Assembly (NCBI GenBank): GCA_944389505.1
Contig: CALXMP010000001.1
Coordinates: 310,001 to 374,000 of the forward strand
From: an uncultured Spirochaetaceae bacterium
GTDB lineage: Bacteria; Spirochaetota; Spirochaetia; Sphaerochaetales; Sphaerochaetaceae
Direction of reading: 5' to 3'
DNA: 64,000 nucleotides
Position 1 is the first letter of the stretch. Each line of letters starts with the position of its first letter. The notes under the pieces are model-generated. The model saw only the letters and a list, made by a program, of their open reading frames with translations, searched no databases and was not told the DNA's origin. The translations under genes were made by a program, and so were the position numbers. Below, piece after piece: positions 1 through 64,000 of the stretch.

Positions 1-48
1 AGATGCTCGAGCTTGTTCCTTCATAGAAGGAGTATTGATTACTTCCCG

Positions 49-624
49 TTAATAATCCAGAAGCCTCCCGTAATCATTCCAGCTACCATACATTCTTCCT
101 TTTTTTGTCTCTTCTATTACATGAGAAAGCATCCTTGCGTAAGAAGAGGGATGACGGACTTTACAAAGGGCGAGGTTTGAAAGCCTGATACGTTGATATA
201 AAGGGTGGAATGTCCGGAATTTTGACCAGACTCTTGCTGCTTTCAATGCGGCCACAACTTCCTTGTCTGGGTTAAATCTTTTCAGACCCATCGGGGGAAG
301 CACTGCTCTACCCGCATCTGTCATCAGTCCAAGTTTTTCCAGTCTCCGCACCCTCTCTTTGTTGAGCTCTGTCCAGCCTGATGTTGCCCTTCTTGGCGAG
401 AAGCGTTGCATGGCCTTTCCTGATATCATCCGGATGGTACTATCAATCCAGCCAAAACAGAGGGCTTCCTCCACAGCATCGAGATACCAGAAATGCTCAT
501 TGTCCACGGGTTTTCCTCTCGTTAAAAAAAGATAGCATTCAGATTCTACAGATGAATTCTCTTCAAGCCATTCCCTGAATTCGTGCCTTGTGGTAATAAA
601 TGCGAGGATATTCTGATATTCCAT
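49..624 (-). CDS. YdeI/OmdA-like (bacteriocin-protection family) protein
   Basis: About 191 residues with the look of the YdeI/OmpD-associated family: an N-terminal block with FREWLEEN and a conserved EALCFGWIDS segment, followed by a C-terminal helical block (residues about 120-190) with LKAARVWSKF. The biochemical role of the family is unclear; some members are linked to stress or bacteriocin tolerance. The frame is open 19 codons further upstream, but I place the start at 624 because a perfect TATAAT box lies six bases before this ATG, leaving no room for a leader; no Shine-Dalgarno is present. It stands alone, running toward the window edge. Confidence 0.75.
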   Translation of the reverse strand: MEYQNILAFITTRHEFREWLEENSSVESECYLFLTRGKPVDNEHFWYLDAVEEALCFGWIDSTIRMISGKAMQRFSPRRATSGWTELNKERVRRLEKLGLMTDAGRAVLPPMGLKRFNPDKEVVAALKAARVWSKFRTFHPLYQRIRLSNLALCKVRHPSSYARMLSHVIEETKKGRMYGSWNDYGRLLDY

Positions 625-630
625 ATGCTT

Positions 631-636
631 ATTATA
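631..636 (-). promoter_or_regulatory. -10 box of leaderless promoter for the YdeI-like gene
   Basis: On the minus strand TATAAT is followed by six bases (AAGCAT) and the ATG at 624. Transcription starting about seven bases after the box would begin at the start codon. No clear -35 box is visible. Confidence 0.6.
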
Positions 637-844
637 GTAAATCCTGCTTATTACAGAATAGGACGCCAAACCCCCCAGCAAATTCTATCGTTTTCACACT
701 ATTTGGCAAAACTCCGAGATGGGTAGCTGAAATTTCCAAGGAAATACAGAGGTTGCCGAAATAAGTCTTGAAAACGCCCGATTTCTGGGCTGCTGATAGT
801 CCCCTGCCGATAACCTGATTCTGAAAATTGCATATGAAGAAATA

Positions 845-872
845 AGGAGCGGCTCCTTGGAATACCGCTCCT
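845..872 (-). terminator. Terminator downstream of tRNA-Ile
   Basis: An eight-pair inverted repeat (AGGAGCGG / CCGCTCCT) with a 12-base loop is followed on the minus strand by TATTTCTTC. It sits about 40 bases beyond the 3' end of the tRNA gene. The remainder of 625-912 shows no supportable gene. Confidence 0.6.
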
Positions 873-912
873 CGCTGTAAGAAAAGGCTTTGATCACCTT
901 ATGTGTTTGTTG

Positions 913-985
913 TGGGCCCTGCTGGATTTGAACCGGCGACCCAAGGATTATGAGTCCTTTGCTCTAACCGCTGAGCTAAGAGCCC
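913..985 (-). tRNA. ileX: tRNA-Ile(CAU), lysidine-type isoleucine tRNA
   Basis: A 73-base cloverleaf: acceptor GGGCUCU paired with AGGGCCC, D-arm with UUAGCUCAGCGGUUAGAGC, anticodon loop CUCAUAA in an AAGGA/UCCUU stem, and T-arm GCCGGUUCAAAUCCAGC. The CAU anticodon could mean Met, but the overall sequence is close to Escherichia coli tRNA-Ile2, which reads AUA after TilS converts C34 to lysidine. The discriminator is A and the 3' CCA is not encoded. Confidence 0.9.
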
Positions 986-1006
986 TGGCAATAAATACCG
1001 TTCAGT

Positions 1007-1036
1007 ACTTTAACAAGTATGGATACTGAAAGTCAA
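1007..1036 (-). promoter_or_regulatory. Promoter of tRNA-Ile
   Basis: On the minus strand TTGACT (1036-1031), an 18-base spacer and TAAAGT (1012-1007) form a sigma-70-type promoter, with a start expected about 15-20 bases before the mature tRNA. Confidence 0.55.
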
Positions 1037-1060
1037 CATATCCATAATGTACGCGAATCC

Positions 1061-1089
1061 TGTCCAAAATACCTCCCCTTTGATATAAT
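1061..1089 (+). promoter_or_regulatory. Promoter of the HD-domain operon
   Basis: TATAAT at 1084-1089 preceded at 17 bases by a weak -35 (TGTCCA). The start would leave a leader of about 15 bases that carries an AAGGAGG ribosome site before the ATG at 1111, so this unit is leadered. Confidence 0.5.
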
Positions 1090-1110
1090 CCTCGCAATAA
1101 GGAGGAAATC

Positions 1111-1674
1111 ATGGCAACAAGAGAAGAAGCTCTTGAGCTTTTCAGAAAATACAATAAGTCGGAAAGCCTTTACCATCATGCGCTTGAAGTAGAAGCCGTA
1201 ATGAGAGAAGGCGCGGCTAAATTCGGAGAGGATCCGGAATACTGGGGAATCGTAGGTCTTCTTCATGATATCGACTGGGAGATGTTCCCGGAGGAACATT
1301 GCAAGAAGGCTCCGGAACTGCTGAAGGAAATCAATCTTCCAGATGATATGATCCATGCGATATGCTCCCATGGCTATGGTCTTGTCACAGACATCAAGCC
1401 AGAGAGGCAGATGGAGAAATTCCTCTACACAATCGATGAGCTTTCAGGTCTTGTCCATGCAACAGCACTGATGAGACCGGAGAAGATGAAAGGCATCACA
1501 GTCAAGTCAGTAAAGAAGAAATGGAAGGAGAAATCCTTTGCAGCCGGTGTCAACAGGGAGGTAATAGCAAACGGAGCGGAGATGCTCGGGATGGATCTCT
1601 CTGAACTGATGCAGATCACAATCGATGGCATGGCAAAAGTTGCTCCAGAGACTGGACTATGGCCGGAGGACTGA
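1111..1674 (+). CDS. HD-domain phosphohydrolase-like protein
   Basis: A 187-residue HD-superfamily protein. The metal-binding pattern is visible as a His near residue 23 (SLYHHALEVEAVM), the HD pair in GLLHDIDW (about residues 51-54), and a downstream His/Asp region (ICSHGYG, TIDELSG). Such proteins hydrolyse phosphate esters of nucleotides or related metabolites; the substrate cannot be told from sequence. AAGGAGG precedes the ATG by five bases. Its last 16 bases overlap the following EamA gene, so both are co-transcribed with rsmD and the thioesterase. Confidence 0.8.
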   Translation: MATREEALELFRKYNKSESLYHHALEVEAVMREGAAKFGEDPEYWGIVGLLHDIDWEMFPEEHCKKAPELLKEINLPDDMIHAICSHGYGLVTDIKPERQMEKFLYTIDELSGLVHATALMRPEKMKGITVKSVKKKWKEKSFAAGVNREVIANGAEMLGMDLSELMQITIDGMAKVAPETGLWPED

Positions 1675-2546
1675 AGGATATACACAAGGGAATAATATGC
1701 ATAATCATCTCGGCATTCAGCTTTGCCGTGATGAATATGCTTGTGCGTCTCGCTGGCGATATCCCATCAATACAGAAGAGTTTCTTCAGGAATGCGGTAG
1801 CTGCGGTCTTTGCATTGGCCGTCGTTCTGAAGAATCGGCATGATATCACAGTGGATAGAAGGAATATTCCCCTTCTCATACTGCGTTCTGTGCTGGGTAC
1901 TGTCGGAATCCTCTGCAACTTCTACGCAGTCGACCATCTTGTCCTTGCCGATGCATCGATGCTCAATAAGCTTTCGCCGTTCTTCACGCTGATATGCAGT
2001 GCTATCTTCCTGAAGGAGAAAGTAAGCATAAAGGAGGCATTGATCGTAGCCGGAGCGTTTGCCGGCAGCCTCCTTATTATAAAACCCTCATTCTCCAATA
2101 CCGATCTCGGGACATCGCTGATTGGTCTTCTTGGAGGTCTGGGGGCTGGAAGTGCATATACCTGTGTCAGAGCACTTGGAAAGCGCGGAGAGAAAGGACC
2201 GGTTATCGTACTGTTCTTCTCTACGTTCTCCTGTCTCGTCACCCTTCCCTATCTGCTATTCAGATACAGCCCGATGACTTCAGAACAGGTTCTTATACTT
2301 ATCCTTGCTGGCGCTGCAGCAGCTGCAGGGCAGTTCTCAATTACAGCGGCCTATTCATTCGCTCCGGCAAGGAAGATATCGGTCTATGACTACTCCCAGA
2401 TCCTCTTTGCTGCACTCCTCGGATATTTCATACTTAATCAGACACCGGACGTCCTGAGTGTCCTTGGTTACGCTATCATCATAATGATGGCTGTCATCAT
2501 GTTCCTGATGCAGAAAAGCCTTGAAAAGAAAAAAGACAGTAGGTAA
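1659..2546 (+). CDS. EamA-family (DMT superfamily) transporter
   Basis: 295 residues with about ten hydrophobic helices arranged as two five-helix EamA repeats, typical of drug/metabolite transporters. The N-terminal repeat carries SAFSFAVMNMLVRLAG and the NFYAVDHLVLADASMLNKLSP region that is conserved in this group. It acts in the inner membrane, probably exporting a small metabolite or amino acid; substrate unknown. The start overlaps the HD-domain gene by 16 bases and a GGAGGA lies close by, implying translational coupling. A second, unrelated EamA gene lies at 62274. Confidence 0.88.
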   Translation: MAGGLKDIHKGIICIIISAFSFAVMNMLVRLAGDIPSIQKSFFRNAVAAVFALAVVLKNRHDITVDRRNIPLLILRSVLGTVGILCNFYAVDHLVLADASMLNKLSPFFTLICSAIFLKEKVSIKEALIVAGAFAGSLLIIKPSFSNTDLGTSLIGLLGGLGAGSAYTCVRALGKRGEKGPVIVLFFSTFSCLVTLPYLLFRYSPMTSEQVLILILAGAAAAAGQFSITAAYSFAPARKISVYDYSQILFAALLGYFILNQTPDVLSVLGYAIIIMMAVIMFLMQKSLEKKKDSR

Positions 2547-2556
2547 TCTTCAGGTT

Positions 2557-3120
2557 ATGCGCATTACAGGCGGAAAATATGTTAGACGTCAGATAGCCTG
2601 TCCCCCAGGCATCATCCGTCCAGCGATGGATATGATGAGGGAGTCGATGTTCTCGATTCTCGGGGATATCGAGGGCGTTCCATTCCTGGATCTCTTCTCG
2701 GGCTCTGGATGTGTAGCAATCGAGGCAGCTTCGAGAGGAGCCTCTCCCATCCATCTTGTCGAGATGGATAGAGGAAAGAAAGAGACTATCGAGAAGAATC
2801 TTGCATTTGTCGAGGAACCCCACAGATTATTCATGATGGATGCGATGAGATACATCTCATCCACGCCGTATAAGTACTCTATAGTCTATGCCGATCCTCC
2901 GTTTCCCATGGAGGAGAAGCCGAAGCTTGCCGAGGCCTGCAGCAGATATGGCATAGTCAAGGATACGGGGCTTTTCATCATCCATCTTCCCAGGGAAGAG
3001 CGAAAAGCATGGGAGTCCAGAATCGGTGATTACCGCCTTATTGATGAAAGAAAGTATGGAAGATCCATTCTTCTGTTCTATAGACCGGAAAAGGATGAGG
3101 AAAATGAGAATAAGCAGTGA
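2557..3120 (+). CDS. rsmD: 16S rRNA (guanine966-N2)-methyltransferase RsmD
   Basis: A 187-residue Rossmann methyltransferase. It opens with MRITGGKYVRRQ, matching the usual RsmD N-terminus, which is why I use the ATG at 2557 rather than the longer frame that would overlap the EamA gene. SAM-binding motif I is DLFSGSGCVAIEAASRGA (about residues 46-63) and the catalytic motif IV is YADPPFP. RsmD makes m2G966 in 16S rRNA of the small subunit. It ends inside the first codons of the thioesterase gene. Confidence 0.93.
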   Translation: MRITGGKYVRRQIACPPGIIRPAMDMMRESMFSILGDIEGVPFLDLFSGSGCVAIEAASRGASPIHLVEMDRGKKETIEKNLAFVEEPHRLFMMDAMRYISSTPYKYSIVYADPPFPMEEKPKLAEACSRYGIVKDTGLFIIHLPREERKAWESRIGDYRLIDERKYGRSILLFYRPEKDEENENKQ

Positions 3121-3895
3121 AAATGTCGCTTACGAGGATTATTTTGTACGTGCAACAGATACGGACATGTTCTACGATGCAACGATTCCTTTCTATTTCT
3201 CAGCTATCCAGGAAATGGGGGGAGAGCATGCATCGAAGCTTGGCATAGCTATCGATGATCTGCAGAGAGAGAAAGGCTGGACATGGGTTATTACAAGAAC
3301 GAGAGCCCTGTTCTATGGTTCATCGTCGTGGCGTGACACCCTGAATCTTGAGACATGGCCGCAGGAACCATACAGGCTTCATTGCCCCCGTGTCGTGAAT
3401 GGATACTGCAATGGCAGCAAGATTTTTGAAGCTATGACGCTCTGGGCAGTGATCGATATGAACAGGAAAAGACCAGTCAGGCCTCAGGAGGTCATGGGCA
3501 GCATACAGCCAGCACCCGCTGATAAGTATTTCGTCAATCCTGATATCGGGAAGATCATCAAATACGATGATGCCGAGAAGATCAAGGAGTACATGATATA
3601 CCGCCCTACTCCTGCTTACTATGATATCGACTACAACAAGCATGTGAACAATGTCGTATACCTCAGGTGGATAACAGAGGCTATGGATGAGGATATCCTG
3701 AAAACCTACAGGCCATCGATGCTCGATGTGCAGTGGGAGCATCAGACATTCAGCAATGACAAGATCTATGGCCAGACAGCGCTGACGGCAGAGACAGATG
3801 ATAAACTATCATTCGTCCACAGACTCATGAAAGAGGAGTATGGGAAGAACGACACAGTCCTCTTCGAAGCCTATTCAGAATGGGTCAGGAAATGA
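3104..3895 (+). CDS. Acyl-ACP thioesterase (double hotdog)
   Basis: 263 residues with two hotdog domains, the layout of the FatA/FatB-like bacterial acyl-ACP thioesterases that release free fatty acids from acyl carrier protein. The first domain has RATDTDMFYDATIPFYFSA and TWVITRTRALFYGSSSWRDT; the second has DIDYNKHVNNVVYLRW, where the Asn and His are the family's catalytic residues. The start at 3104 overlaps rsmD by 17 bases, with GGATGAGG just upstream; an ATG nine bases earlier is also possible. It is followed by a strong terminator, closing the operon. Confidence 0.88.
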   Translation: MRISSENVAYEDYFVRATDTDMFYDATIPFYFSAIQEMGGEHASKLGIAIDDLQREKGWTWVITRTRALFYGSSSWRDTLNLETWPQEPYRLHCPRVVNGYCNGSKIFEAMTLWAVIDMNRKRPVRPQEVMGSIQPAPADKYFVNPDIGKIIKYDDAEKIKEYMIYRPTPAYYDIDYNKHVNNVVYLRWITEAMDEDILKTYRPSMLDVQWEHQTFSNDKIYGQTALTAETDDKLSFVHRLMKEEYGKNDTVLFEAYSEWVRK

Positions 3896-3904
3896 GAAAC
3901 CGAT

Positions 3905-3930
3905 AGCAGCTCAGGAAGGGGCTGCTTTTT
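3905..3930 (+). terminator. Terminator after the thioesterase gene
   Basis: AGCAGCTC pairs with GGGCTGCT (one G-T pair) across a short loop and is followed directly by TTTT. It overlaps the stop codon of the convergent slyX-like gene. Confidence 0.8.
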
Positions 3931-4130
3931 CAATAGTGAGGCGGCTTGCGGTTAGGCCTGCTCTCACCCGATTCCTCTATCAGGTCCTCAACATTCAGCT
4001 CCAGCTTCTCGATTCTCTTAAGCAGTTCGGATATCGTCCTATCACACTCAAGAACAGCCTCATTGAGCTCCGCATTCTCTTTCTCAAGATAGCTAAGCCG
4101 TATCTCGAGTTTCTCCAGATCTTCATTCAT
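3930..4130 (-). CDS. slyX: SlyX-like small coiled-coil protein
   Basis: A 66-residue heptad-repeat protein (IRLSYLEKENAELNEAVLECD... ISELLKRIEKLELNVEDL) ending in RKPPHY. A short coiled coil with a terminal PPHY tail is the hallmark of SlyX; its function is not established. A GTG two codons upstream is possible, but TATAGT lies exactly six bases before the ATG at 4130 on the same strand, so I take that ATG as the first base of a leaderless mRNA. It is a single gene convergent with the thioesterase operon. Confidence 0.78.
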   Translation of the reverse strand: MNEDLEKLEIRLSYLEKENAELNEAVLECDRTISELLKRIEKLELNVEDLIEESGESRPNRKPPHY

Positions 4131-4136
4131 GTCCAC

Positions 4137-4142
4137 ACTATA
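4137..4142 (-). promoter_or_regulatory. -10 box of leaderless slyX promoter
   Basis: Minus-strand TATAGT, six-base spacer GTGGAC, then ATG at 4130. No ribosome-binding sequence fits between them. Confidence 0.55.
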
Positions 4143-4182
4143 CCACAGAGAACTAAATCTATGAAACGAACCGGTTCCATGC

Positions 4183-4188
4183 TAGAAT
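4183..4188 (+). promoter_or_regulatory. -10 box of leaderless WYL-regulator promoter
   Basis: TAGAAT is followed by seven bases (TCCTTAC) and ATG at 4196; no Shine-Dalgarno. The two divergent leaderless promoters here are about 40 bases apart. Confidence 0.55.
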
Positions 4189-4195
4189 TCCTTAC

Positions 4196-5158
4196 ATGAA
4201 AGGTGAACGCATCGCGCAGCTTGAGCTTCTGCTCCGATCCCATCCAGAGGGTATAAGGAGAGCGGAGATAGCACGGCGCCTTGGAGTGCATAGATCCACT
4301 ATATCACGATATGTCGATGAGCTCTCGGAGCATATCGATATATATGAGGAGAACAATCTCATAAAGCTTAAAAGCAAGGATGCGGATTCTTCTCCCATGG
4401 AGCTTTCCGTATATGAGAGCCTTGCATTCAACATGGGAGCTGAGGCTCTCGCTTCAACTGCAGAGTTCAGAAGCCCTCATCTTGCATCGGCACTTCGTAA
4501 GCTTGCCATGAACATGCGTTCATATGCTCCGAGAATCAGCGAGAATGCGCTGAGCATAGCAGATCAGATTGAGACAGCCATACAGAAAGACAGGGAGAGT
4601 GCCGGACAGTACAATCAGGTGCTTGAGGTCCTGATCGACTGCTGGGTTTCCGGAAGGATAGCAAGGATATCCACAGCGGAGAAGGATATGGAGGAGATTG
4701 AGATCGCCCCCTACTTCATCGGCTTCAAGGAGGATCAGACAGGCAGAAGACCTATCACCGTAACGGGAAGACTGAGGCATACGAAAGATATCATCACCCT
4801 TGATATCGCCTCGATAACTGAAGCGAAGATGCTCGATGAGACATACACAATCCCTGATAACCTCAGGCCTTTCTCCCATAAGGAGGAAGAGAGATATGAT
4901 GCCATCGATATGATTCCGCTCACTTTGATCCTGAAGGAGAAGAGCGCGCTTAATTCATTCTCCGAGATAATACACGGAAAGCCGGAGATAAGCAGGCTGA
5001 GCGATGGAAGTCTGCTGTGCCATATGGAGGCAGAGAACTCGATAGAGCTTATGCTGAGGATTATCCAGTGCGGCACATCCGTAAAGATCCTGGAGCCAGA
5101 GAACTACAGGAAGAAGATGATCCAGATGCTGGAGAGCATAATCGCAATGTACAGATAG
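4196..5158 (+). CDS. HTH-WYL transcriptional regulator
   Basis: 320 residues. Residues about 5-55 form a DeoR/HTH_11-type winged helix (RRAEIARRLGVHRSTISRYVDEL); the rest resembles the helical linker and WYL-domain layout of ligand-sensing regulators (for example QVLEVLIDCWVSGRIARIST and the C-terminal WCX-like part). WYL domains bind ligands such as nucleic acids or small molecules. The stop is one base before the response regulator start, so it forms an operon with the two-component genes and may set their level. Confidence 0.82.
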   Translation: MKGERIAQLELLLRSHPEGIRRAEIARRLGVHRSTISRYVDELSEHIDIYEENNLIKLKSKDADSSPMELSVYESLAFNMGAEALASTAEFRSPHLASALRKLAMNMRSYAPRISENALSIADQIETAIQKDRESAGQYNQVLEVLIDCWVSGRIARISTAEKDMEEIEIAPYFIGFKEDQTGRRPITVTGRLRHTKDIITLDIASITEAKMLDETYTIPDNLRPFSHKEEERYDAIDMIPLTLILKEKSALNSFSEIIHGKPEISRLSDGSLLCHMEAENSIELMLRIIQCGTSVKILEPENYRKKMIQMLESIIAMYR

Positions 5159-5159
5159 C

Positions 5160-6743
5160 ATGTATACGATACTCCTTGTTGAAGACGAAGAAGCTGTAAG
5201 ACACTCGATAAAAGACCTTACCCCATGGGAGGAATATGGTTTCTCTGTCATGGGAGAAGCATCAAATGGCATGGAAGCGCTTGAGATCATCTCAGAGACG
5301 ATGCCAGACGTCATCATCACGGATATCCGCATGCCATACATGGATGGCATACAGTTCATACAGGAAGTCAGGGAGAAGTATTCACAGACCGTTGAAGTCA
5401 TATTCCTTTCAGGATATGACGAATTCACATTCGCCCAGACTGCTCTCAGCCTTAAGGCTGCGGAATATGTTCTGAAGCCCGTCAGCATCGATTCAATGAG
5501 AGCCCTTCTTGGAAGAATACGTGCAAAGCTCGATGAGGACGTCGCCAGAGTATCTGACAGGACGAAGCTTGAAGCTTTCTACAGGGATGCATTCGATGTA
5601 TACAAAGAGAAATTCCTCGTCTCGCTCATAACCCCGACAAGAAAGAAGGATGAGACACTGATTGCGGAGAAAGCCAGCGAATACGGGGTTCCGCTGAAAG
5701 GGAATATCTTCGCAGTCTCGGTAATCGACCTTCCACTTGAGACGCTGTCATCGGTCGCAATGGAGGAGATCATTGAGGAGAGCACAGAGGACAGTGGCAA
5801 TATGCTGTCTTTCCAGTATGAGAATCAGATTGTGCTGATCTTCTCATCTGAGATGGGAAAGGATTTCGCGGCGCTCTTCATCAAGCAGATATACCGCTCT
5901 CTATCACTGCTCCAGTCCAGGCTTGTCCATTACTTCTCCCATCCATTCAGCATAGGAATCGGAGAGGTGGTCTTCCAGATAAGCTCACTGCCCCTTTCAT
6001 ACAGGAGCGCGATGGAGGCACTGAACTATACCCATATCTATCCGGAGCAGCATATCATATCGATAAGCGACGTCGAAAGCGTCAATGGCGCAAAGGATGA
6101 GAAAACAAGGAGCGATCTGAAGACGGAGCTTGTCATGGCCCTGAAATTCGGGACTGCGGAGGAGACAGAGGAGAAGATCCATGCTTTCTTCACAGGACTT
6201 GCCGAGACTGCGGATATCCAGAATGCAGTGCTCTCCATCCTCTCGATAATCTCCGAGATCTGTGCCTCATATGGAAGGAATATAGCACTGCTTCTCGAGG
6301 GAGAGGATCTCTTTCTCGAGCTCTCGCATGCAAACACCTCCGCAAGAGCTGAAGAGCTGGCAAAGCGCCTTGCGGTATCTGCCAATGAGATGGCATCGGG
6401 AGTAAGGGAAAACTCCCATATTCAGTTCGTGGAGAATGCAAAGCGGATCATAAAGGAACGCTACTCCGACTCGTCGTTCGGGCTTGATCAGGTTGCGGAT
6501 GAGATTTCCGTATCCCCTGCATATTTCTCTACGACATTCAAGAAGGAGACAGGACTGTCATTTGTGCAGTATCTTACGAACATCAGGCTGGAAAAGGCAA
6601 AGGAACTGCTGAAGAATACAGACAAGAAGACATATGAGATTGCAGAGGCAATAGGGTTCTCTGAGCCCAATTACTTCTCATTCACATTCAAGAAGAACAT
6701 AGGCATGTCACCTTCGCAGTTCAGAGCAGGGAACAGACAATAA
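5160..6743 (+). CDS. YesN-type response regulator (REC + AraC HTH)
   Basis: 527 residues. A CheY-like receiver occupies residues 1-125 with the acidic pair E8/D9, phospho-acceptor D55 in IITDIRMPYMDG and the Lys in AEYVLKPVS. A variable middle region (about 140-415) follows, and the last 100 residues are an AraC/XylS double helix-turn-helix (FGLDQVADEISVSPAYFSTTF and KTYEIAEAIGFSEPNYFSFTF). This is the usual design of YesN regulators of carbohydrate transport in Firmicutes and spirochaetes. Its stop and the kinase start share one base (TAATG), implying coupled translation. Confidence 0.93.
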   Translation: MYTILLVEDEEAVRHSIKDLTPWEEYGFSVMGEASNGMEALEIISETMPDVIITDIRMPYMDGIQFIQEVREKYSQTVEVIFLSGYDEFTFAQTALSLKAAEYVLKPVSIDSMRALLGRIRAKLDEDVARVSDRTKLEAFYRDAFDVYKEKFLVSLITPTRKKDETLIAEKASEYGVPLKGNIFAVSVIDLPLETLSSVAMEEIIEESTEDSGNMLSFQYENQIVLIFSSEMGKDFAALFIKQIYRSLSLLQSRLVHYFSHPFSIGIGEVVFQISSLPLSYRSAMEALNYTHIYPEQHIISISDVESVNGAKDEKTRSDLKTELVMALKFGTAEETEEKIHAFFTGLAETADIQNAVLSILSIISEICASYGRNIALLLEGEDLFLELSHANTSARAEELAKRLAVSANEMASGVRENSHIQFVENAKRIIKERYSDSSFGLDQVADEISVSPAYFSTTFKKETGLSFVQYLTNIRLEKAKELLKNTDKKTYEIAEAIGFSEPNYFSFTFKKNIGMSPSQFRAGNRQ

Positions 6744-8491
6744 TGAAGATGCGGGCAATATCCATCAGAACAACCATTTCCCTGCTGATGGCACTGATGC
6801 TTACAATACTGATCCTAGTTGTGAGCATCACAGTGAATGCATTCCTCACAAATGCGGTGACCGGAATAATGGTACGCAGTACTACAGAGGTCATAACCCA
6901 GGTCAACAACAACGCTGAGACATACATAGATGGCATTACTGGCATAGCCGCGTACGCCCGCAATCTGGCGCGCGATACATCGGCTCTGAATGCCGATGCC
7001 ATAACAGAAAGGCTTAAGGCAATAGTCTCATCCAGAAATGACATTGTCCGTATCGATGCCTTTGATCTGGAAGGGAATCCTCTGCTGACCACAGCCCCTT
7101 CAATCACTCCAGCGTCAAGGGACGAGCTCTGGTTCTCAAGGGCGGTGAAAGGCGAAGGCGATTTCTTCTTCACAGGCCCAAGGCTCCAGACACTTCCTTC
7201 GGGACAGACCGGCCTCGTGATAACATTCTCCCAGCTCATCAGCTATGGTGATATGAACAGAGCAACAAGCTCCGCAGTACTCTCCATAGACCTGAATTTC
7301 AATTCCATAAGGGAGCTGTCGGAGGATGCCAATCTTGCAGCCTCGGGTTACATTTACTTCATCTCCAATGATGGCGAGATAATATACCATCCGAACCAGC
7401 AGGAAATCGACAGCGGTGAATTTCTGGAAGATCTGGAAGGCGTTTCAGACCATGTATACGGTACATACATATCACAATTTGCAGGACACGAGCGCCTTAC
7501 AGTCATACAGACTGTGAACCAGACAAGATGGAGAATCGTCGGAGTCGCCATGATGGATGAGATCATGGATGATCTGGGGTCATTCCAGACGGCGCTTCTA
7601 TTCATCTCCGCTGTGATGATCATTATCTCCATAATAGCGACAACGATAATATCAAAGCACATCACAAGACCTCTCAGAAGACTGGAAAGCGAGATGAGGA
7701 AGGTAGAGACAGGTGATTTTAAGGTATCGCTACCGCAGAGTCACTCCATAGAGGTCGAATCGCTATCATCATCATTCAGGATCATGGTCGCAAGGATCAA
7801 GGTTCTCATGAAGAGGATAAAAGCGACGGAGGAGATAAAGAGGCAGAGAGAGCTCGACGCCCTTCAGGCAAAGATCAATCCTCACTTCCTCTACAACACG
7901 CTCGACAGCGTCATATGGATGGCGGAGACTGGAGACAATCACGGCGTTGTGAAGATGGTATCAGCCCTTGCACGTCTATTCAGGATATCAATAGCGAAAG
8001 GACATGATGTCATAACATTATCGGAAGAGCTGTTGCATGTGCAGAACTATCTCGATATCCAATCCATGAGATACAAAGACAAGTTCACCTACTCGATAAC
8101 CATCCCTCCAGAGCTTGAGAATGCACCAACGATAAAGCTCATAGTCCAGCCCATCGTTGAGAATTCAATCTACCATGGCATAAAGTACCTTCAGGAAGAA
8201 GGACGGATAGAGATTAAAGCCGAGGCCGTGGATGATGGAATAAAGATAATCATCTCCGATAACGGTGTGGGAATGAAGAGCGAGACTGCAGCCGCGATAC
8301 TGAATCCCGATCAGGAGAATACTGTATCATCAGGCAATGGTATCGGATTGAGGAATATCGATGAGCGGATCAAGCTGTCATATGGTGAGAAATACGGGCT
8401 CTCGATCTGGTCGGAGCCCGATGAAGGAACAACGGTGACGATACTGATTCCGCATCTGCCACCGATAGAGCCTATAATGGTGAAGCCCTGA
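6743..8491 (+). CDS. YesM-type sensor histidine kinase
   Basis: 582 residues. TM1 (about residues 10-32), an extracytoplasmic Cache-like sensor (about 35-285, with FSRAVKGEGDFFFTGP), TM2 (about 288-310), HAMP, then a His_kinase module with phospho-acceptor H381 in INPHFLYNTLDSVIWM and an ATPase domain with N-box IVQPIVENSIYHGIKY, DNGVGM and GNGIGLRNIDERI. It pairs with the receiver gene before it. It ends four bases from the convergent DUF4867 gene of the mgl operon, so a sugar-related signal is plausible but not shown. Confidence 0.93.
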   Translation: MKMRAISIRTTISLLMALMLTILILVVSITVNAFLTNAVTGIMVRSTTEVITQVNNNAETYIDGITGIAAYARNLARDTSALNADAITERLKAIVSSRNDIVRIDAFDLEGNPLLTTAPSITPASRDELWFSRAVKGEGDFFFTGPRLQTLPSGQTGLVITFSQLISYGDMNRATSSAVLSIDLNFNSIRELSEDANLAASGYIYFISNDGEIIYHPNQQEIDSGEFLEDLEGVSDHVYGTYISQFAGHERLTVIQTVNQTRWRIVGVAMMDEIMDDLGSFQTALLFISAVMIIISIIATTIISKHITRPLRRLESEMRKVETGDFKVSLPQSHSIEVESLSSSFRIMVARIKVLMKRIKATEEIKRQRELDALQAKINPHFLYNTLDSVIWMAETGDNHGVVKMVSALARLFRISIAKGHDVITLSEELLHVQNYLDIQSMRYKDKFTYSITIPPELENAPTIKLIVQPIVENSIYHGIKYLQEEGRIEIKAEAVDDGIKIIISDNGVGMKSETAAAILNPDQENTVSSGNGIGLRNIDERIKLSYGEKYGLSIWSEPDEGTTVTILIPHLPPIEPIMVKP

Positions 8492-8495
8492 AGCA

Positions 8496-9125
8496 TCAGG
8501 CCTTGAAATCATCGCTTATGTCGATATTCTCCCCGGAAAGACCTACATAGGCGCCCTGCTTAGCCTCAGCTGTATCAGGATGCGCGATAAGCCACTTGTT
8601 GCGTGCCCAGAGATACTGATCCTCTGGTATCTTGTTCTCAATAACAGGTTTATCGGTATTCGTTCCCTTAGGCAGTGCTACGATGACACGGAAATGTCCG
8701 CAAGGAGCATAGTGGAGCGTTGTCTCATATACGAGCACAGGAACACCTGCAGGAACTCTGAAGGCCTTAACATTGGCTGTATCAAGCTTTCCTCCGATGA
8801 TCTCATCGATCTTCGCAAGAAGCAGCACGAACGATGAAGATGAAACATTCACCTCGCTGCCACGATGCCATTCAAGGCAGTTCAGCTTATAGTTGGTTCC
8901 ATTGCAGTAGCCAATCTCAACAGGCATACCACCATAGACATGATCGCTTATGACGCTATATACAGACAGCTTCTCAAGCTCAGGAACAGATGGGACATAG
9001 ACAGTTCCATCATCAGGACACGGCGACTCTGTATCAAGGACCTGAAGGAGCTCTGAAACATCAATACCCTCAAGGACTTCACCGTATTCACGGAACTCAT
9101 CGCTCCGCACATCGATTATCTCCAT
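8496..9125 (-). CDS. DUF4867 family protein, last gene of mgl operon
   Basis: 209 residues, soluble, no signal peptide, with the DUF4867 look (FREYGEVLEGIDVSELL at the N-terminus and LECLEWHRGSE-like and VPAGVPVLVYETTLHYAPC segments). The predicted beta-rich central part resembles a cupin-type fold; the function is unknown to me. GGAGGTGCATA precedes the ATG. It is the terminal gene after two sugar-binding proteins and their transporter, so a role in galactose or glucose use is suggested by context only. Confidence 0.75.
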   Translation of the reverse strand: MEIIDVRSDEFREYGEVLEGIDVSELLQVLDTESPCPDDGTVYVPSVPELEKLSVYSVISDHVYGGMPVEIGYCNGTNYKLNCLEWHRGSEVNVSSSSFVLLLAKIDEIIGGKLDTANVKAFRVPAGVPVLVYETTLHYAPCGHFRVIVALPKGTNTDKPVIENKIPEDQYLWARNKWLIAHPDTAEAKQGAYVGLSGENIDISDDFKA

Positions 9126-9155
9126 TATGCACCTCCATGATAATGACTAAGACGA

Positions 9156-10154
9156 TTATATCAGATTATTGCCCTGAATCATCATCGTATACGGTATCCA
9201 TACATATTTTTCATCTGTGAGTGGGTATCCGATGGATTCCTCTGTCGGGATTCTTCCTGAAGCAAGCTCGAATGCAATCCTGTAGGCAGCTTTTCCCTGC
9301 CCTTCAGCATCATTCAGGACCGTACCGAGAAGTGTTCCATCCTGCAGTGCTTCCAGACCTGCGGGGATGGCATCGCATCCGATTACAGGCATATATTTTC
9401 CCTCTGAGAAATATCCTGCGTTCTTCAGGGCATCAATAGCGCCGAGAGCCATCTGGTCGTTGTTTGCGAATACAGCCTCGATCGCATCTCCATGGACTGC
9501 CAGGAATGCCGACATGAGATCCTCTGCCCGCTCCCGCTCCCATAAAGCCGTATCCTCGTCAAGCCTATCGAGAACGATGCCCGATTCAGCCAGTGTACGC
9601 ATGAGATATTCGCTCCTGAGCTCCGTATCCTGATGCCCCGGCTCTCCTTTTATTATCACGAACTGCAAGATGCCATCACCGTTCTTATCTGCCTCCGGAT
9701 GGCTGTACCAGTAATTGATGAATATCTTTGCCTCAAATCTTCCCGCAGACTCTGCCCGAGCCCCTACATAATAGACCTTGTCCCAGATTGCCATATCATC
9801 AGCAAGGGGCTCCCTGTTTATGAAGACCAGAGGGACATCTGCCTTGCGGCATTTCTCGATTATGGCACCAGAAGCTGTCCTGTCGACAGGATTGACGATG
9901 ATTGCCTTTGCACCATCCTCTATGAACTGTGAGATATGCTCATTCTGGATACTCTGCCTATTCTCAGCGGCTTTGACCCTGACAGGCATAAGTCCAATGC
10001 TGTCCTTCTCGATCCACTGCCGTTCCTCTTCGGTGAAAGCATCGTCTGCACGGTAGATGCTTACTCCGATGAAGTCCTCCTCCTTGCTTCCTGAAGCGGA
10101 GACAGACAGAATGATTGCGGCAAGTACAAATGCGAGAGAAAAGAAGCGGCGCAT
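9156..10154 (-). CDS. Second galactose/glucose-type ABC binding protein, canonical topology
   Basis: 332 residues. A signal peptide (MRRFFSLAFVLAAIILSVSASG) precedes a complete MglB/RbsB-type periplasmic binding fold in normal order: IGVSIYRADDAF, IVNPVDRTASGAIIEK, VPLVFINREP, a DKNGDG calcium-type loop, KGEPGHQD, FANNDQMALGAIDAL and VLNDAEGQGKAAY all have equivalents in E. coli MglB. I use the ATG at 10154 because it begins the signal peptide; the frame runs 20 codons further up. A terminator-like hairpin separates it from mglC, so it may be expressed at reduced level. It co-occurs with a permuted MglB in the same operon. Confidence 0.88.
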   Translation of the reverse strand: MRRFFSLAFVLAAIILSVSASGSKEEDFIGVSIYRADDAFTEEERQWIEKDSIGLMPVRVKAAENRQSIQNEHISQFIEDGAKAIIVNPVDRTASGAIIEKCRKADVPLVFINREPLADDMAIWDKVYYVGARAESAGRFEAKIFINYWYSHPEADKNGDGILQFVIIKGEPGHQDTELRSEYLMRTLAESGIVLDRLDEDTALWERERAEDLMSAFLAVHGDAIEAVFANNDQMALGAIDALKNAGYFSEGKYMPVIGCDAIPAGLEALQDGTLLGTVLNDAEGQGKAAYRIAFELASGRIPTEESIGYPLTDEKYVWIPYTMMIQGNNLI

Positions 10155-10171
10155 ATAGAGTATGAATATAT

Positions 10172-10199
10172 GGAAAAGCCGGGATAAGCAACCCCGGCT
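10172..10199 (-). terminator. Intercistronic terminator-like hairpin after mglC
   Basis: AGCCGGG pairs with CCCGGCT over a nine-base loop and is followed on the minus strand by TTTTCC. It lies between mglC and the second binding protein and could attenuate the distal genes. Confidence 0.65.
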
Positions 10200-10210
10200 C
10201 TTCCTCCTGA

Positions 10211-11896
10211 TCACTTCTTCTTAAGATACTTGATGCTATCGAGGGAGACAGCGGCAAGAATGATAAGACCCTTGAATACAAACTGGAGGTTCGTATCGAT
10301 TCCAAGGAATGTCAGGCAGTATGTGAGCGATGTGAAGATGATAACGCCTATTACCGCTCCGCCAATCTTTCCGATACCTCCGTTGAACGATATTCCACCG
10401 ACAACACAGGCCGCAATGGCATCCATCTCATAGCCCTGTCCGGTTCCTGCGCTTGCATTGGCTCTGAATGCCTCGAGGAAGGATCCGCAGCCATAGAAGA
10501 TACCAGCCATCATGAATACAAGAAGCGTGACCTTGAATACCGATATACCGGATACAGCTGCTGCTTCGGCGTTTCCTCCGACGGCATACATATTCTTTCC
10601 GAACGTCGTCTTATTCCAGATTATCCATGCGATTACCGCCGCGATGACAGCAGGGATAATCAGCTTCGGGAATGTGATAAGCTGGCCATTGAGCACTCCG
10701 AGCGTCCATCTTCCTCCGATAAGATCCTTGATTCCCCTATCAATCGATCCGACAGGCGTTCCGGATGTTCCGAAGAACAGAAGTCCATAAATGATGAGCT
10801 GCGTTCCCAGCGTTGATATGAATGGATGCATCTTCAGCTTAGCAGAGAAGAATCCAGAGAATGTCGCAAAGAACGTACAGAACAGAACCGAGAGCACAAG
10901 TGCCATGATTACGCGGAAAGCCATCGGAAGTCCTGAGAAATCCCAAGGTCCCATACCCATGAATGAAACGATATTCATTCCCGGATGGAGTATAAGGCCT
11001 GTTGTAACAGATCCTAATGCAACCATACGGCCTACGGACAGGTCAGTACCAGCAAGAAGGATAAGACCTGCAACACCAAGAGCATAGAACATCCTGGTTG
11101 ATGACTGCTCAAGAATCGTGAAGATATTAGGCAGCGTAAGCAGGTTTCCCGCTCCTCTCATCGGTGCGATGATGATACACACGATGAAGAAAACGAGGAT
11201 TGCAAGATAGAGGCCGTTTGCCAGAAAGAACTTCGAGGCCTTGAAGTTGGTCTTGTAGTTCTTCCACTTCATCACCATATCCTCGCTGAACTTCGTCTTG
11301 CCGTTCCTCAGCTCTCTGTTCTTCTGGATATGATCGACGAATACCTGATTCTTGGCGGCCTTTGCCTGATCAATCTCATGATTATAGCGGCTCTTTGCAT
11401 CAAAAAGCGCGCTCCTAAGCTCATAATCGGCTATTGCGAGCTCGCTCTTCAGCTCTTTGGGATCGGCTGATGCATATTCCTTCTGCACCTCTTCCCTGCG
11501 CTTTGCTCCCGCAGCCTTTATCTCAGCGACTTCCTTCTCATAGTAAGCCTTGGCACCAGCCATACGCTTATTCTGCTTAGCGACAACAGCAGCCTCTATG
11601 TCTTTGGCCACAGTATTCACATAAGCAACGGCTTCTTTGGAGAGTGCCTCAACCTTTTCCTTGTTCTTTGCAGCGACTGCCTTCGCCTGTTCAAGCTCTG
11701 AGCTGAGGCGCGCAAGCTCCTTTGCTCTGTCGCCCTCCTCAAGAAGCTTATTCTTCCTGACTGCATCCATCTGGATCTTGCAGTCAGCGACTTTCGTTAC
11801 ACCATTGATACGAAGAGCCTTGAGTTCCTCCGTATACTGCTGTATACGCTTATCTTCCTCTATTGTCATTATTTCCTGAGCTTTGTTCTCTGCCAT
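10211..11896 (-). CDS. mglC: Sugar ABC permease MglC with long N-terminal coiled coil
   Basis: 561 residues, against about 336 for E. coli MglC. Residues about 225-561 are a typical BPD_transp_2 permease with eight to ten membrane helices (AGTDLSVGRMVALGSVTTGLI, GISVFKVTLLVFMMAGIFYG, GGISFNGGIGKIGGAVIG). Residues 1-225 are highly charged, rich in Lys, Glu and Ala, free of membrane segments and predicted as coiled coil. This cytoplasmic extension is the odd part; its function is unknown. The ATG has a GGAGGGG site. It follows mglA by 13 bases. Confidence 0.92.
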   Translation of the reverse strand: MAENKAQEIMTIEEDKRIQQYTEELKALRINGVTKVADCKIQMDAVRKNKLLEEGDRAKELARLSSELEQAKAVAAKNKEKVEALSKEAVAYVNTVAKDIEAAVVAKQNKRMAGAKAYYEKEVAEIKAAGAKRREEVQKEYASADPKELKSELAIADYELRSALFDAKSRYNHEIDQAKAAKNQVFVDHIQKNRELRNGKTKFSEDMVMKWKNYKTNFKASKFFLANGLYLAILVFFIVCIIIAPMRGAGNLLTLPNIFTILEQSSTRMFYALGVAGLILLAGTDLSVGRMVALGSVTTGLILHPGMNIVSFMGMGPWDFSGLPMAFRVIMALVLSVLFCTFFATFSGFFSAKLKMHPFISTLGTQLIIYGLLFFGTSGTPVGSIDRGIKDLIGGRWTLGVLNGQLITFPKLIIPAVIAAVIAWIIWNKTTFGKNMYAVGGNAEAAAVSGISVFKVTLLVFMMAGIFYGCGSFLEAFRANASAGTGQGYEMDAIAACVVGGISFNGGIGKIGGAVIGVIIFTSLTYCLTFLGIDTNLQFVFKGLIILAAVSLDSIKYLKKK

Positions 11897-11909
11897 ACAT
11901 CCCCTCCTC

Positions 11910-13406
11910 TTACAGATATTTAGCAGATAACCTCAGGAGTTCCTCCTGATCGGTTTCCTGCGTATTGACGATTCCGGCAAGCCTGTGGTTGGACATGACC
12001 GCGATTCTGTTGGTTATTCCAAGAATCTCAGGCATCTCCGACGATACAACTACTATCGTCTTGCCCTCTTTTGCCATTCTTATTATCAGCTGATAGATCT
12101 CATACTTAGCTCCGACATCGATACCTCTGGTCGGCTCATCCATCAGGAAGATCTGAGGACTCCTTTCCATCCACTTGCCGATGATTACCTTCTGCTGGTT
12201 TCCTCCGGACAGCGCTGTTATAAGCTCCTCACTGGAAACGCATTTAGTATTCATCTGCTTTATCTCGCGGTTAGCTGCATCATAGAGCTTCTTATTATCA
12301 AGAAGATGGAATGTCTTATAGGCATCGAGATTCGTAATGGTCGTATTGAATCTGATTGTATCCTTGCCGAACATTCCATTGAGCTTACGCTCCTCTGTAA
12401 CGAGCGCGAAGGAGTGATTCATGGCATCCTTCGAAGATGAGAAGCGCATCTTCTTTCCATTTACGAGTATCTGTCCGGATGCTATGGTGCGTATGCCAAA
12501 GAGGGATTCAAGCAGTTCGCTCCTTCCTGCTCCTACAAGCCCATAGATTCCGAAGATCTCGCCCTTCCTGACCGTGAATGATATATCCTCAAGTACTGGG
12601 TTGAACTTCGTTGTCAGATTGCGGATCTCAAGGTAATCATCTCCAGGAGTGTTATCCACATCAGGGAAGCGCTTATCGAGAGAACGGCCTACCATAGCGG
12701 TGATAAGCTCATTCATATCCGTTTCCTTTGTGGATTTCTTGAAGATCATCTTTCCATCACGCAGGACAGCGACATCATCACAGATCTCGAAGACCTCATC
12801 CATCTTGTGCGATATATATACAAAGGATACGCCCTGCTTCCTGAGATCATCGACAATTGAGAAAAGCTTTTTTACCTCTCTTTCGGTAAGAGAGCTTGTG
12901 GGCTCATCAAGAACAATCAGCTTTGCGTCATAGCTGACAGCTTTTGCAATCTCAACCATCTGCCGCTGGGAAACGGACATTGTCCTCATCACTGTCTGCG
13001 GGTTAACATTCATCTTGAGGCGAGCAAATAGATTATTGCTCTCCCTGAGCATTCTGGCCTCATCGACAAACCCTCCTTTCTTCGGATACCGTCCAAGGAA
13101 GAGATTGTCCATGACAGTGCGGTCCAGGCACTGCTGAAGCTCCTGATGGACCATTGCGACACCGCTTTCAAGCGCTTCTTTCGGCCCTTTGAAATCAACA
13201 GGCTTGCCGTATAGTGAAATCTGCCCTTCATCTTTGGCATAAATACCGAAAAGGCATTTCATCATAGTGGATTTGCCAGCTCCGTTCTCACCCATGAGAC
13301 CGCAGACTGTTCCTTCTTCCACTTTAAGATTTATTCCATCGAGAACCTTGTTCTTTCCAAAGGATTTCGACAGATCCTTTATTTCCAAAACTGTTCTTCC
13401 GCTCAT
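11910..13406 (-). CDS. mglA: Sugar ABC transporter ATPase MglA (two ABC domains)
   Basis: 498 residues with two tandem ATPase domains as in MglA/RbsA: Walker A GENGAGKST, signature SVSQRQMVEIAKA and Walker B LIVLDEPTSSL in the first, and the degenerate GLVGAGRSE, LSGGNQQKVIIGKW and IFLMDEPTRGIDVG in the second. It energises import of the sugar delivered by MglB. The start at 13406 carries GGAGGG six bases upstream; the frame remains open 24 codons further but that part is in the intercistronic hairpin. Confidence 0.95.
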   Translation of the reverse strand: MSGRTVLEIKDLSKSFGKNKVLDGINLKVEEGTVCGLMGENGAGKSTMMKCLFGIYAKDEGQISLYGKPVDFKGPKEALESGVAMVHQELQQCLDRTVMDNLFLGRYPKKGGFVDEARMLRESNNLFARLKMNVNPQTVMRTMSVSQRQMVEIAKAVSYDAKLIVLDEPTSSLTEREVKKLFSIVDDLRKQGVSFVYISHKMDEVFEICDDVAVLRDGKMIFKKSTKETDMNELITAMVGRSLDKRFPDVDNTPGDDYLEIRNLTTKFNPVLEDISFTVRKGEIFGIYGLVGAGRSELLESLFGIRTIASGQILVNGKKMRFSSSKDAMNHSFALVTEERKLNGMFGKDTIRFNTTITNLDAYKTFHLLDNKKLYDAANREIKQMNTKCVSSEELITALSGGNQQKVIIGKWMERSPQIFLMDEPTRGIDVGAKYEIYQLIIRMAKEGKTIVVVSSEMPEILGITNRIAVMSNHRLAGIVNTQETDQEELLRLSAKYL

Positions 13407-13462
13407 TACAGACCCTCCGGAACAGAATGACTCCGTACCCCCGAAGCGGATACCGGAAACCG

Positions 13463-13494
13463 ATGATGGCGGAAGCATCCACCTCCGCCATCAT
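13463..13494 (-). other. Intercistronic stem-loop between mglB and mglA
   Basis: A perfect 11-pair inverted repeat, ATGATGGCGGA / TCCGCCATCAT, with a ten-base loop and no T-run. Such stems after a binding-protein gene often protect the upstream transcript and give more binding protein than ATPase. Confidence 0.7.
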
Positions 13495-13511
13495 TCCCAT
13501 TGCAATCCAGA

Positions 13512-14729
<1,218 letters not shown>

Positions 14730-14731
14730 CT

Positions 14732-14750
14732 ATGCAGGATCCTCCTGCAT
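14732..14750. repeat. Inverted repeat in the mglB leader next to the ribosome site
   Basis: ATGCAGGA-TCC-TCCTGCAT, eight pairs with a three-base centre, lies directly before the mglB Shine-Dalgarno. A related TCCTGCA/TGCAGGA stem occurs in the nifJ leader (20443-20461). It may be an mRNA-stabilising 5' stem. The rest of 14751-14864 shows no clear promoter match. Confidence 0.5.
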
Positions 14751-14864
14751 TTTAGTTTTACCTCTGAGTAAAGTTTCACATGGTTATCTGATACCGTAAA
14801 CGAAGATTTTTGGCTCTTTTATCGCTTTTTTTGGACAAGGAAAACCAAACCCTGGAAAATTTTC

Positions 14865-15143
14865 TCAGCGCTCCGGCGCAAACTCAAGCTTTCCAAGCCT
14901 TGTGTCAGCAATGCCATGAACACCATCATCCTTCACCGATGCCTCGGCTTTATAATCCAATGAGCCTATGGGGATATCAAACGAACCGGAGAAGCTGAAT
15001 CCATCCATATCGCCCTCTCCATGGAACTCAGATGAAAAATCCATGAATGAAAGCGTTCCCGATACCTTGCCCTCATTGATCTCAAGATCCATCTTCCCAT
15101 TGAATCTGCCAAAAGGTGTACGAACGATAATCCCGTATAGCAT
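14865..15143 (-). CDS. Small beta-rich protein of unknown function
   Basis: 92 residues, no signal peptide or membrane segment, with repeated short strands of alternating polarity (IVRTPFGRFNGKMDLEINEGKVSGTLSFMDF... GEGDMDGFSFSGSFD). I do not recognise the family. The ATG at 15143 has AAAGGAG eight bases upstream, so I prefer it to a GTG 17 codons earlier. A TTGCTG-16-TAATAT promoter may lie just upstream. It is a monocistronic gene between the mgl operon and the nuclease. Confidence 0.6.
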   Translation of the reverse strand: MLYGIIVRTPFGRFNGKMDLEINEGKVSGTLSFMDFSSEFHGEGDMDGFSFSGSFDIPIGSLDYKAEASVKDDGVHGIADTRLGKLEFAPER

Positions 15144-15225
15144 CAGATGACTCCTTTTCCATCCCCTATCAGCAATATTAACACGGATAGCCACAGCAGC
15201 AAAATCATGTCCAAGTCAAAGCAAA

Positions 15226-15252
15226 AGCCAAGGAACTACATAGCCCTTGGCT
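15226..15252 (-). terminator. Terminator of the nuclease gene
   Basis: AGCCAAGG / CCTTGGCT stem followed on the minus strand by TTTTGC, 19 bases after the stop codon of the nuclease gene. Confidence 0.75.
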
Positions 15253-15270
15253 CGAAGATTTGAATATAAA

Positions 15271-16143
15271 TCAGATACCTGCCTGCATCCTACTCTCAAG
15301 AGCGCTCTCAATATCATCAGGAAGCGCTGACAGGAAATCAAGGCCTGTAAGTGATTCCAGCTTATCTATGCTTATCGCATAGTCTTTCCAGTCAAGATCA
15401 TCTGGAACAGGCTTGTTCTCAAAGTCAACAGCGAAGGCAACTGCTTTCTCATCTATCCTTGAAAGATCACCATCTCCATCGGGAATGATTACAACAACTT
15501 TCCAGAAATGGGCTGGGATTGTAATCTCAGTTGCATCGGAAACCTTTGGATTCTTATATGTCTTCAGCTCTTTTCCTTCATCATTGATGCCACCATTGCC
15601 ATATACTCCGGCAATTATGAAAAGTTCTGAGCCCTTCTCCACATATCCCCGGCAAGCCTCTTCAAGATATTTCCAATCCTGTTGATTCAAGTTCGGATTC
15701 TGCGGTGTGATATTTGACATATAGTATGTCTCCGCGGCGGACTCCGGAGTTATATCCCTATCAGCATTTGGACATAGATGCCCTCTATCAAAACCGGAAT
15801 TCGTATAATCCTCATATTCTACCTGATACACCTCTATCAGCTTTGGATCGGGAGTAAAGGAATCTTCCCTTTCTGTATCTCCGAAATCATCAGCATCAAG
15901 ATGCCAAGAGACCCATACTGGAAGAAGGGTATCGTAATCAAAAAGCAGAGTATATGCATCGCGTTCAATTATCTGGGATTCACCAGAGACTGCATTTGAA
16001 GGAAAACCAAGAAGCGTATTGCTGTCATCATCAGCGGATGGAACAGCAGGCTCTTCTGTACCGATATCAAGAAGAAAATCACAGCTTGTGAAAAACGAGG
16101 AAACTAATAAAGCAAAACAAAGAAAAGCAATTATCCTACGCAT
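15271..16143 (-). CDS. DNA/RNA non-specific endonuclease lipoprotein (NUC1 type)
   Basis: 290 residues. A lipoprotein signal ends in FFTSC (Cys21), so it is probably anchored in the envelope. The beta-beta-alpha metal nuclease motif DRGHLCPNADR (catalytic His) and the metal-binding Asn helix YYMSNITPQNPNLNQQDWKYLE are intact, followed by the FWKVVV strand typical of Serratia-type nucleases. It likely degrades extracellular nucleic acid for nutrition. A GGAGG is present upstream, but it lies before a perfect TATAAT that ends seven bases before this ATG, so the message is probably leaderless and the GGAGG untranscribed. Confidence 0.88.
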   Translation of the reverse strand: MRRIIAFLCFALLVSSFFTSCDFLLDIGTEEPAVPSADDDSNTLLGFPSNAVSGESQIIERDAYTLLFDYDTLLPVWVSWHLDADDFGDTEREDSFTPDPKLIEVYQVEYEDYTNSGFDRGHLCPNADRDITPESAAETYYMSNITPQNPNLNQQDWKYLEEACRGYVEKGSELFIIAGVYGNGGINDEGKELKTYKNPKVSDATEITIPAHFWKVVVIIPDGDGDLSRIDEKAVAFAVDFENKPVPDDLDWKDYAISIDKLESLTGLDFLSALPDDIESALESRMQAGI

Positions 16144-16149
16144 GCGCGT

Positions 16150-16155
16150 ATTATA
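16150..16155 (-). promoter_or_regulatory. -10 box of leaderless nuclease promoter
   Basis: TATAAT, six bases (ACGCGC), then ATG at 16143 on the minus strand. Confidence 0.6.
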
Positions 16156-16186
16156 CCTCCAATCGGATATCATTAGAAATAATCAA

Positions 16187-16211
16187 CCCTCCGGTGGATG
16201 AGACCGGAGGG
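16187..16211 (-). terminator. Terminator of the small lipoprotein gene
   Basis: Perfect nine-pair stem CCCTCCGGT / ACCGGAGGG with a seven-base loop. On the minus strand it is followed by TTGATTATTTC; on the plus strand by CTTTTC, so it may work in both directions. Confidence 0.8.
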
Positions 16212-16218
16212 CTTTTCG

Positions 16219-16686
16219 TCAGTCTGCAAGCATTGCCTGCATTGCGGCTGGATCGAACTCCTTGCCATTGAGCATTGCCCGGGTGATGGTCGTGACATTA
16301 GCTCCATCCTCCCCTCGGCCGACAACAGCCTCATAGCCGATGCTGCGATCCTCTTCTCCTGCTTTGTAATACGCCTCAACATCAAAAGCGACAGTGGCTC
16401 CTCCGCTGAAGATATCTGAAAGATCAACATCGATACGGACATGGCTATTGCGTGTCACTGTATAAAGTCCAAGCTTATCTCCCGGCTGATAATCTCCGCG
16501 TACTGACTTGTCTGCGAATCCAAGAGAGCCGCTGAATCCAGAAGATGCCAGGACCTTTCCCAGCTCCGACTCGAAAGCCGAAGCTTCCTCTGCTGTTGGC
16601 GCTGGAAGCGATGCAGTTGCGCATCCAGCAAGCAACATTGCTGCCACCACAGCCGTTACTGCAAGAAACTTAAAAGATTTTCCCAT
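16219..16686 (-). CDS. Small lipoprotein of unknown function
   Basis: 155 residues. A classical lipobox, LLAGC (Cys22), follows a basic start and hydrophobic core. The mature part includes a strand-rich stretch (GSLGFADKSVRGDYQPGDKLGLYTVTRNSHVRIDVDLSDIF) and no domain I recognise. AGGAGGATTTCA precedes the ATG, so this gene is leadered. It has its own terminator and stands alone between the nuclease and nifJ. Confidence 0.75.
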   Translation of the reverse strand: MGKSFKFLAVTAVVAAMLLAGCATASLPAPTAEEASAFESELGKVLASSGFSGSLGFADKSVRGDYQPGDKLGLYTVTRNSHVRIDVDLSDIFSGGATVAFDVEAYYKAGEEDRSIGYEAVVGRGEDGANVTTITRAMLNGKEFDPAAMQAMLAD

Positions 16687-16762
16687 TGAAATCCTCCTGT
16701 AAAGAACAGTCTACCATTGCTTTCAGGTAGTGCTGATCAAATACAGGAACTCTACATAAACA

Positions 16763-16790
16763 ACAATGACCCGGTTTCCCGGGCCATTGT
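16763..16790 (-). terminator. Terminator of nifJ
   Basis: A 12-pair stem (ACAATGACCCGG with CCGGGCCATTGT, one G-U pair in the minus-strand RNA) with a four-base loop, followed on the minus strand by TGTTTATG. Confidence 0.85.
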
Positions 16791-16809
16791 ATTACTCATA
16801 AGGAGCTGA

Positions 16810-19800
16810 TCAGATGATCTCTCCAAGGAGCTCGCCGCACTTCTGGTAGAATGCAAGTCTGTCCTTTGCATCCTCTGCAGCCTGTGCAAAGAGCTTATCA
16901 GCATCCTCAGGATTGGTCTTGTACAGCGATGAATACCTGACCTCACCCTTGATGAACTCCTGATAATCACCAGTTGCTGGCTTTGTCTCCCAGACAAATC
17001 TCTTTCCTGCCTCAAGCTCTGGGTTGAAGCGGTAGAGCGGCCAGTATCCAGCCTCAACAGCCTTCTTTGCCTCAACCTGAGAATATCTCATGTTGATACC
17101 GTGGTTGATACACGGAGCATAGCAGAAGACGATTGATGGGCCATGGTATGCAACAGCTTCCTGCAGTGCCTTCTGAGTCTGGAGCCTGTTATAGCCGAGA
17201 GCAACAGAAGCAACATATGCATGACCGTATGTCATGAGCATGAAGCCCATATTCTTCTTGCCAACCTTCTTTCCAGCATTTGCGAACTTAGCAACAGCTG
17301 CCATCGGCGTCGACTTGGAAGCCTGTCCACCAGTGTTGGAGTAAACCTCTGTATCGAGTACGAGGATCGTCACGTTCTTGCCAGAAGCAATTACATGGTC
17401 AACACCACCGTATCCAATATCATAAGCCCATCCATCACCACCGATGATGATGACATCCTTCTCAGAGAAGTAATCCTGGAGCTCGATGATCTTGTCGAGA
17501 AGAGCCTGAGACTCTGCATCTGCAGCCTTCTCCTTTGCAAGAACAGCCTGGACTTCCTTCTGAGCTGTGATTGAATCCTCAGATGTGTTGTCATCCCAGA
17601 GAGAGTAGCACTTCTCAATAGCTGCCTTGAGCTCTGCTGAGCATCCCTTAGCCATAAGAGCATCGCACTTGATTCTCAGGAGGTTCCTGTTGGAATCGAC
17701 TGCAAGCCTCATACCAAGACCATACTCTGCATTATCCTCGAAGAGTGAGTTGCCCCATGCCGGTCCACGACCATCAGCCCTCTTTGTGTAAGGGATTGTC
17801 GGGAATGTACCGGAGTAGATTGAAGAACAGCCTGTAGCATTAGCGATGATTGCTCTCTCGCCGGAAATCTGGGAAAGCATCTTGACATATGGTGTCTCAC
17901 CGCATCCTGCACATGCACCGGAGAACTCGAAGAGCGGCTGCTTGAACTGCAGACCCTTGACTGTTCCCATGTTGAGTCCATCGAGGTTGTCATATGTAAG
18001 GGACTCGAAGAACTCAGCGTTCTTTGTCTCTCCATTTGCCCTTTCCTCAACAAGCGGCTTGAACTCGAGAGCCTTCTCCTTTGCAGGACATGCCTCGATA
18101 CATACGCCACAGCCCTGGCAATCCTCTGGATAGACCTGGATCTTGAAGAGGAGATTCCTGTCATTCTTTGTGTTCGACTTGATAGCTGTGAATGTTGCTG
18201 GAGCCTTCTCCATATCCTCTGGTGTTATCTGCTTTGCGCGGATAGCAGCATGCGGACAGGACTGTACACACTGGTTGCACTGAATACACTTCGTGCTGTC
18301 CCAATGAGGTACATAAGCTGCAACGCCTCTCTTCTCGAGCTTTGCTGTTCCTGTAGGAAGCTTTCCATCGAAAGACATCTGGGATACTGGGATATCATTG
18401 CCCTCAAGGTGCATGATGCGCTCGATGACATTCTTTGTGAAATCATCAGCATCTTCTGGGATAAGCCTCTTAGGCTCATAGCTCTCTGTGATTGTCGCAG
18501 GAACCTTGACCTCTACAAGAGCGTCAGATGCTCCGTCTACAGCAGCCCAGTTCTTGTTGACAACATCCTCACCCTTCTTGAGGAAGGTCTTCTTGATGTA
18601 CTTCTTGATCAGGTCGATAGCCTCTGTCTCAGGGAGAACATTTGCGATCTTGAAGAATGCAGCCTGCATAACAGTATTGATTCTTGATCCAAGGCCTACG
18701 CTTCTTGCGATATCAAGAGCATCGATGTTGTAGAAGTGGATGTGCTTCTTGATGATCTGCTCCTGCATATCCTTTGTGAGATGGTTGAATACCTCAGAGG
18801 AAGGAATCTGGCTGTTAAGGAGGAATGTACCGCCATCCTTAAGAGCGGAGAGCATATCATAGCGGCCGATATATGCAGGGTTGTGGCATGCTACGAAATC
18901 AGCATGGTCGATGAGCCATGGCATATCGAGCTTGCCCTTTCCGAATCTGAGATGGGAGATTGTGATACCGCCGGACTTCTTCGAATCATATGCGAAGTAA
19001 GCCTGTGCGTTCATATCTGTATTGTCTCCGATGATCTTAATGGAGTTCTTGTTAGCTCCGACAGTACCATCAGAACCAAGGCCCCAGAACATGCAGGAAA
19101 CAACGCCCTCTGGTGTTACATCGATCTTGTCACCTACTGGGATGGAGAGATGTGTCACATCATCATCGATACCGACTGTGAATCCATGCCATGCATCATC
19201 ACGGGCCATGAAGTCATATACAGCCTTTGCATGTGTAGGTGTGAAATCCTTTGAGGAAAGACCATAGCGTCCTCCGATGACCTTGAGTCCTGTTCTCTTC
19301 TGGAGATCAAGAGCTGCAACGACATCAAGATAGAGAGGATCACCAACAGCACCAGGCTCCTTTGTCCTGTCGAGAACAGCGATTCTCTTAGCTGTTGCAG
19401 GAATGAGCTTGACGAAGTGCTCTGCAGAGAACGGCCTGTAGAGGCGGACCTTGATAAGACCAACCTTGCCACCATTCTTGTTGATATAGTCTACAACCCA
19501 CTCGAATGTATCAGCTGCAGAACCCATGACAACAACGACATCTGTTGCGTCTGGAGCGCCGACATAATCAAAGAGGTGATACTGTCTGCCTGTGATGGAA
19601 GCAACCTTGTCCATGTACTTCTGGACGATTGCCGGAACAGCATCGTAATACTTGTTTACTGTCTCTCTGCCCTGGAAGTATACATCTTCGTTCTGAGCAG
19701 CAACCTTTGTCATCGGATGCTCTGGGCGCTGTGCGCGTGAGCGGAAGCGCTCGATGTACTTCTCATCAAGGATGCTCCTGATATCATCATAGGAGATCTC

Positions 19801-20355
19801 CTCGACCTTCTGGATCTCATGGGAAGTTCTGAATCCATCGAAGAACGAAAGGAAAGGAACCTCGGACTCAAGAGTCGAAAGGTGAGCAACAAGAGCCATA
19901 TCCATTGTTTCCTGGATGGAGGAAGCACATGTCATAGCGAAACCTGTATTGCGGCAAGCCATAACATCGGAATGATCTCCGAAGATTGAGAGGGACTGTG
20001 CTGCCAGAGCTCTTGCAGAAACATGGAAGACTGTAGGAATCATCTCTCCTGCGATCTTATACATGTTCGGAATCATGAGCAGAAGCCCCTGGGATGCTGT
20101 GAATGTAGTTGTAAGAGCACCTGCGGAAAGAGCGCCATGGACAGCTCCTGCTGCACCTGCCTCTGACTGCATCTCCATGATGTCTACTTTCTTGCCCCAG
20201 AGATTCTCGCGGCCTGTAGAAGCCCACAGATCTGCATACTCGCCCATCGGTGAGGACGGAGTAATCGGGTAAATCGCGGCTACATCACTGAAAGCGTATG
20301 CTATATGCGCTGCAGCGGTGTTTCCATCAATGGTAACCATTTTCTTGTCTGCCAT
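16810..20355 (-). CDS. nifJ: Pyruvate:ferredoxin (flavodoxin) oxidoreductase
   Basis: 1181 residues, the full single-chain homodimeric PFOR. In order: N-terminal pyruvate-binding alpha-like domain (YPITPSSPMGEYAD), the central domain II, gamma and EKR-type parts, a two-[4Fe-4S] ferredoxin domain (CIQCNQCVQSCPHA and CQGCGVCIEACPA), and the TPP domain (GGDGWAYDIGYGG with VLDTEVYSNTGGQ), plus the fourth-cluster cysteines around CAGCGETPY. It decarboxylates pyruvate to acetyl-CoA and reduces ferredoxin, the central step of anaerobic fermentation. The ATG at 20355 has GAGGAG upstream. It is transcribed alone behind a long leader. Confidence 0.97.
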   Translation of the reverse strand: MADKKMVTIDGNTAAAHIAYAFSDVAAIYPITPSSPMGEYADLWASTGRENLWGKKVDIMEMQSEAGAAGAVHGALSAGALTTTFTASQGLLLMIPNMYKIAGEMIPTVFHVSARALAAQSLSIFGDHSDVMACRNTGFAMTCASSIQETMDMALVAHLSTLESEVPFLSFFDGFRTSHEIQKVEEISYDDIRSILDEKYIERFRSRAQRPEHPMTKVAAQNEDVYFQGRETVNKYYDAVPAIVQKYMDKVASITGRQYHLFDYVGAPDATDVVVVMGSAADTFEWVVDYINKNGGKVGLIKVRLYRPFSAEHFVKLIPATAKRIAVLDRTKEPGAVGDPLYLDVVAALDLQKRTGLKVIGGRYGLSSKDFTPTHAKAVYDFMARDDAWHGFTVGIDDDVTHLSIPVGDKIDVTPEGVVSCMFWGLGSDGTVGANKNSIKIIGDNTDMNAQAYFAYDSKKSGGITISHLRFGKGKLDMPWLIDHADFVACHNPAYIGRYDMLSALKDGGTFLLNSQIPSSEVFNHLTKDMQEQIIKKHIHFYNIDALDIARSVGLGSRINTVMQAAFFKIANVLPETEAIDLIKKYIKKTFLKKGEDVVNKNWAAVDGASDALVEVKVPATITESYEPKRLIPEDADDFTKNVIERIMHLEGNDIPVSQMSFDGKLPTGTAKLEKRGVAAYVPHWDSTKCIQCNQCVQSCPHAAIRAKQITPEDMEKAPATFTAIKSNTKNDRNLLFKIQVYPEDCQGCGVCIEACPAKEKALEFKPLVEERANGETKNAEFFESLTYDNLDGLNMGTVKGLQFKQPLFEFSGACAGCGETPYVKMLSQISGERAIIANATGCSSIYSGTFPTIPYTKRADGRGPAWGNSLFEDNAEYGLGMRLAVDSNRNLLRIKCDALMAKGCSAELKAAIEKCYSLWDDNTSEDSITAQKEVQAVLAKEKAADAESQALLDKIIELQDYFSEKDVIIIGGDGWAYDIGYGGVDHVIASGKNVTILVLDTEVYSNTGGQASKSTPMAAVAKFANAGKKVGKKNMGFMLMTYGHAYVASVALGYNRLQTQKALQEAVAYHGPSIVFCYAPCINHGINMRYSQVEAKKAVEAGYWPLYRFNPELEAGKRFVWETKPATGDYQEFIKGEVRYSSLYKTNPEDADKLFAQAAEDAKDRLAFYQKCGELLGEII

Positions 20356-20610
20356 TATAACACTCCTCAAATTCTGCAATTGTGGCAAAGCCACAGCCAA
20401 TATGATATTTCACATGCAGGAGAAAACCGCATAACACAATAGTCTCCTGCAATTATGCAGGATACCGCAAGTAAGAGGAGTTGGCAACAATTAAAAGAGG
20501 AGCGGAGGAGAAGTTTCCGTGTGGAAAACCGCATAAGGGATACCGGAATGGCTTAGCAGGCGGCCTTGAGCCCTTCTCCTCACCTCCTGAATGACTTGGT
20601 TAGCTATGGC
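20356..20610 (-). other. Long structured nifJ leader with internal repeats
   Basis: About 255 bases lie between the probable start and the nifJ ATG. TTATGCGGTTTTC occurs twice (20536-20524 and 20434-20422) and each copy is preceded by a GGTATCC. The second copy is separated from its GGTATCC by a CTCCTGCA/TGCAGGA-type stem, whose strands can also pair with TCTCCTGC further on. A Cys-rich open frame of about 55 codons (from 20537) ends at the nifJ ribosome site but has no ribosome site of its own. I see no known riboswitch class. Confidence 0.4.
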
Positions 20611-20647
20611 TAACTAATTTATATCACAGCTAGTCATAATGCGTCAA
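20596..20647 (-). promoter_or_regulatory. nifJ promoter with operator-like palindrome
   Basis: Minus strand: TTGACG (20647-20642), 18-base spacer, TATAAA (20623-20618). Immediately downstream, over the expected start, is an inverted repeat TTAGTTAGC-CATA-GCTAACCAA (20617-20596) with one mismatch between nine-base arms. Position and symmetry suit a repressor site; the regulator is unknown. Confidence 0.6.
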
Positions 20648-20679
20648 GCATTGAAAAAATTTTTCAGGAGGAATCGCCA

Positions 20680-20706
20680 TGCGGGCCTTCTGATAAAAGA
20701 CCCGCA
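20680..20706 (-). terminator. Stem-loop after gdhA
   Basis: Ten-pair stem TGCGGGCCTT / AAGACCCGCA with a seven-base loop, eight bases after the gdhA stop. The T-run (TTTTTT near 20660) is displaced by some 15 bases, so termination may be imperfect. Confidence 0.55.
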
Positions 20707-20714
20707 GAAGAAAA

Positions 20715-22052
20715 TCAGTATCCAAGCTGGCACATAGCATCGGCAACTTTTCTGAAGCCGGCTATGTTCGCTCCTTTCGCGTAATCGATATAGCCATCAT
20801 CCTGCTTGCCATACTTGACGCACTCGTCATGTATGGATCCCATTATGGTGCGTAGCTTGTCATCCACCTCCTGGGCGCTCCAGTGCAGATGCATAGCGTT
20901 CTGGCTCATCTCAAGACCTGAGACCGCGACTCCACCAGCGTTTGCAGCCTTACCAGGAGCAAATGCGATGCGGTTCTTCTTAAGAAGCTCTGCAGCATCG
21001 AGCGTACATCCCATATTGGATGTCTCAACGACAGCCTTTACCCCATTATCGATAAGAGCCTTGGCATCATCTGCCGTAAGCTCATTCTGTATAGCGCACG
21101 GGAATGCGATATCAACAGGGACTTCCCAGGGCTTCTTCCCTTCCACGAACTGTGCCTTGAAGCGCTGTGCATAGGGCTTCACGACATCATTGTTGCTTGC
21201 ACGGAGAGAAAGCATATATGCCCATTTCTCTGGTGTGCCTACACCATCCTCATCATATATATATCCATCTGGACCTGATATCGTGACGACCTTCGCTCCA
21301 AGCTGAGAAGCCTTCATCGCAGCTCCCCATGCGACATTTCCGAAACCGGAGACCGCAACCCGCTTTCCTTTCAGCTCATCGCCCATATCCCGCATCATAT
21401 TGTCTGCGAAATACATCGTGCCGAATCCTGTAGCCTCAGGGCGGACAAGGGAACCTCCCCAGCCATAGCCTTTTCCTGTAAGGACACCGGTATTCTCGCC
21501 TACTATCCTCTTATATTGTCCATAAAGATATCCGATCTCACGGGCTCCAACGCCTACATCCCCGGCAGGGACATCGGTATCAGGACCGATATATTTATAC
21601 AGCTCTGTCATGAATGAGCGGCAGAACCTGAGGATTTCCGCATCGGACCGGCCTTTCGGGGAGAAATCAGAGCCACCCTTTCCGCCACCCATAGGAAGGG
21701 TCGTGAGAGCATTCTTGAAGACCTGCTCGAATGCAAGGAACTTCATCGTTCCTTCCGTAACAGAAGCATGGAACCTCAGTCCGCCCTTATATGGCCCGAG
21801 AGCGCTGCTGAACTGGACTCTATAGCCTCTGTTCACATGGATGTTCCCATCGTCATCCTCCCATTCAACCTTGAAGGAGATGACGCGGTCAGGCTCTGTG
21901 ATGCGCTCCAGTATCCTGTTCTTGATATACATAGGATTATCATTGACTGTATCGATGACCGATGCAGTCACTTCCCTTACCGCCTGGATGAACTCAGGTT
22001 CAGAGGGATTCTTTCTTTCAATCTCTGCTATAAAATCATCAAGCCTGTACAT
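20715..22052 (-). CDS. gdhA: NADP-specific glutamate dehydrogenase
   Basis: 445 residues, the size of hexameric bacterial GDH. The N-terminal domain has the glutamate site PYKGGLRFHASVTEGTMKFLAFEQ and the catalytic-Lys region LPMGGGKGGSDFSPKG; VPAGDVGVGAREIGYLYGQYK follows. The dinucleotide domain starts with VAVSGFGNVAWGA. It makes glutamate from 2-oxoglutarate and ammonia, the main nitrogen entry in many fermenters. I place the start at 22052, where GGAGGATGGT precedes the ATG; the frame is open 15 codons higher. Confidence 0.95.
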   Translation of the reverse strand: MYRLDDFIAEIERKNPSEPEFIQAVREVTASVIDTVNDNPMYIKNRILERITEPDRVISFKVEWEDDDGNIHVNRGYRVQFSSALGPYKGGLRFHASVTEGTMKFLAFEQVFKNALTTLPMGGGKGGSDFSPKGRSDAEILRFCRSFMTELYKYIGPDTDVPAGDVGVGAREIGYLYGQYKRIVGENTGVLTGKGYGWGGSLVRPEATGFGTMYFADNMMRDMGDELKGKRVAVSGFGNVAWGAAMKASQLGAKVVTISGPDGYIYDEDGVGTPEKWAYMLSLRASNNDVVKPYAQRFKAQFVEGKKPWEVPVDIAFPCAIQNELTADDAKALIDNGVKAVVETSNMGCTLDAAELLKKNRIAFAPGKAANAGGVAVSGLEMSQNAMHLHWSAQEVDDKLRTIMGSIHDECVKYGKQDDGYIDYAKGANIAGFRKVADAMCQLGY

Positions 22053-22068
22053 ACCATCCTCCGATTCC

Positions 22069-22097
22069 AGAGTAAATCCATATACAGAATGCGTCAA
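22069..22097 (-). promoter_or_regulatory. Promoter of gdhA
   Basis: Minus strand TTGACG (22097-22092), exactly 17 bases, TACTCT (22074-22069). The predicted leader is only about ten bases and begins at the GGAGG. The nifJ and gdhA promoters share TTGACGCATT. The 22098-22313 stretch beyond is very AT-rich and shows no gene. Confidence 0.6.
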
Positions 22098-22313
22098 ATG
22101 AAATTTTTAGTCTTTATTTTTACTTATACATAAATTTTTCTCTGGATTTTAACCAAGATTCATAAATATCAATAGAATATTCGAGAACTCTTATGTATTG
22201 CTTAAAAATTTTGAATATAAATATAGTAATACGTAATTCGATGATAGAATTTTTTGTATATACAAAAATTGATATAAAGACATTTGAAAGTAGAAGGAAA
22301 AACCGCGTTGCTC

Positions 22314-22319
22314 TATAAT
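22314..22319 (+). promoter_or_regulatory. -10 box of leaderless promoter for the 22326 gene
   Basis: Perfect TATAAT, six bases (GGTTCC), then ATG at 22326; no Shine-Dalgarno. Confidence 0.55.
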
Positions 22320-22325
22320 GGTTCC

Positions 22326-22511
22326 ATGAACAGCAATATAGCCCGGATAGTTTTCAGGATAACATTCATACTGCTTGGTCTGGATCTGGCGGTACTTGCG
22401 ATATCCCCTATCGCAGCACCCGTATCCGATGGATACCTTGCAACTTTCGGCTGGATAGCCATTGTGCTGATTGCGGCATCGGCAATCAGCTGGATTCTAG
22501 GGAGGAAATAG
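22326..22511 (+). CDS. Two-helix small membrane protein
   Basis: 61 residues with two hydrophobic helices (about 6-28 and 36-57) separated by a short polar turn (APVSDGYLATFG) and ending WILGRK. No family recognised. The start is set by a TATAAT box six bases upstream; an upstream TTG at 22284 is possible but lies before that box. Its stop is two bases before the next gene, which uses a GGAGG located in its last codons, so the two are co-translated. Confidence 0.6.
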   Translation: MNSNIARIVFRITFILLGLDLAVLAISPIAAPVSDGYLATFGWIAIVLIAASAISWILGRK

Positions 22512-22513
22512 CA

Positions 22514-25438
22514 TTGTACCTGCTGGATGAGACATGGCTGCCATTCTCAAACCTGATGCTGCGCCATGTCTACAACGTGCTCCTGATCTGCTCTGATTAT
22601 GATAGGTTCACGATTGAGGAAGATGGACGCGTAGAAGAGGAATTATATAAGGAATATACGGATCTCGGACTCTCGAATCCACCGAAGATCACTCATACAT
22701 CATCTGAGGCATCGGCGCTCAGGCTCATCGATGAACGTCCATTCGATCTTGTCATAACCATGCTCGATCTCGGTTCTGACAGGGTTGAGGGACTATGCGA
22801 GGAGATAAAGAAGATCAAGCCCGCAATGCCTGTGATTGCTCTCTCCCCCTCCCCTGACCACAGAAAGGCAAAGGAACTGAAAGGCGAGAACTGCCCTTTC
22901 ATAGACTACATGTTCTACTGGCAGGGGAATGCATCGCTCTTCCTTGCGATGGTCAAGCTCATAGAGGATAGGATGAATATAGAGCATGACACCAATGAGG
23001 CTGATGTCCAGGTAATCATACTCGTTGAGGATTCCGTGCGGTTCATCTCCTCTTACCTGCCGCAGATGTACACATGCCTGATCCATCAGAACAGGATGTC
23101 GATCCTTGAAGCCCTCAATGAATGGGGCAAGACTCTGAGAATGCGAGGAAGACCGAAGATCGTCCTGGCAAGGACTTACGATGAGGCATGGGATCTCTAT
23201 TCCCGGTACAGGGAGAATATCCTTGGTGTCATCACCGATGTTTCCTTCCCCTCCCCCGATGGAAACGAAGGAGCAGGAATAAGGCTGACGGAGGCTATCA
23301 AATCAGACAATGCGGAGGTGCCCGTCCTGATACAGTCTACGGAGAAAGCAAACAAAGCTGATGCAGATAGGCTTGGTGCTGACTTCCTGTGGAAGCTTTC
23401 GGACACGATACTCCAGGACCTTGAGGATCATTTCATCAGGTATTACAACTTCGGACCGTTCGTCTTCATCGATCCAGAGACAGGAAAGGAGATAGCCAGA
23501 GCCGGAACGATGAAGGAAGTGCAGGAGATACTCAAGGATCTTCCTCTCTCCTCCTTCCGCTACCACTCAAAGCGCAACGACTTCTCAAGATGGCTCAGGG
23601 CGCAGTCGCTTTATACGATTGCTTCTCTTATAAAGCCGATAAACCTTGATGAAGGCAGAAGCGACAAGGATACCCGGGATCTGCTCTATACGACAATAAG
23701 GAACTACAGAGCGGAAAGAGCGAGAGGAAGCATCGCGGAATTCTCCAGAAGCGGATTCGATGAGACTCTCTTCTTCTCCAGAATCGGCAAAGGTTCTCTC
23801 GGAGGGAAAGGCAGAGGCCTCGCATTCATCGCAATGGAGATGAAAGCCGCAGGTCTTGCCGCAAAGTATCCCGGAATCTATCTCTCGATTCCACGGACGG
23901 TTGTCCTGTCCACAGAGATATTCGATAAGTTCATGGAGCTGAATGGTCTGTCTTCGCTTCATTTCATAAACAGCAGTGATGATGAGATCCTGAAGCTCTT
24001 TCTCTCTGCTGATATCCCGGAAGACCTCAGGGAAGATCTCAAGGTATTCCTATCGATTGTGAAGAAGCCCCTCTCCGTCAGATCATCATCCCTTCTTGAG
24101 GATTCCCACTTCCAGCCATTCGCAGGTGTCTACCAGACCTGCATGATATCCAACGCTGGCAATGACGATGAACGCCTGTCAGAGCTGGAGATGGCGATAA
24201 AGTCGGTATGGGCCTCAACCTATTTCGACTGTGCCAAGGAGTATCTCAAGCACACCTACCATTCGATGGAAGAGGAGAAGATGGCCGTGATCATCCAGCA
24301 GATCACAGGATCGAGGCATGGTGATATCCTCTACCCGAATATATCCGGAGTAGCAAGATCGCTGAACTACTACCCTGTTCCGGGCCAGAAAGCCGAGGAT
24401 GGTGTCGGAATGCTCTCATTCGGGTTCGGAAAGATAATTGTCGATGAGGGAACGGCATTCAGGTTCTGCCCTGCAAAGCCAAAAGCTCCATCCTCATCAT
24501 CTCTCATCAGTGAATCATCTGTTCAGGATTCGTTCTATGCGCTCGATCTCAATAGCAGCTTCAATCCGCTATCGAACTCCGACAATCTCATCTCCGTTCC
24601 TCTGCAGGAAGAGGCTGGAAGATATCCAAAAGCGTTCAAGGGCATTGCATCTGTCATGGATATGTCATCCGGGATGCTCACCGAATCGACGATGGCGGAA
24701 GGTGAGAGAATACTGACGTTCAACGGCATACTGAAATACGATATGCTTCCGCTGGCCTCCATTGTCCACGATGTGCTTGAGCTCGGAGCAAAGGCCATGG
24801 CTGAGCCGGTAGAGATAGAATTCGCAGTGAATACAGAACATGGCGAATGTCCCGATTTCTCAATACTGCAGATCAGGCCGATATCCGGCTGTTCCGGATA
24901 CAATGATATCTCCATAACCGCTTCCGAAAAGGAAAGAGCGCTTGTTTTCGCTGAGAAGGTGATGGGAAACGGCGAAGAGAATTCAATCCGGGACATCATA
25001 ACAATAAAACCCGAAGCCTTCAGAAGGGAGGACATGCCCGCAATGGCCGCTGAGCTCGATATGCTCAACAGGCTTGCCGATGGTGAGTACGTCCTGATTG
25101 CTGCGGGCAGGCTTGGTTCTTCGGACAGATGGCTTGGAATACCATGCACATGGTCCGGGATATCCAAAGCTCATGTGATAGTGGAAACGGGACTGAAGGA
25201 GATACAGGCAGAACCCAGCCAGGGAACGCATTTCTTCCAGAACATGACCTCTCTAGGCTGTCTGTATCTCACGATAAACCCGATGTATAATGATGGCATA
25301 GCAGACTATGATGCCATACGCAGACTGCCCCTTGTTCGTGAGACGGAGCACTTTATACATGTAAAAGCGGATAAACCGCTCCTGATCAAGGCAAATGGGC
25401 TCAGGCATATGGCAGTGATTGCATTAAGGGAGGAATGA
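22514..25438 (+). CDS. Two-receiver / PEP-pyruvate-binding (PPDK-N) fusion protein
   Basis: 974 residues starting at TTG, chosen because GGGAGG sits eight bases before it. Residues about 20-140 form a degenerate receiver-like domain (VLLICSDYDRF, VITMLDLGSDR); about 165-315 a second one with plausible acidic residues and acceptor (IILVEDSVRF, VITDVSFPSPDG, FLWKLSD). Residues about 420-900 are an ATP-grasp PPDK_N domain (GKGSLGGKGRGLAFI, LSVRSSSLLEDSHFQPFAG, VAVIIQQ-like, EIEFAV, LQIRPISG). The phospho-His swivel and the TIM-barrel PEP domain of PEP synthase are absent, so it cannot be a normal dikinase. Function unknown; related proteins occur in Bacteroidetes and spirochaetes as I recall. 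Confidence 0.8.
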   Translation: MYLLDETWLPFSNLMLRHVYNVLLICSDYDRFTIEEDGRVEEELYKEYTDLGLSNPPKITHTSSEASALRLIDERPFDLVITMLDLGSDRVEGLCEEIKKIKPAMPVIALSPSPDHRKAKELKGENCPFIDYMFYWQGNASLFLAMVKLIEDRMNIEHDTNEADVQVIILVEDSVRFISSYLPQMYTCLIHQNRMSILEALNEWGKTLRMRGRPKIVLARTYDEAWDLYSRYRENILGVITDVSFPSPDGNEGAGIRLTEAIKSDNAEVPVLIQSTEKANKADADRLGADFLWKLSDTILQDLEDHFIRYYNFGPFVFIDPETGKEIARAGTMKEVQEILKDLPLSSFRYHSKRNDFSRWLRAQSLYTIASLIKPINLDEGRSDKDTRDLLYTTIRNYRAERARGSIAEFSRSGFDETLFFSRIGKGSLGGKGRGLAFIAMEMKAAGLAAKYPGIYLSIPRTVVLSTEIFDKFMELNGLSSLHFINSSDDEILKLFLSADIPEDLREDLKVFLSIVKKPLSVRSSSLLEDSHFQPFAGVYQTCMISNAGNDDERLSELEMAIKSVWASTYFDCAKEYLKHTYHSMEEEKMAVIIQQITGSRHGDILYPNISGVARSLNYYPVPGQKAEDGVGMLSFGFGKIIVDEGTAFRFCPAKPKAPSSSSLISESSVQDSFYALDLNSSFNPLSNSDNLISVPLQEEAGRYPKAFKGIASVMDMSSGMLTESTMAEGERILTFNGILKYDMLPLASIVHDVLELGAKAMAEPVEIEFAVNTEHGECPDFSILQIRPISGCSGYNDISITASEKERALVFAEKVMGNGEENSIRDIITIKPEAFRREDMPAMAAELDMLNRLADGEYVLIAAGRLGSSDRWLGIPCTWSGISKAHVIVETGLKEIQAEPSQGTHFFQNMTSLGCLYLTINPMYNDGIADYDAIRRLPLVRETEHFIHVKADKPLLIKANGLRHMAVIALREE

Positions 25439-26616
25439 TGCTTACTCAATACTACACGCCTACGAAGGTACTGTTCGGCGAAGACGCTGAAATGCATGCG
25501 GGAGAGCAGCTTAAAGCTGCCGGAGCGAAGAAGGTTCTCGTACACTATGGCTCTGGAAGCGCTGTGAAGTCCGGGCTTCTCGGAAAGGTAACAGATCAGC
25601 TCGACAAGGAAGGTATTCCATATGTGCTTCTCGGAGGCGTAAAGCCCAATCCAAGACTTTCTCTTGTATATGAAGGTGTGGAGCTCTCAAAGAAGGAAGG
25701 AGTTGACTGGATACTTGCTGTCGGCGGCGGATCCGTAATCGACAGCGCCAAGGCAATCGCCTACGGGGCCTGCGATGCAGGAGATGTATGGGACTTCTAC
25801 TCTGGAAAGAGAAAGCCAGAGGCATCCCTTCCTATCGGAGTAATACTCACGCTTTCCGCAACAGGATCAGAGATGAGCGACAGCTCTGTAATATCCAACG
25901 AGGACGGAGGGCTGAAGAGAGGCTACAACAACGATCTCTGCAGGCCAAGGTTCGCACTGCTCAACCCTGCCCTAACGTATTCGGTATCACCATATCAGAC
26001 ATCATGCGGTACTGCAGATATCATGATGCACACAATAGAGCGTTTCTTCCATGCTGGAAAAGGAATGGAGCTCACAGACAATCTTGCAATGGCTCTCATA
26101 AGGACAGTCATGGAGAATGGCAGGAAAGCCCTTGATGACCCCAATGACTATGATGCCAGGGCAAATCTCATGTGGGCATCATCGCTTTCGCACAATGGTC
26201 TTATGCAGACAGGAAACGATCAGAGAGGCGACTGGTCATGCCACCAGATGGAGCATGAGCTCTCAGGACTTTTTGATGTAGCGCATGGAGCCGGACTTGC
26301 TGCAATCTGGGGAAGCTGGGCCCGCCATGTCTATAAGACGGATCCTTCAAGATTCGCCCTCTTCGGAGAGGGAGTATTCGGCTTTGCCAGATCCGGAAGT
26401 GATGAAGCTGACGCGCTAAAGACAATAAGCGCAATGGAGGATTACTTCAGATCCATCAATATGCCTGTGAACATGAAGGAACTGGGAGTCGATGCAAGCG
26501 ATGATGATATCGAGACACTCACCGAGAAGGCAACATTCTTCGGCAAGCGCACGCTCGGTTCATTCATGACCCTTGAGAGAGAAGATATAAAGGCTATCTA
26601 TCTTGCTGCAAGGTAA
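25438..26616 (+). CDS. Iron-containing alcohol dehydrogenase, YqhD/BdhA type
   Basis: 392 residues of group III alcohol dehydrogenase. The start MLTQYYTPTKVLFGEDA, nucleotide motif AVGGGSVIDSAKAIA and LPIGVILTLSATGSEMSDSSVIS match E. coli YqhD and clostridial butanol dehydrogenases. Metal ligands are expected at D/H/H/H in the GTADIMMHTIERF, HQMEHELSG and DVAHGAGLA segments. It reduces aldehydes with NAD(P)H, fitting fermentation or aldehyde detoxification. ATG at 25438 follows GGGAGGAATG and overlaps the previous stop; an ATG three bases earlier is also possible. Confidence 0.92.
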   Translation: MLTQYYTPTKVLFGEDAEMHAGEQLKAAGAKKVLVHYGSGSAVKSGLLGKVTDQLDKEGIPYVLLGGVKPNPRLSLVYEGVELSKKEGVDWILAVGGGSVIDSAKAIAYGACDAGDVWDFYSGKRKPEASLPIGVILTLSATGSEMSDSSVISNEDGGLKRGYNNDLCRPRFALLNPALTYSVSPYQTSCGTADIMMHTIERFFHAGKGMELTDNLAMALIRTVMENGRKALDDPNDYDARANLMWASSLSHNGLMQTGNDQRGDWSCHQMEHELSGLFDVAHGAGLAAIWGSWARHVYKTDPSRFALFGEGVFGFARSGSDEADALKTISAMEDYFRSINMPVNMKELGVDASDDDIETLTEKATFFGKRTLGSFMTLEREDIKAIYLAAR

Positions 26617-26626
26617 AGATATCGAA

Positions 26627-26662
26627 GAAGCCCAGGGATGTTTTTTCTGGGCTTCGTTTTTT
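26627..26662 (+). terminator. Terminator after the alcohol dehydrogenase
   Basis: GAAGCCCAG / CTGGGCTTC, nine perfect pairs, followed by GTTTTTT. Confidence 0.88.
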
Positions 26663-26700
26663 ATGTATTTGAGAAAATAATCAGCAAATATCAGTTTTGG

Positions 26701-26728
26701 TTGACAAATATAGCATATATGCTATAAA
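26701..26728 (+). promoter_or_regulatory. Promoter and 18-bp palindromic operator of the toxin-antitoxin pair
   Basis: Consensus TTGACA (26701-26706), 16-base spacer, TATAAA (26723-26728). The spacer and -10 contain a perfect 18-base palindrome, TATAGCATATATGCTATA (26709-26726), the usual place for autorepression by an antitoxin of the HigA/Xre class. Confidence 0.8.
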
Positions 26729-26745
26729 TCTAGAAGAGGGACAAA

Positions 26746-27093
26746 CTGTATCGAATAGGTTTTTATGAGACAGAATCAGGCAAATCGCCTGTTGTAGAAT
26801 TTCTTGGCGAAATGAATAGCAAAGCCAGAGCAAAGTTTGCCCAGATTGCTATTCTGCTTGAGGAGAAAGGACCGGAAGTCCAAATGCCGTATTCAAAACA
26901 CCTTGAAGACGGTATTTTTGAGGTACGGGTTATTGTTGGAAAAGATTCTTCCCGGATTCTGTATTTCTTTCTGGAAGGTAAGAGGATTATCTTCACAAAT
27001 GGGTTCAAGAAGAAAACACAGAAAGCTCCGAGAAGAGAGATAGAGACAGCTATAAGATACAGAGCTGAGTATATCAAGAGGATAAACAGATGA
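26746..27093 (+). CDS. higB: HigB/RelE-type toxin (Gp49-like), probable CTG start
   Basis: 115 residues if translated from CTG at 26746, giving LYRIGFYETESGKSPVVEFLGEM, which matches the usual N-terminus of Gp49/HigB toxins (normally MYRI.FYET..G). AGAGGG sits five bases upstream, inside the short leader expected from the promoter at 26701-26728. The first ATG in frame, at 26812, would remove the first strand of the fold and has no ribosome site. The C-terminal part (IFEVRVIVGKDSSRILYFF, IIFTNGFKKKTQKAPRREIETA) is typical of ribosome-dependent mRNA interferases. Stop overlaps the antitoxin start (ATGA). Confidence 0.82.
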   Translation: MYRIGFYETESGKSPVVEFLGEMNSKARAKFAQIAILLEEKGPEVQMPYSKHLEDGIFEVRVIVGKDSSRILYFFLEGKRIIFTNGFKKKTQKAPRREIETAIRYRAEYIKRINR

Positions 27094-27362
27094 TTGAATT
27101 CAGAGATTGGCTTAAAGAAGAGATGAAAGATCCGGAATTCAGGAAAGAGTTTGAAGAGCTTGATAATGAATTCCAGCTTGTAAGAGCTCTTACTGAGGCA
27201 AGAAAAGAAGCAGGTATGACTCAGCAGCAGCTTGCAGAGAAATCAGGAGTACATCAGGTAAATATAAGCCGTATCGAAAATGGCACAGGTAATCCCTCTC
27301 TTGAAACTCTCCAAAAGCTGGCAAAGGGAATGGGGAAGAAACTCATAATTGCATTTGCCTGA
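27090..27362 (+). CDS. higA: Xre-family antitoxin (HigA type)
   Basis: 90 residues. A helical N-terminal arm (residues 1-35) is followed by an HTH_3 domain, ARKEAGMTQQQLAEKSGVHQVNISRIENGTGNPSLETLQKLAKGMGK. It should neutralise the upstream toxin and repress the shared promoter through the 18-bp palindrome. Toxin-first order is characteristic of higBA. 27363-27489 contains short stems (for example GGAGGAT / ATCCTCC) but nothing I can assign. Confidence 0.88.
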   Translation: MIEFRDWLKEEMKDPEFRKEFEELDNEFQLVRALTEARKEAGMTQQQLAEKSGVHQVNISRIENGTGNPSLETLQKLAKGMGKKLIIAFA

Positions 27363-27489
27363 GATAGTAAGACAGACACCTGCGATTTACGGAGCTTCGT
27401 TCTCCTCGGATTCATGGAGGATTCACTCATCATGAAATATCCTCCCCTTCATAAGACATAGATTATATACCAGTCATACAATTACCAAA

Positions 27490-27517
27490 GCAGGGAAATC
27501 CTGAAGGACTTCCCTGC
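27490..27517 (-). terminator. Terminator of the GH13 gene
   Basis: GCAGGGAA / TTCCCTGC with a 12-base loop; on the minus strand it is followed by TTTGG. It closes the tct-glycosidase unit. Confidence 0.7.
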
Positions 27518-27546
27518 AAGGAGGTACATTATAAACTGGAAAGGCT

Positions 27547-29238
27547 TTACTTTCTCTTAAGGAACACAACCGCCTCATAGGGCCTGAGATCAAGCACCCT
27601 ACCCTCAAAGGACGTCCTTCCGGTATTCGACATAGCAACCTCAGCATTCTCCATATCGATCTCCTCCGGAATCTGCAGAGCGAACTTCGTCGCGCTGAAA
27701 TTGAGGATGACAAAGAGCATCTCGCTGTCATTCTCCCTGACATATGCAAAGATCCTATCGCTATCGGGGAAATACTCCTTGAAGCTTCCATCAACGATGA
27801 CAGGATGGGCCTTGCGGAAGGCAATCATCGCCTTATAGTAATTGAGAACGGAATCGGGATCATTCTTCTCCGCTTCGGTATTTATCGAAGTGTAGTTCGG
27901 ATTGACATCAATCCATGGAGTCCCGCTTGTGAATCCTGCATTCTCAGACGCATCCCACTGCATCGGAGTACGGGCGTTATCACGGCCGCGGTAATAAATC
28001 TTCTCCATGATATCATGGTCGGAGACACCATTGGCCTTCAGCTCATTGTAGAGATTGATTGACTGCACATCCCTGTAGTATGAGATATCAGGAAACTTCA
28101 CATTAGTCATACCAAGCTCCTCGCCCTGATATACATAGGGAGTGCCCCTGAGAGTCATATCCATCGTACAGAGCATCTTTGCGCTTTCCTTCAGATATCT
28201 ATCATCGTTGCCGAATCTCGATACGCTTCTAGCCTGATCATGGTTCGAAAGATAGATGCTGTTCCATCCTTCCTCGCCAAGAGAGCTCTGCCACTTTGAC
28301 AGAATGGATTTCAGGTCCTTGATAGACCATGGCTTTATATCCCACTTATTGATCTTGCCCTGATCGATATTCACATGCTCGAACTGGAAAAGCATGTTAA
28401 GCTCCCCTCTATCTTCTGAGACATACTGCTTCGCTGTCTCCGGAGTCACATTCGGAGTCTCTCCCACTGTCATTATGTCATACCTCGAGAAGACATCGCG
28501 GTATATCTCCTGAAGATAATCATGGACCTTAGGTCCATTCATATAGAACTGCGAGCCACGTACAAGACCTTTTGCTCCAGGAACGCTCGGGTATCCTGGA
28601 ACCTTTGATATGAAATTGATTGTATCAAGCCTGAATCCATCGATGCCTTTATCAAGCCAGAAACGGAGGATATCCTTTACTTCCCTCCTTACTTCCTCAT
28701 TCTCCCAGTTGAGATCGGGCTGACCAGACGAGAAAATATGCATGTAGTACTGACCGCAGCTCTCCTCATACTTCCAGGCCGGTCCGCTGAAATGGGATTG
28801 CCAGTTATTCGGGAGGGATCCATCTGCCGGTGGATCAACCCAGAGATAGTAATCATGCTTTGGATTATCCTTGCTCTTCTTTGCTTCAAGAAACCATGGA
28901 TGCTGGTCAGATGTATGATTGATTACCATATCCATGACAATGCGTATTCCATGTTCGTGAGCACTGGAAATCAACGTTGTCATATCATTGAAAGTACCGA
29001 AATCGGACTGTATATCATGATAATCACTTATATCATAGCCATTATCCACGTTTGGAGACTTATATACCGGACAAATCCATATCACATTGATACCAAGATC
29101 CTGAAGATAATCGAGCTTTGAGATTATTCCCTTGATATCACCGATGCCATCGCCATTCGAATCCTTGAAGCTCCTTGGGTATATCTGATAAACAACCGCA
29201 TTCTTCCACCACTGGATATTACCTTTTCCTTTATTCAT
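27547..29238 (-). CDS. GH13 alpha-glucosidase
   Basis: 563 residues of the oligo-1,6-/alpha-1,4-glucosidase subfamilies. Catalytic residues are visible: nucleophile Asp in GFRLDTINF, acid Glu in TVGETPN and the third Asp in LSNHDQARS; the calcium-type loop DSNGDGIGD is at residues about 27-35. The residue after the nucleophile is Thr; from published yeast work Val marks alpha-1,6 and Thr alpha-1,4 preference, so alpha-1,4 is favoured. Cytoplasmic, no signal. GGAGG precedes the ATG; its start overlaps the GH31 gene by eight bases. Confidence 0.92.
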   Translation of the reverse strand: MNKGKGNIQWWKNAVVYQIYPRSFKDSNGDGIGDIKGIISKLDYLQDLGINVIWICPVYKSPNVDNGYDISDYHDIQSDFGTFNDMTTLISSAHEHGIRIVMDMVINHTSDQHPWFLEAKKSKDNPKHDYYLWVDPPADGSLPNNWQSHFSGPAWKYEESCGQYYMHIFSSGQPDLNWENEEVRREVKDILRFWLDKGIDGFRLDTINFISKVPGYPSVPGAKGLVRGSQFYMNGPKVHDYLQEIYRDVFSRYDIMTVGETPNVTPETAKQYVSEDRGELNMLFQFEHVNIDQGKINKWDIKPWSIKDLKSILSKWQSSLGEEGWNSIYLSNHDQARSVSRFGNDDRYLKESAKMLCTMDMTLRGTPYVYQGEELGMTNVKFPDISYYRDVQSINLYNELKANGVSDHDIMEKIYYRGRDNARTPMQWDASENAGFTSGTPWIDVNPNYTSINTEAEKNDPDSVLNYYKAMIAFRKAHPVIVDGSFKEYFPDSDRIFAYVRENDSEMLFVILNFSATKFALQIPEEIDMENAEVAMSNTGRTSFEGRVLDLRPYEAVVFLKRK

Positions 29239-31246
29239 ACAAACCTCCAATGTCATCTATAAGACTGCTGTACCGGCTATCCTTTCTGATAAAGAACGGG
29301 ATTCTCTCAAGTGGGGCGGATACATGATGTCTCCTACCGCCTTCGAGGACATTCCCATCCGGGATTGATATCCATTCCGTACCAGATGGAAGATAGACCT
29401 CGCACTCCCTCCTGCCCGCTTCAGTCACAGGCGCCACGATGATATCGCTGCCGAACAGATAGGCATCGGAATAATCCTTAAGGTTCATATCTTCCGGATA
29501 ATCGTAGAAGAGAGGCCTCATCATCGGACGTCCATCCGCCTCAGCTTCATCAGCAATCTTTCTTATATATGGCTTCAGTATTTCCCTGAGTCCGATCTGC
29601 TGCTTGAGTATGCCATAGACATTCTCCCCAAAGCTCCAGATCTCGTTGTCTCCGCATGATGGAAGAAATGAGTCGAAGTCGCATTGTTTATCGACTTTGT
29701 CATATGGAAGCCTCTTGCCATGAAGACGCAGGACTGGCGTGAATACAGAGAATTCAAACCATCTCACCAGGAGCTCCCTGAATCCCTCATCCTCAGGGTT
29801 TCCTCCGAAGAACCCACCTATATCCGTAGTCCAGTACGGGATACCGGAGAGACAGGCATTAAGGCCCACCCGCACCTGCCTATGCAATGAATCGAATGAT
29901 GATGGGATATCACCAGACCAGAGGATTATTCCCGTTGTCTGCGAACCAAGCCATGCTGACCGTACAAGATTGATAGCATCATTGATGCCATCGGCTTTCT
30001 GCCCATCATGGAATGCCTTTGTGTAGTAATAGGCGTAGATATTGGAGCACTCCAGTCCATTGCCTATATACATCCTCATATTGCCATAGTCATAGGGACG
30101 CATCTCCGGCTCCGTCTCATCAAGCCAGAAGGATCTTATTCCGGAAGAGACATAGTTCTTCCTGACTACATCCCACCAGAACGACCTTGCATCGGGATGC
30201 GTCGGATCGATGATTGCTTCAACACCCATAATCTGGAAGAAGAATGGAAGACTGCTCTCGGATTTCAGAAGCATGTTCCTGTCCCTCATGTTCCTGAAGT
30301 AAGGACTTCGAGGATCAACAGTAGGCCAGATTGATACTATAGGCTCAATACCATTCGCTCTGAGCTCTGCTGCCATCCTCTCCGGATCCGGCCAGTATCT
30401 GCGGTCGAACTCCCATGTTCCCTGCATAGGCCAGTGGAAATAGTCTATAACTATCGCTGAGAGAGGGATTCCTATCTCCCTATAGCGTTCCGCAACAGCA
30501 AGAACGTCATCCTGGCGCTCATATCTGAGCCTGCTCTGCCAGAAACCAAGGGCCCAGTCAGGCATATGCGAAGGTTTGCCAGTAAGTTCGATAAGCTTTC
30601 TGTTTATCTCATCGGGGGAATCGCCGATGAAGACGAATATATCTATCTGGGAAGCTGCATCGGCATGCCAATGCGTCTTTTTCTCACTGAAAGAAACCCT
30701 TCCCACAGATGGAGTATTCCATATGAATCCATACCCCCTGGATGAAATGACATAAGGTATCGGGCAATACCCGTTCTTATGCACAAGCTCCACTTCCTCG
30801 CCTTTCCTTGAGAGCCTGCCATCTGGCACGCCGCCAAGGCCGTAGAAGTCCTCATCCGCGGAAGATCTGAGATACAGATCTATAGAGAATACCAACGAAG
30901 ATATCGTCTTATAGCACCTTGCCCTGCGGAGGACGGACATATTGTTCCTCTTGTCCTCCCAGTCCTCGGTAAGAATCAAGGATCCATCGGCTTTATGAAA
31001 GGAAACTGTGCCATCGGCCTCTACGACAGCAGAAAGCTGCCCGCTGCTAAGCCTCATGGATGAGCCGGTTTTCTCAATGCAGGATGCAGTGTTATCGGCA
31101 GGGAGAATATTCCATCTCTCATCCGATATATGCAGGCTGCGCGAAGCCCTGACTCTTATGCATTCCTTCCCATATGCTTCAACAAGCAGGATTTCTCCTT
31201 CCTCCTGCCAGCAGATAGCATTGCTCCTTTCAAGAAAGCAGCCCAT
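29231..31246 (-). CDS. GH31 alpha-glycosidase (alpha-glucosidase or alpha-xylosidase)
   Basis: 671 residues. N-terminal beta-sandwich (residues about 1-220), then the GH31 barrel with FWQSRLRYERQDDV, IVIDYFHWPMQGTWEFDRRYWPDP, nucleophile Asp in WLDETEPEM and acid/base Asp in LWSGDIPSSFDSL; C-terminal beta domains follow. No signal peptide, so it should hydrolyse imported oligosaccharides. AAAGGAGG precedes the ATG. It sits 58 bases after tctC with a stable stem between them and is coupled to GH13. Confidence 0.9.
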   Translation of the reverse strand: MGCFLERSNAICWQEEGEILLVEAYGKECIRVRASRSLHISDERWNILPADNTASCIEKTGSSMRLSSGQLSAVVEADGTVSFHKADGSLILTEDWEDKRNNMSVLRRARCYKTISSLVFSIDLYLRSSADEDFYGLGGVPDGRLSRKGEEVELVHKNGYCPIPYVISSRGYGFIWNTPSVGRVSFSEKKTHWHADAASQIDIFVFIGDSPDEINRKLIELTGKPSHMPDWALGFWQSRLRYERQDDVLAVAERYREIGIPLSAIVIDYFHWPMQGTWEFDRRYWPDPERMAAELRANGIEPIVSIWPTVDPRSPYFRNMRDRNMLLKSESSLPFFFQIMGVEAIIDPTHPDARSFWWDVVRKNYVSSGIRSFWLDETEPEMRPYDYGNMRMYIGNGLECSNIYAYYYTKAFHDGQKADGINDAINLVRSAWLGSQTTGIILWSGDIPSSFDSLHRQVRVGLNACLSGIPYWTTDIGGFFGGNPEDEGFRELLVRWFEFSVFTPVLRLHGKRLPYDKVDKQCDFDSFLPSCGDNEIWSFGENVYGILKQQIGLREILKPYIRKIADEAEADGRPMMRPLFYDYPEDMNLKDYSDAYLFGSDIIVAPVTEAGRRECEVYLPSGTEWISIPDGNVLEGGRRHHVSAPLERIPFFIRKDSRYSSLIDDIGGLYE

Positions 31247-31264
31247 GGATCCTCCTTTTGATCG

Positions 31265-31289
31265 GGCAGGGGGCTATGCGCCCTCTGCC
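31265..31289 (-). other. Intercistronic stem-loop between tctC and GH31
   Basis: GGCAGGGGGC / GCCCTCTGCC pair over a short loop with one mismatch; no T-run follows on the minus strand. It looks like a 3'-end stabiliser of the tctBAC message rather than a full terminator. Confidence 0.55.
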
Positions 31290-31304
31290 ATTAAAACATC
31301 TCTA

Positions 31305-32270
31305 TCAGTTCTGAGCCTGAGCTGCTGCCTGAGCCTCATACATGACAGCGCTGGCCTCTTCTGGTCCCATGTACTGGGAAACGAGGAGATTCCTCTCAAG
31401 GTAGTTCTTCTGCCATTCCTCAGTCTCGGAGACCTTCTTGAAAGCATCTGCCCAGAAAGCGACTGCTTCATCAGACATGTTCTTAGCACCGATGACACCG
31501 CGCCACATCGGATACTCGACATCGTTGTATCCAAGCTCGCTGAGTGTAGGAGCTGCATCGAAAGGTGTTGAGAATCTTGTCGTGCTGAGAGCAAGAACAG
31601 GAATGATATCTCCAGCAATGACGTACTGGTTAGCAGCAGCCGGCTTCGAGATAGCGATATCGACATGGTTGCCGAGGAGAGCTGCGATACTCTCAGATGC
31701 TGAACCATATGTGATGTATGTGAAGGAATCCTTTGTTCCGAGCTCCTCGCAGAGCATGTTGAATACAACGCGCTCGTCGCTCATCGTTCCGCCGACGTTG
31801 ATCTTCTGGCCGTTCTTGACAGCTTCCATGATCTCCTCGAAGCTTGAGTACTTGCCGTCAGCATTAACGAAGCAGAGGTGCTTGTCTGCTGCGAGGATTA
31901 CGAGAGGTCTGAAGTCGTCGAGTGTGAGACCACCATTCTGGATCATAGCTGTGAGGTCGCCAGAGGAGAAGCAGAGCAGTGTGCTGTCAGCATTGCGTGC
32001 TGTGCTTACTGTGCGCCTTGAGATCTGGCCATTTCCATCCGGCTGGTTGTAGACGATAAAAGGAGCATCCACGATACCATTCTTCGATGCGATATCCGTG
32101 ATGGTTCTTGTGATGATATCCGAACCACCGCCAGAGGATGAGCTTACATAAAAGTCAACGTTGCCCTTGATGTGGAACTGTCCATCATCAGCTTCCTTTC
32201 CACCCTGTGCGAATACAGCTGTAGCCGCAAGCAGGAATACCAGAACAGTAAGAATAATGTTCTTCTTCAT
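31305..32270 (-). CDS. tctC: Tripartite tricarboxylate transporter binding protein TctC (Bug family)
   Basis: 321 residues with a cleavable signal (MKKNIILTVLVFLLAATAVFAQGG) and the Bug-family fold: VDFYVSSSSGGGSDIITRTI near the N-terminus, VYNQPDGNGQISRR, and INVGGTMSDERV. It captures a carboxylated or other small solute in the periplasm for the TctAB membrane parts. AGAAGGAGATACAAA precedes the ATG. Third gene of the tctBAC unit. Confidence 0.93.
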   Translation of the reverse strand: MKKNIILTVLVFLLAATAVFAQGGKEADDGQFHIKGNVDFYVSSSSGGGSDIITRTITDIASKNGIVDAPFIVYNQPDGNGQISRRTVSTARNADSTLLCFSSGDLTAMIQNGGLTLDDFRPLVILAADKHLCFVNADGKYSSFEEIMEAVKNGQKINVGGTMSDERVVFNMLCEELGTKDSFTYITYGSASESIAALLGNHVDIAISKPAAANQYVIAGDIIPVLALSTTRFSTPFDAAPTLSELGYNDVEYPMWRGVIGAKNMSDEAVAFWADAFKKVSETEEWQKNYLERNLLVSQYMGPEEASAVMYEAQAAAQAQN

Positions 32271-32288
32271 TTTGTATCTCCTTCTGTT

Positions 32289-33803
32289 TTATTTATTGCT
32301 TTTTGCTTTCTTGTATATTGCTCTTCCAACCGGTACGAGAACCATGATCAGGAAGATTACAAGGAACACGTCCGTGATTGGCCTCTCAAGGAACACCGCG
32401 ATATTCCCGTGCGAGGTAAGGAATGCTCTTCTCAGGTTCGTCTCAAGCGTACTCGAGAGGACGAAAGCAAGGAGGAGCGGAGCTGTCGGAAGACCGCACT
32501 TGCTGAAGATATATCCAAGGAATCCACCAATGAGCATGATGACGACACCGAACATGGAGTTGCTTGTCGAATATGCGCCGATGAAACAGATCATCAGGAT
32601 CGACGGGATCATGACTCCGATAGGAACGCGGACGATCTTCTGCAGCCATGGGATGCATCCAAGGGATATCGCGAGCGAAAGGATGTTCGAGATGAAGAGC
32701 GATGCGATAAGACCCCATGCGAAATCTGGATTGGTCGAGAAGAGCATCGGTCCAGGGTTGAGTCCCCACATCATGAGACCGCCAAGGAGAACGGCCGTTG
32801 TTCCGCTTCCCGGGATACCAAGAGCAAGAAGTGGTCCGAATGCACCAGCTGCAGCGCCATTGTTAGCGGACTCAGATGCTGCAAGGCCTTCGATAGCACC
32901 CTCTCCAAGTGGTACGAGCGTCTTGCCATTAGAGATCTTCTTCTCTGCCGCATAAGCAAGGAAGGAAGCTGCCGTGGCGCCTGCGCCTGGGAGGAATCCT
33001 ACGAAAGTTCCCATGAGACCTGCTGTGATCGAAGGACGTGTTGCCCTCTTGAGCTCATCCTTTGTAAGGAGCGTATCACGGAACCTGATCTTCGCATCGA
33101 CATAGGACATCTTCTCTCCGGACATATCCTGCTTAACAAGATCGAAGAGCTGTGTCATTCCGATGAATCCGATTACGAGAGGAATGAAGTTGATACCTCC
33201 GAGAAGCCAGATTGAACCGAAATTGTATCTGATCTGTCCGGATACGATATCAACACCGAGAGTACTGATCATCATTCCAAGACAGGATGCGATAATACCT
33301 GTGATTGGGTTCTCTCCGACAAGCCAGCTTATGCTTGTCATGGCAACGAGCATGAGCATTGTCATCTCAGACGGTCCGAAGTTAAGTCCGAAAGATGCAA
33401 GTGCAGGACCGAGGAAGACGAGAATGACCATTCCGATGAGACCACCAACGAATGAGGAATAGTTCGAAATGAACAGAGCCTTTCCTGGATGGCCCTTCTT
33501 TGTCATCGCAAAGCCATCAAGTGCTGTCATGATGGCAGGAGCATCGCCAGGAATATTGATCAGGATCGCGGAGAATGCACCGCCGAACATATTCGCATAG
33601 TAGATCGAGCCGAGCATGATGATAGCCGTTGTCGGGTCGAAATGGAATGTGAGCGGAAGAAGCAGCGCACAGCCTGCAAGCGATCCGATACCAGGCATAG
33701 CACCAACGATAAGTCCGAGAATACCTCCGGCAAGAGCCGCAAGAATATTCTGGAATGACATTGCAACAGAGAAACCCTGTGCCAGCATTGATAATGTTTC
33801 CAT
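32289..33803 (-). CDS. tctA: Tripartite tricarboxylate transporter large membrane subunit TctA
   Basis: 504 residues with about twelve helices and the family motifs GLIVGAMPGIGSLAG (N-terminal half) and FLPGAGATAASFLAYAAEKK (middle), the two pseudo-repeated solute/ion sites of TctA, plus GIPGSGTTAVLLGGLMMWGLNPGP. It drives sodium- or proton-coupled uptake with TctB and TctC. AAGGAGGTAGAACT precedes the ATG. A 347-codon open frame opposite to it is a shadow. Confidence 0.96.
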   Translation of the reverse strand: METLSMLAQGFSVAMSFQNILAALAGGILGLIVGAMPGIGSLAGCALLLPLTFHFDPTTAIIMLGSIYYANMFGGAFSAILINIPGDAPAIMTALDGFAMTKKGHPGKALFISNYSSFVGGLIGMVILVFLGPALASFGLNFGPSEMTMLMLVAMTSISWLVGENPITGIIASCLGMMISTLGVDIVSGQIRYNFGSIWLLGGINFIPLVIGFIGMTQLFDLVKQDMSGEKMSYVDAKIRFRDTLLTKDELKRATRPSITAGLMGTFVGFLPGAGATAASFLAYAAEKKISNGKTLVPLGEGAIEGLAASESANNGAAAGAFGPLLALGIPGSGTTAVLLGGLMMWGLNPGPMLFSTNPDFAWGLIASLFISNILSLAISLGCIPWLQKIVRVPIGVMIPSILMICFIGAYSTSNSMFGVVIMLIGGFLGYIFSKCGLPTAPLLLAFVLSSTLETNLRRAFLTSHGNIAVFLERPITDVFLVIFLIMVLVPVGRAIYKKAKSNK

Positions 33804-33815
33804 AGTTCTACCTCC

Positions 33816-34265
33816 TTACAGCCATGACAGAAGGATTCCTGTCGGGAATGGGACCTGGAGCCAGAGCGAGAAGACTCCATACATGATGCCGCCATAGAAG
33901 ATAGTGATGAGAATAACCTTCTTCCATGGATATTTCTCCACGAACTTCAGCCATGCCACGTAGTAAATAACCAGAGCAGGGAAAAGTCCGATAAAGAAGT
34001 TCAGGATAAGGATGCCTGCTACGCTTACAACAAGGTAGAGAGCCTCCTTATCGAACTTCACTGCATCACTGCCAATGCTTTTTATGAATTCAACGATGCT
34101 GAAGAATACCAGCACACATCCGACAATCGCAGGGAAGAATCCAGCACCAGGACCTTCCTCAGCAGACCAGAAACCATAAGTTCCGAATCCCAGGACAACC
34201 CAGATTATGCCAAGGATCGCGGTGAGGATGTATAGAACACATCTCCAATTCAGTTTATTCAACAT
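33816..34265 (-). CDS. tctB: Tripartite tricarboxylate transporter small membrane subunit TctB
   Basis: 149 residues with four predicted membrane helices (about 8-28, 40-58, 78-100, 112-140) and the WSAEEGPGAGFFPAIVG loop common to TctB proteins. First gene of the transporter unit; AAAAGGAGG lies eight bases before the ATG. A sigma-54-type promoter is just upstream. Confidence 0.9.
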   Translation of the reverse strand: MLNKLNWRCVLYILTAILGIIWVVLGFGTYGFWSAEEGPGAGFFPAIVGCVLVFFSIVEFIKSIGSDAVKFDKEALYLVVSVAGILILNFFIGLFPALVIYYVAWLKFVEKYPWKKVILITIFYGGIMYGVFSLWLQVPFPTGILLSWL

Positions 34266-34292
34266 GATTGGTCCTCCTTTTCATACTTATAT

Positions 34293-34310
34293 AAGCATTT
34301 TGCATGCCAA
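34293..34310 (-). promoter_or_regulatory. Sigma-54-type -24/-12 promoter of tctBAC
   Basis: On the minus strand TTGGCATGCAAAATGCTT has the invariant GG and GC exactly ten bases apart (GG at 34308-34307, GC at 34296-34295), close to consensus TGGCACG-N4-TTGCA. Transcription would start near 34283 and include the tctB Shine-Dalgarno. Confidence 0.75.
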
Positions 34311-34408
34311 TTTCATGAATCCTATGTTTTTTATCTCACAATTATCTCAGGAATATGGAATTGTGAAGTTAATGTGAAGATTTTCAATATATGACATCAA
34401 TATTATTG

Positions 34409-34450
34409 ATGGAACATTTTTGTTTTATTAATGAAACATTATTGTTTCAT
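34409..34450. promoter_or_regulatory. Tandem enhancer sites (UAS) for the PrpR-type activator
   Basis: Two similar inverted repeats, ATGGAACA-TTTT-TGTTTTAT (34409-34428) and ATGAAACA-TTAT-TGTTTCAT (34431-34450), have centres 22 bases apart, about two helical turns, and lie 130-160 bases upstream of the predicted tctB start. The second overlaps the 3' end of the activator gene. Confidence 0.7.
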
Positions 34451-36265
34451 ATTGCTTACTTTAAGCTTTCGCCAGAGGGTCGTGCGGCTCATTCCCAGCT
34501 CCTTTGCCAAAGCTCCTTTCTTCACGATCCCGGACAGCGCAAGCGATTCGATTGAGATATCGGAAGAGGCTCCTATGCTTCCGTCATCGACAATAATAAT
34601 GCTCCTGATATCATCGCCCGAGATGATATCCCCATCGAATAGCACTATTATCTTCTCGCAGATATTCCGCAGCTCCCTTATGTTGCCAGGCCATGGATAT
34701 GAAAGCAGAAGCTCCTCTGCCTCGGATGAGAGGCTTGGCTTCCTGCGTCCCTCTTTTTCCGCATAGCGCGAAAGGAAGACATCGGAAAGGAGGAGTATGT
34801 CATTGCCCCTCTCCCTGAGCGGTGCAAGCTGCAGATCGAGGATACTCAGACGGTAATAGAGATCTGAGCGGAAAGCTCCATCCCTGACCTTCTTCCTTAT
34901 ATCGACATTTGTTGCCGCTATTATACGGACATCGACATGGCGCATCCTCGTATCGCCGAGACGGCGTATCTCCTTCTCCTGAAGCACTCTCAGAAGCTTT
35001 GACTGGACATCAAGAGGAATCTCACCTATCTCATCGAGGAAGATTGTTCCCCTGTCTGCTATCTCAAAGAGGCCTGCCTTTCCTCCCCTGACTGCACCAG
35101 AGAAGGCTCCCTCAACATACCCGAAGAGTTCGGACTCAAGAAGATTGCCAGGAAGCGCAGCGCAGTTCACAGCAACGAAGGGCTCGCTTGCACGAGGGCT
35201 TGCGGCATGGATGCTGTGAGCGAAGAGCTCCTTGCCCGTTCCGGTCTCTCCCGTTATGAGTATGCTTGACTGAACGAGGGAGAACCTCCTGGCTTTATCG
35301 ACCATATCACGGAACTTACGGCTCTCGCCGATGATGTCATCAAATGAATACCGGGCAACAAGTCCACGGTCCTTCAGCCCTCTGCGGATCTTCGAGTCAG
35401 ACTCCCTCAGGCTCTCACTGTTCTGGATTATGATATTAACCCCGATAGCCTTGTCATTATGGAATACAGGGATATAGCGGACGATACAGGGGAGATTGTT
35501 TATTATCTTCACCTTCTCGATTGCGGCATGGCCTTTCAGGGCTTCCTTCCACTCCGGGATATTCCACAATCCTGGCCCGATAAGAGTGCTTGCGATGCTG
35601 TTCTCCTCGATGATATTCCCATCCGCATCAAGCGCAATCTCACCATCGGCGTTATCATCAAGGAGCTGCCTTATGAGTACACTCTTGGACCGTTCGTACT
35701 CCATGGTCTTCGCCGCAGTCACTGCATCTATGACAGAACGCTCAATAGCCTCCTTGCCGACTTCAACAGATGCATAGTGGAGACCATTGGCATCGCAGAT
35801 CGCAGCGCCTGTACGTCCGCAGACAAATGCATCGATACCAGAGGAAACAGAGTCCATGATTGCGCTTTCTGTATCGATCTCGTTGGAGATCTTCCTTACT
35901 ACGATATCTATGCCTGTAAGATATGAAAGCATCTCCTCATCGCATCTGAGTGTCTCAGCATATACAATCGCTATTCTTTTAGGGTTATACCGGCTCTTGC
36001 AGGCTATTATCGCATTGAGGACATCGTATCCCGTGAGCTCAATCTCAATCAGATGCTTGCTGGGCCACTTGCGTGCAACGGTTGCGGCCGTTATGCCTCT
36101 TGCCACGACGATATCATAGTTCTCGACAGCATCCTCAAGCGCTTCCCTGATACCGATGATATGCCTGACATCGAATCTGATATCGCTGTCAGAGTACTGC
36201 CTTATGCACCTTTCATAGGGTTCCTTGAGCTCAAGATACGGTATGCAGACTATAGCGTTTATCAT
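34439..36265 (-). CDS. PrpR-type sigma-54-dependent transcriptional activator
   Basis: 608 residues. N-terminal PrpR_N-like sensor (about 1-185, VARGITAATVARKWPSKHLIEIELTG-type region), a PAS-like segment (about 195-290), an AAA+ domain with Walker A GETGTGKE, the sigma-54-contact loop GAFSGA (normally GAFTGA), Walker B GTIFLDEIGEIP and arginine-finger region, then a Fis-type HTH ending GMSRTTLWRKLKV. It likely senses a small metabolite and activates the downstream tctBAC promoter. It starts eight bases after the barrel-protein gene, so it is itself in the parE-parC operon or has an unseen promoter. Confidence 0.92.
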   Translation of the reverse strand: MINAIVCIPYLELKEPYERCIRQYSDSDIRFDVRHIIGIREALEDAVENYDIVVARGITAATVARKWPSKHLIEIELTGYDVLNAIIACKSRYNPKRIAIVYAETLRCDEEMLSYLTGIDIVVRKISNEIDTESAIMDSVSSGIDAFVCGRTGAAICDANGLHYASVEVGKEAIERSVIDAVTAAKTMEYERSKSVLIRQLLDDNADGEIALDADGNIIEENSIASTLIGPGLWNIPEWKEALKGHAAIEKVKIINNLPCIVRYIPVFHNDKAIGVNIIIQNSESLRESDSKIRRGLKDRGLVARYSFDDIIGESRKFRDMVDKARRFSLVQSSILITGETGTGKELFAHSIHAASPRASEPFVAVNCAALPGNLLESELFGYVEGAFSGAVRGGKAGLFEIADRGTIFLDEIGEIPLDVQSKLLRVLQEKEIRRLGDTRMRHVDVRIIAATNVDIRKKVRDGAFRSDLYYRLSILDLQLAPLRERGNDILLLSDVFLSRYAEKEGRRKPSLSSEAEELLLSYPWPGNIRELRNICEKIIVLFDGDIISGDDIRSIIIVDDGSIGASSDISIESLALSGIVKKGALAKELGMSRTTLWRKLKVSNMKQ

Positions 36266-36273
36266 AACAGGCC

Positions 36274-36870
36274 TCAGTACAGAATCGCAGCTCCAACGAA
36301 CGGGGAGATGAAGAATCCATCCCTTTGGTAATCGGAGGACAGGGAAGCACCACCTGAAATCAAGGTGGCATTGGAATACACAGGACCTCCCGCCATCACA
36401 CCCAGGCTTATGCTTATAACGTTCATGATGCTGAAATCAACACCGGCACGGCCATAGACATCGAGGGAGAATAACCTCGTCGACTGATCGGGAAGAGGCC
36501 TGTCATTGTACATCTGGAGCTTTCCCCTTATACCAGCACCGATGAAAATCCCTACGACATCCTCTGTATCATATCTGTATCCGAGGCCTATTCTGAACGC
36601 AAAGCCGTATGGGGATCCGGAAGCTGATTCCGTCCGTCCGTCTTCCCATGTATTGAGAGGGAACACAACCCCGATTCCATATTCAGGGCCTATGCCATGA
36701 ATGTCGCCGAAATAGTTCGCACCATCAGCGGTGAAAAGGAAATCGGTGCTGCCGCTTCCCGAACCACTCCAGTTCCAGTCAGGGGCAATGGATACTCCGA
36801 TAGAGCTGCCTGCATATAGAGAGACAGCTGCAGATAATAACAGGATTATCGCGGATATCTTCTTTAGCAT
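36274..36870 (-). CDS. Outer-membrane beta-barrel-like protein
   Basis: 198 residues with a signal peptide (MLKKISAIILLLSAAVSLYAG) and repeated amphipathic strands rich in Gly, Tyr and Phe (FAFRIGLGYRYDTED, VGIFIGAGIRGKLQMY, LDVYGRAGVDFS, FISPFVGAAILY), ending in an aromatic residue as outer-membrane barrels do. No specific family recognised. I start at 36870, where GAGGAG precedes the ATG; the ORF overlaps the end of the pseudouridine synthase by seven bases. Confidence 0.7.
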   Translation of the reverse strand: MLKKISAIILLLSAAVSLYAGSSIGVSIAPDWNWSGSGSGSTDFLFTADGANYFGDIHGIGPEYGIGVVFPLNTWEDGRTESASGSPYGFAFRIGLGYRYDTEDVVGIFIGAGIRGKLQMYNDRPLPDQSTRLFSLDVYGRAGVDFSIMNVISISLGVMAGGPVYSNATLISGGASLSSDYQRDGFFISPFVGAAILY

Positions 36871-37565
36871 GGCCGCTCCTCTATCTTCCCAAGGAAATAT
36901 GTCCAGAGCGTATCCCCTGGCGGGGGTGCGATTATCTCCACAGCCTCCTTCTTCACGGGATGCATGAATGAGACGCGGCGCGCATGGAGGCATATCCCGC
37001 CATCAGGATTGGAACGGGCTGCTCCGTATTTGAGATCACCTTTTATATGGATTCCAAGGGCCGCAAGCTGTGCCCTTATCTGATGATGCCTTCCAGTATG
37101 CAGATCAATCTCGATAAGGTGGTAATGATCTGATGAGGCAAGCACGCGATAGGAAAGCCTTGCAATCTTCGATCCGGGACGCTCTTTGCCAGATGCGAAT
37201 GATTTATTGTTCTTCGCATCACGGGTGATGTAATGGATCAGCTCACCCTCCATCTTCTCTGGGCATCTGTCGACGATTGCCCAGTATGTCTTCTTAACAT
37301 CTGAGGTCCTGAAGAGCGCGGTCATCCTTGAAAGAGCCTTATCGGTCTTCGTGTATATAACGATACCGGTAGTCGGCCTATCGAGACGATGGGGAATGCC
37401 GAGATAGACATTCCCGGGCTTGTTGTACTTGCGCTTAAGATACTCCTTCACATCGTCAGCAAGCGTCCTGTCTCCCGACTCATCTCCCTGCACGAGCTCT
37501 CCCGCAAGCTTATTGATAGCTATAAGATGGTTGTCCTCATAGAGAACACGGTCAGCTATTCCCAT
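36864..37565 (-). CDS. RluA-family pseudouridine synthase
   Basis: 233 residues without an S4 domain. The catalytic motif GIPHRLDRPTTGIVIYTKT contains the conserved HRLDRPTSG with the nucleophilic Asp; further RluA blocks are KTYWAIVDRCP, IEIDLHTGRHHQIRAQLAALGIHIKGD and ICLHARRVSFMHPV. It isomerises a uridine in rRNA or tRNA; the exact site is uncertain. ATG at 37565 overlaps the parC end by 14 bases; an ATG at 37580 is also possible. Confidence 0.9.
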   Translation of the reverse strand: MGIADRVLYEDNHLIAINKLAGELVQGDESGDRTLADDVKEYLKRKYNKPGNVYLGIPHRLDRPTTGIVIYTKTDKALSRMTALFRTSDVKKTYWAIVDRCPEKMEGELIHYITRDAKNNKSFASGKERPGSKIARLSYRVLASSDHYHLIEIDLHTGRHHQIRAQLAALGIHIKGDLKYGAARSNPDGGICLHARRVSFMHPVKKEAVEIIAPPPGDTLWTYFLGKIEERPC

Positions 37566-39552
37566 CGTCTTCCACTCCATCAAAGAGCGTCGGCTCATTC
37601 TCTGCCGTGGTCGAAGGATCCTTTGTCTGCCTTATCGAGAGGGACTGCAGCTCCTTCGCCGTCAGCTTCTGCCCTGCAGCTGTTGGCGACTTATAGATCG
37701 GGAAGTCCGCAAAGCGGGCTGTATCCTCCGTTATCTTATAGCCGTATCCGGATTTGAACTTCATCGTTATTATCGCACTTGGCCATATGGACATCTTCTT
37801 CACCTTGGCCTTAGGTCCTGAGACTACAGAATAGTTCTTGTCGGTAGAGAATGCCGATATCCTGAAGCGCTTTATCTGGTAAACGCTCTTGTCGCGGACC
37901 TTATCGCGGTAGATAACGGTGAACACCTCCTTCGAGATGATATCCTTATCGCCATAATTGATATAGAACAGCCCTTCTGTTCCAATGAACACCTTGTCCT
38001 CGACAGGAACAACACGGTACTCACCATTTGTCTTCATATAGAAGATCTTATCAAACGGGCTCACCTTCAGAAGCGGCTCTCCTGTCTTGATGTTCGTGCC
38101 AAGGTATCCAGTCGACTGATCATACCTTATATCCATATTCCTGACAGCGACCTGCTTGGCATTCAGCGTCTCGAATGATGATATCTCTGTCTTTCTCCTG
38201 AACTGATCCTTATCGACCATGCCCTCGAGCTCAGTGAGATAATTCTCCGCATAATCAACGATATGGGCCAGATTGTAGTCTATCGTCTGGATATCCCCTT
38301 CAATCTGGGCAATCTCATTCCTGTTCTTCTCTATATCAAAGAGGGAGATACGCCTGATAGGAATCTTCAGCAATCTCTCTATATCGTCATCATTGAGAGG
38401 CTCTCCGCCAAGCTCTGCCTCGAATGGGACAAAGCCATCGATTATAGCCTTCTTCACATCGTCCTGAGTCTTCTTTGTCTCGATTTCCTTATAGATCCTC
38501 TCCTCGATGAAGATACGCTCGAGCGTCCTTGCCCTGAGCCTTTCAAGAAGATGCTTCTTATCATTCTCGAGCTCTGCTGTAAGGACTTCGACCAGATGTT
38601 TGGCATGGAAGCGTATCATCTGGGTGATAGAGACAGCCTTAGGCAGCCCATCAACAATAACAAGCGGATTGACGGAAATCTTCTTCTCGCAGTCCGTTGT
38701 CGCATACAGCACATCAACCATGTCCTCTGAATAGACATTGCGCTGCCAGCATATCTCTATCTGGGCCTTCTCTGCCGTATAATCACTGATTGATGCGATC
38801 TTGAGCCTGCCTGTAGCATTGGCCTTCTCTATCGATTCGATCAGGGCCTCACTCGTGACACCATAAGGCAGCTCCTCTATCACAAGCTTCTTCGGATCGG
38901 AGGCGTTGAGGCGGGCACGTACAGCTATCTTGCCCTTTCCATCCGCATACTCTGAGACATCCATGATGCCGCCGCCCGGGAAATCCGGGAAGAGCTCGAA
39001 CTTCTTTCCCCTGAGGGCCTTCTTCTCTGCCTCAAGAACCTCGATGAGGTTGTGCGGCAGGATCTGTGTGGACATTCCAACAGCTATACCCATCGTCCCC
39101 TGCACTGCAACGACAGGAATCTTCGCAGGGAACAGCACCGGCTCTTTGTTCCTTCCGTCATAGGACTCCGTATACTCGGTTATCTCCGGGTTATACAGCA
39201 CCTTCTTCGCAAAGGGTTTAAGCCGGCATTCTATGTACCTGCCAGCAGCTGCGCCATCACCGGTAAGGAAGTTTCCGAAGTTTCCCTGCTTCTCTATGAA
39301 GAGCTCACAGTTCGCAAGATTTACGAGGGCCTCATAGATCGAAGAATCGCCATGTGGATGGTATTTCATACAGGCGCCGACAACATTGGCAACCTTCATG
39401 AAGCGGCCATCGTCCATCTCAAAGAGCGTATGCATGATCCTTCGCTGGACAGGCTTGAATCCATCGACAAGATCAGGGATAGCCCTATCCCTGACTACAT
39501 ATGAAGCATATTCAAGAAAGTAATTCCTGTAGAGTTTATCAGCCTGTGACAT
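37552..39552 (-). CDS. parC: DNA topoisomerase IV subunit A
   Basis: 666 residues. Type IIA breakage-reunion domain with DGFKPVQRRIMHTLFEMDDG, GACMKYHPHGDSSIYEALVNLA and the catalytic Tyr in AAAGRYIECRL; the C-terminal part (about 490-666) is short compared with a gyrase A pinwheel and lacks an evident GyrA box. Together with adjacent ParE it decatenates chromosomes. Start overlaps the parE stop region by 14 bases, giving translational coupling. Confidence 0.9.
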   Translation of the reverse strand: MSQADKLYRNYFLEYASYVVRDRAIPDLVDGFKPVQRRIMHTLFEMDDGRFMKVANVVGACMKYHPHGDSSIYEALVNLANCELFIEKQGNFGNFLTGDGAAAGRYIECRLKPFAKKVLYNPEITEYTESYDGRNKEPVLFPAKIPVVAVQGTMGIAVGMSTQILPHNLIEVLEAEKKALRGKKFELFPDFPGGGIMDVSEYADGKGKIAVRARLNASDPKKLVIEELPYGVTSEALIESIEKANATGRLKIASISDYTAEKAQIEICWQRNVYSEDMVDVLYATTDCEKKISVNPLVIVDGLPKAVSITQMIRFHAKHLVEVLTAELENDKKHLLERLRARTLERIFIEERIYKEIETKKTQDDVKKAIIDGFVPFEAELGGEPLNDDDIERLLKIPIRRISLFDIEKNRNEIAQIEGDIQTIDYNLAHIVDYAENYLTELEGMVDKDQFRRKTEISSFETLNAKQVAVRNMDIRYDQSTGYLGTNIKTGEPLLKVSPFDKIFYMKTNGEYRVVPVEDKVFIGTEGLFYINYGDKDIISKEVFTVIYRDKVRDKSVYQIKRFRISAFSTDKNYSVVSGPKAKVKKMSIWPSAIITMKFKSGYGYKITEDTARFADFPIYKSPTAAGQKLTAKELQSLSIRQTKDPSTTAENEPTLFDGVEDDGNS

Positions 39553-41347
39553 TCAGAAGATTCTCCATAATGAACTCCCTGCGCTGAGGGGTATTCTGTC
39601 CCATATAGAACTCCATCTTATCCTTGATGTCCTTAATCGATGTGATTGTGACAGGAAGGAGTTTTATATCCTCTCCTATGAAGCCTTTGAACTCATTAGG
39701 GCTGATCTCTCCGAGGCCTTTGAATCTTGTCACCTCACAGCCCTTTATCTTCGCCATCGCCTGATCGCGCTCCGCTTCCGAATAGCAGTAGCTCGTCACG
39801 GATTTATTCCTGACTCTGAAAAGCGGAGTCTCAAGGATGAAAAGACGGCCTGATGTGACAAGCTCCTCAAAGTATGAGAGGAAGAATGTCATGAGAAGTA
39901 TTCTTATATGGAAACCATCGGTATCGGCATCGGTAGCGATGACAACCTTTGAATAACGGATATCATCGACACCATTCTCAATCCCAAGCGCCACCATGAT
40001 ATTATAAAGCTCCTCATGCTTATAGAGCTCCGTACGCTTATAGCCCTGGACATTGAATGGCTTTCCCCTGAGTGCAAATACTGCCTGGGTGTTAGCATCA
40101 CGGGCAATCGACAACGTTCCTGCAGCGCTGTCTCCCTCTGTAAGGAAGATCATTGAATTCTCTGCTTCCTTTCTGTGCTGCGCAGAGGAGGAATCGAGAT
40201 GGAAGCGGCAATCCTTCAGCTTAGGAATATGGATAGCTGTCTTCCTGGCCCTTTCCTTTGCATTGTTCCTGACAGCCTGCTCTTCCTTATGGACCTTCTC
40301 ATTGGTCGTTACCTTCTCCTGGATGCCCTGGGCTTTAGCCTTATCCTTCATCAGCGCATCCATGACCGCTTCACGGACTTCGTTGACAATCCAGGTGCGG
40401 ACCTCTGTAGATCCAAGCTTATTCTTGGTCTGGCTCTCAAAGACAGGGTTCTGCATCTTTATAGCAACTGCCGCAGCTATGCCATCACGGATCTCAGGAG
40501 CCTGCCAGCTCTTCCTGAAGAATTCATTTATGCCTTTAAGCACACCCTCCTTGAAAGCCGCAAGGTGGGTTCCGCCGTCGGTGGTGTTCTGGCCATTCAC
40601 GAATGAGAAGTAATTCTCTCCGTATCCGGAAGTATGCGTGAAAGCGAACTCAAGATGATCATTCTTGAAATGCAGCGTAGGATAGAGCCCCTCTGAGCCA
40701 AGCTTCTTGGAAAGCAGATCCAGAAGCCCATTCTGGCTCTTTATGAGCATCTTGTTATACGTTATTGTCAGACCAGTGTTGAGATAAGCGTAGCTCCACA
40801 GCCTCTCTTCGATGATGTCGTCGAGATAGTGGAAATCAGGGAAGATCTGCGGATCGGGATGGAATGATATGAATGTGCCATCCTTCTCCTCCGGGGCTTT
40901 TCCCTCCTTCTTCCTCTTAAGCACTCCGCGCTCGAACTCTGCCTCGACATACTTCCCTTCCCTGTATGAGCGGACAAGGAAAGCTGATGAGAGCGCGTTG
41001 ACGGCCTTTGTTCCGACTCCATTGAGACCGACCGAGAACTGGAAAGCCTCGCTATCGTACTTTGCTCCGGTATTGATTACGGAAACGCATTCTACAACCT
41101 TCCCGAGAGGGATGCCACGTCCATAGTCCCTCACGGAGACCGTATCTTCAAGCACGGTTATATCAATGCGGGAACCGAAATGCATCGTGAACTCATCTAC
41201 CGAATTATCCACGACCTCCTTGAGTAATACATATATGCCATCATCGGGATGCGAGCCATTGCCTAGCCTTCCGATATACATTCCAGGTCTCAGCCTGATA
41301 TGTTCGAGTGATGACAGGGATTTTATATTGCTTTCATCATAGGCCAT
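39539..41347 (-). CDS. parE: DNA topoisomerase IV subunit B
   Basis: 602 residues: GHKL ATPase (ENNSVDEF-like VVDNSVDEF, DYGRGIP, GLNGVGTKAVNALS), transducer with conserved QTKNKLGS, and TOPRIM with LTEGDSAAG and VIATDADTDG, ending in the QNTPQRREFIMENL tail. The paired ParC favours topoisomerase IV over gyrase. TATACT lies six bases before the ATG with no Shine-Dalgarno, so the parE operon message is predicted leaderless. Confidence 0.93.
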   Translation of the reverse strand: MAYDESNIKSLSSLEHIRLRPGMYIGRLGNGSHPDDGIYVLLKEVVDNSVDEFTMHFGSRIDITVLEDTVSVRDYGRGIPLGKVVECVSVINTGAKYDSEAFQFSVGLNGVGTKAVNALSSAFLVRSYREGKYVEAEFERGVLKRKKEGKAPEEKDGTFISFHPDPQIFPDFHYLDDIIEERLWSYAYLNTGLTITYNKMLIKSQNGLLDLLSKKLGSEGLYPTLHFKNDHLEFAFTHTSGYGENYFSFVNGQNTTDGGTHLAAFKEGVLKGINEFFRKSWQAPEIRDGIAAAVAIKMQNPVFESQTKNKLGSTEVRTWIVNEVREAVMDALMKDKAKAQGIQEKVTTNEKVHKEEQAVRNNAKERARKTAIHIPKLKDCRFHLDSSSAQHRKEAENSMIFLTEGDSAAGTLSIARDANTQAVFALRGKPFNVQGYKRTELYKHEELYNIMVALGIENGVDDIRYSKVVIATDADTDGFHIRILLMTFFLSYFEELVTSGRLFILETPLFRVRNKSVTSYCYSEAERDQAMAKIKGCEVTRFKGLGEISPNEFKGFIGEDIKLLPVTITSIKDIKDKMEFYMGQNTPQRREFIMENLLNVTG

Positions 41348-41353
41348 GAAATC

Positions 41354-41359
41354 AGTATA
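41354..41359 (-). promoter_or_regulatory. -10 box of leaderless parE promoter
   Basis: Minus-strand TATACT, six bases (GATTTC), ATG at 41347. A TTGCGT 18 bases upstream may serve as -35. Confidence 0.6.
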
Positions 41360-41365
41360 CAGAGT

Positions 41366-42526
41366 TTACACCCTATTACGCAAACAATTATCCTTACCTC
41401 CATCTGACCGGAACATCAGGAGTCCCATAAGGGCAGTAAGCGGTGTAACCAGCACTATTCCCGCTGAGCCAACGAGTGTCTGGAGTATCTCTGCGGCTAT
41501 TGATTTTGACGTGAACAGATTCATGACAGGTGTCGCCTGGGCCATATATACCATCATCAGGGTAAGGAAACTTCCCATATATGCAAGAAGGAGCGTTGTG
41601 ATCTGTGTGCCAACCCCCGCCCTGCCGACTTCCATCGCGGACCTGAACAGTTCTCTTTTACCAATATCCTCAGAGTGTTCCCTGACCTCCCACATCGCAG
41701 CAGATACATCTATTGAGAGATCCATCACAGCACCTCCAGCACTCAGGCATACAACTCCTGAGAAGAGCGATGTGAGATCAAGATGGATGAATCCACAGTA
41801 AAGGAGCGCTTCACTCTGCTCCAACACCGATCCATGTATCCTCAGAAGCCAGGTCGTGAAAACAGAGAGTGCCACGGTCATGATCATGCTTAAAAGCGAT
41901 CCTGCTATAGCCGCAAGGCTCCTCCTATTCACCCCGGAGACCATCGGCAGTGTCACAAGAGTCATCAGGACAAGCGAGAATGTACACATGAAAAGAGGAT
42001 TCATCCCTTTCAGAATCGAGGGAATAAGGAGCTTCCAGATCATAAGGAAGGCAAACAGGAATGACATAATCATCCTTATTCCCCGTATACCTGCAAAGAT
42101 GACAAGCACGATTACAAAAGCTGCTACAAGAATCCATTCTGCACCGATTCTGTAATAATCGATAAGATTTATGAATATAGGATTGCCGTCTCCATCGCGT
42201 TCAATCAGCACCCATGCGATATCCCCAGGAACGAAGACCTTATCCTCTTTGAGGCTTCCTGACAGGAGATTTATCCCATCCATTTCGAGACCTTTATGCT
42301 CTCCCGAGAGAACACGGACATAGCAGCGCTGATCCCCGGTGCGGAAGAGCCCTGTCTGGATTATACCCCTGTCATCGCAGGAGAGAATCTCAGCCTTCGC
42401 GCCAGTCGCATTTATGTATATATCCCGCTCAAAACCAGTGGGAATGATGATAAGAACAAGAGTAGCTATAGCAAAAGCCGCTATGAAAGCAGCATCCTTG
42501 CGTCTGATTGTCAGTATTGTGCGCAT
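41366..42526 (-). CDS. YibE/F-like multi-pass membrane protein
   Basis: 386 residues. One N-terminal helix (about 12-30), an extracytoplasmic domain of about 115 residues, then some seven to eight helices with IFAGIRGIRMIMSFLFAF, SLAAIAGSLLSMIMTVALS and GAVMDLSIDVSAAMWEV, as in the YibE/F family. Function unknown; a transport role is guessed from topology. I start at MRTILTIRR (42526); the frame is open 50 codons further but that region holds the terminator of the phosphatase gene. Confidence 0.85.
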   Translation of the reverse strand: MRTILTIRRKDAAFIAAFAIATLVLIIIPTGFERDIYINATGAKAEILSCDDRGIIQTGLFRTGDQRCYVRVLSGEHKGLEMDGINLLSGSLKEDKVFVPGDIAWVLIERDGDGNPIFINLIDYYRIGAEWILVAAFVIVLVIFAGIRGIRMIMSFLFAFLMIWKLLIPSILKGMNPLFMCTFSLVLMTLVTLPMVSGVNRRSLAAIAGSLLSMIMTVALSVFTTWLLRIHGSVLEQSEALLYCGFIHLDLTSLFSGVVCLSAGGAVMDLSIDVSAAMWEVREHSEDIGKRELFRSAMEVGRAGVGTQITTLLLAYMGSFLTLMMVYMAQATPVMNLFTSKSIAAEILQTLVGSAGIVLVTPLTALMGLLMFRSDGGKDNCLRNRV

Positions 42527-42547
42527 CTGATTCCGGTAAAACGAAGA

Positions 42548-42563
42548 GGGAGCCGAAGCTCCC
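42548..42563 (-). terminator. Terminator of the alkaline phosphatase gene (UUCG tetraloop)
   Basis: Minus strand GGGAGC-TTCG-GCTCCC, a very stable C(UUCG)G-type hairpin, followed by TCTTCGTTTTA. It lies 22 bases after the phosphatase stop and just before the YibE/F start. Confidence 0.85.
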
Positions 42564-42584
42564 CCCTTCCAATCTATATTCAGC

Positions 42585-44048
42585 TTACCTTGCGTTGGTA
42601 AGATCCATGAGCTTCTTTGCGACATCGGTGTTGTCATACGATCCGATGAACGCTTCTGCTCCTTCGCCATAGGCATATACAGGAACCGGGAGACCTGTAT
42701 GGAAGTAGCTTGTCCAGCCGATTCCAGCCTTGTTGTTAATGATGTGCGTAAGCGTTACGGAGATCGGGTTGTATCCACCATAAAGGAGAGATTCCTCATA
42801 TCCATCAGTATTCCCGCTCATTGCATCATCATATGCCCTCTGGAGCATTGCGAACTCATAGTCGTTCATCTCAAGAGCAGCAACCTCTGCAGCTGTTCCA
42901 GGAGCGGTGAGTCCGAAGTTCTCCTCAACCATCTCCATAAGGACATCGAAGGAGAAGTCACCTGCAGCGATTCTTTCCTCAACCATTGTGTCGAACTTCA
43001 CATAGGACACCTTCTGCTCGCGGAGGATATCGAAAGCTGTGTTGTAGCCAGTAGCTGCATAGCCGATTGTCATACCACCTGTCTCATGATCTCCTGTCAC
43101 GACGATGAGAGTCTCATCTGGATGATCCTTTGCGAAATCAACCGCGACCTCGATAGCCTCATCGAAAGCAAGTGTGTCACTGATGTTGGCAACTGCATCA
43201 TTTGCATGGCCTGCCCAGTCAATCTTTCCGGACTCAACCATCATGAAGAAACCGGTCTCATTGTCGAGCACATCGATTCCCTTCCTGACGAAGTCCTTGA
43301 GCTGGAGCTGGTCGTCTTCCGCATCGATTGCATATGGCATAGCGCCATCGTCCTGAAGAACAGGGCTGTAAGCATAGACCTTACCACTGTCGCTGTTGAG
43401 GCTGAGGATCGTATCGCGGTCATTCGTTACAAGATATCCATTGTCCTCGAGAACCTGGTAAATTGTCTTCTCGCCATTATCTGCCTGATTCACAGAACCA
43501 CCGCCGAAGTAGTCAAATCCTGAAGCCGCCATCTGCAGACCGATCTCATAGTAGTCATTGCGTGATGCGACATGAGCATAGTATGCAGCAGGAGTTGCGT
43601 GGTTGATTGTGACTGTCGATACGATACCAATCTTCCAGCCCTTATCACGGAGCATCTCTGCAATTGTCGTGCCCTTTGTCACCTTGTCGATTCCCATTCC
43701 GATGACACCGCTGTGTGTCTTGAATCCGGAAGAAAGGGATGTTGCTGTGCTTGCTGAGTCTGGAGCGAATGATGTTGCATCCTGTGTATACTGGATACCT
43801 ACGACAGGGAACTGTGTGAATGTCAGCTCCTGAAGATCAACAAGTCCTGGCTCATTGCAGCCATTGAACACCTGAGCGGAATTGATCTGAGGTGAGCTCA
43901 TTCCATCTCCGATGAACATGAATACATATTTTGGCGAAGCATTCTCCACGCTGCCGCGGATTGTCTGCTCTGTTTCCCTTGCGCCATCAGCATATGCCAT
44001 TGAAGCAATGAGCATAAGAGCTGCAAGCACTGTAAGAATTCTCTTCAT
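42585..44048 (-). CDS. phoA: Alkaline phosphatase (PhoA family)
   Basis: 487 residues with a signal peptide (MKRILTVLAALMLIASMAYADG). Zinc/magnesium and catalytic sites are recognisable: FIGDGMS, the phosphoserine in FAPDSASTATSLSSG, IVSTVTINHATPAAYYAH, MVESGKIDWAGHANDA, VVTGDHETGG and HTGLPVPVYAYG. It releases phosphate from esters outside the cytoplasm. ATG at 44048 has GGAGGACCAA upstream. A direct repeat resembling a Pho box precedes its -10. Confidence 0.93.
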   Translation of the reverse strand: MKRILTVLAALMLIASMAYADGARETEQTIRGSVENASPKYVFMFIGDGMSSPQINSAQVFNGCNEPGLVDLQELTFTQFPVVGIQYTQDATSFAPDSASTATSLSSGFKTHSGVIGMGIDKVTKGTTIAEMLRDKGWKIGIVSTVTINHATPAAYYAHVASRNDYYEIGLQMAASGFDYFGGGSVNQADNGEKTIYQVLEDNGYLVTNDRDTILSLNSDSGKVYAYSPVLQDDGAMPYAIDAEDDQLQLKDFVRKGIDVLDNETGFFMMVESGKIDWAGHANDAVANISDTLAFDEAIEVAVDFAKDHPDETLIVVTGDHETGGMTIGYAATGYNTAFDILREQKVSYVKFDTMVEERIAAGDFSFDVLMEMVEENFGLTAPGTAAEVAALEMNDYEFAMLQRAYDDAMSGNTDGYEESLLYGGYNPISVTLTHIINNKAGIGWTSYFHTGLPVPVYAYGEGAEAFIGSYDNTDVAKKLMDLTNAR

Positions 44049-44109
44049 TTGGTCCTCCATACGGATGAATCTATGGAGAAATTACCATCTGGAGCCATTT
44101 CCTTCTGCC

Positions 44110-44133
44110 ATTATGGGGTTAGTTCCAGGTTAA
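44110..44133 (-). promoter_or_regulatory. phoA promoter with Pho-box-like direct repeat
   Basis: Minus strand TTAACC-TGGAA-CTAACC (44133-44117), two six-base units with an 11-base period as in Pho boxes, one base before CATAAT (44115-44110). A CTCCATA / TATGGAG stem lies in the leader and includes the Shine-Dalgarno. Confidence 0.4.
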
Positions 44134-44222
44134 TTCGGAGCAAAGGAAAACAGTGCTGTGTTAAGGCCGTGATAATGTCCGCAATAGTGATATCATCCAT
44201 AGCCTTTTTCCTCCCTTAATGA

Positions 44223-44228
44223 TATTCT
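44223..44228 (+). promoter_or_regulatory. -10 box of leaderless leuS promoter
   Basis: TATTCT, seven bases (CATCGCT), ATG at 44236. No Shine-Dalgarno. Confidence 0.45.
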
Positions 44229-44235
44229 CATCGCT

Positions 44236-46749
44236 ATGAGCAAGTATCCTTTCAATGAGATAGAGCCCAAGTGGCAGAAATACTGGGAAGAGCACAAGAC
44301 ATTCCATACGGAAGAGGATCCTTCGGTTCCAAAGGAAAAGAGGAGATACATCCTCGACATGTTCCCATATCCATCTGGAGCAGGACTGCATGTAGGACAT
44401 CCGGAAGGCTATACAGCTACGGATATCTATTCAAGATACCTGAGGATGAAAGGCTATAATGTCCTCCATCCGATGGGGTTCGATTCATTCGGTCTTCCAG
44501 CCGAGAACTATGCAATCAAGACCGGAACCCATCCATGGGTAACAACAGAGAAGAATATCGAGACATTCCGCCGCCAGATAAAGAGCCTTGGATTCTCATA
44601 TGACTGGGATCGTGAGATATCTACATGCGATCCCGATTACTACCATTGGACACAGTGGATCTTCGAGCAGCTATACAAGAAAGGACTTGCATATGAAGCT
44701 GTCACTCCGATCAACTGGTGCCCGAGCTGCAAGACAGGACTTGCGAACGAGGAAGTAAAGGAAGGCCATTGCGAGCGCTGCGGAGAGAAGGTCGAGAAGA
44801 AGAACATCAGGCAGTGGATGCTCAGGATTACTGCATACGCCGACAAGCTTCTTGAAGGACTTGATGAGCTTGACTGGCCAGAGTCTGTAAAGGCAATGCA
44901 GCGCAACTGGATCGGAAGATCAGAGGGGGCGGCTGTATTATTCCAGATTGATGGAATGGAGGAAAAGCTCGAGGTATACACAACACGCTGCGATACGCTT
45001 TTCGGTGCGACGTACATGGTTGTGGCTCCGGAGCATCCGCTTGTCGGAAAGCTTACGACTCCTGAGCAGAAAGCTACTGTTGAAAAATATCTTGATGAGA
45101 CAAAGCATAAATCAGATCTCGAGAGAACCGATCTTGCAAAAGATAAGACTGGTGTCTTCTCCGGTTCCTATGCCATCAACCCTGTAAACGGCAAGCGCAT
45201 CCCTATCTGGATTGCTGATTACGTTCTCATAAGCTATGGAACTGGTGCTATCATGGCCGTTCCAGCCCATGATGACAGGGACTGGGAGTTCGCGAAGAAG
45301 TTCGGTCTTCCTATCATCGAAGTACTCAAATCCGAGGTAGATGTGCAGGAGCAGGCCTGGACAGAGGATGGAATACACGTCAATTCCGAATGGCTTGATG
45401 GCCTGAACAAGAAGGATGCCATAGAGAAGATGCTTGCATTCCTTGAGGAAAAGAGTTACGGGCATAAGGCTATCAACTACAAGCTCCGCGACTGGGTATT
45501 CTCACGCCAGCGTTACTGGGGAGAACCTATTCCTCTCATCCACTGCCCTCACTGCGGAACAGTGACCGTCCCAGAGGACCAGCTTCCGCTCCGTCTGCCC
45601 GAGGTAGACAAGTACGAGCCATCTGGAACAGGTGAATCACCTCTTGTGAATGTAGAGAGCTGGGTTAACTGCAAATGCCCTGTCTGTGGTGCTGATGCAA
45701 AGAGAGAGACAAATACAATGCCTCAGTGGGCAGGTTCCTGCTGGTACTATCTCAGGTATATCGATCCAAAGAATGAGAAAGCATTCATAGATCCTGAGAA
45801 GGAGAAGTACTGGATGCCGGTCAACCTCTATGTAGGCGGCGCTGAGCATGCGGTTCTCCATCTTCTCTATTCGAGATTCTGGCACAAAGTGCTCTATGAT
45901 CTCGGGCTGGTATCTACAGATGAGCCGTTCCACCGTCTCGTGAACCAGGGAATGATTACATCATTTGCCTATCAGAAGGCGAACAAGAGCCTCGTACCGA
46001 CAGATCTCGTAGAGGAAAAGGATGGCAAATACTATGACAAGGAGACTGGTGAAGAGCTGACTCAGGTCATAGCGAAGATGTCAAAGTCCCTCAAGAACGT
46101 CATCAATCCCGATGATTTCATCAAGAACTACGGTGCTGACAGCGTGAGGATGTACGAGATGTTCATGGGACCGCTCAGGGAATCAAAGCCATGGGCAACA
46201 AATGGATTCATCGGTGTATACCGCTTCCTCGATAGAATCTGGAGAATCTCTACAGAGAAGAAGATTGAGGATATAAAGCTTACTCCTGAGATCGATAGCC
46301 TTATGCATAAGACTATAAAGAAGGTAACCGAGGATACCGAATCCCTATCATTCAATACGGCAATCAGCCAGATGATGGTATTCGTCAATGAGCTCAACAA
46401 GCTTGAGGTAGTACCGAAGAAAGCAATGGAGGACCTCACCCTCCTGCTCTCTCCATACACGCCGCACCTTGCAGAGGAACTCTGGGTCATGTTCGGTCAT
46501 GAGCCATCTGTGGCAAATGAGAAATGGCCTGAATACGATGTTGCCAAGACCATTGATGCGACTATCGAGGTCGTTGTCCAGGTCAATGGCAAGCTCAGGG
46601 CAAGACTGCAGATGCCTCAGGGAGCATCAAAGGAAGAGATGCTCAATGAAGCGAAGAACGACGAGAAGATCAAGACATGGATCGAGGGCAAGGAGATCGT
46701 CAAGGAGATTGTTGTCCCGAACAAGCTTGTGAATATCGTTGTTAAGTAA
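44236..46749 (+). CDS. leuS: Leucyl-tRNA synthetase
   Basis: 837 residues of bacterial LeuRS. HIGH motif in [18 protein letters not shown] (about residues 41-58), zinc-finger-like CPSCKTG...CERCGEKV, the CP1 editing domain with [33 protein letters not shown], the KMSKS loop in [10 protein letters not shown], and the anticodon/C-terminal domains. It charges tRNA-Leu. A TATTCT box seven bases upstream suggests a leaderless mRNA. Confidence 0.98.
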
Positions 46750-46772
46750 GCTAAACAAGCAACTGAACTCTC

Positions 46773-46804
46773 AAAGGGCCTGACGTGAAAATCAGGTCCT
46801 TTTT
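46773..46804 (+). terminator. Terminator of leuS
   Basis: AAAGGGCCTGA pairs with TCAGGTCCTTT (one G-T) over an eight-base loop and continues into TTTT. Confidence 0.88.
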
Positions 46805-46843
46805 CATTCAGGTTGCACTAAATTATATGTTTCTTAATCTATC

Positions 46844-46885
46844 AGACCTGTGAGCAATATTCTTTGCAGCACAGGCCTATTTTAT
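46844..46885 (+). other. Stem-loop between leuS and the dprA-like cassette
   Basis: AGACCTGTG / CACAGGCCT with further inner pairing (GCAA / TTGC), followed by ATTTTATC. It may be a second terminator or mark the left edge of the AT-rich cassette. Confidence 0.45.
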
Positions 46886-46950
46886 CAAGCAGTCCTTGTT
46901 AAACATGGTCTTACTATCTATTGATCCAAACTTCTTTAACGAAATTAACC

Positions 46951-46980
46951 GTTGATGATCATCAACCCTTGATATATACT
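46951..46980 (+). promoter_or_regulatory. dprA-like promoter with perfect 16-bp palindrome over the -35
   Basis: TTGATG (46952-46957), exactly 17 bases, TATACT (46975-46980), then six bases to ATG. GTTGATGATCATCAAC (46951-46966) is a perfect palindrome covering the -35 box, so a bound dimer would block the promoter. The HTH domain of the encoded protein is the obvious candidate. Confidence 0.7.
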
Positions 46981-46986
46981 CTATAT

Positions 46987-48201
46987 ATGGATATTGAGCC
47001 TAAGGATTTGTTCTTTTCTAAGGAGGCTGCGGATTTTCTTGGAATCTCTGTTCAGCGTCTGAATAAACTTACTAAGGATAACACTATAAAACCTTTTAAG
47101 AAAAACAGTTCAGGTACTGTTTATCTACTTCAGGAATTACAGAAAAGAAAGGATGAATTGGCAATATTCAAAGGAAAGAAACCTATATCTTATCAAGGAG
47201 CAGAAGGCATGTTCAGAATCAATACACCAATCCGCCAAGAGGCCCTTAATTTCTCAACCCTTATGCTCTCATTGGATATAACTGAAAAGAAACTCACCCC
47301 TATTTTTGATAATCTTTCACATTCATTGGATATCTCATCTGCGATAACAGATGACTTAATAGGATGGAGTACCGCGTTTAATATCGATGAATCAATACTG
47401 CTATCGAACTATGAAACTGCAAAACAGGAATTCTGCAGATTGCACGAGACTGATGAAATCATAAAGATTGGGGATACGGAATATCCCACCCTTCTTTCTG
47501 AAACAGAGGAGGCTCCTCGCTTCCTGTATCTCAGGGGAGATTTTTCCCTTCTTCATGACACTAGGACTATTGCCCTTGTTGGAAGTAGGAATGCCTCTGA
47601 TAAAGGCAAGGAGAATACACGAAGAGTTGCTGCAACACTTGGACACAATGGAATCATTGTTGTCTCTGGACTTGCAAGAGGAATAGATGTAACTGCACAT
47701 AAAACTGCTTTGGAAAACGGATACAAGACAATTGCTGTCATAGGAACAAATCTCAACCAATACTATCCAAGTGAAAACAAGAATATTCAGATGGAAATCG
47801 AGAAGAAAGGCCTTGTAATCTCACAATTTTCACCTGCGCTTAAAACAGAACGGTGGTTCTTTCCTCTTCGCAATGGTGTCATGAGCGGTCTATCAAGAGC
47901 AACCGTAATCATGGAAGCAGGAGAAACATCCGGAGCTCTTACTCAAGCCAAGTATGCTGCAAAACAGGGCCGTCTTGTCCTGATTCCCCAGAATGTATTC
48001 TCTGATCCATCGATATCCTGGCCTCACAGTCTTGTCAGGAAAGGAGCTATTGTGGTCAGAACTCCGAAGGAAATAATCAGCACTTTATCAGAGAGGCTGT
48101 CATCCACGGGCAATGAAAGAATGGCTACTCCTGATCTCTTTGCTGATGATATCAATAGCGGAATGTTTATCGCAGAGGAAGCGGAATACAGTGCTGACTG
48201 A
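46987..48201 (+). CDS. HTH-domain DprA/Smf-like (SLOG) protein
   Basis: 404 residues. Residues about 8-60 form a MerR/excisionase-type HTH (FFSKEAADFLGISVQRLNKL... GTVYLLQELQKRK) that ordinary DprA lacks. Residues about 155-370 are the DprA Rossmann/SLOG domain: YPTLLSETEEAPRFLYLRGD, IALVGSRNAS, VVSGLARGIDVTAHKTAL, TIAVIGTNLNQYYPSENK, SGLSRATVIMEAGETSGALTQA. Codon use and base content are clearly AT-richer than neighbours, suggesting transfer. The ATG at 46987 is fixed by the promoter six bases upstream. Possible autorepressor of this unit; partner is the downstream phosphoribosyltransferase gene. Confidence 0.85.
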   Translation: MDIEPKDLFFSKEAADFLGISVQRLNKLTKDNTIKPFKKNSSGTVYLLQELQKRKDELAIFKGKKPISYQGAEGMFRINTPIRQEALNFSTLMLSLDITEKKLTPIFDNLSHSLDISSAITDDLIGWSTAFNIDESILLSNYETAKQEFCRLHETDEIIKIGDTEYPTLLSETEEAPRFLYLRGDFSLLHDTRTIALVGSRNASDKGKENTRRVAATLGHNGIIVVSGLARGIDVTAHKTALENGYKTIAVIGTNLNQYYPSENKNIQMEIEKKGLVISQFSPALKTERWFFPLRNGVMSGLSRATVIMEAGETSGALTQAKYAAKQGRLVLIPQNVFSDPSISWPHSLVRKGAIVVRTPKEIISTLSERLSSTGNERMATPDLFADDINSGMFIAEEAEYSAD

Positions 48202-49069
48202 CATCGCAAGACTCAAAATCTTTGTGATTTATTTTGAAACCCGCATTCTCGACGATAAAGAAAAGGGTTCTCTGGAGAATCTCGCTGCAGGAAGAATCTG
48301 CTATCTAGTAGGTTCTGCAGAGAACAACATAGACAATAATAGCCCTGTCTATAAAGTAATTCCCTGGGATTTCCAATTGCCCAATTCAGCTTTCCTTTCA
48401 GCAATAATGAATAATGAGAATGCAAGATCAGAAGAGATAGCATACATTTCAGATAATCTTCTATTCTTAAACAATGCCAGAGAACTGATGGGATACACTG
48501 TCTATATTGCACCTAAAGGAATCCCAGAATACAAACTTATCGCGGGGACTTGTCCAGATATGATCTGTTCCTCTCTGAGCAACCTTCTGGCATGTTTTTC
48601 AGCTGAAAGAATTGGATTCAAAGGGGAGTCTTCTTTCTATTGCAATTCCGCAATCTCACCAGGAATATTCTATCGGCTTGCATATGAAAACAGGAATTCT
48701 CCATTTGAGATATGTTTTGCTGGCCGATACTTTGGAACAAAGCATTTCTTAGGTTCTATTGATAGATACTCACAGGCGATCCGAGATAACAAAACCGAAA
48801 AAAGCAAATGCTACAGGAAATTCGATTCAAAATTTAAGAATCTTTATTTCCAGATGATTTCCTCTTACCAGAAGCAATTCGGAATATGCATCAGCTCAAT
48901 CGCGAATGTTCCTGATAAGCCATCCAAGAAACCTAGATTCTCAGAAATCACCAACTTATTAAGTCTTGAACTCGGAATGAGAAATATTTCATCGGATTTC
49001 ATTTGTCAGAAAGATATCAAGGATAATAAATCTCTCTCCTCTGCAGACAGGCAGAAGAATATTGCTTGA
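48191..49069 (+). CDS. HAD-like / phosphoribosyltransferase fusion, 5' part, interrupted by TGA
   Basis: 292 codons from GTG at 48191 (GAGGAAG upstream), overlapping the dprA-like gene by 11 bases. Residues about 8-135 have an arrangement reminiscent of a degenerate HAD domain (KIFVIYFETRILDD for motif I and YISDNLLFLNNARELMGYTVYIAPKG for the last motif), with the catalytic Asp apparently lost. Residues about 195-290 resemble the first half of a ComF-type phosphoribosyltransferase. Translation stops at TGA 49067-49069, before the PRPP-binding loop, although the same frame continues with that loop. AT-rich like its partner. Domain naming is tentative. Confidence 0.55.
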   Translation: MLTDIARLKIFVIYFETRILDDKEKGSLENLAAGRICYLVGSAENNIDNNSPVYKVIPWDFQLPNSAFLSAIMNNENARSEEIAYISDNLLFLNNARELMGYTVYIAPKGIPEYKLIAGTCPDMICSSLSNLLACFSAERIGFKGESSFYCNSAISPGIFYRLAYENRNSPFEICFAGRYFGTKHFLGSIDRYSQAIRDNKTEKSKCYRKFDSKFKNLYFQMISSYQKQFGICISSIANVPDKPSKKPRFSEITNLLSLELGMRNISSDFICQKDIKDNKSLSSADRQKNIA

Positions 49070-49432
49070 TCCTTTTCTTATAATGGGCCGTCTCTGAAAG
49101 GACAAACTATTGCAATCATCGATGATATAGCAACAACAGGAAGTACCCTTTCTGCCTGCGTTGATGAGTTATTAAGAAATGGTGCTGATAGGATAATCTG
49201 TTTTGTGCTTGCTATAAATCAAATCCCATGCAATTTCTGCAAACAAGAAAGCTTTGATACCTTCAAGCAGGAATATCATTTACATTTCAACTCATCTGAC
49301 CTCACTCCGTTCTTCAGCTCTAAGAAAGGTACTTTGAATTATGATAAGACAATTGAAATCCTTCTGAATAATATAAACAGCTATCCAATTAACCATGAAA
49401 TAGCAAATGATCTGGAGAATATACCTTTCTGA
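49070..49432 (+). pseudogene. 3' part of the phosphoribosyltransferase, in frame beyond a TGA
   Basis: Directly after TGA 49067-49069 and in the same frame come about 120 codons with SFSYNGPSLKGQTIAIIDD and DIATTGSTLSACVDELLRNG, the PRPP-binding DD-x3-TG motif of type I phosphoribosyltransferases such as ComFC. Aligned to ComFC from memory, the stop falls at the Gly of N-x-K-G-A-F, so a GGA to TGA change is the simplest account. No in-frame start with a ribosome site exists here. Either the gene is recently broken or the stop is read through. Confidence 0.75.
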
Positions 49433-49472
49433 TATTCACATTCCAGGACGGTTTCTCTTTCCACGAAATCCA

Positions 49473-49796
49473 GGATCACATCTCATGGATCCTCGCAAGC
49501 CCTACCATCGCCATAAGAGCATATGAAGCATGGTCGATTGCCCTCATAGCAGCCATCGCATTGCGCTCGATACATGGAATCTGGACCAGTCCCATAAGGG
49601 GATCGCAGGTGAGCCCAAGATGATGCTCAAGCCCCATTTCCGCAGCATACTCTATCTGGTATATCGAGCCTCCAAGAAGCTGTGCACAAGCCGCTCCTGC
49701 CATAGCGCAAGCGACACCTACCTCTCCCTGGCATCCAACATCCGCCCCTGATATAGACCCGTTCTCCTTCACAATATTGCTGACAAGACCTGCAGT
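49473..49796 (-). pseudogene. Truncated duplicate of the sdaA 3' end
   Basis: This 324-base block matches 52427-52840, the 3' part of intact sdaA on the same strand, with only a few base changes (for example ATACATGG against ATGCATGG). It lacks a 90-base, 30-codon stretch, so the copy reads ...[17 protein letters not shown]. Upstream it diverges abruptly after the LTAGLV codons. It retains the cluster-ligand segments VGCQGE and CDPLMG but not the catalytic N-terminal half; it is a remnant, not a functional enzyme. Confidence 0.9.
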
Positions 49797-49816
49797 AAGT
49801 CCACGATGAATCATAC

Positions 49817-49862
49817 AGAGGCTACCGCTAAAGCCCAGGCTCTAAAGGCAGCCTCTTTTCTA
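49817..49862 (+). terminator. Stem-loop with T-run beside the sdaA remnant
   Basis: AGAGGCT / AGCCTCT, seven pairs closing a 26-base region with inner AGC/GCT pairing, followed by TTTCTATTAT. It could end transcripts reading through from the dprA-like unit. Confidence 0.5.
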
Positions 49863-49927
49863 TTATAAGAAACCACTGTTTACTTAATTAAGGGTATTCT
49901 CTGATTTCCCTTCACTGGAGTTCTTAC

Positions 49928-49933
49928 TATAAT
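49928..49933 (+). promoter_or_regulatory. -10 box of leaderless uvrA2-like promoter
   Basis: Perfect TATAAT, seven bases (TCCCACC), ATG at 49941; no Shine-Dalgarno. Confidence 0.6.
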
Positions 49934-49940
49934 TCCCACC

Positions 49941-52418
49941 ATGGCAGACAGAATTCTCGTACGTGGTGCTAAAGTTCATAATCTGAAGAATATCGATGTT
50001 GATATACCTCTCAATGAGATAGTCGGAATTGCAGGAGTATCAGGCTCCGGAAAATCATCCCTTGCTCTTGGAGTCCTATATGCAGAAGGATCAAGACGAT
50101 ATCTTGAATCTCTTTCCACTTATACGCGGAGGCGTATGACACAGGCAGAACGTGCCTGGGTGGATGATGTCCTCTACATCCCTGCGGCACTCGCTCTGAG
50201 ACAAAGGCCTGGTGTTCCGGGCATCAGAAGCACATTCGGGACAGGAAGCGAGCTCCTCAATTCCCTCCGTCTGATGTTCTCCCGGCTTGCAAGCCACCGC
50301 TGTCCGAATGGCCACTACCTCGCACCTTCCCTTGATGTCGCAGCAGGAAACGAACTCATTTGCCCTATCTGCGGAGAAACATTCTATGCACCATCTGCAG
50401 AGGAACTCGCATTCAACAGCCAGGGCGCGTGTCCAAGATGCAATGGCACAGGCATAGTGCATACAGTCGACAGGACCACGCTTGTGCCCGATGAATCACT
50501 CACTATCGACCAAGGGGCAGTTGCGCCATGGAACTCCCTGATGTGGTCATTGATGGTCGATGTCTGTAGGGAAATGGGTGTGCGTACTGATATTCCTTTC
50601 AGAAATCTGACAGAGAAAGAAAAGGATATTGTATTCAATGGCCCTGCCGTGAAGAAGCATATCTTCTATAAGGCCAAGAACTCAAATCAGGCGGCAGAGC
50701 TTGATTTCACATACTACAATGCTGTCTATACTGTCGAGAATGCCCTTGCGAAAGTGAAGGATGAACAGGGAATGAAGCGTGTTGAGAAGTTTCTGAAGGA
50801 GGATACATGCCCGGACTGCCATGGATCAAGGCTTTCAGAGAAGGCAAGAGCTCCAAAGCTCTGCGGAATTTCCCTTGATGAAGCCTGCACGATGACCCTT
50901 TCGGAGATAATCCCATGGGTCAGGAATGTTCCTCTGTCTCTTCCTGCAGAAATGAAGCCTATGGCTGAGCGCATTGCTGAATCATTCCTTGATACCGCAA
51001 GACGCCTGATGGATCTTGGGCTCGGATATCTTTCACTCGATAGATCAGCGGGAACGCTTTCAACAGGGGAACGACAGCGGATGCAGCTTGCGCGCGCTGT
51101 CAGAAACCGCACCACAGGCGTCCTGTATGTCCTCGATGAACCTTCAATCGGACTGCACCCATCGAATATCGAAGGACTGAAGGGAGTCATGCATGATCTT
51201 GTGGATGATGGCAATTCAGTTGTACTTGTGGACCATGACACGGCAATCCTCTCCGAAGCTGACTGGATCATTGAGATGGGCCCAGGAGCTGGTGCAAGCG
51301 GAGGCAGGGTAATAGCAGAAGGGACAGTTGAGGATATCAGCAAGAACAGTTCGTCACGCATCGGGCCATTCCTTTCAGGAAGCATTGATACGCAAGCAAG
51401 AAAACCATGTGGATACCAGCACATCTTTGACGAAGGTCTTATCAGTATTTATACGGATGAGATCCATACGGTGAAGCCGCTTGTAGCGGATATACCGAAA
51501 GGCAGATTGACAGTTATCACAGGAGTATCAGGATCAGGAAAGACAACATTCATTCTGGAAAGCCTTGTACCGGCACTCGATGCTCTTGTAAATGGAAGAA
51601 AGCTTCCGCTGCATGTGAAATCCATCCAGGCAGATGGTATAAGACAGGTCAAGCTTATAGATGCCACACCAATCGGTATCAATATAAGATCTACTGTCGC
51701 AACATATTCCGATGTACATGATGAACTCAGGAAGCTATTTGCAAAAACCCCGGGAGCAAAAGCCCATGGCTACAAAGCCGGCGATTTCTCATACAACACA
51801 GGAAAGCTCCGCTGCCCTGTATGCGATGGAACGGGATCAATAAGCCTCGACGTGCAGTTCCTCCCCGATGTTGATATCCCATGCCCTGAATGCCGCGGCT
51901 CTCGCTATTCCAAGGAAACAGGCTATGCAATATACAGAAACAGCAGAGGAGAGGAATATACTCTCCCCGAGCTTATGGATATGGATGTCGACAGCGCAAT
52001 TAAAGCCATTACGGAACAGAAGCAGATACTTCAGAAGCTCGTGATACTCAGAGAGCTGGGTCTGGGCTATCTTACCCTTGGAGAGGAAACTCCCGGACTT
52101 TCTGGAGGAGAAGCGCAAAGACTGAAACTCGCAAGCGAAATGGGACGGCAGCAGTCAGACTCCGTCTTTATCTTCGATGAGCCAACAATAGGATTGCACC
52201 CTCTGGATGTACTGAGCCTGCTGGAAGTATTCCAGACACTCATAGATAATGGAGCCACAGTAATCGTAATCGAACATGATCTTGATGTGATACGCAATGC
52301 CGATTACATCATAGATATGGGACCTGGCGGAGGCAATGATGGCGGTACTATCGTAGCAGCAGGAACTCCTGATATGATAAAAGCCTCGCCGGAAAGCGTT
52401 ACAGGCAGGTATATCTGA
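49941..52418 (+). CDS. UvrA-like ABC ATPase, short UvrA2 class
   Basis: 825 residues against about 940 for UvrA. Two ABC domains: Walker A GVSGSGKSSLA and GVSGSGKTTFI, signatures TLSTGERQRMQLARA and GLSGGEAQRLKLASE, Walker B GVLYVLDEPSIGLHP and VFIFDEPTIGLHP. Zinc-type clusters CPICGETF...CPRCNGTG, CPDCHGSR and CPVCDGTGS...CPECRGSR are present. The shortened region after the first Walker A, where UvrB contacts lie, marks the UvrA2 group, members of which protect against DNA-binding drugs. Flanked on both sides by sdaA sequence in the opposite strand. Confidence 0.9.
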   Translation: MADRILVRGAKVHNLKNIDVDIPLNEIVGIAGVSGSGKSSLALGVLYAEGSRRYLESLSTYTRRRMTQAERAWVDDVLYIPAALALRQRPGVPGIRSTFGTGSELLNSLRLMFSRLASHRCPNGHYLAPSLDVAAGNELICPICGETFYAPSAEELAFNSQGACPRCNGTGIVHTVDRTTLVPDESLTIDQGAVAPWNSLMWSLMVDVCREMGVRTDIPFRNLTEKEKDIVFNGPAVKKHIFYKAKNSNQAAELDFTYYNAVYTVENALAKVKDEQGMKRVEKFLKEDTCPDCHGSRLSEKARAPKLCGISLDEACTMTLSEIIPWVRNVPLSLPAEMKPMAERIAESFLDTARRLMDLGLGYLSLDRSAGTLSTGERQRMQLARAVRNRTTGVLYVLDEPSIGLHPSNIEGLKGVMHDLVDDGNSVVLVDHDTAILSEADWIIEMGPGAGASGGRVIAEGTVEDISKNSSSRIGPFLSGSIDTQARKPCGYQHIFDEGLISIYTDEIHTVKPLVADIPKGRLTVITGVSGSGKTTFILESLVPALDALVNGRKLPLHVKSIQADGIRQVKLIDATPIGINIRSTVATYSDVHDELRKLFAKTPGAKAHGYKAGDFSYNTGKLRCPVCDGTGSISLDVQFLPDVDIPCPECRGSRYSKETGYAIYRNSRGEEYTLPELMDMDVDSAIKAITEQKQILQKLVILRELGLGYLTLGEETPGLSGGEAQRLKLASEMGRQQSDSVFIFDEPTIGLHPLDVLSLLEVFQTLIDNGATVIVIEHDLDVIRNADYIIDMGPGGGNDGGTIVAAGTPDMIKASPESVTGRYI

Positions 52419-52426
52419 GCAGCAGC

Positions 52427-52840
52427 GGATCACATCTCATGGATCCTAGCAAGCCCTCCCATCGATGTCTCTCTGTAAAGGGATGGAAGCGCATGACCTG
52501 TCTCCATCATAACCTCGACAACGTCATCAAAGGATATCTTATGCCTCCCATCGCCCATAAGAGCATATGAAGCATGGTCGATTGCCCTCATAGCAGCCAT
52601 CGCATTGCGCTCGATGCATGGAATCTGGACCAGTCCCATAAGGGGATCGCAGGTGAGCCCAAGATGATGCTCAAGCCCCATTTCCGCAGCATACTCTATC
52701 TGGTATATCGAGCCTCCAAGAAGCTGTGCACAAGCCGCTCCTGCCATAGCGCAAGCGACACCTACCTCTCCCTGGCATCCAACATCCGCCCCTGATATAG
52801 ACCCGTTCTCCTTCACAATATTGCCGACAAGACCTGCAGT
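52427..52840. repeat. Donor copy of the sdaA 3'-end direct repeat
   Basis: The 414-base intact counterpart of the remnant at 49473-49796, in the same orientation. Both copies begin at GGATCACATCTCATGG, just outside the stop codon, and end at GACCTGCAGT. Within this copy CCTCCCATCG occurs twice, 90 bases apart, bracketing the part missing from the remnant. Confidence 0.88.
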
Positions 52841-53632
52841 CAGGAGAGCCCGGAGCACTCTTACTTCAGGAATATTGTACTCCCTGGATATATGATAAAG
52901 AGCTCCTGGCAGGACTCCAGCGCTTCCGCAGGTGGGTGCTGTGACGATCTTGCCGCCGCCGGCATTCTCCTCCGATACGGCAAGTGCGTATGCAAAGCCA
53001 TGGGCTGTGTTTCCCATTGTCCCAGAGAAATCACGGGCCTTGGCATATGCCTGGCATGCTTTTCTCTGAAGATGCAGACCTCCCGGAAGAACCCCTTCTG
53101 CCTCAAGTCCTCGTTTTATAGCATCCTTCATGACAGTCCAGACATCGAAGACATAATCGAGAATCTCCTCTCCTTCTGCCTCTACCGCTACTTCCCATAT
53201 CTGGTATCCGGTCTCATCACAGTAGGAAAGAAGCTTGCGCATGGTTCCGACCTTACTGTTATCATATACATCCTTGTCCTCTGTGCTTTCGCCCTCGTGT
53301 ACAACCTTTCCGCCTCCGACTGAATAGTAGGTCTCGGAAGCATTGCCAGGCTCAAGTTCGATAAGCGTAAGAGCATTCGGATGAAAAGGCTTGAAGGTAT
53401 CTGGAAACCACAGTATCTCGATATCAGAACCATGCTCCTTGAATACCTCACGGAGAGCTCTGTCCGTCAGATGGCCTTTGCCGGTCGCCGCAAGAGAGCC
53501 ATAAAGCTCTGCTCTGACCTTCTTTGCCTCAGGATGGCTCTCAAGGAACATGCCTGCTGCATTCCTGGGACCCATTGTGTGCGAAGACGATGGACCATAT
53601 CCAATACGATAGAGTTCTCTCAGTGATTCCAT
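52430..53632 (-). CDS. sdaA: L-serine ammonia-lyase (iron-sulfur, single chain)
   Basis: 400 residues. The beta domain with YGPSSSHTMGPRNAAGMF leads, followed by the alpha domain with [40 protein letters not shown] and [20 protein letters not shown], whose cysteines bind the [4Fe-4S] cluster. It converts L-serine to pyruvate and ammonia, feeding PFOR. The ATG at 53632 has no Shine-Dalgarno; a TTGAGC-17-TAGACT promoter ends nine bases before it, so the leader is at most two or three bases. Confidence 0.95.
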   Translation of the reverse strand: MESLRELYRIGYGPSSSHTMGPRNAAGMFLESHPEAKKVRAELYGSLAATGKGHLTDRALREVFKEHGSDIEILWFPDTFKPFHPNALTLIELEPGNASETYYSVGGGKVVHEGESTEDKDVYDNSKVGTMRKLLSYCDETGYQIWEVAVEAEGEEILDYVFDVWTVMKDAIKRGLEAEGVLPGGLHLQRKACQAYAKARDFSGTMGNTAHGFAYALAVSEENAGGGKIVTAPTCGSAGVLPGALYHISREYNIPEVRVLRALLTAGLVGNIVKENGSISGADVGCQGEVGVACAMAGAACAQLLGGSIYQIEYAAEMGLEHHLGLTCDPLMGLVQIPCIERNAMAAMRAIDHASYALMGDGRHKISFDDVVEVMMETGHALPSLYRETSMGGLARIHEM

Positions 53633-53641
53633 AGCAGTATG

Positions 53642-53670
53642 AGTCTACACATGTTGGCATCTGCGCTCAA
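53642..53670 (-). promoter_or_regulatory. Promoter of sdaA, near-leaderless
   Basis: Minus strand TTGAGC (53670-53665), 17-base spacer, TAGACT (53647-53642), nine bases to ATG. Confidence 0.5.
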
Positions 53671-54389
53671 TACCATACGGGTGCTTTGCTTATATTGGCA
53701 CTCCTTTCCCACTCTTCCGTAACAGCAATGGTAAGAAGCAAGCCCCGTTGCCAGTTCATGAATCTGAATACTCCAGGATGGAGTTCCAGATATACAGGAC
53801 GACCAGAGAATGCAACAGAGAAGGAAGGCGTATCATATCGCTCAGATACCCACTCTCCTTCAGGGACTGTATCGAGCATCAGGACATCCTTCTCATAGAG
53901 CTTGAGCTGTCCTTTGCGGAGCGTCCCATCAAACAAGTCCGCAAGGAATGCAAGCTCATCAATGAGCGCAAGATCCGGATAATCCTCAATTATCGCTTCT
54001 ATCGATAACCTTGATACAGCAGCAGGCCTGTATTCCGCAGCGCCTACAAGCATCTCGGCAAATGATCCGTATTCGCTTCTGAGCTCTATATAGCTGACAC
54101 CGCCCGGTTCATAGAATCCCCCGATAGGACCAAGCGTTCCTAGCGGTATAAGCACGAAAGGCCTCAGACCGCCTGTATAAACCACCACCTCTATTGTCCT
54201 CACAGATGCAGGAATATACCGTTCGACAATGCCTTTTCCATCAAAATACCGAAGCGTGTACCACATATCCTCCGAGGCAAGAATCTCGAAAGGATGATCC
54301 TCAGCTATCCGCAGCGTCACAGTACGGGGAGTATCAACCGAACAGCATATTAGAAGAACAGGAATCATAATCAAAAGAAAAACACGCAT
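53667..54389 (-). CDS. Predicted exported or lipoprotein of unknown function
   Basis: 240 residues from the ATG at 54389, which begins a hydrophobic signal (MRVFLLIMIPVLLICCSVDTP) with a possible lipobox LLICC. The mature part has no domain I recognise; it contains strand-like stretches (TVTLRIAEDHPFEILASEDMW, PVYLELHPGVFRFMNWQRG). ATGs at 54413 and 54437 are in frame, and none has a ribosome site, so the start is uncertain. It is divergent from the iron-type ABC operon and abuts sdaA. Confidence 0.55.
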   Translation of the reverse strand: MRVFLLIMIPVLLICCSVDTPRTVTLRIAEDHPFEILASEDMWYTLRYFDGKGIVERYIPASVRTIEVVVYTGGLRPFVLIPLGTLGPIGGFYEPGGVSYIELRSEYGSFAEMLVGAAEYRPAAVSRLSIEAIIEDYPDLALIDELAFLADLFDGTLRKGQLKLYEKDVLMLDTVPEGEWVSERYDTPSFSVAFSGRPVYLELHPGVFRFMNWQRGLLLTIAVTEEWERSANISKAPVWY

Positions 54390-54519
54390 ACTGTATATAC
54401 GCTTCAGACCCATGCTTTTGACATGTCCGCATAGCAAAAATGCGAATTAATATGGAATTAACCAGACGAAGAACGATTAATTAACAGCGGCTCAATATAT
54501 AGACAGCAAAGGAATCGCT

Positions 54520-55482
54520 GTGGAAATCAGACTTCAGAACATCACAAAGTCATTCGGGAGCAAAAAGGTTATCGACAATCTCACCCTCGACATCCCCTCA
54601 GGGAGCTTTACGACCCTTCTTGGACCTTCGGGATGCGGCAAGACTACTTTGCTGAGAATGATAGCAGGCCTGGAGACACCAGACAGTGGAAAGATATTGC
54701 TTGGAGGCAAATGCGTATTCTCTTCAGATGAGGGAATCTCAATTCCCCCAGAAAAACGGGGACTTGGTTTTGTTTTCCAGGATTTTGCGTTATGGCCACA
54801 TATGAAAGTAAAGGACAATGTCGCTTTCGGGCTGAAAGTCCAGAAGAAAACCGGCGATCTCGAATCCAAGGTAAGGAATGCGCTGCGGGCTGTACAGCTT
54901 GAGGATTATATTGACAGCTATCCATCAGAACTCTCCGGAGGACAGCAGCAGAGAGTATCATTCGCAAGAGCAATCGTGACAGAGCCGGAATGCATCCTCT
55001 TTGATGAGCCGCTCTCTGCACTTGATGCACTTCTGAGAGAAGAAATGCGCAGCGAATTGAAAACGCTTGTATCACAGCGCGGGATCACATCGATATTCGT
55101 TACACATGATCAGACCGAAGCCATGTCCATGTCCGATATGATCGCCGTAATGTCAAAGGGAAGAATAGAACAGTACTCTTCCCCGGAAGATGTTTACTCC
55201 ACCCCGGCGACAAGATTCACAGCTCGCTTCGTGGGCTCTTCCGACTGGATCGATGAGGAAACGATGTTCCGCCCTGAGAATGCAAGTCTTGAACGGATTT
55301 CCAGCGATGATGAGAGCTACATGGCTACTGTGACAGGCTCAGAATTCCTCGGATCCTCATACCGCATATTAATGCGCCGCGGCAAGGAGAAATGGGTCAT
55401 AGATTCAGAAAAAAGAATAGAAACGGGAAAAGAGATCCCTATCTATATAAACAGGAATTCAATTCTTAGGATTGATAACTGA
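54520..55482 (+). CDS. ABC transporter ATPase, FbpC/PotA type
   Basis: 320 residues starting at GTG with AAAGGA six bases upstream. Walker A GPSGCGKTT, Q-loop VFQDFALWPHM, signature LSGGQQQRVSFARA, Walker B CILFDEPLSALD and the switch His in FVTHDQTEAMSMSD. The C-terminal 90 residues resemble a TOBE-like domain. With the adjacent binding protein and fused permease it forms a ferric-iron-type importer; spermidine- or phosphonate-type substrates cannot be excluded. The 54390-54519 promoter region contains GAATTAA twice but no certain operator. Confidence 0.92.
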   Translation: MEIRLQNITKSFGSKKVIDNLTLDIPSGSFTTLLGPSGCGKTTLLRMIAGLETPDSGKILLGGKCVFSSDEGISIPPEKRGLGFVFQDFALWPHMKVKDNVAFGLKVQKKTGDLESKVRNALRAVQLEDYIDSYPSELSGGQQQRVSFARAIVTEPECILFDEPLSALDALLREEMRSELKTLVSQRGITSIFVTHDQTEAMSMSDMIAVMSKGRIEQYSSPEDVYSTPATRFTARFVGSSDWIDEETMFRPENASLERISSDDESYMATVTGSEFLGSSYRILMRRGKEKWVIDSEKRIETGKEIPIYINRNSILRIDN

Positions 55483-55495
55483 AAGGAAGGAAGAA

Positions 55496-56458
55496 ATGAA
55501 GAAAGCTCTTATTGTTCTTGCCATGCTTCTGTCGGTTCTTTCCCTGTCAGCTTCTGATAAGGGAATCGTAACTGTATACATGCCATCTCCTGCAGGGCTC
55601 GCTAACAAGCTTGCTGCGGATTTCGAGGCAAAGACAGGTATTGAAGTCAGGACTTTCCAGGGTACGACAGGTGAGATCCTCGCCCGTCTTGAGACAGAGA
55701 AGGCAAATCCCGTCGCAGATGTCGTCATTCTTGCCTCATGGTCAGATGGCCTTTCAATGAAGAACAGCGGACAGCTTGAGTCCTATGTTCCTGCGAATGC
55801 TGACAAGATGGTTCCTGGCTGGATTGACTCCGATTCCACTCTTTTCGGATACAGCGCTTCGGCTGTGGGAGTAATCTACAATACGCTTATCTATCCAGAG
55901 CTCAGCGCAGACTGGCAGGAGCTTGCTGATTCTCAGTACAGAAATGATATCGCAATACCAGATCCAGAGCTTTCCGGCGCATGCAAGGATTTCGTTGCTG
56001 GATACGTCAATGCTTTCGGATGGGATACATTTGAAGCGCTTGCAGAGAATGGTATGGTAGTTCCGGGTGCAAACAAGGCTGCCCTTGAAGCTGTAACGAC
56101 AGGAGAAGTCGGCGTCCTTATTGCTGGTGTTGATTACAATGCCTACTCTTCGATGGCAGATGGCGAGCCTCTCGCAATCTACTACCCAGCAAGCGGTACT
56201 GTTGTGAACCCTCGCCCCGCAATGATCATGAAGACCGCGCCTGATATGGAGAACGCAAAAGCATTTATCGATTATCTTCTCTCCGATGATGCCCAGAAGA
56301 TGGTAACGGATGCATATCTTCTCCCCGGAAGAACGGATATCGAGTACAGCAACAGATCAACACTTGCAGAAATCCCGCAGATTGAATGCGACTGGGATGC
56401 CATGATGGCAATCTCCTCTGATTCAGCTGCAAGAATCAACGAACTCTGCGAAAGATGA
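55496..56458 (+). CDS. ABC transporter binding protein, ferric iron type (FbpA-like)
   Basis: 320 residues with a signal peptide (MKKALIVLAMLLSVLSLSA). The mature part starts VTVYMPSPAGLANKLAADFEAKTGIEV, the usual opening of SBP family 1/6 iron-binding proteins, and contains GYSASAVGVIYNT and KAFIDYLLSDDAQKMV. A tyrosine pair typical of FbpA is not obvious, leaving the ligand open. AAGGAAGG precedes the ATG at 55496; the frame begins eight codons earlier inside the ATPase gene. Confidence 0.88.
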   Translation: MKKALIVLAMLLSVLSLSASDKGIVTVYMPSPAGLANKLAADFEAKTGIEVRTFQGTTGEILARLETEKANPVADVVILASWSDGLSMKNSGQLESYVPANADKMVPGWIDSDSTLFGYSASAVGVIYNTLIYPELSADWQELADSQYRNDIAIPDPELSGACKDFVAGYVNAFGWDTFEALAENGMVVPGANKAALEAVTTGEVGVLIAGVDYNAYSSMADGEPLAIYYPASGTVVNPRPAMIMKTAPDMENAKAFIDYLLSDDAQKMVTDAYLLPGRTDIEYSNRSTLAEIPQIECDWDAMMAISSDSAARINELCER

Positions 56459-56475
56459 TCAATGGAAGTGGATAG

Positions 56476-58125
56476 ATGAACGGAAAGAAGACAATCGCTT
56501 TTTTATTGATTACGGCACTGGTTTTCCTGATTATCTGTCCACTGCTTTCAATATTCGCTGAAGCGGTATTCCAGAATGGCCGCTTCAGCCTCAGCAGTGC
56601 AATCGCGACAATCACAGAGAACGAGAATGCAAAGATGATTGGATCATCGCTGCTTCTCGGTATTCTTGTAGTCATAGTATCCTCTGCAATTGCTCTGCCG
56701 CTTGCATATATATTCTCAAGAACATCACTTGCTCGCTATCACTTCTTAGATATCATCTTCATGATACCGTTTATGACACCTCCGTATATCGCATCGATGG
56801 GCTGGATACTATTCATGCAGAAAAGAGGGTTGATGCAGCAACTCTTCCCAGATCTCGCATTCATCTCCGATTGGTTCTTCTCGCTTGCCGGTCTTGTGCT
56901 TGTGATGAGCTTCCATGTATTCCCATTCATGATGACGATGATGAAGAACGCGATGTTGTCTGTCCCATCCTCGCTCGATGAAGCCGGAGCCGTGCTCGGA
57001 GCACCTTTCAGAGTACGTATAAGAAAGCTCTTCATGCCTCTGCTTACGGGCAATTATGCTATTGGAGCCCTGCTTGTATTCGTCAAAACCATCTCGGAAT
57101 ACGGCACCCCATCCACACTTGGACGGAGGATAGGATTCAATGTATTCACAACCGATATCCACAGATATGCTACGGTCGCTCCAATAGAGTTCGGCAAATC
57201 AGCAGCCCTGGCATCTGTGCTCGTTGGAATCTGCCTGATGATCTGGCTGCTGCAGAACTACATAACAATGAGAAGGACATATAGTCTTGTCGGAGGAAAA
57301 GGCAGTGCCGTGAGATACAGAAAGCTCTCTAGACCTGCCCTTGCTGCCGCTATAGTTTTTATAACCATCGTAGTATTCTTCTCAATGCTCGTTCCCCTGT
57401 TCTCAGTAACAATATCATCACTTATAAAACTCCGGGGTTATGGGATGAGGTCAGGCAACTATACAACAGCTAACTACATAAAGGTATTCACAGAGGATAC
57501 ACAGGGAATCAATGCTCTGCTGGTCTCCATATTCCTTGCCGTCTCATCCGCTACGATTGCTGCTATGCTGGGAACTATCGTAGTCACGATATCGAGAAAC
57601 TGCGGAAAGAAAATGAAGAAAACGATAGAAGGTATTGCGCTCCTCCCTGAGATGCTGCCGAGCATCGTTCTTGTACTTGGTATAATGCTCTTCTATAACT
57701 CGATATACAAAGCAATTCCAATATACGGAACAATCTGGATAATGGTTCTCAGCTATGTCGTGCTTTTCCTTCCATATACAGTCCAGTACGTCACATCGTC
57801 ATATTCACAGATCAGCCCGAGTCTGATTGCGGCAGGCAGGATTTCAGGGGGATCTCCATCATATGTATTCTTTCACATCACACTGCCACTGATCTCAAGA
57901 GGAATCATGTCAGGATGGATGATGACATTCATAATAGCTTTCAGAGAACTCGTCACGCCTTCCCTCATCGCGCCTACGAATACCCTAACAGTCTCGACAT
58001 ACATCAACAGACAATTCGAGCAGGGAAGCGTCGGAAAAGGAATGGCAATGGCTGTGATATGCATTCTGTTCAGCACTGTATCGCTGCTGATTCTCAATAA
58101 GGCAATCATCAGGGAAAGACATTGA
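56476..58125 (+). CDS. ABC transporter permease, FbpB-type double permease
   Basis: 549 residues with about twelve helices in two halves, each with a BPD_transp_1 EAA loop (SLDEAGAVLGAPFRVRIRKLFMPLL and SLIAAGRISGGSPSYVFFHITLPLI). This tandem arrangement is typical of iron(III) permeases. Seventeen bases after the binding-protein stop. Its last 17 bases overlap the end of the convergent DUF4416 gene, with no terminator between. Confidence 0.93.
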   Translation: MNGKKTIAFLLITALVFLIICPLLSIFAEAVFQNGRFSLSSAIATITENENAKMIGSSLLLGILVVIVSSAIALPLAYIFSRTSLARYHFLDIIFMIPFMTPPYIASMGWILFMQKRGLMQQLFPDLAFISDWFFSLAGLVLVMSFHVFPFMMTMMKNAMLSVPSSLDEAGAVLGAPFRVRIRKLFMPLLTGNYAIGALLVFVKTISEYGTPSTLGRRIGFNVFTTDIHRYATVAPIEFGKSAALASVLVGICLMIWLLQNYITMRRTYSLVGGKGSAVRYRKLSRPALAAAIVFITIVVFFSMLVPLFSVTISSLIKLRGYGMRSGNYTTANYIKVFTEDTQGINALLVSIFLAVSSATIAAMLGTIVVTISRNCGKKMKKTIEGIALLPEMLPSIVLVLGIMLFYNSIYKAIPIYGTIWIMVLSYVVLFLPYTVQYVTSSYSQISPSLIAAGRISGGSPSYVFFHITLPLISRGIMSGWMMTFIIAFRELVTPSLIAPTNTLTVSTYINRQFEQGSVGKGMAMAVICILFSTVSLLILNKAIIRERH

Positions 58126-58615
58126 TTTTCCTGACCTGCCCTTTATATTCATCCCTGAATGATGAAAGTATGGTCTGCACCCTCTCGGAACGATAATCCG
58201 CATACGTCCACGGCAGGGCCTGCCATTGATGCTTATGATAGATAAGCGTCACCTCTGCATAGAGGTTCTTCCCTATCGCGATTCTATGCGATCTGTTCTT
58301 TGTCGTTGCAAGTATTGCATTCTCGAGGGAGAGGAGCCCAGGATCAAGGTTTATCCTCCGGTTTCCGTTATCACTGTATTCCTCTTCGATGCTGTTTGTC
58401 TCTGTCTTGATTGAAGCAAGGGAATCGGGAGATACAAGGTCCCTGAAAGATATGAAGAACCGTTCTATACCATCACCCATCTCCGGAACATAGTAATCGG
58501 TGAAATCGAATAGAAAGGAATCTGTGATTACGGATATCGGACCGAAAAGCGATTCAAGTCTGCTCCTCAGATCATCAGGGAGCCCTATAACAGATAGGAC
58601 TCCCATGAAAAGCAT
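58109..58615 (-). CDS. DUF4416 family protein
   Basis: 168 residues matching DUF4416: LFDFTDYYVPEMGDGIERFFISFRDLV, then NRRINLDPGLLSLENAILATTKNRSHRIAIG and ALPWTYADYRSE at the end. Function unknown; the family is frequent in spirochaetes and thermophilic anaerobes. Several ATGs are in frame; I choose 58615 because TATAAT lies exactly six bases upstream, and that box spans the stop codon of the preceding aroF-pheA gene. Confidence 0.85.
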   Translation of the reverse strand: MLFMGVLSVIGLPDDLRSRLESLFGPISVITDSFLFDFTDYYVPEMGDGIERFFISFRDLVSPDSLASIKTETNSIEEEYSDNGNRRINLDPGLLSLENAILATTKNRSHRIAIGKNLYAEVTLIYHKHQWQALPWTYADYRSERVQTILSSFRDEYKGQVRKINVFP

Positions 58616-58621
58616 CGATGG

Positions 58622-58627
58622 ATTATA
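58622..58627 (-). promoter_or_regulatory. -10 box of leaderless DUF4416 promoter
   Basis: Minus strand TATAAT, six bases (CCATCG), ATG at 58615. The TAA inside the box is the stop codon of the upstream gene. Confidence 0.5.
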
Positions 58628-60536
58628 GGACCGAAGCATATGTTCCAAGAACACGGAACGTAGCGCACGCGTTCTTCATTTCGCTGCAGAGATCCTCAAA
58701 GGAACCATCCTCAGGCAGCTGAATCTCAAGGAAGAACAGATACTCCCAAGGCTTTCCCTGTATCGGCCTTGATTCAAGCTTCTTCATATTGATTCTCCTA
58801 TCCGCAAGAACCTTCAGAGCATTCATAAGCGCACCTGGCTCATCGGAGACAGAGAATGAGATTGAAGCCTTATTGGGCTTAGCCTGGGATCTGAAAACAT
58901 CGGCATTCTCCTCTCTGGCTATCACATAGAAGCGCGTATAATTCGATGCATCAGACTCAATTCCCTGCCTGATGATCTTTAGTCCATGATATACCGCAGC
59001 AGGAGCTCCCGCTATGGCAGCTATGGATTTATCCTTCTTCTCAGCTATGAATGATACAGCCCCCGCGGTATCGAAGAAAGGTATACGCTCTGCATCAGGG
59101 AGTTCTTCTGAAAGGAACCTTGCGCACTGCGCAAGCCCCTGAGGATGCGAATAGACCTTCTTTATATCGCTGAGCTCAGCATCAGGCATTCCGATAAGAT
59201 TATGTATGACCCTCACCTGCTGTTCCCCGACTACGGTAATCTCCGGATGCATCGCAAGGAGGTCCAGCGTATCGTAGATCGTTCCTCCAAGAGTATTCTC
59301 CACAGGAAGCATTCCATACTTCGCCTTCCCCTCTGAGACGGCATCGAATACATCACTGAAGAGATGGCAGGGAAGAACACCTACGCTCTCATCAAAGGTC
59401 CGCCTTATAGCCAGTTCAGAAAAAGCGCCTCTCTCTCCCTGGAAAGCTACTTTCACGCTATCAGATGATACCGGCTTCTCACTGCCTTTCTCCTTTATGC
59501 TCTCAGGAAGGATGCGTGGAATCCTTTCAAGACTCTTTCCAACGACAGGGCACAGAGCCTGTATATCCCTCATCAGCTTTGAGAACTGAGCTGGATACAG
59601 GGACTGAGGACCATCCGAGAGAGCCTTCTCTGGGCAGTTATGGACCTCTACTATTATTCCTGAGGCTCCGGCAGCGACAAGCGCTAGCGACATCGGAGCA
59701 ACCATATCACGGATACCTGTGGCATGCGACGGATCTCCTATCACAGGCAGATGGGTAAGCTTCTGGACAACAGGAATCGCAGAGCAGTCCAGCGTATTCC
59801 TTGTCGCCTTCTCGTATGTCCTTATTCCCCTCTCACAAAGAACGACCTGATCAGTACCAGAGGCCATCAGATACTCCGCAGCCATCAGCCACTCCTCAAT
59901 CGTTGCGGAAAGACCTCTCTTCAGAAGTACCGGCATACCGGTCTTTCCTACAGCCTTCAGAAGCTCGAAGTTCTGCATATTCCTGGCACCGATCTGGAAC
60001 ATATCGATGTATGAGGCCATCATCTCAACATCGCCAGGAGAAACGACCTCTGTCGTTATAGGCATATCAAAGGCATCTCCAGCCTTCCTGAGAATCTTAA
60101 GCCCTTCCTCTCCAAGTCCCTGGAATGAATATGGGCTTGTCCTTGGCTTGAAGGCTCCTCCGCGAAGCATCACAGCGCCGGATTCCCTTACGCTTTCAGC
60201 AATTGCCATCACCTGATCGTAATTCTCTACAGCGCAGGGACCGGCTATCACGGCAACTCTGTTGCCACCTATTCTCACTTTGCCCACTGAGACAATCGTA
60301 TCTTCCTTCTTGAGCTCACGGGAGGCGAGCTTATAAGGCTTTGATATAGGAACGACGGAGCTGACGCCAGGAAGGAGCTCAACCTGTCTCGGATCGATAT
60401 GCACGGTACCAACAGCACCGAATACCGTATCATTCTCTCCAACGATTTCCTTGACCATGAATCCTTTCTCTGTGAGGAAGGATCTCACTTTATCTTTTTC
60501 GCTTGGTGTAATACCTTGTCTGAGGATTATAATCAT
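58623..60536 (-). CDS. Bifunctional DAHP synthase - prephenate dehydratase
   Basis: 637 residues combining the first step of the shikimate pathway with a phenylalanine-specific step. Residues 1-70: ferredoxin-like domain of AroF type I-beta; about 90-345: DAHP synthase (VIAGPCAVENYDQ, RGGAFKPRTSPYSFQG, LLKRGLSATIEEW, PVIGDPSHATG, DGPQSLYPAQF); about 370-545: prephenate dehydratase (VAFQGERGAFSE, GMLPVENTLGGTIYDTLDLL, SHPQGLAQC, DASNYTRFYVI with the catalytic Thr); about 560-637: ACT domain (SISFSVSDEPGALMNALKVLA, LESRPIQGKPWEYLFFLE) for Phe feedback. The fusion suggests Phe control of DAHP synthase. Confidence 0.92.
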   Translation of the reverse strand: MIIILRQGITPSEKDKVRSFLTEKGFMVKEIVGENDTVFGAVGTVHIDPRQVELLPGVSSVVPISKPYKLASRELKKEDTIVSVGKVRIGGNRVAVIAGPCAVENYDQVMAIAESVRESGAVMLRGGAFKPRTSPYSFQGLGEEGLKILRKAGDAFDMPITTEVVSPGDVEMMASYIDMFQIGARNMQNFELLKAVGKTGMPVLLKRGLSATIEEWLMAAEYLMASGTDQVVLCERGIRTYEKATRNTLDCSAIPVVQKLTHLPVIGDPSHATGIRDMVAPMSLALVAAGASGIIVEVHNCPEKALSDGPQSLYPAQFSKLMRDIQALCPVVGKSLERIPRILPESIKEKGSEKPVSSDSVKVAFQGERGAFSELAIRRTFDESVGVLPCHLFSDVFDAVSEGKAKYGMLPVENTLGGTIYDTLDLLAMHPEITVVGEQQVRVIHNLIGMPDAELSDIKKVYSHPQGLAQCARFLSEELPDAERIPFFDTAGAVSFIAEKKDKSIAAIAGAPAAVYHGLKIIRQGIESDASNYTRFYVIAREENADVFRSQAKPNKASISFSVSDEPGALMNALKVLADRRINMKKLESRPIQGKPWEYLFFLEIQLPEDGSFEDLCSEMKNACATFRVLGTYASVL

Positions 60537-60557
60537 CTTGCTGAAAAGCTATCTTTT

Positions 60558-61247
60558 ATGCAGAAAATGGTCAATAAAAAGCAATTGGACGAAACCTATT
60601 TCGATAAAGTATTCGCTCTTTTCTCCGAAAAGCTCAGAAGCATGGGCGCGCCCCTTCCTTCTGTCAGCATAATGGCAGAAAAGAACAATGATCCGTACAG
60701 GGTCCTTGTATCAACAATCATAAGCCTCAGAACCAAGGACAGCGTGACGCTTGCTGCATCTGAGCGCCTTCTGTCGCGATATCCTGATATAGACAGTCTT
60801 GCGGATGCCGATCCGGAGGAAATCGCCGAGCTGATAAAGCCTGCTGGTTTCTACAGAAGGAAGGGAGAACAGCTGAAGAAGATTGCCGGAATACTCCGTG
60901 ATGAGCATCACTCCTCCATCCCTGCTGATATGGATACGATAATGAGTCTGCCCGGCGTAGGTATAAAGACGGCATCCCTCGTGCTCAATCTTGGATTCGG
61001 CATTGATGCCATATGCGTTGACTGCCATGTGCATGAGATAGCTAACAGAACGGGATGGGTGAAGACAAAGACACCGGAGGAGACGGAGAAAGCGCTGAGA
61101 GAAATACTGCCCCAGCGTTTCTGGATACCTCTCAACGAGCTCCTTGTGCGCTATGGGCAGTATGTCTGCACGCCTGTCTCTCCTCACTGCTCGGAGTGTC
61201 CTCTGAAAGATGAATGCCGGAAAGAAGGCGTAATCAGGTCAAGGTGA
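60558..61247 (+). CDS. nth: Endonuclease III
   Basis: 229 residues. Helix-hairpin-helix LPGVGIKTASLVLN with catalytic Lys, then the catalytic Asp in AICVDCHVHEIANRTGW, and the [4Fe-4S] ligand pattern C-x8-C-x2-C-x5-C in CTPVSPHCSECPLKDEC. It removes oxidised pyrimidines and cuts the abasic site. TATAAT at 60528-60533 may be its -10; no Shine-Dalgarno is seen, and ATG 60567 is an alternative start. Divergent from aroF-pheA. Confidence 0.93.
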   Translation: MQKMVNKKQLDETYFDKVFALFSEKLRSMGAPLPSVSIMAEKNNDPYRVLVSTIISLRTKDSVTLAASERLLSRYPDIDSLADADPEEIAELIKPAGFYRRKGEQLKKIAGILRDEHHSSIPADMDTIMSLPGVGIKTASLVLNLGFGIDAICVDCHVHEIANRTGWVKTKTPEETEKALREILPQRFWIPLNELLVRYGQYVCTPVSPHCSECPLKDECRKEGVIRSR

Positions 61248-61655
61248 TCACTTGCCGAGCTTCTTCACAGCTGGCTGCGCTACCTTATATACCGATGCAA
61301 GGATGAGAAGATGGTATATAAGCACCTCCAGCCATTCAAACCACTCTGTGCCGTCAACGCCTCTGAGACCATACATGAAATCCGCAAGGACTATGTATAT
61401 TACCCAGGCGACCAGGACTACGAGAGTAGCAGTCTTTGTGAATGACGCCTTGATGCCGCTGATGAAGAGCGGAACGATAAGGAGAAGACCTGCCACAAGC
61501 AGAACAGCTCCCACGATGATATCAAAGACATCGTCAAGCTCCCTGTAGAGGGCATTGCCGCCGAAGTCAGCCATGCCTTCGATGCCGATGATAACGAAAA
61601 GAAGACCCACTAGGATCCTGAGGATCATATCCCCGATGGATTTTGAACCTGCCAT
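61248..61655 (-). CDS. Four-helix membrane protein (DoxX/DUF-like)
   Basis: 135 residues with four predicted membrane helices (about 10-28, 44-65, 75-92, 108-125). The helix pattern and the ILVGLLFVIIGIEGMADFGG start recall DoxX-like proteins, but I cannot name the family with certainty. AGGAGGTCGAT precedes the ATG and TATAAT at 61684-61689 (minus strand) gives a leadered promoter. Convergent with and directly abutting nth. Confidence 0.6.
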   Translation of the reverse strand: MAGSKSIGDMILRILVGLLFVIIGIEGMADFGGNALYRELDDVFDIIVGAVLLVAGLLLIVPLFISGIKASFTKTATLVVLVAWVIYIVLADFMYGLRGVDGTEWFEWLEVLIYHLLILASVYKVAQPAVKKLGK

Positions 61656-61717
61656 ATCGACCTCCTGTCTGATAATGCAAGTCTATTATATGACCTGAAG
61701 AACTTAAGGTTAAGATA

Positions 61718-61746
61718 TTGACTGCAGACTCTCCTCTCTGGATACT
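61718..61746 (+). promoter_or_regulatory. Leaderless promoter of pth
   Basis: TTGACT (61718-61723), exactly 17 bases, GATACT (61741-61746), seven bases, ATG at 61754. One of the two clearest -35/-10/ATG arrangements of this kind in the window. Confidence 0.75.
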
Positions 61747-61753
61747 CACTCAC

Positions 61754-62281
61754 ATGATCAGAATGCTTGTTTTCCTCGGCAATCCAGGAAAGGACTATAC
61801 AGCTACAAGACATAATGCAGGATTCATGCTCTGCGATTATCTTTATCCTGATGCAAGCTATCAGATGAAGTTCCATTCCCAGTTCATGAAAGCCGGGAAT
61901 GTCTATGTGATGAAGCCGATGACATTCATGAATCTATCGGGAACCGCTGTATCAGAGGCTGCTTCCTTCTATCATATGGCCCCGGAAGAGATCCTTGTGA
62001 TACATGATGATCTTGAGCTCCCGCTTGGGAAAGCCAGGCTGCAGAAAGGAGGCGGACTGCAGGGACACAATGGGCTCAGAAGCATAAAGGAGCGGCTTGG
62101 AAGCAGTGATTTCCACCGACTCCGCATAGGAATAGGCAGGCCTGAGCATGGCGATGTCAGATTATATGTCACAGCGCCTTTCAGAAAAGACGAGATGATT
62201 GCCATGGATCAGCTCTTCCCTAAGCTCCGAGCCATCCTCGACTCCCCAGATAAACCCGCAGAGGTGGATATCAATGGCTAA
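61754..62281 (+). CDS. pth: Peptidyl-tRNA hydrolase
   Basis: 175 residues. Motifs LVFLGNPGKDYTATRHNAGFMLCD with the catalytic His in TRHNAG, KPMTFMNLSGTAV, VIHDDLELPLGKARLQKGGGLQGHNGLRSI and FHRLRIGIGRP are those of bacterial Pth. It rescues tRNAs from stalled peptidyl-tRNA. The ATG at 61754 is chosen from the promoter geometry; ATG 61763 is the alternative. Stop overlaps the next gene by eight bases. Confidence 0.96.
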   Translation: MIRMLVFLGNPGKDYTATRHNAGFMLCDYLYPDASYQMKFHSQFMKAGNVYVMKPMTFMNLSGTAVSEAASFYHMAPEEILVIHDDLELPLGKARLQKGGGLQGHNGLRSIKERLGSSDFHRLRIGIGRPEHGDVRLYVTAPFRKDEMIAMDQLFPKLRAILDSPDKPAEVDING

Positions 62282-63125
62282 AGGGTATATCGCAGCATTC
62301 ATCACCGTAGCGGTATGGGGACTTACATTTGTCTTTACGAAATCACTTCTTGTTTCCTTCACTCCCGTAGAGATCCTTTTCATCAGATTCCTGCTCGGAA
62401 CGATCGCATTAACGCTTGCTATGCCAAAAAGGCTGAGAACGAAGGGATGGCATGAGGAGAAATACCTTGTATCCGCAGGGCTGACAGGCATATTCCTGTA
62501 CTACTTCCTGGAGAATGTCTCTATGCTGTGGACAAGCGCATCGAATGCAGGGGTCATCGTATCTACAGCACCTTTCTTCACAGCCCTTCTCTCCAGGGAA
62601 AGGAAGAGCTGGCGGTTCTTTGCAGGCTTTGCTGTCGCAATCACCGGGATCGCTATGATAAGCCTGTCATCGATTGACTTCTCCCCTGAAAGCCTGAAAG
62701 GAGACCTGCTTGCTCTGTCAGCAGCATTTGTATGGGCCTTCTATGCAATAGCTTCGAAAAAGATAGCCAGCTTCGGATACAGCCCTCTGCTCACTGTCAG
62801 AAGGTCGTTCATATATGGAATGGCTTTCATGCTGCTTCCTCTTCTTCTCTGGAATAATGCTGGAATGGAGAGGGATATGCTCTCTCCCTGGAATATTACG
62901 GGGCTGCTATTTCTGGGGCTCGCTGCCTCTGCTCTCTGCTTCGTTCTCTGGAATATAGCTGTTGAAAAACTGGGACCGATCAGAACGAGTATATTCATAT
63001 ATCTCGTTCCGGTGATCACGGTAATAGCTTCGGCTGTGGTTCTGGGAGAGATGATGACGGCATTCTCCATTATCGGGACAATCCTGACGCTTTCCGGATT
63101 ATTCCTCTCCGGATTTAAGAAATAG
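62274..63125 (+). CDS. EamA-family (DMT superfamily) transporter
   Basis: 283 residues with ten helices in two EamA repeats: FITVAVWGLTFVFTKSLLVSFTPVEILFIRF and LLALSAAFVWAFYAIASKKI start the two halves, and LGPIRTSIFIYLVPVITVIASAVVLGE is the conserved C-terminal EamA segment. Inner-membrane exporter of an unknown metabolite. GAGGTGGATATCA precedes the ATG inside the end of pth, so the two are co-translated. Confidence 0.9.
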   Translation: MAKGYIAAFITVAVWGLTFVFTKSLLVSFTPVEILFIRFLLGTIALTLAMPKRLRTKGWHEEKYLVSAGLTGIFLYYFLENVSMLWTSASNAGVIVSTAPFFTALLSRERKSWRFFAGFAVAITGIAMISLSSIDFSPESLKGDLLALSAAFVWAFYAIASKKIASFGYSPLLTVRRSFIYGMAFMLLPLLLWNNAGMERDMLSPWNITGLLFLGLAASALCFVLWNIAVEKLGPIRTSIFIYLVPVITVIASAVVLGEMMTAFSIIGTILTLSGLFLSGFKK

Positions 63126-63198
63126 GCTATCCAATCTGCTGAATGCTCTCTTTCTCTGTGGTAAGATAGTATGTAATCAGTACTGAAAGAGGGTTTCA

Positions 63199-64000
63199 AT
63201 GGAAAAAAGGGATTTCAGGATCGCAGAACCTACCAGAGAGAAAATAAAGATCTTCAAGGAGGTCTTCCCTTCCGATGAAAGCATCGATCTGCTCTATAGA
63301 GAAGCTTCCCTGCTTGCATTCACATACAACAATGAGCTGAAGAAAGAAGGAAAGGCTGAAGGTTTCGTATCACCCGGAAAGCTTCACGCTTCCGCAGTGC
63401 TCCATCTTATCTATCAGATTGTCCTTTCTGCCCGCATCGGGGATTCCCAGCCGGACTTCTTCACAAGGCGCATCGCAACGGTGATGGGTAATGAGGATCT
63501 CCTCAATGCCCTGGCATTCTATTCAAAGACATTCCCTTCCCCTGCGCTTAATGAGTCAAAGCCGGGCAATGAGAAGAGGATAACAGAGGATATGAGAGGA
63601 TTCTTCGTGCATCAGGTACTGCTTCAGAATCCAGCTCTCCTTGCTGCATCAAAGCCTTTCATCTCCCCCGATGGGATAATCTACCCAGAAGGGATAAAGG
63701 CTTTATCAAGTATTCTCTCATCTTTCGTCAAAGATGATCTCAGGGATGGACGACCGAATACGGAAGATGTATTCACAATGCTTCAGCTTCCGGCACGTCT
63801 CTATCCGAACTCGCTTGAGGAGCAGATCCGCTACATACTCAGGGAGTGGAGGATGTTCCTTCCAGCGGATCTGATAATGCTTCTTGAGACCTCGCTGGAT
63901 TATATCCACGAAGAGGAAAAGGACAGAAGCGGAACGGGAGGCGGAGGCGGAGAGACCCACGTAATCGACTACTCTCTGTCTGATCTGAATGAGTATGAGG
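63199..64000 (+). CDS. Unrecognised large protein, 5' part (runs off the window)
   Basis: At least 267 codons without a stop to the window end. ATG at 63199 has AGAGGG five bases upstream. The visible part is mostly helical and acidic (PTREKIKIFKEVFPSDESIDLLYREASLLAFTYNNEL..., SARIGDSQPDFFTRRIATVM), then after about residue 245 a flexible GTGGGGGE linker leads to DYSLSDLNEYE. This looks like an N-terminal accessory domain before another domain beyond the edge. I do not recognise it. Confidence 0.7.
   Translation, partial: MEKRDFRIAEPTREKIKIFKEVFPSDESIDLLYREASLLAFTYNNELKKEGKAEGFVSPGKLHASAVLHLIYQIVLSARIGDSQPDFFTRRIATVMGNEDLLNALAFYSKTFPSPALNESKPGNEKRITEDMRGFFVHQVLLQNPALLAASKPFISPDGIIYPEGIKALSSILSSFVKDDLRDGRPNTEDVFTMLQLPARLYPNSLEEQIRYILREWRMFLPADLIMLLETSLDYIHEEEKDRSGTGGGGGETHVIDYSLSDLNEYE

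What the first reader, a model, noticed from the sequence alone, without database searches (positions are those of the whole stretch)
46951..49432. AT-rich cassette of HTH-DprA plus HAD-like/phosphoribosyltransferase
A DprA/SLOG protein with an extra N-terminal HTH is followed, overlapping by 11 bases, by a two-domain gene that seems to be a degenerate HAD fused to a ComF-type phosphoribosyltransferase. The pair is visibly AT-richer than its surroundings and has its own promoter and operator. SLOG proteins bind nucleotides or DNA and are frequent in conflict systems; I recall DprA-phosphoribosyltransferase pairs being noted in comparative genomics but know no experimental description. The system could be a regulated anti-mobile-DNA or nucleotide-signalling module.
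Basis: partly seen in the sequence, partly recalled or inferred. Interest (0 to 1): 0.8.

Follow-up and report, generated by a model that had tools for sequence, protein, structure and literature searches.

The report
Broken ShosTA-type toxin–antitoxin pair
This two-gene cassette in an uncultured spirochaete is a member of the known anti-phage toxin–antitoxin family ShosTA, in a version whose antitoxin carries an extra DNA-binding domain next to a conserved operator, and in this genome a stop codon cuts the toxin gene before its active site.

Summary
The pair is real, but the second gene is not one open frame. An in-frame TGA at 49067-49069 cuts it just before the PRPP loop. The first gene is a DprA-fold protein that matches ShosA. 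A fold of the second gene, with the stop read through, has solved ShosT structures as its top three PDB hits (HAD-like N-domain plus phosphoribosyltransferase). It is therefore a ShosTA-type toxin-antitoxin pair, not competence dprA/comF; a separate, divergent dprA lies elsewhere in the genome.

The pair is patchy (10 of 48 genomes of the genus). It is absent from a near-identical relative with matching flanks, and also occurs in a sister genus, Butyrivibrio, a prophage and Geobacillus phage phiOH2. Two things go beyond the family as I found it described. (1) The antitoxin has an added N-terminal winged HTH, and a palindromic operator over the -35 box of an apparently leaderless promoter accompanies it. 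The operator is unique in this 2.1 Mb genome and absent upstream of 50 phage loci not matched over the HTH. (2) The toxin is disrupted in 7 of 17 loci, in different ways, and the antitoxin in none. Most likely the window holds an autoregulated antitoxin left beside a dead toxin. No toxicity or defence was measured.

The parts
46774..46804 (+). terminator-like hairpin of the upstream leuS gene; left edge of the variable segment (homology with G019 ends at 46812)
   Evidence: sequence; comparison with L116
46951..46966 (.). perfect 16-bp palindrome GTTGATGATCATCAAC, the putative operator (consensus TTGAYRATNNTMAAYNC at 46952-46968)
   Evidence: (only match in the genome)
46952..46980 (+). putative promoter: -35 TTGATG (46952-46957), 17-bp spacer, -10 TATACT (46975-46980); predicted start of transcription at or next to the ATG, i.e. 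leaderless
   Evidence: inference from spacing in the Spirochaete members
46987..48201 (+). antitoxin: ShosA-type DprA protein (404 aa): N-terminal winged HTH (about residues 1-58), helical linker domain, DprA Rossmann fold (residues 79-362 superpose on ShosA 8zva)
48191..49069 (+). toxin gene, 5' part (GTG start, 292 codons, ends at TGA): HAD-like domain plus the first part of the PRT fold
49070..49432 (+). toxin gene, 3' part after the in-frame TGA: PRPP loop IIDDIATTGSTL and the end of the PRT fold; not expected to be translated
   Evidence: (ShosT profile 3e-10)
49473..49799 (-). decayed partial copy of the 3' part of sdaA (52430-53632), a recombination scar at the right edge of the cassette
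   Evidence: 99% over 297 bp, plus 36/38 bp

Best explanation
The cassette is a ShosTA-type toxin-antitoxin/anti-phage module of an HTH-bearing subtype, acquired as a mobile cassette, whose toxin has been inactivated in this genome. Shown here: family membership by sequence and fold; pairing and gene order; patchy occurrence; the disrupted toxin frame; co-occurrence of HTH and operator. Inferred: (1) the N-terminal winged HTH of the antitoxin binds the palindrome over the -35 box and represses its own leaderless operon; (2) in relatives with an intact toxin, the HAD-PRT protein would use PRPP and disturb nucleotide metabolism as reported for ShosT, and the DprA-like antitoxin restrains it until a phage upsets the cell; (3) in the window the toxin ends before the PRPP loop, so it should be non-toxic, and what remains is a self-regulating DprA-like antitoxin.
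For: PADLOC: ShosA 240 bits for the antitoxin; ShosT 38 bits for the toxin C-part and 34-38 bits in intact relatives. The fold of the read-through toxin has 8zvc, 8zvd and 8zvb (all ShosT) as top three PDB matches, E 5e-10 to 2e-9; domain by domain, ComF 7p0h Z 15.4 and ShosT 8zvc Z 13.5 over residues about 150-345, HAD phosphatases Z about 12-13 over 3-141. The antitoxin model superposes on ShosA 8zva with Z 25.9 over residues 79-362, so the first ~60 residues are an addition; ShosA entries 9vzo and 8zva also match by sequence. Pair and order are conserved in the genus, sister genus, Butyrivibrio, a prophage and phage phiOH2. Operator pattern: one match in 2.1 Mb, here; 0 mismatches in all 10 members of the genus and, outside the set it was drawn from, 0 in Butyrivibrio, G205, G363 and G223, 1 in G211, G367 and phiOH2, 2 in the L112 prophage; none of 50 phage loci that the search did not match over the HTH has it within 2 mismatches. 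Toxin disrupted in 7 of 17 loci (2 nonsense, 3 frameshift, 1 IS200/IS605, 1 repeated element), antitoxin 0 of 17, Fisher p 0.007. dN/dS of close pairs: antitoxin 0.05-0.10, toxin 0.23-0.53.
Against: No toxicity, neutralisation, DNA binding or defence was measured. Sequence identity of the toxin to solved ShosT is about 13%, the whole-chain Foldseek TM-scores are low (0.30-0.35) and rmsd high, probably from domain placement. The toxin model rests on a 6-sequence alignment (pLDDT 77). PADLOC PsyrT scores about as well as ShosT for some relatives, though the RecQ helicase part of PsyrT/RqlH is absent. The TGA could be an assembly error or a strain-level variant: only one genome of this species is held. 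The toxins compared for dN/dS include disrupted copies, so part of their higher ratio may be decay.
Confidence: 0.85

Rival explanations
1. Housekeeping competence genes: dprA and comF of this lineage, used for natural transformation.
For: TIGR00732 dprA passes its cut-off (197 bits) and the toxin C-part is ComF-like (7p0h Z 15.4).
Against: A second, divergent dprA is in this genome and in nearly all congeners; the cassette is patchy and sits at different chromosomal places; the partner has an added HAD-like domain and matches ShosT best; the same pair is on phages.
Confidence: 0.04
2. The toxin is intact in effect: the TGA is an assembly error, a rare variant, or is read through.
For: Only one genome is held; the frame continues after the TGA with the PRPP loop and still aligns with relatives.
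Against: Six further loci carry independent disruptions of other kinds, including transposon insertion. TGA ends other genes here, so the code is standard.
Confidence: 0.15
3. The lone antitoxin is kept because it protects against ShosTA-type toxins on incoming phages (an anti-addiction or anti-toxin guard), not as a remnant.
For: Antitoxin frames intact in 17 of 17 while toxins are disrupted in 7 of 17; low antitoxin dN/dS even in pairs with a disrupted toxin (0.05-0.10); same subtype on phages; G393 holds a toxin-less ShosA homologue followed directly by alaS, on a short contig.
Against: Toxin loss may be so recent that the antitoxin has had no time to decay; the window lineage cannot be tested because dS to G025 is saturated.
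Confidence: 0.2
4. A member of the PsyrTA/RqlHI branch rather than ShosTA.
For: PsyrT profile matches several toxins over the PRT part at similar or better E-values.
Against: No RecQ helicase domain; full-length architecture HAD-PRT is that of solved ShosT; RqlI has its HTH at the C-terminus (PMC4670107), here it is N-terminal.
Confidence: 0.08

Closest known systems
ShosTA (E. coli; PDB 8zva-8zvd; Rousset et al. 2022 for the phage-borne DprA-PRT system; Pu et al. 2025 as summarised in PMC12593503)
   Same: DprA-like antitoxin beside a HAD-like plus PRT toxin; same folds; carried by phages and other mobile DNA; antitoxin gene first in phage Mana and in E. coli plasmid B, as here
   Different: antitoxin here has about 60 extra N-terminal residues forming a winged HTH and a conserved operator; toxin about 13% identical to solved ShosT; toxin disrupted in this genome
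RqlHI / PsyrTA
   Same: PRT domain as the toxic part, DprA-like antitoxin; RqlI also has an HTH
   Different: toxin is fused to a RecQ helicase; RqlI's HTH is at the C-terminus and is dispensable for neutralisation (PMC4670107)
DprA/Smf of natural transformation
   Same: same Rossmann/SLOG fold (3uqz, 3maj, Z about 27)
   Different: separate divergent gene in this genome; the cassette protein has an added HTH and a toxin partner
Geobacillus phage phiOH2 gp32-gp31
   Same: HTH-DprA (42% identity over 90%) followed by HAD-PRT, with palindrome TTGATAATTATCAA upstream
   Different: phage-borne, toxin frame intact, has a ribosome-binding site; annotated only as DprA and amidophosphoribosyltransferase

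Membership tests
ShosTA toxin-antitoxin | DprA-family antitoxin matching ShosA | tested here: met
   PADLOC ShosA 240 bits; 8zva Z 25.9, 9vzo/8zva by sequence
ShosTA toxin-antitoxin | adjacent toxin with HAD-like N-domain and PRT C-domain as in solved ShosT | tested here: met
   Foldseek top three 8zvc/8zvd/8zvb; domain matches; whole-chain superposition poor
ShosTA toxin-antitoxin | intact PRPP loop in the translated toxin (a requirement for an active system, not for descent from the family) | tested here: not met
   window copy stops at 49067-49069 before IIDDIATTG; frame intact in 10 relatives. Hence filed as an inactivated copy of the family
ShosTA toxin-antitoxin | toxicity of the toxin and neutralisation by the antitoxin | not testable with these tools
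   needs expression; independent toxin disruptions with intact antitoxins are indirect support
ShosTA toxin-antitoxin | protection against phage | not testable with these tools
   indirect: the same subtype on phages
PsyrTA / RqlHI | RecQ-type helicase fused to the PRT toxin | tested here: not met
   no helicase domain in the toxin or next to it
competence dprA/comF | the genome's only dprA, conserved in the lineage | tested here: not met
   second dprA at G000:C3; cassette in 10 of 48 congeners

The most novel reading that the evidence does not exclude
HTH-ShosA is a stand-alone guard: a DprA-like protein that represses its own leaderless operon through a palindrome, is kept after toxin loss, and neutralises or silences ShosTA-type toxins brought in by phages.
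Probability: 0.2. Interest if true: 0.6.

Novelty: new variant of a known kind. Interest (0 to 1): 0.42.

Why it matters
ShosTA was characterised in E. coli with an antitoxin that lacks this N-terminal HTH. A subtype in which the DprA-like antitoxin also looks like its own repressor, with an operator conserved from Spirochaetota to a Geobacillus phage, gives a directly testable link between sensing, transcription and neutralisation. The repeated, independent disruption of the toxin beside an intact antitoxin is natural genetic evidence of toxin cost, and raises the question of what lone antitoxins do.

Tried and rejected
Recoding of TGA: rejected, TGA is a normal stop in neighbouring genes, and the aligned column is variable. 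Housekeeping dprA/comF: rejected. Toxin homologues on plasmids: none found, although more distant DprA relatives are frequent there. Only one toxin relative beyond this genus with near full-length similarity came up among genome contigs (Butyrivibrio VCD2006, L033); among the 80 kept hits only it and the G010 record had a matching DprA neighbour, and the rest match the PRT part only. Trees of antitoxin and toxin agree on the supported window+G025+G007 group but are too weakly resolved for statements on transfer. Pfam gives no domain for the toxin N-part by sequence; only the fold shows it. The primary ShosTA mechanism paper (Pu et al. 2025) is not held, so its content is cited from a review.

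Full report
What is there. The segment is AT-rich, about 40% GC against about 48% around it. The first gene runs from ATG 46987 to 48201. The second begins at GTG 48191, overlaps the first by 11 bases, and is stopped by TGA at 49067-49069; the same frame then stays open to 49432. TGA also ends the first gene and the toxin frame itself, so the code is the standard one.

Identity. The first protein matches PADLOC ShosA at 240 bits and Pfam DprA at 217 bits. Its predicted structure superposes on ShosA of E. coli (8zva, Z 25.9, residues 79-362) as well as on competence DprA (Z about 27). The second protein, with the stop read through and aligned with five intact relatives, was folded (pLDDT 77). 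The three best PDB matches are all ShosT (8zvc, 8zvd, 8zvb; E 5e-10 to 2e-9). Domain by domain it is a HAD-like fold (residues 3-141, Z 12-13) followed by a ComF/ShosT-like PRT fold (residues about 150-345, Z 13.5-15.4). Whole-chain superposition is poor (TM about 0.3), which I take to be domain placement in the model.

Not competence genes. The genome has another, divergent dprA on contig C3 (69 bits), as do nearly all congeners. The cassette is in 10 of 48 genomes of the genus; among 395 genomes sampled from the class it was also found in 5 of a sister genus and, as a more distant homologue, in 1 further genome of the family. It sits at several chromosomal places. A relative with 99% identical flanking proteins (G019) has no cassette at this site but a 1.1-kb segment with a lipoprotein-like gene. 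The pair also occurs in Butyrivibrio sp. VCD2006, where a second ShosT-like gene lies upstream, in a prophage beside amidase and baseplate genes (L112), and in Geobacillus phage phiOH2 as gp32-gp31.

A subtype with its own repressor domain. Compared with E. coli ShosA the antitoxin has about 60 extra N-terminal residues, predicted as a winged HTH and scored as HTH_17 above cut-off in G025, Butyrivibrio and L112. All ten members of the genus have the sequence TTGAYRATNNTMAAYNC 18-20 bases before the ATG, part of a palindrome laid over the -35 box. In this genome the pattern occurs once in 2.1 Mb, at this place. Outside the set it was drawn from, it is matched exactly in Butyrivibrio, G205, G363 and G223, with one mismatch in G211, G367 and phiOH2 (palindrome TTGATAATTATCAA), and with two in the L112 prophage. 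Of 52 phage-borne DprA loci tested, the 50 that the search did not match over the HTH region have no copy within two mismatches in the 120 bases upstream. In that script the start codon called for L150 (the phiOH2 record) lay too far upstream, so its own site was missed there; with the annotated start it has one mismatch. The same kind of start-codon error could hide sites in the controls, and some controls are near-duplicates. In the window, -35 TTGATG, a 17-base spacer and -10 TATACT put the start of transcription at about 46987, the ATG itself, so the message is probably leaderless; that step is inference, as is repression by the HTH.

Toxin loss. Among 17 loci with enough sequence, the toxin is intact in 10 (G025, G007, G012, G034, G010, G363, G211, G223, Butyrivibrio, L112). 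It is disrupted in 7: nonsense in the window and G026; frameshift in G021, G024 and G205; an IS200/IS605 element in G367; and an element with three copies in the genome in G020, where the contig ends. The antitoxin frame is open in all 17; Fisher p is 0.007 counting loci, which ignores relatedness, though the lesions differ. For close pairs dN/dS is 0.05-0.10 for the antitoxin and 0.23-0.53 for the toxin; some of those toxins are disrupted, so decay contributes. In the window the translated toxin lacks the PRPP loop and should be inactive.

How it works, most likely. In intact members, HTH-ShosA keeps its operon low and holds ShosT in check. ShosT is reported to act on nucleotide metabolism as a PRT/pyrophosphatase and to cause DNA damage, with a T7 protein as one trigger (Pu et al. 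2025, known to me here only through the review PMC12593503). Rousset et al. 2022 (PMC9122126) showed phage protection by a P2-borne DprA-PRT pair, and Russell & Mulvey 2015 (PMC4670107) showed PRT-dependent toxicity and DprA-like neutralisation for RqlHI. None of this was tested for the spirochaete proteins.

Verdict. A new variant of a known kind: an HTH-bearing ShosTA subtype, here with a dead toxin. Literature coverage was limited, so the claim that the HTH subtype and operator are undescribed rests on not finding them in the papers searched.

Noticed in passing
window 49473-49799 and 52427-52840: A decayed partial copy of the 3' part of sdaA (99% over 297 bp, with an internal deletion between short repeats) lies at the right edge of the cassette, in the same orientation as the full gene: a recombination scar. 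In several congeners leuS is followed directly by sdaA, without the UvrA-like gene.
   Followed up: partly
L116 (G019:C83) about 6041-7161: The same site, downstream of leuS, holds a lipoprotein-like repeat gene in place of the cassette in a near-identical relative: a variable site.
   Followed up: partly
L033:3245-4468 (Butyrivibrio sp. VCD2006): A second ShosT-like protein (PADLOC ShosT 105 bits) lies upstream of the HTH-ShosA/ShosT pair; a copy of the operator pattern at 3216 lies just before it: possibly two toxins under one antitoxin.
   Followed up: partly
L002 (G000:C3:144701-145579): The other dprA of this genome is strongly divergent and lacks the GSR and SGLARGID motifs that the cassette DprA keeps.
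   Followed up: no
L145 (G393): A ShosA homologue without the HTH and without a toxin stands alone directly upstream of alaS, on a short contig.
   Followed up: no
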